The translations under genes and the position numbers were made by a program. Below, in pieces: positions 1-12,901 of a stretch of DNA of 12,901 bases. How positions within the stretch are numbered: position 1 is the first letter of the stretch; each line of letters starts with the position of its first letter. The stretch covers positions 1 to 12,901 of the forward strand of contig CACYZS010000027.1 of the NCBI GenBank assembly GCA_902778985.1, in the 5' to 3' direction. The notes under the pieces were generated by a model. The model did not search any database and was not told where the DNA came from. It worked only from the letters and a program-made list of their open reading frames with translations. The DNA comes from an uncultured Ruminococcus sp. GTDB taxonomy: Bacteria > Bacillota > Clostridia > Oscillospirales > CAG-272.

Positions 1-1764
1 GTGCCGAAGGGGCACCCGCGCCACCTGTTTTCGCCCGCCGATCTGCCGGGATTGCTTGCCGAACGGTCGACCGAGGCGCAAACGCTTCGCCGGACGGCGG
101 AACTGGCGCTCGCCGGCGTGCCGATCGAACCGCCGCGCTTTCTGCACGACCAATGTGCGCTCCCGTACCGGGAGTATTTCGGGCGGTTCCGCGAGGCGTG
201 CGACCGGGATCTGGTCGCGCTGTCGCTCGGGTACGCCGTGCTTGGCGACGCCTCGTTCGGGGCAGCCGCGAAGGAACGGCTTCTGCGTTTCGTTTCGTTT
301 GATCCGAGCGCAGAGTGTTCGCTTGAGGACGGTTCGCGCGACGAGATCGGATTGTCGCTCGCACGTTGCTTGCCGTCGGTTTACGACCTGCTCTACCCGC
401 TGCTCTCGGAGGGGGAAAAGTCGCTTACGGAAGCGGCGATCGCGGCGTACGCCCGCCAGTGCGAGCGGCGTCTGCTTTCAATCGACTACCTTTCGCACCC
501 CGGCAACTCCCACGCCGGGCGGCTCCCCGCCTACCTCGGGGAGGCGGCGCTGATCCTCTCGGATACCGACGCCGTCGACCGGGACGCCTGTCTGCGCTGG
601 CTCTCCTACGCCCTGAAGATTTACGGCGGGATCTTCCCGCACTACGGCGGGGACGACGGCGGTTGGGCGGAGGGACCCTTCTACGCGACCAGTTACGTCC
701 GGTGGTTCCTGCCGTTCTTTTCGGCGGTCGAACGCTACACGGGCAAGAGCCTGTTCGCCCGTCCCTTCTACCGCAACCTGACGCGCTTCCTTCTGACCTT
801 CGCCGATCCCGCAGCCGAGAACCATCCCTTCGGGGACGGGTATTGGAGCCCCGGCGAGAGCGACGTCGAGTGGCCCGGCTTTTTCGCGCAGAATCCGTTC
901 CGCTACTACGCCCGCCGCTTCGGTCCGCCCTCGGCACAGAAAAAGAGCGGGGAACTGGAAAGCCCCGCCTTCTACAAACTGCATCTGCTCGACCTGTTTC
1001 TGCCGACGCCGCGTGAAGAACCCGCGCCCGAACCCGGGCGGCTGACCGTGTTTCCCGACACCGGCTTGCTCGCCCTGCGCACCTCTCCCGAGAAACCGGC
1101 GGAGAACCTCGTCTGCCTGATCCGCGCGTCGAAATTCGGCTCCGACTCCCACCGCCACCCCGACCAGGGCGGGTTCGCCCTGTTTTACGGCGGGGTCGCG
1201 CTGCTCTCGCCCTCGGGCTACTTCGGGCGGCGCTACGGCTCCAAACACCACCGCGAATGGACCAACACCTCGCGGGCGCATAACGTCCCGCTTTTCGGCG
1301 GCGTCGGACAGTACGAAAACGACTACCGCGCTGTCGGGCGGATCCTGTCTGCCGGCGACGACGGAGAAACGCTTACCGCCTCGGTCGCGGCGGGCGACGC
1401 CTATCCCGTCCCCGTCAGGTGGACGCGCTCTTTCGCGCTCTCCGACCGTACCCTTACCGTGTCGGACGAGTTTGAAACCGACGCGCCGGGCGAGATCACG
1501 CTCTGCCTGCATACGCTGTCGCGCCCCGAACCCGACGGCGTCGGATTCCGGATGACGCACCGCGGCGTGACCCTGATCTGCCGCCCGAGCGAGGGGATCG
1601 ACCGCCCGCCCGAAATATCCGACGCGTTCGCCGTCGACCTGAACGCCGGGGAACCCGAAGAGTACGCCGTGACCATGCCGCCGCAGTACCACGTTACCTA
1701 TCGGCTCCCGTCGGGCAGCCGCCGCGCGACCCTATCGTTTTCGGTCTCTTGCACAACGGCGTAA
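1..1764 (+). CDS. Heparinase II/III-like family protein (probable polysaccharide lyase)
   Basis: Predicted polysaccharide lyase of the heparinase II/III superfamily, which cleaves uronic-acid-containing glycans by beta-elimination. The first half (about residues 5-330) looks like the alpha-helical toroid domain, opening with HPRHLFSPADLPGL, a typical start for these proteins. Residues that fit the active site are H171 in GNSHAGR, H214-Y215 and the GGWAEGPFYATSY stretch (Y228, Y232). The C-terminal beta-sandwich half carries SHRHPDQGGF (H384, H386, D388) and TSRAHN (H427), as in the heparinase II/III-like domain. Substrate cannot be read from the sequence. The first codon is GTG at base 1, so the true start may lie upstream. 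With this start there is no signal peptide, which would mean a cytoplasmic enzyme acting on imported oligosaccharides, but the upstream edge is cut. A terminator follows closely. Family call is firm, specificity unknown. Confidence 0.8.
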   Translation: MPKGHPRHLFSPADLPGLLAERSTEAQTLRRTAELALAGVPIEPPRFLHDQCALPYREYFGRFREACDRDLVALSLGYAVLGDASFGAAAKERLLRFVSFDPSAECSLEDGSRDEIGLSLARCLPSVYDLLYPLLSEGEKSLTEAAIAAYARQCERRLLSIDYLSHPGNSHAGRLPAYLGEAALILSDTDAVDRDACLRWLSYALKIYGGIFPHYGGDDGGWAEGPFYATSYVRWFLPFFSAVERYTGKSLFARPFYRNLTRFLLTFADPAAENHPFGDGYWSPGESDVEWPGFFAQNPFRYYARRFGPPSAQKKSGELESPAFYKLHLLDLFLPTPREEPAPEPGRLTVFPDTGLLALRTSPEKPAENLVCLIRASKFGSDSHRHPDQGGFALFYGGVALLSPSGYFGRRYGSKHHREWTNTSRAHNVPLFGGVGQYENDYRAVGRILSAGDDGETLTASVAAGDAYPVPVRWTRSFALSDRTLTVSDEFETDAPGEITLCLHTLSRPEPDGVGFRMTHRGVTLICRPSEGIDRPPEISDAFAVDLNAGEPEEYAVTMPPQYHVTYRLPSGSRRATLSFSVSCTTA

Positions 1765-1788
1765 GGCGTTATTTCACTCGCTATTTTC

Positions 1789-1821
1789 AAACCGCCCCCC
1801 TTCGCAAGCGGGGCGGTTTTT
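1789..1821 (+). terminator. Rho-independent terminator after the heparinase-like gene
   Basis: A 10-bp perfect stem (AAACCGCCCC at 1789-1798 with GGGGCGGTTT at 1810-1819) is followed by T residues. It lies 25 bases after the stop codon and ends the upstream transcription unit before the yceD promoter. Confidence 0.85.
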
Positions 1822-1909
1822 GCGTCGGCGTGACGGCGGCTTTCCGCGTTCTCCCGGGCGCCGGGGATTCCCGTAAGGGAAAAATCCTTTTGAAAGACGA
1901 AAAAAAGTC

Positions 1910-1938
1910 TTGACAATCGCGCCGCCCTTCTGTATAAT
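1910..1938 (+). promoter_or_regulatory. Consensus sigma-70/SigA promoter for yceD-rpmF
   Basis: TTGACA at 1910-1915 and TATAAT at 1933-1938 are separated by 17 bp, an exact match to the housekeeping consensus. Transcription should start near 1945. This fits strong expression of a ribosomal protein operon. Confidence 0.92.
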
Positions 1939-1945
1939 ATATTCC

Positions 1946-1983
1946 GTGACTTTGGGCGAACTATGCGAAAACGCGCCCGTCAC
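1946..1983 (+). promoter_or_regulatory. Structured 5' leader hairpin of yceD-rpmF
   Basis: GTGAC (1946-1950) pairs with GTCAC (1979-1983), GGGC (1954-1957) with GCCC (1975-1978), and GCG (1965-1967) with CGC (1972-1974) around an AAAA loop. The mispaired bases, TTT and GAACTAT, are all on the 5' side. The structure begins where transcription should start. It may be an mRNA-stabilising 5' hairpin or a ribosomal-protein-type control element. I do not recognise it as a described leader family. Confidence 0.5.
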
Positions 1984-2010
1984 ACCTCGTTTTGATCCGA
2001 TCTTTGACCG

Positions 2011-2015
2011 GGAGG
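2011..2015 (+). promoter_or_regulatory. Ribosome binding site that sets the yceD start
   Basis: GGAGG lies six bases before GTG at 2022. This favours GTG 2022 over the in-frame TTG at 1992, which has no binding site and would lie within the leader just past the hairpin. Confidence 0.85.
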
Positions 2016-2021
2016 AAGAGT

Positions 2022-2585
2022 GTGAAACTTGATCTGAGAGCCCTGCTTGCCGGCGAGTGCCGCACGCTGCGGTTTCAATTTCCGCTTGATCCGCCCGACG
2101 ATACGACGGATCCCGGAAGCATCCTTTTCGGCGTTCGTTTTCCTTCTCCCATGGAGGCAAGCGGCGAGGTCGTCAATTCCGCGGGTTATATGCGGTTGCG
2201 TATGGATCTGTCCCTTGATTTCGTCGCACCCTGCGCCCGGTGTCTTGCCGACGTTGCCGGAACCTATCGGTTCAGCCTCGAGAAGACGGTCGCCACCCCG
2301 AAGATGCTCGAGGGACTGGACGAGGACAAGATCGACGAGTACGCGCTCGTCGAGGACGGCTTTCTCGACCTGGACGAACCGGCGCGGTCGCTCCTGCTCT
2401 CCGAGTTCCCCTCGCGGGTGCTCTGCAAAGAGGACTGCCGCGGACTGTGTCCATCGTGCGGGCACGACCTGAACGAAGGTCCCTGCTCGTGCAAACGGGA
2501 AGAGACCGATCCGCGTCTTTCCCCCCTTGCCGCCGTGCTCAAACGGCTGCGCGAAGAGGAGAAGACGAAGCCCGAAGGAAAGTAA
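2022..2585 (+). CDS. yceD: DUF177/YceD family protein, 23S rRNA accumulation factor homologue
   Basis: A 187-aa protein starting MKLDLRALLAGE. It belongs to the DUF177/YceD family, known to sit next to rpmF across many bacteria and linked to 23S rRNA accumulation and large-subunit assembly. Two cysteine clusters are visible: CARC (C71, C74) in the middle, and near the end CKEDCRGLCPSCG (C135, C139, C143, C146) followed by CSC, typical of the family and probably metal-binding. A lysine-rich tail ends the protein. The GTG start is chosen because GGAGG is correctly spaced before it. It is the first gene of a two-gene operon with rpmF, 44 bases downstream. Its molecular activity is not established, so the role rests on family and context. 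Confidence 0.9.
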   Translation: MKLDLRALLAGECRTLRFQFPLDPPDDTTDPGSILFGVRFPSPMEASGEVVNSAGYMRLRMDLSLDFVAPCARCLADVAGTYRFSLEKTVATPKMLEGLDEDKIDEYALVEDGFLDLDEPARSLLLSEFPSRVLCKEDCRGLCPSCGHDLNEGPCSCKREETDPRLSPLAAVLKRLREEEKTKPEGK

Positions 2586-2629
2586 GTTCAAAAAGATCGA
2601 CAGATCGTTGTCATAGGAGGTAAAACGCA

Positions 2630-2824
2630 ATGGCAGTACCGAAGAAAAAGGTTTCCAAGGCGCGCAGAGACAAGAGACGGTCCAGCACCTGGAAACTCGA
2701 CGCCCCCACGCTCTCCAAGTGCCCCAAGTGCGGCGAGTACAATCTTGCTTACCGCGTTTGCAGCAACTGCGGGACCTACAAAGGCGAACAGATCGTTGCC
2801 GAAAAGGCGGAGAAGAAGGCGTAA
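2630..2824 (+). CDS. rpmF: 50S ribosomal protein L32 (bL32), zinc-binding form
   Basis: A 64-aa basic protein beginning MAVPKKKVSKARRDKRR, the family hallmark, followed by STWKL and a four-cysteine zinc ribbon (C31, C34, C44, C47: CPKC and CSNC). Length is normal for bL32, a late-assembling large-subunit protein near the peptidyl transferase region. Because the cysteines are intact, this is the zinc-containing (C+) form rather than the zinc-independent paralogue made under zinc starvation. AGGAGG (2615-2620) lies nine bases before ATG. It is co-transcribed with yceD and followed by a strong terminator. Confidence 0.98.
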   Translation: MAVPKKKVSKARRDKRRSSTWKLDAPTLSKCPKCGEYNLAYRVCSNCGTYKGEQIVAEKAEKKA

Positions 2825-2840
2825 GTCTTCCGAAACGAAA

Positions 2841-2871
2841 GCGGACACCCGACGGTGTCCGCTCTTTTTTT
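2841..2871 (+). terminator. Rho-independent terminator after rpmF
   Basis: A 9-bp perfect stem GCGGACACC/GGTGTCCGC with loop CGAC is followed by TC and seven Ts. Read on the minus strand, the same hairpin is followed by TTTCGTTT and may also stop transcription of the convergent HAD gene. Confidence 0.92.
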
Positions 2872-2889
2872 GCCCGGAAGGGCTTTTTT
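2872..2889 (+). terminator. Small second hairpin with T-tract, tandem to the rpmF terminator
   Basis: GCCC (2872-2875) pairs with GGGC (2880-2883) around a GGAA tetraloop of the GNRA type, followed by six Ts. It directly follows the main terminator, and its T-tract overlaps the stop codon of the convergent HAD gene. It is probably a backup stop, but the 4-bp stem is weak alone. Confidence 0.45.
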
Positions 2890-3524
2890 ATTTTCGGAGA
2901 AGGAACGCTCCCGCCTCGGCGGGCGTTTTGCAGTAGGCGGCGACGGGATAGGGCGAAAACTCCTCTTTTCCGCCGAACCCCCAGAGCGCGGCGACGCACC
3001 CGGCGCCGACCGCCTGCGCCCCCTCGGCGTCGTACTTGCGGTCGCCGAGCAGGATCGCGTCGGCGGGCGCGCAGCCGAGTTTTGAAAGCGCGTAGCGGAG
3101 CACCCCTTCTTTTGTCTGCCGCTCTGGTCCTTCGCCCGACCCGACCACCAGATCGAAGTAGTCGGACAGTCCCAGTCGCAGTAAGATCTTGTCCGCCGCC
3201 GCCTGCAGTTTCGAGGTCCGCCTGGCGAAGGGCGGCGAGCAGTTCCGGGATCCCGGGATAGACCGCCGAGCGGAGATACCACTCCTCTCCCATATACCGG
3301 CGGCGGAAGACCTCGATCGCGCGCGGGATGTCGCTCTCCTTCACCCCGCAGACCACCCCGAACCCGTAGGGGAGCGGCGGACCGAGAAAGGGAAGACAGT
3401 CGTGAAACGACGGCGTCTGATAGCCGAGCGTCTCGAGCGCGTAGAAGGCGGAACCGATCACCCCTTCCGAGGTGTCGATCAGCGTTCCGTCAAGGTCGAA
3501 CAGTACGGTCGAATAGGTTTTCAT
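2888..3524 (-). pseudogene. HAD-superfamily phosphatase (phosphoglycolate phosphatase-like), split by a frame change
   Basis: The N-terminal part (from 3524) reads MKTYSTVLFDLDGTLIDTSEG, with the HAD motif I nucleophile D10 and acid/base D12, then a helical cap up to VYPGIPELLAALRQ. Near 3212-3230 the match moves to another frame: RTSKLQAAADKILLRLGL, then VVGSGEG, and motif IV GDRKYD. The protein ends at 2888. Relatives have about 13 residues between PELL and TSK. Here 19 bases remain where about 39 are expected, so roughly 20 bases are missing, including the strand leading to motif II. Restoring 20 bases would give 218 residues, normal for the Gph/PpaX type. Unshifted translation from 3524 would read on as junk into the antisense of rpmF and yceD. 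The gene is either a true pseudogene or an assembly error; promoter and all other motifs are intact. Confidence 0.85.
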
Positions 3525-3550
3525 GGATACCCCCGTTTCTTTACGGCACT

Positions 3551-3578
3551 ATTATACCATTCCGCGACAAAAAGTCAA
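3551..3578 (-). promoter_or_regulatory. Promoter of the HAD phosphatase gene
   Basis: On the minus strand TTGACT (3578-3573) and TATAAT (3556-3551) are separated by 16 bp, about 27 bases before ATG 3524. The leader is very short and the ribosome binding site (GGGGG at 3534-3530) is modest. Confidence 0.8.
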
Positions 3579-3610
3579 CCGCCGGGGGCGGGTTTTCACG
3601 CCGTTTTCCG

Positions 3611-3639
3611 CTTTTTGCCCCCGATGCGGGGCGAAAAAG
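3611..3639. other. Bulged inverted repeat between divergent genes
   Basis: CTTTTTGCCCC (3611-3621) pairs with GGGGC and AAAAAG (3628-3632 and 3634-3639), with one bulged G at 3633 and a six-base loop. It sits between the two divergent promoters. The A-run and T-run are part of the stem, so it does not look like an ordinary terminator. The rest of 3580-3720 shows nothing I can name. Confidence 0.35.
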
Positions 3640-3720
3640 GGCGCCCGGGGAACGCGTCTTGCTCCGGTTTTCAAAAGAGGGATTATTGCAAAAAAAGATA
3701 AAAAACCCCCCTTTTCCATC

Positions 3721-3749
3721 TTGATTTTCGTTATTTTATATGATATAAT
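3721..3749 (+). promoter_or_regulatory. Extended -10 promoter of the repeat-protein operon
   Basis: TTGATT (3721-3726) and TATAAT (3744-3749) are 17 bp apart, and TGA before the -10 box gives the extended motif TGnTATAAT. Transcription should start near 3756, leaving a leader of about 70 bases. This leader can fold: CCGTC (3771-3775) with GACGG (3800-3804), enclosing CCCG/CGGG (3782-3785, 3792-3795). Confidence 0.88.
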
Positions 3750-3813
3750 TTAATCAAACCATAATCCAAACCGTCATTTTGCCCGCGCGCACGGGTGAGG
3801 ACGGAAAAACAAC

Positions 3814-3820
3814 GGGAGGA
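3814..3820 (+). promoter_or_regulatory. Ribosome binding site that sets the start of the first repeat gene
   Basis: GGGAGGA lies seven bases before ATG 3828. An in-frame GTG at 3795 would add 11 residues but has no binding site and falls inside the leader hairpin, so ATG 3828 is preferred. Confidence 0.85.
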
Positions 3821-3827
3821 TACTGAG

Positions 3828-4937
3828 ATGGCAAAGCAGAAGAGACTGAACTACCTGGTGGACGGTGTCGTGGTTCACACCGAGTTCCTGAAAGAAGGCG
3901 AGAAGATCCGTATCATCAAGGCTCCTGAAAAACCCGGATACGAATTCAAGGAGTGGAAGGATCACCCCGTCTTCATGCCCAAGACGCACCTCAACATTGA
4001 GGCGGTCTACGTCCGGGGTTCTTTCCGCCTGACCTATACCATCGACGGCGTTGAGGTCGATCACGCCATGGTGACCTACGGCGACGAGATCACGCCGCTC
4101 CCGAGCCCCGAGCGCGAAGGGCTGACCTTCAGCGGCTGGCAGGGGCTTCCGCACACGATGCCCGCGCATCCGCTGACGGTGAACGGCACCTTCGCCGCCA
4201 ACACCTTCACGCTGACGCTCGTCATGAACGGCGAGACCTACGCGACCTACCAGTTCGAGCCGGGCGCCGACCTCTCCGACCTGCCCAACCCCGAACTCGA
4301 GGGCTATACGTTCTCCGGCTGGGGCAAACGCTACAAGAAGATGCCCGAGTCCAACCTGACCATGAAGGGCACCTTCAAGCCCAATAAACATTCGGTCGTC
4401 TTCAACGTCGACGACGAATACCGCTTCGAGAAGACGGTCGCCTACGGCGAACCCATCCGCGCGATCGCCGAGCCGGGCAGAGAGCACTACACCTTCACCG
4501 GCTGGGGCACGATCCCGGAGACCATGCCCGACTTCGACCTGACCTTCAACGGCTACTTCAACATCAACTGCTATCCCATCACCTTCTCGCTGGACGGCGA
4601 GGAGATCTTCTCCGACGAGTTCGACTACGGAACGCCGATCACGCCTCCTGAGATCCCCGCGAAGGAAGGGTACGTCTTCAGCGGCTGGCGCAACCTGCCG
4701 AAGACCATGCCCGACGAGGAGGTCCACGCCGAAGGGCGCTACTATCTGAGACGCTACCGCGTGATCTGCGAAGTCGACGGTGAAGAGGTCGACCGCGTAC
4801 AGGTCCTTTACGGCGCCGAGCCGGTCCTCCCCGACGCGCCCGAAAAGGAAGGTTTCCGCTTCGACGGTTGGGAAGGAGTACCGAAGACCATGCCGGCGCA
4901 GGACGTGACTGTGACCGCGAAGTACGTGGAAGTTTGA
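3828..4937 (+). CDS. Six-unit InlB B-repeat-like protein, no export signal
   Basis: A 369-aa protein made entirely of six tandem units of 61 residues. Each unit reads roughly YxLTFxVDGE, then G(D/E)PI, then P-KEGYxFSGW, then LPxTMPxxDLTV. This resembles the InlB B-repeat (Listeria-Bacteroides repeat, Flg_new family), a small beta-grasp-like fold common in surface proteins of gut bacteria. The first unit starts right after MAKQKR, so there is no room for a signal peptide, and the protein ends at the last repeat strand (VTAKYVEV) with no anchor, membrane segment or other domain. It is the first gene of an operon with the larger repeat gene, which begins 15 bases after its TGA and in the same frame. 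Function is unknown. It may pair with, or be a shortened copy of, the neighbour. The repeat family is clear; cellular location is unresolved. Confidence 0.9.
   Translation: MAKQKRLNYLVDGVVVHTEFLKEGEKIRIIKAPEKPGYEFKEWKDHPVFMPKTHLNIEAVYVRGSFRLTYTIDGVEVDHAMVTYGDEITPLPSPEREGLTFSGWQGLPHTMPAHPLTVNGTFAANTFTLTLVMNGETYATYQFEPGADLSDLPNPELEGYTFSGWGKRYKKMPESNLTMKGTFKPNKHSVVFNVDDEYRFEKTVAYGEPIRAIAEPGREHYTFTGWGTIPETMPDFDLTFNGYFNINCYPITFSLDGEEIFSDEFDYGTPITPPEIPAKEGYVFSGWRNLPKTMPDEEVHAEGRYYLRRYRVICEVDGEEVDRVQVLYGAEPVLPDAPEKEGFRFDGWEGVPKTMPAQDVTVTAKYVEV
3846..4934 (+). repeat. Tandem 183-bp coding repeats, six units
   Basis: The Met-Pro codons marking each unit are at 3975, 4158, 4341, 4524, 4707 and 4890. 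Every step is exactly 183 bp (61 codons). The units have diverged in sequence but not in length, which suggests that length is under structural constraint. Confidence 0.92.
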
Positions 4938-4939
4938 CT

Positions 4940-4945
4940 GGAGGA
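4940..4945 (+). promoter_or_regulatory. Ribosome binding site of the giant repeat gene
   Basis: GGAGGA lies seven bases before ATG 4953 and only three bases after the stop of the preceding gene. Spacing and surrounding bases match the site before the first repeat gene, suggesting that the two start regions are copies. Confidence 0.88.
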
Positions 4946-4952
4946 CTGACGA

Positions 4953-7900
4953 ATGTCAAAACAGGAGAGAGCAAAGGAACTCTATCGTCTGATCTACAAG
5001 GTCGACGGTAAGGTCAGTTTCGCGGAATGGTACGCGAAGGGTGAATCCCTGAAGTCGGTCGCCGTTCCGTCCAAGGGGACCTACGAGTTCAGCGGATGGA
5101 GCAATCTTCCCGACAAAATGCCGGACCACGACGTGGTGATCGAGGGTACTTTCACCCCCGCTCTGCACGATCTTGTCTTTATGCTCGAGGGCGGGGAATA
5201 CACCCGCCGTCGGATCGCCTTCGGCAGTCCGACCGAGTCCCCCGAGGTCCCCGAGAAACACGGCGCCACCTTCGCCGGGTGGGAGGGACTTCCCGAGACC
5301 ATGCCCGACGAGGATCTGACGGTCAACGGACGGTACGAGAACAACTCCTACCGCCTGACCTACGTCGTCAACGACCGCCATTCCTTTACGGAGATGGTCC
5401 CCTACCAGTCGGTGATCGAACCGATGGATTACCCGAAGAAGGATCACTACGCCTTTTCGGGTTGGGAAGGTCTGCCCGAGACCATGCCCGACCACGACGT
5501 GACGGTTGAGGGTCGTCTGGAAATGAAGACCTTCCGGCTGGTCCGTATCGTCGACGGCGAGGTGTTCATGGACGAACAACTCCGCATCGGCGATAAGATC
5601 AACAAGAAGGCGAAACCCGTCAAGGAAGGGTACTATTTCAGCGGCTGGCGCAACCTGCCCGACACGATGCCCGACCACGACATCACCGCGATCACCAGTA
5701 TGTATCCCGCCCGTTACCGGGTGGACTACGAGATCGACGGCGAGATCTGGCGCACCGCCTACCAACCCTACGAATCCAAGTTCGAGCCCGAGATCCCGAC
5801 CGACCTCGAAGGCAGAACTTTCGTCGGCTGGACCGACGCCCCCGCGACCGTGCCGATGCACGACTTCGTAGTCCACGGCACCACGGTCCCCGCGGGTGAA
5901 GAGGTCCCCGCCGAACCCGAGATCACGACCTACACCCTGACCTTTGAGGTCGACGGCGAGATCGTGCAGCGCAGGATCCTCGAAGAGGGCGCCGCGATCG
6001 AACTGCCCGAACAACCCGCAAAAGAGGGATATACCTTCGCGTGGGAGAACGCCGCCGAGACCATGCCGGCGGGCGACCTTACGGTCAACGGTTCCTACAC
6101 CCTGAACCTCTACCGTCTGTCCTTCCTGGTCGACGGCGAGGAGATCTCGTCCGAGTCGCTGCCTTTCGGCGCACCCATCACGGTCCCGACGCCCGAAGAG
6201 AAACCCGGCAAGACCTTTGCGTGGAGCGACGAGATCCCCGCGACCATGCCCGCTTCCGACCTGACGGTCACGGGCGGATACGGTGAGGGTTCCTTCACCT
6301 ATACCTTCGTCTGCGAGGGCGAGACGGTGGCGGAAGGGAGCGTTCCCTTCGGCTCCGCCCTGATCGTTCCCGAAATGCCCGAGCGCGACGGCTGCCGCTT
6401 CGAGTGGGACGAGATCCCCGCGACCATGCCTGCGGAGGACGTCACGATCGAGGGACGCTACGTTCCGACCGAGTTCACGGTCTCCTTCCGCGCCGAGGGC
6501 GAGATCATTTCCGAGTGCAGCGTCGCCGCGGGTGACCCGATCCCCGCGCCCGCTCTGCCCGAGAGGACCGGTTACACCTTCTCCGGCTGGGGGCGGATCC
6601 CCGACGAAATGCCGGCGGAAGACCTGGTCTTCGACGGGATCTTCACCATCAACGATTACCGGCTGACCATCATCGCCGGGACCGAGGCGCTCTTTGACGG
6701 GTCGGTCGAGTTCGACTCCCCGATCTCGGTGCCCGACGCGCCCGCCCTCGAGGGTTACACCTTCGACGGTTGGGGCGACGTTCCCGCGACCATGCCGGCG
6801 CACGATCTCACCATCGCGTCGGGGTACACCCCGATCGCCTACCCGCTCACCTTCAACCTGAACGGCGAACCGATCTACTCGCGCGAGGTCTCCTTCCGGT
6901 CGCCCGTCATTCCGCCCGACGTCGTGGTTCCCGAGGGGTATATCTTCTCCGGTTGGGGCGACGTTCCCGCGACCATGCCGGCGCACGCCCTGTCGATCGA
7001 CGCGACGCTGCGCGGCGCGATCTTCCGCCTGACCTTCCTGCTCGACGGCAAACCCGTCTACGAACAGGATATCGCGGCGGGCGAACCCATTCCGCTGCCT
7101 GCCGAACCCGACCTGCCGGAAGGGTACGAGGCGGACGGTTGGGGCGTGATCCCCGAGGTGATGCCCGCAGAGTCGCTCACCTTCGCCAACTACACCCACA
7201 AGACCAGTTACACGCTCCGCTTCGTCCTTGACGGAGAGACGGTCTCGCAAACGCGCGTCGCCTTCGGCGATCCCATCGTCGCGCCCGCGGTCGAGATCCC
7301 GTCCGAGCGCCGCTTCCTCGGTTGGAACGAATGTCCCGACACGATGCCGTCCCACGACCTGACGGTCGAAGGGAAGACCGAGATCCGCAAGACCTCGATC
7401 GTCTTCACGGTCGACGGCAAGGCGGTCGCGACGGTCACCGGCTTCGTCGGTTCGCCGGTCGAGGAGATCCCCGAGGCGCCCGAAAAGGACGGCATGGACT
7501 TTGCCGGCTGGATCGGTCTTCCCGAGGTCTTCCCGAAAGAGGATACCGAGGTCGCCGGCGACTACGCCAAGGGTCTTTCGACCGTTACCTTCGTCCTTGA
7601 CGGCGAGGTGTTCGCGGAGAAGAAGGTCCGCTTCGGCGATCCCGTCGTCGCGCCCGCCGTTCCCGAAAAAGAGGGATACGGCTTCTCGGGTTGGAAGAAC
7701 CTTTCCGAGGAGATGCCCGCGTACGACTTCACCGTGTCGGGCGAGATGATCCCGAACGTTCACACCGTCACCTTCACCCTGGACGGCGAAAACTACGAGA
7801 CGCGCAAGGTCGCCTTCGGCGAGCCTGTCGTCTGCCCGGATCTGCCCGACGACGCTACGAGACAGTACGTCTGGGGAGAATACCCCGAGACCATGCCCGA

Positions 7901-10259
7901 CGAGGATATCACGGTCGAGGCGACCTCTTCGGTCTCTGCCCGCACCGTCACCTATCTGCTTGACGGCGAGGTCTATCGCGTCGAGCACGTCGCGGTCGGA
8001 AACGTGGTGCCGAAGATCAATCCGCCCGCGATCGACGGCTTCGTCTTCTCGGGTTGGGAGAACTACTCCCGCGTTATGCCCGACTACGACTTCACCGTCA
8101 CGGGCACTTACCGTCCCGAACGCTTCACCGTGACCTACATGGCGGACGGCGAGGTCTTTGCCACCGAGGACTATCTGCCCGGCGACGTGATCGTCCCCGT
8201 CAGCGGCAAGAAACCCGACCACGCCGAGTTCCTCGAGTGGATCGGACTGCCCGCGACCATGCCGTCGCGCGATCTTACGGTCGAGGCGAAATACGCGACC
8301 GAATACTTCGAGATCACCTACATCCTCGAGACCACCCCCGTCGCGACCAAGCGCGTCGCCGCGGGCGCGTGGATCACGCCGCCGCTCGTTCCCGATAAGG
8401 ACGGGTACGTCTTCGCCGGGTGGCGCGGACTGCCCGAGCGGATGCCGGCGCGCGACCTGATCGTGATCGGAAAGTACGATCCCGCGTTCCACTTCATCAC
8501 CTACCGCGTCGACGGTTCGTACTACCACCGCGAACTCTATCCGATCGGCGCGAAGATCAAGGCGCTGTCTGCGCCGGTCGTCGAGGGACGCATCTTCGTC
8601 GAGTGGAAGAACTTCGCCGACGAGATGCCCGACTACGACTTCACGGTCGACGCGGTCTTCCGCGACAACATCTGCAAGTACACCTTCCTCTCCGAGGGAA
8701 GCGTGCTGGCGAGCGGAAAACTCCGTGCGGGAGATCCGCTTCCCATGCCGATCCCGGAATCGCCGAAGGGGTATGAATTCATCGGCTTCGACGGCTACAC
8801 CGGCAAGATGCCCGAGCAGGACGTCACCTACGTCGCCCGCTTCGAGCGCAAGGTCTACCGCGTTACCTACGTCCTGGACGGCGACCTCTACGGCGACGAC
8901 AAGTTCCGTGAGGGCGAGACCGTCAAGGTCAGCCCGTCGATGACGCCGTCGATCCCCGAAGGGTACGAGTTCAGCGGTTGGGAAGGACTGCCGTCCGTGA
9001 TGCCCGACCACGACGTCGAGGTCAACGGTACCATGACGCCGAAGGAATTCGTTCTCTCGTTCGTCGCCGACGGTACGACCATTCCCGATAAGAAACTGGC
9101 TTGCGACGCCGAGATCGCCGCCGTGACCGCCCCCGAGCGGCACGCCCTGACCTTCTCGGGCTGGAGCGACCTGCCCGACGCGATGCCGGCGCGCGACGTG
9201 ATCGCGCACGGCGCCTACACCCCCTCCGACGGCGACTACGTTGAAATGCGCGCCGACTTCGAGGGCGTCGAAGGCGACCGTCCCGTCCACGTTTCGGGCA
9301 AGAAAGAGGTCGAGGATCTCGGCTCCTTCAAGCGGCTGATCGCCGTTTCGGGCGGTCGGATCGAAGTCACCGGACGCAAGAAGAAGATGAACCGCGTCGA
9401 TATCTCGAAGTTCGTCTGCGACGGCGTCGTGACCGACAAAGCGGGTCTTGCCGACGCGATCAAACGGCTGTTCGCCGCGACCGTGACCAAGAAGAACGAC
9501 GCCTTCGCTCTGGTGATCGACCACAAGGCGTCGGTCAACAAACTCGTGACCGTCCAGGCGTCGAAAGACGAAGCCGAGACGGCGATCCGCGGTGAGATCC
9601 CCGCCGTTCTCGCGAGCGCCGGAATTGCCGACGCGAAGAGCATGGCGACCGTCCTTACCGTCAACGAGAGCGCCGGAACGGCGGAAGGGTTGGTCTCGGT
9701 GTTCGACGCGACCTACGCCGACACGATGTTCGACCTTCTGAGCGCCGCGGGCTTCGTCACCGACGAACCCAAGACGCCCGAATACTTCCTCTGCGAGGTG
9801 CTGAAGACCAAAGAGGCGCACCGCAAGGGCAACGCGATCGTCAAATTCCGCACCGACGGCTTTATGCTGATGGCTTTGGCACGGAACGGTCGGATCGTCT
9901 ACACGACCAAGAACCGGATCCCGTACGATCTGAACGCCGAACAGCGCGTACAGACCGAGATCGACACCGAGTTTGCAACGATCGCCGACTTCGTCCGCGA
10001 GGAGACCGAGGATCGGTTCTTCATCCGCAGTTTGATCTGGGGCGGCGTCTACTCCGAAAAGAAGAAAGCCGAAGAGAAGTATCTCCGCCGCAAGATCAAG
10101 GCGTTCAACAAGTCCCAGAAGGGATTTTTCGCCCGCGCCTTCTCAAAATCCAAACCCCGGCTCTACGACCTTGCGTCCCCCGTTGTGAAGAAACGGAAAC
10201 GCCCCGTGGTCGATATCGACCGGGCGGCGCGCGACGATAAGTGGTCGTCCGCCAGGTAA
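4953..10259 (+). CDS. Giant 23-unit InlB B-repeat-like protein with a PilM-like C-terminal domain
   Basis: A 1768-aa protein. Residues about 10-1430 are 23 tandem 61-residue units of the same InlB B-repeat-like type as the upstream gene. After unit 5 a short Pro/Glu-rich linker (about residues 310-326) splits the array into 5 and 18. Residues about 1445-1685 are not repeats. They run from SGGRIEVTGRKKK through DGVVTDKAGLADAIKRL, ALVIDHKASVNKLVTV, a LLSAAGF segment and IVKFRTDGFMLMALARNGRIVYT. This order recalls PilM, the actin-like cytoplasmic protein of type IV pilus assembly, but the DIG-type phosphate motifs are absent, so ATP binding is doubtful. The last 65 residues are rich in Lys/Arg (for example KKRKRP). 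There is no signal peptide, membrane helix or LPXTG motif. Promoter and binding site suggest strong expression. Function is unknown; the repeat call is firm, the PilM link tentative. Confidence 0.85.
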   Translation: MSKQERAKELYRLIYKVDGKVSFAEWYAKGESLKSVAVPSKGTYEFSGWSNLPDKMPDHDVVIEGTFTPALHDLVFMLEGGEYTRRRIAFGSPTESPEVPEKHGATFAGWEGLPETMPDEDLTVNGRYENNSYRLTYVVNDRHSFTEMVPYQSVIEPMDYPKKDHYAFSGWEGLPETMPDHDVTVEGRLEMKTFRLVRIVDGEVFMDEQLRIGDKINKKAKPVKEGYYFSGWRNLPDTMPDHDITAITSMYPARYRVDYEIDGEIWRTAYQPYESKFEPEIPTDLEGRTFVGWTDAPATVPMHDFVVHGTTVPAGEEVPAEPEITTYTLTFEVDGEIVQRRILEEGAAIELPEQPAKEGYTFAWENAAETMPAGDLTVNGSYTLNLYRLSFLVDGEEISSESLPFGAPITVPTPEEKPGKTFAWSDEIPATMPASDLTVTGGYGEGSFTYTFVCEGETVAEGSVPFGSALIVPEMPERDGCRFEWDEIPATMPAEDVTIEGRYVPTEFTVSFRAEGEIISECSVAAGDPIPAPALPERTGYTFSGWGRIPDEMPAEDLVFDGIFTINDYRLTIIAGTEALFDGSVEFDSPISVPDAPALEGYTFDGWGDVPATMPAHDLTIASGYTPIAYPLTFNLNGEPIYSREVSFRSPVIPPDVVVPEGYIFSGWGDVPATMPAHALSIDATLRGAIFRLTFLLDGKPVYEQDIAAGEPIPLPAEPDLPEGYEADGWGVIPEVMPAESLTFANYTHKTSYTLRFVLDGETVSQTRVAFGDPIVAPAVEIPSERRFLGWNECPDTMPSHDLTVEGKTEIRKTSIVFTVDGKAVATVTGFVGSPVEEIPEAPEKDGMDFAGWIGLPEVFPKEDTEVAGDYAKGLSTVTFVLDGEVFAEKKVRFGDPVVAPAVPEKEGYGFSGWKNLSEEMPAYDFTVSGEMIPNVHTVTFTLDGENYETRKVAFGEPVVCPDLPDDATRQYVWGEYPETMPDEDITVEATSSVSARTVTYLLDGEVYRVEHVAVGNVVPKINPPAIDGFVFSGWENYSRVMPDYDFTVTGTYRPERFTVTYMADGEVFATEDYLPGDVIVPVSGKKPDHAEFLEWIGLPATMPSRDLTVEAKYATEYFEITYILETTPVATKRVAAGAWITPPLVPDKDGYVFAGWRGLPERMPARDLIVIGKYDPAFHFITYRVDGSYYHRELYPIGAKIKALSAPVVEGRIFVEWKNFADEMPDYDFTVDAVFRDNICKYTFLSEGSVLASGKLRAGDPLPMPIPESPKGYEFIGFDGYTGKMPEQDVTYVARFERKVYRVTYVLDGDLYGDDKFREGETVKVSPSMTPSIPEGYEFSGWEGLPSVMPDHDVEVNGTMTPKEFVLSFVADGTTIPDKKLACDAEIAAVTAPERHALTFSGWSDLPDAMPARDVIAHGAYTPSDGDYVEMRADFEGVEGDRPVHVSGKKEVEDLGSFKRLIAVSGGRIEVTGRKKKMNRVDISKFVCDGVVTDKAGLADAIKRLFAATVTKKNDAFALVIDHKASVNKLVTVQASKDEAETAIRGEIPAVLASAGIADAKSMATVLTVNESAGTAEGLVSVFDATYADTMFDLLSAAGFVTDEPKTPEYFLCEVLKTKEAHRKGNAIVKFRTDGFMLMALARNGRIVYTTKNRIPYDLNAEQRVQTEIDTEFATIADFVREETEDRFFIRSLIWGGVYSEKKKAEEKYLRRKIKAFNKSQKGFFARAFSKSKPRLYDLASPVVKKRKRPVVDIDRAARDDKWSSAR
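6767..6804 (+). repeat. 38-bp direct repeat, first copy (repeat unit 10)
   Basis: It is identical to 6950-6987, exactly 183 bp downstream, and encodes the GWGDVPATMPAH segment. Most other unit pairs lack such long identity, so this points to recent unit duplication or gene conversion. Confidence 0.9.
6950..6987 (+). repeat. 38-bp direct repeat, second copy (repeat unit 11)
   Basis: It is identical to 6767-6804. Sequence on either side differs, so the shared part is a patch rather than a full duplicated unit. Confidence 0.9.
9285..10007 (+). other. Non-repeat C-terminal domain of the giant protein, PilM-like by element order
   Basis: The segment covers about residues 1445-1685. Elements in order: a short strand pair; DGVVTDKAGLADAIKRL, comparable to the 'dG.i.d...la.alk.l' turn and helix of PilM; a strand VIDHKASVNKLVTVQAS followed by a helix; the VSVFDATYADTMFDLLSAAGF strand-helix; then a late strand pair NAIVKFRTDGFMLMALARNGRIVYT. 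The match is by pattern recognition only, with no alignment run. Confidence 0.4.
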
Positions 10260-10314
10260 GGACCGTCGACAAACGGGCAGCATCGGCAAGGCAAAAAAAG
10301 AACCTGTGAGATCC

Positions 10315-10331
10315 GTTTGCCGGGAGCAAAC
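10315..10331. other. Small hairpin downstream of the giant gene
   Basis: GTTTGC (10315-10320) pairs with GCAAAC (10326-10331) around CGGGA. There is no T-tract on the plus strand. Role unknown. Confidence 0.3.
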
Positions 10332-10361
10332 AAGAACCCCAAACAATCGCGCAACAAAAAG

Positions 10362-10384
10362 GGCGGGCAGAAATGCCCGCCTTT
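10362..10384 (+). terminator. Terminator of the repeat operon, possibly bidirectional
   Basis: GGCGGGCA (10362-10369) pairs with TGCCCGCC (10374-10381) around a GAAA loop, followed by TTT. The A-run just before it becomes a good T-tract on the minus strand, so it may also stop the convergent PHP gene. Confidence 0.75.
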
Positions 10385-10413
10385 GCCTTGCCTTTCACCG
10401 GTTTTCGCCCTCC

Positions 10414-10481
10414 GGCGTAGACCACTACGCCGACGGGGAAGCCCCGTCGGCGTTCATATTGCGTTTTCGCGTTCGCGAAAA
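10414..10481. repeat. Cluster of inverted repeats, two of them mutually exclusive
   Basis: GGCGTAG/CTACGCC (10414-10420 with 10425-10431) overlaps a perfect 12-bp inverted repeat (10427-10438 with 10442-10453, loop AAG), so the two hairpins cannot form together. A third element, TTTTCGCG/CGCGAAAA at 10464-10481, follows. They lie between two convergent genes. No ORF is supported here. The long stem lacks a T-tract on either strand. Confidence 0.6.
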
Positions 10482-10508
10482 CAGATCGCGGCGCCGTCGG
10501 GCGCCCTC

Positions 10509-11234
10509 TTATCCGTTCGGATCCAGACCGAGCAGGATCCGCGGCATCCGGCAGAAGATGGTGGTCGCGTATTCGGGACCGAAGCGGGACGCGACCGCGT
10601 GAAACCCCTCGTCGAGGCGCGCGTCGGCGTAGTCGGGATCGTGCGCGTCGGTGGCGATCACGGCGGCGGCTCCCTCTTTTAGGAGAAGGCGGCAGAACTT
10701 CTGCACCCTTTTCCCGTTTTCGCCGGTCACGGAGCGGACGTTCAACTGGATCGGGAACTCCCGTTCGGCGACCGAGAGCGCGTATTTCGGCTTGTTCAGA
10801 AAACTGTGGTAGCGTTCGGCGTGGGCGAGGATCGGGGTATAGCCGCGCGCCGCGACCGATTCCAGCGACTGGATGATGTACTGCCCGTCGTCGTCGGGCA
10901 AAAACTCGACCAGAACGAAGCGCGTCCCGTTCAGCGTGCGGCAGGCGCCGCGGGAGAGCGAATCCGCGATCTTCTGGTGGTAGAGGACCTCCGCCCCGAG
11001 ACACAGCGTCAGGTCGGGGTATTTCTCCTTCATCTCGGCGGAAAAGGCGCGGAAGGTCTCTTCCGCCCCGGCGGAATCGATCTTGCGGAAGGGGTTGTAG
11101 TGCGGCGTAAAGCAGATGGTGCGCGTCCCCGACGAGTACGCGCCTTCGATCAGCGCGCGCGCGTCTTCGACCGTCTGCGCGCCGTCGTCCACACCGTACA
11201 GGATGTGGCAGTGCAGATCGCAAAAACCGCCCAT
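10509..11234 (-). CDS. PHP-domain phosphatase, CpsB/CapC/YwqE type
   Basis: A 241-aa metal-dependent phosphatase of the PHP superfamily, closest by motif to CpsB/YwqE, which remove phosphate from tyrosine on the BY-kinases that control capsule and exopolysaccharide synthesis. Metal-binding positions are all present: DLHCHILYGVDDGA (H8, H10, D16), FTPHYNP (H45), GAEVLY (E82), LAHAERY (H138) and ATDAH (D196, H198). Length is typical (about 240-255). ATG 11234 is chosen because AAAGGGGGA lies seven bases upstream and the DLHCH motif should be near the N-terminus; the longer open frame reading back to 11957 is antisense to the aminopeptidase. No kinase or capsule gene is in view, so the substrate is inferred from family only. 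Confidence 0.88.
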   Translation of the reverse strand: MGGFCDLHCHILYGVDDGAQTVEDARALIEGAYSSGTRTICFTPHYNPFRKIDSAGAEETFRAFSAEMKEKYPDLTLCLGAEVLYHQKIADSLSRGACRTLNGTRFVLVEFLPDDDGQYIIQSLESVAARGYTPILAHAERYHSFLNKPKYALSVAEREFPIQLNVRSVTGENGKRVQKFCRLLLKEGAAAVIATDAHDPDYADARLDEGFHAVASRFGPEYATTIFCRMPRILLGLDPNG

Positions 11235-11265
11235 CTTCGCGTCCCCCTTTCCGTTTATTATTTCA

Positions 11266-11294
11266 AGTATAGCAGATATTTTTTGATTTGTCCA
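11266..11294 (-). promoter_or_regulatory. Promoter of the PHP phosphatase gene
   Basis: On the minus strand TGGACA (11294-11289) and TATACT (11271-11266) are separated by 17 bp, about 30 bases before the start codon. Confidence 0.75.
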
Positions 11295-11313
11295 GTTGCG
11301 TTTTGAAAAAAGA

Positions 11314-11342
11314 TTGCATTTCTTTTTTAATAGGGATATAAT
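11314..11342 (+). promoter_or_regulatory. Promoter of the M29 aminopeptidase gene
   Basis: TATAAT at 11337-11342 has a weak -35 box TTGCAT (11314-11319) at 17 bp. It is divergent from the PHP gene promoter, and the two -35 boxes are about 20 bp apart. Confidence 0.72.
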
Positions 11343-11378
11343 AGAAAAAGGAAAAGAAACGACAGGGGGATCTTTACA

Positions 11379-12614
11379 ATGAAGGAAGAGTTGCTTCGCG
11401 AATACGCGCGCCTCGGCGTCCGCACCGGCGTCAACCTGCAAAAGGGGCAGAAACTCGTGATCCGCGCGGGGGTGGACTCCGCGCCGTTCGTACGGCTTGT
11501 GACCGAAGAGGCGTACGCCGTCGGCGCCCGCGACGTACTCGTCTATTGGACCGATCAGAAGATCGCGCGCGAACGGTATCTGCACGCCGACAACGACCTC
11601 TTTGACGAGACGTACCCCTGGCAGGCTCTGATGTTCGATCTGCTCTCGGCGGAGGGGGCGGCGTTTTTGTCGGTCACCTCGTCCGATCCCGCTGCGCTCG
11701 CGGGCGTCGATCCCGACCGGATCCGCCGTGCTTCGATTGCCTACGGACAGGCGAACGAGAAGTTCTACGCCCGCATGATGGCAAGCCGGATCCCGTGGTC
11801 GATCGTCGCGATCCCCTGCAAGCCGTGGGCGGAAAAGGTCTTCCCGGGCAAGACCGGAGACGAGGCGACCGAACTGCTCTGGGACGCGATCTGCGAAGCG
11901 GTACGCATTCGCGAGGGGGGCGACGCCGTCGCCGCTTGGGCGGCGCACTGTAACCATCTGACGGGGCAGGCAAGAAAACTGAACGAATACGCCTTCGCCG
12001 CCTTGCGCTACGAAAACGCGCTCGGCACGCGCTTAACGGTCGAACTCCCCGAGGGGCATCTTTGGGCGGGCGGATCGGAAAAGGACGAGCGCGGCACGAC
12101 CTTCATTGCCAATATGCCGACCGAAGAGATCTTCACCGCGCCGAAGCGCGACGGGGTAAACGGTATCGTGTATTCGTCAAAACCCCTGGTCCTGAACGGC
12201 AATCTGGTGGAGGGGATCTGCCTGACGCTCGAGGGTGGACGGATCGTCGACGCCAAAGCCGAAAAGGGGGAGGAGTATCTTCGCGCCGAGATCAACGTCG
12301 ACGAGGGCGCGCACTACCTCGGCGAGGTCGCGCTCGTACCCTATCACTCTCCGATCTCCGAGAGCGGGATCCTCTTCTACGATACGCTCTTCGACGAGAA
12401 CGCCTCCTGCCACTTCGCGTTCGGCGAGGCGTACCCCACCTGCATCGAGGGCGGCGCGGATCTCTCGAAAGAAGAACTGCTCGCCCGCGGGCTTAACGCC
12501 GAGAGCAACACCCACGTCGATTTCATGGTCGGCACCCCCGACCTCTCGATCATCGGCGTCACCCGCGACGGAAGGGAAGTCCCGGTGTTCGTCAATGGCG
12601 ACTTCGCAATCTGA
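11379..12614 (+). CDS. M29-family metallo-aminopeptidase (AmpS/PepS/AmpT type)
   Basis: A 411-aa cytoplasmic aminopeptidase that removes N-terminal residues from peptides, using two metal ions. The ligand set known for M29 enzymes is visible: E250 in NMPTEEIF, E316 in GEVALV, H345 in ASCHFAFG, and H379 with D381 in NTHVDFMVG. N-terminal LREYARLGVRTGVNLQKGQKLVI is the standard opening of the family, and length matches its usual size of about 410. AGGGGGA (11364-11370) lies eight bases before ATG. The gene is monocistronic, with its own promoter and a strong terminator 14 bases after the stop. It probably has a housekeeping role in peptide turnover. Confidence 0.95.
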   Translation: MKEELLREYARLGVRTGVNLQKGQKLVIRAGVDSAPFVRLVTEEAYAVGARDVLVYWTDQKIARERYLHADNDLFDETYPWQALMFDLLSAEGAAFLSVTSSDPAALAGVDPDRIRRASIAYGQANEKFYARMMASRIPWSIVAIPCKPWAEKVFPGKTGDEATELLWDAICEAVRIREGGDAVAAWAAHCNHLTGQARKLNEYAFAALRYENALGTRLTVELPEGHLWAGGSEKDERGTTFIANMPTEEIFTAPKRDGVNGIVYSSKPLVLNGNLVEGICLTLEGGRIVDAKAEKGEEYLRAEINVDEGAHYLGEVALVPYHSPISESGILFYDTLFDENASCHFAFGEAYPTCIEGGADLSKEELLARGLNAESNTHVDFMVGTPDLSIIGVTRDGREVPVFVNGDFAI

Positions 12615-12627
12615 TTTGAAAAAACAT

Positions 12628-12661
12628 CGGGGACGGCTTTTCCGTCCCCGGTTCTTTTATT
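12628..12661 (+). terminator. Rho-independent terminator after the aminopeptidase
   Basis: A perfect 9-bp stem CGGGGACGG/CCGTCCCCG (12628-12636 with 12642-12650) with loop CTTTT is followed by TTCTTTTATTC. It overlaps the stop codon of the convergent membrane-protein gene. Confidence 0.92.
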
Positions 12662-12901
12662 CTTTTTTCTTCTTCACCTTTTTGATCAAGTATTCAACGG
12701 GAAGGACGATCAAAAGGCAGATCGGCACAAATACAATATAGAACGCGATTTTGAAAAACAGAACGCTCGCTACACGAAGGTCTTCGCTTTCATTCTCCTT
12801 TTTCTTAACGAAAACGAAGATCGCGTATCCGGTTTCGCCGACGGTAAGAACGATTAAAAAGATCAAGAACGTGTTGGACGCTGCGTTGATATCCCATTTC
12901 G
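12657..12901 (-). CDS. C-terminal part of a small membrane protein, truncated by the window edge
   Basis: The frame is open from the stop at 12657 through the window end (last full codon at 12899), reading KWDINAASNTFLIFLIVLTV onward, so the start is outside. A TTG at 12866 could serve as a start but would cut into the first membrane helix. Two hydrophobic segments are clear: NTFLIFLIVLTVGETGYAIFVFV and FFKIAFYIVFVPICLLIVLPVEYL. They are separated by a charged loop (KKKENESEDLR) and end in a lysine-rich tail (IKKVKKKKE), which by the positive-inside rule puts both loop and tail in the cytoplasm only if another helix or a re-entrant segment intervenes. The gene is clearly more AT-rich than its neighbours. 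I do not recognise the family. Confidence 0.65.
   Translation of the reverse strand, partial: KWDINAASNTFLIFLIVLTVGETGYAIFVFVKKKENESEDLRVASVLFFKIAFYIVFVPICLLIVLPVEYLIKKVKKKKE

Follow-up and report, generated by a model that had tools for sequence, protein, structure and literature searches.

A conserved pair of leaderless InlB-type repeat proteins in uncultured Ruminococcus, one of which ends in a predicted PilM-like domain

The closest described parallels to the locus considered here lie in repeat-bearing surface proteins and in the PilM/FtsA-type proteins. The InlB B-repeat, or Listeria-Bacteroides repeat (PF09479; structure 2y5p), is described in excerpts from two papers as a constituent of stalks and of adhesin-like surface proteins (PMC9210967, PMC9723798); the former names Flg_new as a stalk domain in one protein (PMC9210967), and the excerpted part of the latter has InlB-type repeats generally read as a sign of surface proteins and of host attachment (PMC9723798). 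Excerpts from two further papers place PilM in the cytoplasm and FtsA, as a peripheral protein, at the inner face (PMC5285504), and report that the tails of FtsN and PilN both bind the cleft of the IA/IC subdomains, in different ways (PMC7613929). In the two proteins described below, both the repeat unit and the terminal fold are known; their leaderless combination and the conserved pairing have no counterpart among the open-licence papers searched.

The window, that is, the whole stretch of 12,901 nucleotides that was analyzed, is the entire contig C27 of a 1.65-Mb genome (G000), from an uncultured clostridial bacterium of gut type, that is 86% complete and distributed over 250 contigs. A sequence-only reading had delimited in it a two-gene operon, which we recovered with the same boundaries, the genes A and B lying 15 nt apart (Table 1). 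The extended -10 promoter and the binding sites that it had pointed out are likewise present, the promoter as a consensus match only, in a 1.5-kb stretch that contains three such sites, one of them on the opposite strand, where 0.4 would be expected. The biased codon use that it had reported is mild and lies in the repeats: measured against a small reference set (EF-Tu and L32), codon adaptation is 0.706 for A and 0.672 for B, compared with 0.46 to 0.62 for four neighbors in the window and 0.43 for one gene elsewhere in the genome, while the C-terminal part of B alone, at 0.62, does not exceed the PHP neighbor.

Table 1. Features of the A-B locus (positions in the window)
Feature	Position	Strand	Basis
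Promoter-like site, TTGATT-17-TATAAT, second hexamer preceded by TG	3721..3749	+	Consensus match only
Ribosome-binding site of gene A, GGGAGGA	3814..3820	+	GGAGG at most 18 nt before A in 11/11 loci
Gene A (ATG 3828, stop 4937), 369 aa, 6 InlB-type repeats, no leader	3828..4937	+	ORF, Pfam, hydropathy, model, unit profile
Ribosome-binding site of gene B, GGAGG	4940..4944	+	GGAGG at most 18 nt before B in 9/11 loci
Gene B (ATG 4953, stop 10259), 1768 aa, 23 InlB-type repeats and predicted PilM/FtsA-like C-terminal domain	4953..10259	+	
N-terminal head of B, units 1-5	4953..5882	+	Unit best-match comparison
Middle of B (spacer), units 6-17, unit number varying among relatives	5883..8075	+	
C-terminal stalk of B, units 18-23	8076..9182	+	Unit best-match comparison
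Non-repeat domain of B, 341 residues	9234..10256	+	

Both proteins match PF09479 (A, E = 1.2e-42 and 144.3 bits; B, E = 1.8e-98 and 323.1 bits; cut-off, 27 bits), and their other matches in Pfam and NCBIfam are likewise repeat families, namely PF18998, TIGR02543, and, in B only, SHIRT (3.6e-5); no Pfam family other than the repeats was recovered from either protein at an E value of 0.01. The internalin models of NCBIfam match through the repeats alone and far under their cut-offs, and neither a leucine-rich repeat domain nor a wall or membrane anchor of the internalin kind was found by Pfam, LPxTG search, and hydropathy. When counted by the MP anchor and by a unit profile, the repeats have a period of 61 residues and number 6 in A and 23 in B; the total of 29 agrees with the figure read from the letters alone. 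The last 341 residues of B, which that reading did not mention, form a separate domain.

The AF2 model of A (pLDDT, 90; pTM, 0.45) shows confidently predicted units strung in a chain whose overall arrangement is not fixed. Structure prediction of a single unit had been proposed as a check, and in this model the unit matches the Listeria InlB B-repeat 2y5p at about 2 Å (Foldseek probability, 1.00; 7.5e-4; 72 columns; rmsd, 2.0 to 2.1 Å; TM-score normalized to the target, 0.70 to 0.73); hence, the unit is predicted to adopt the beta-grasp fold of PF09479. In the Foldseek ranking for the model, the surface protein YwfG (4.4e-8) and ubiquitin chains come first and 2y5p lower; since the ten top-ranked matches are surface proteins and ubiquitin chains, we give them no weight for or against an intracellular location. 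A and B thus agree with the described PF09479 proteins in profile match and unit fold, but the latter are surface proteins, whereas A and B possess neither leader nor anchor and B carries the additional C-terminal domain. The fibrillar adhesins, which the excerpted description treats as cell-surface proteins, share a repeat stalk with B (PMC9210967); in B, however, the fixed end is PilM-like and no anchor is seen.

The absence of a leader was judged by hydropathy, by upstream open frames, and by a search for LPxTG. In the window, 21 in-frame open codons precede the start of A and 1 that of B, and the maximal 19-residue hydropathy is 0.97 in A and 1.31 in B, whereas two lipoprotein leaders encoded in the same genome reach 2.45 and 2.57 (one of them belonging to the gene next to the repeat gene on contig C211 and having no InlB repeat by Pfam); neither protein contains a hydrophobic segment by this measure, nor an LPxTG motif. 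Across 11 loci with both genes, no 12-residue stretch within the first 70 residues exceeds 1.38 when counting begins with the open frame, and LPxTG is absent; the same measure gives 3.16 for a lipoprotein on contig C52. The upstream open frames amount to 5 to 29 codons before A and 1 to 14 before B. Sixteen homologues of B have whole-length maxima of 0.99 to 1.89, none with a hydrophobic N-terminus. Among the 120 matches listed, of 361 in all, for protein A, the hydropathy threshold of 2.2 is reached at the N-terminus by none of 27 A-length proteins (a set that includes the window's own, and in which several are near-identical) and by 47 of 89 others starting with Met. A mis-called start that conceals a leader was considered and ruled out, as addition of the upstream frames keeps the hydropathy of the first 70 residues under 1.4 in the 11 loci. 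The sequence-only reading had named an upstream in-frame start with a signal peptide, or homologues with an N-terminal export signal, as findings that would turn A and B into ordinary surface proteins; neither was encountered in the window, the 11 loci, the 16 homologues of B, or the 27 A-length proteins. As the leader is lacking throughout these loci and homologues, the missing export signal is a conserved property and not a consequence of a mis-called start, and it is common to relatives down to about 19% identity in the C-terminal domain.

Direct searches of Pfam, NCBIfam, and PDB sequences with the C-terminal domain of B returned nothing credible, and its relation to PilM is seen only by structure and profile-profile comparison. 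The 341 residues are predicted to take the actin-like fold of PilM, residues about 26 to 325 (window 9309-10208) aligning with the PilM/FtsA actin-like fold; Foldseek TM-scores against PilM are modest (0.41 to 0.53). The PilM_2 profile (PF11104) found no match in the domain (E up to 0.01), in its 16 homologues, or in the 12 genomes with A-B. A profile of the domain was run over 394 genomes of the order, and its matches outside B are pilM-type genes situated behind pilC; as judged by these profiles, the domain is related to PilM of pilus-type operons in the same order. One pilM-type gene behind pilC, in a genome of another family (G406; L098 1348-2931), continues into a membrane helix and a sequence that is PilN-like by reading and has no Pfam match, constituting a natural fusion.

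The first and second phosphate motifs of the ATP-binding site of canonical PilM (D-x-G-S/T type) are unrecognizable in every one of the 14 B domains compared, out of 16 aligned. Nor can these motifs be recognized in either pilM-type gene of the order (in G406 and in G284), and their loss may therefore run in the subfamily rather than being special to B. The PilM comparison set comprised 16 of 25 PilM loci, those passed by a filter selecting the first phosphate motif, so that the comparison gives the position of the motif and not its frequency. An invariant GG of the B domains lies at the place expected for the adenosine motif and is absent from G406 and G284. Taken at the level of motifs, the PilM-like end of B is probably ATPase-dead. 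The domain resembles PilM (5eoy, 2ych, 3jc8) in predicted fold and remote sequence homology; it differs in following 23 repeats, in its degraded phosphate motifs, and in having no adjoining pilus genes. Another parallel is the cytoplasmic domain of GspL/EpsL in type II secretion (1yf5, 1w97), which, as in B, is a PilM-like cytoplasmic domain within a larger protein. In GspL, this domain adjoins a membrane helix and a periplasmic domain, whereas in B it adjoins the repeat array and no hydrophobic segment occurs.

With regard to the cell-division adaptor FtsA (7q6d, 3wt0, 4a2b), the family profile (TIGR01174) has no match on the window's contig and a single match in the same genome, on contig C44. 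No ftsA gene exceeds the NCBIfam cut-off in the 69 genomes of the genus (7 of 14 do in a control set); partial matches occur in 58 of the 69, mostly in frames of about 350 aa that are MreB-like by reading. We considered whether B stands in for an FtsA that was lost and rejected this: ftsA is under the cut-off in all 69 genomes and only about 12 carry A-B, so that A-B and the missing ftsA do not go together.

A search for homologues and conserved neighbors, also proposed earlier, recovered a conserved pair in varying surroundings. A lies directly upstream of B, with a gap of 4 to 26 nt, in all 11 genomes that show both (G000, G009, G021, G024, G026, G032, G033, G037, G045, G104, and G105; B reaches the contig end in G021 and G033), and G106 has the end of B alone on a 3-kb contig. 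The pair sits at several chromosomal sites, and its neighbors differ among relatives. In the window they are one HAD gene and one CpsB/PHP gene; elsewhere, by reading, G104 has a dGTPase-like and a phosphoglycerate-mutase-like gene, G033 a dGTPase-like gene, G009 a xanthine-dehydrogenase-like group, and G037 an epimerase-like gene. A search with the window's sequence detected the C-terminal domain in 9 of the 69 genus genomes; the profile adds G037 and copies at contig ends add G021 and G033, giving about 12 of 69, a lower bound because many of the genomes are incomplete. Both genes are under purifying selection, with dN/dS of 0.08 to 0.10 for A (two pairs) and 0.22 to 0.26 for B (three pairs, the first 55 residues being left out), and B measures 1768 to 1771 aa in eight of nine homologues. 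The sole named homologue of B is labeled "InlB B-repeat-containing protein"; the ten named records encoding a relative of A are eight from Clostridia or uncultured Ruminococcus and two from an uncultured bacterium, three of the ten with yak rumen or water-buffalo cecum as the source. A phage or plasmid origin was examined and discarded: protein A matched 13 records of a phage collection, 10 of them named Listeria phage, all under 60% identity, and the C-terminal domain had no match in a plasmid collection.

Two further InlB-repeat proteins stand apart from the pair. An array in G017 (L042 3411-8120) ends at a contig edge and carries a lysine-rich C-terminus where B has the PilM-like domain, and it was left out of the locus count on account of this different C-terminus. 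In a 1610-aa protein of G029 (L043 7404-12233), the N-terminus is, by reading, zinc-ribbon-like and a membrane helix precedes the repeats; it was dropped as a leaderless relative for these features and its mostly different repeats.

The units of the window's B were compared by best match with those of four divergent relatives (G026, G009, G104, and P0013, with 32, 26, 19, and 19 units, respectively), and the two ends proved to be fixed around a variable middle. Toward the N-terminus, units 1, 4, and 5 are colinear and reciprocal-best in all four relatives, unit 3 in three, and unit 2 in one; counted from the C-terminal end, the same is true of units 18, 20, 21, and 22 in all four, and unit 23 is reciprocal-best in three and units 17 and 19 in two. 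Among units 6 to 16, reciprocal-best status extends to three relatives for unit 9 and to all four for no unit, the total ranging from 19 to 32 units among these relatives and the window. In a closer relative, P0009 (23 units), nearly every unit of B has a counterpart. In A, units 3 to 5 are reciprocal-best in all four relatives, those with six or five units. Conserved ends around a varying middle are, by this comparison, what one would expect if the arm had a function at either end and a spacer of adjustable length in between.

On balance, we lean toward the proposal that A and B constitute a cytoplasmic two-protein module in which B is a tether docked via its PilM-like end. B would be a long arm with a conserved head of about five beta-grasp repeats at the N-terminus, a middle in which the number of units determines the reach, then a conserved six-unit stalk and, at the C-terminus, a PilM-like domain taken from a type IV pilus-type machine. 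With its degraded nucleotide-binding motifs, this domain is likely to be an adaptor rather than an enzyme, like PilM and FtsA, and could either clamp a short peptide on the cytoplasmic side of a membrane protein or pair with itself. The short array A, from the same operon, would most likely cap or cross-link the arm, which might hold A or another partner at a distance; we regard contact between A and B as reasonably probable. The outcome would be an intracellular scaffold extending from a membrane dock into the cytoplasm, with an arm spanning tens of nanometers if one unit adds about 3 nm, by our estimate. A cytoplasmic location is very probable for both proteins; membrane docking and the tether action of B are more tentative, and we place them a little below an even chance, with the modest TM-scores (0.41 to 0.53) and the absence of PilN from the 12 genomes, by a weak model, as counterpoints to the tether. 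The sequence-only reading had offered either a cytoplasmic repeat scaffold or export by an unusual route. We favor the former because B ends in a PilM/FtsA-type domain, which that reading missed, so that "repeat scaffold" covers only part of the anatomy.

Alternatively, the PilM/FtsA-like domain might polymerize as FtsA does, the repeat arms decorating or bundling an intracellular filament as a cytoskeletal element. We consider this unlikely in light of the degraded phosphate-binding motifs, the FtsA profile without a match on the contig, and the domain-profile matches outside B, which across the order (394 genomes) correspond to pilM-type genes behind pilC. Those same matches relate the domain to PilM of pilus-type operons and raise the possibility that A and B are working parts of a pilus or secretion machine, reduced or very divergent, in which the domain keeps its old job; a pilin-type N-terminal signal on the A-B contig of G009 (C75, 31429-31503) points in this direction. 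It is, however, the only such signal in 12 A-B genomes, and in these incomplete genomes PilC/GspF was found in 0 of 11, and PilB/GspE, which gave weak matches in 6 of 12, exceeded the cut-off in none of the 12. PilN was also found in 0 of 12, a result of little weight because its model matched only 2 of 14 control genomes and missed the loci beside the pilM-type genes of G406 and G284. A-B genomes differ from those with PilM machines in that PilC/GspF and PilN were not found, and the neighbors of A-B, which vary among relatives, include none read as pilus genes. Such a machine part is, in our view, quite unlikely.

The two remaining explanations start from the surface proteins in which such repeats are described. 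In the first, A and B are surface proteins that leave the cell along an unusual route needing no leader, or through lysis; this would accord with the excerpted accounts of the repeat family in stalks and adhesin-like proteins (PMC9210967, PMC9723798), and a leaderless route may be compatible with the hydropathy data. The same genome also encodes two other proteins with a PF09479 match and a hydrophobic start, an M56-type membrane peptidase with one repeat (57 bits) and LRR_5 (L046 60-1952, contig C211) and the lipoprotein of contig C52, with a match under the cut-off (18.8 of 27 bits; L047 3-851). Set against this are the lack of a hydrophobic leader or LPxTG in the 11 loci, the lack of a leader in the examined homologues, and the cytoplasmic or inner-face position given for PilM and FtsA in the excerpted source (PMC5285504), and we hold such export to be very unlikely. 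That they are former surface proteins that have lost their leader and are decaying would account for repeats resembling those of exported proteins, but the near-constant length of B, dN/dS well below 1, the conserved pair and spacing, and a leaderless state that reaches down to distant relatives make this extremely improbable.

Returning to the cytoplasmic module, we judge the chances evenly balanced that A and B represent an as yet undescribed intracellular structural system composed of a giant, leaderless beta-grasp arm whose length is genetically adjustable, a domesticated and ATPase-dead PilM-like end, and a short repeat partner. The pair shows no export signal of the kind that marks the repeat proteins, and its PilM-like domain shows neither the PilM profile match, nor the motifs, nor the operon of PilM; hence, we file A-B under neither. 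Among the best matches in open-licence papers, we found no earlier description of an InlB-repeat/PilM fusion, and this literature yielded no account of the leaderless combination, of the conserved A-B pair, or of a PilM relative where no pilus was found. We see a fair chance that A-B forms an intracellular structure of a new kind. If the two proteins are cytoplasmic, the inference of a surface location from InlB repeats fails for a conserved family, and adhesin predictions based on the repeats would take in intracellular structural proteins. The proposal, if true, would mean that a "surface" repeat now serves as a ruler or tether in the cytoplasm and that an alignment protein of the pilus has been put to use outside any pilus; the PilM-like end provides a concrete docking hypothesis and illustrates how one component of the pilus machine may be recruited for other work where no pilus was found.

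We also observed that the HAD-type hydrolase gene before A (window 2888-3524, minus strand) shifts its reading frame midway, whereas it is open in G032; this could reflect either a decayed gene or an assembly error.
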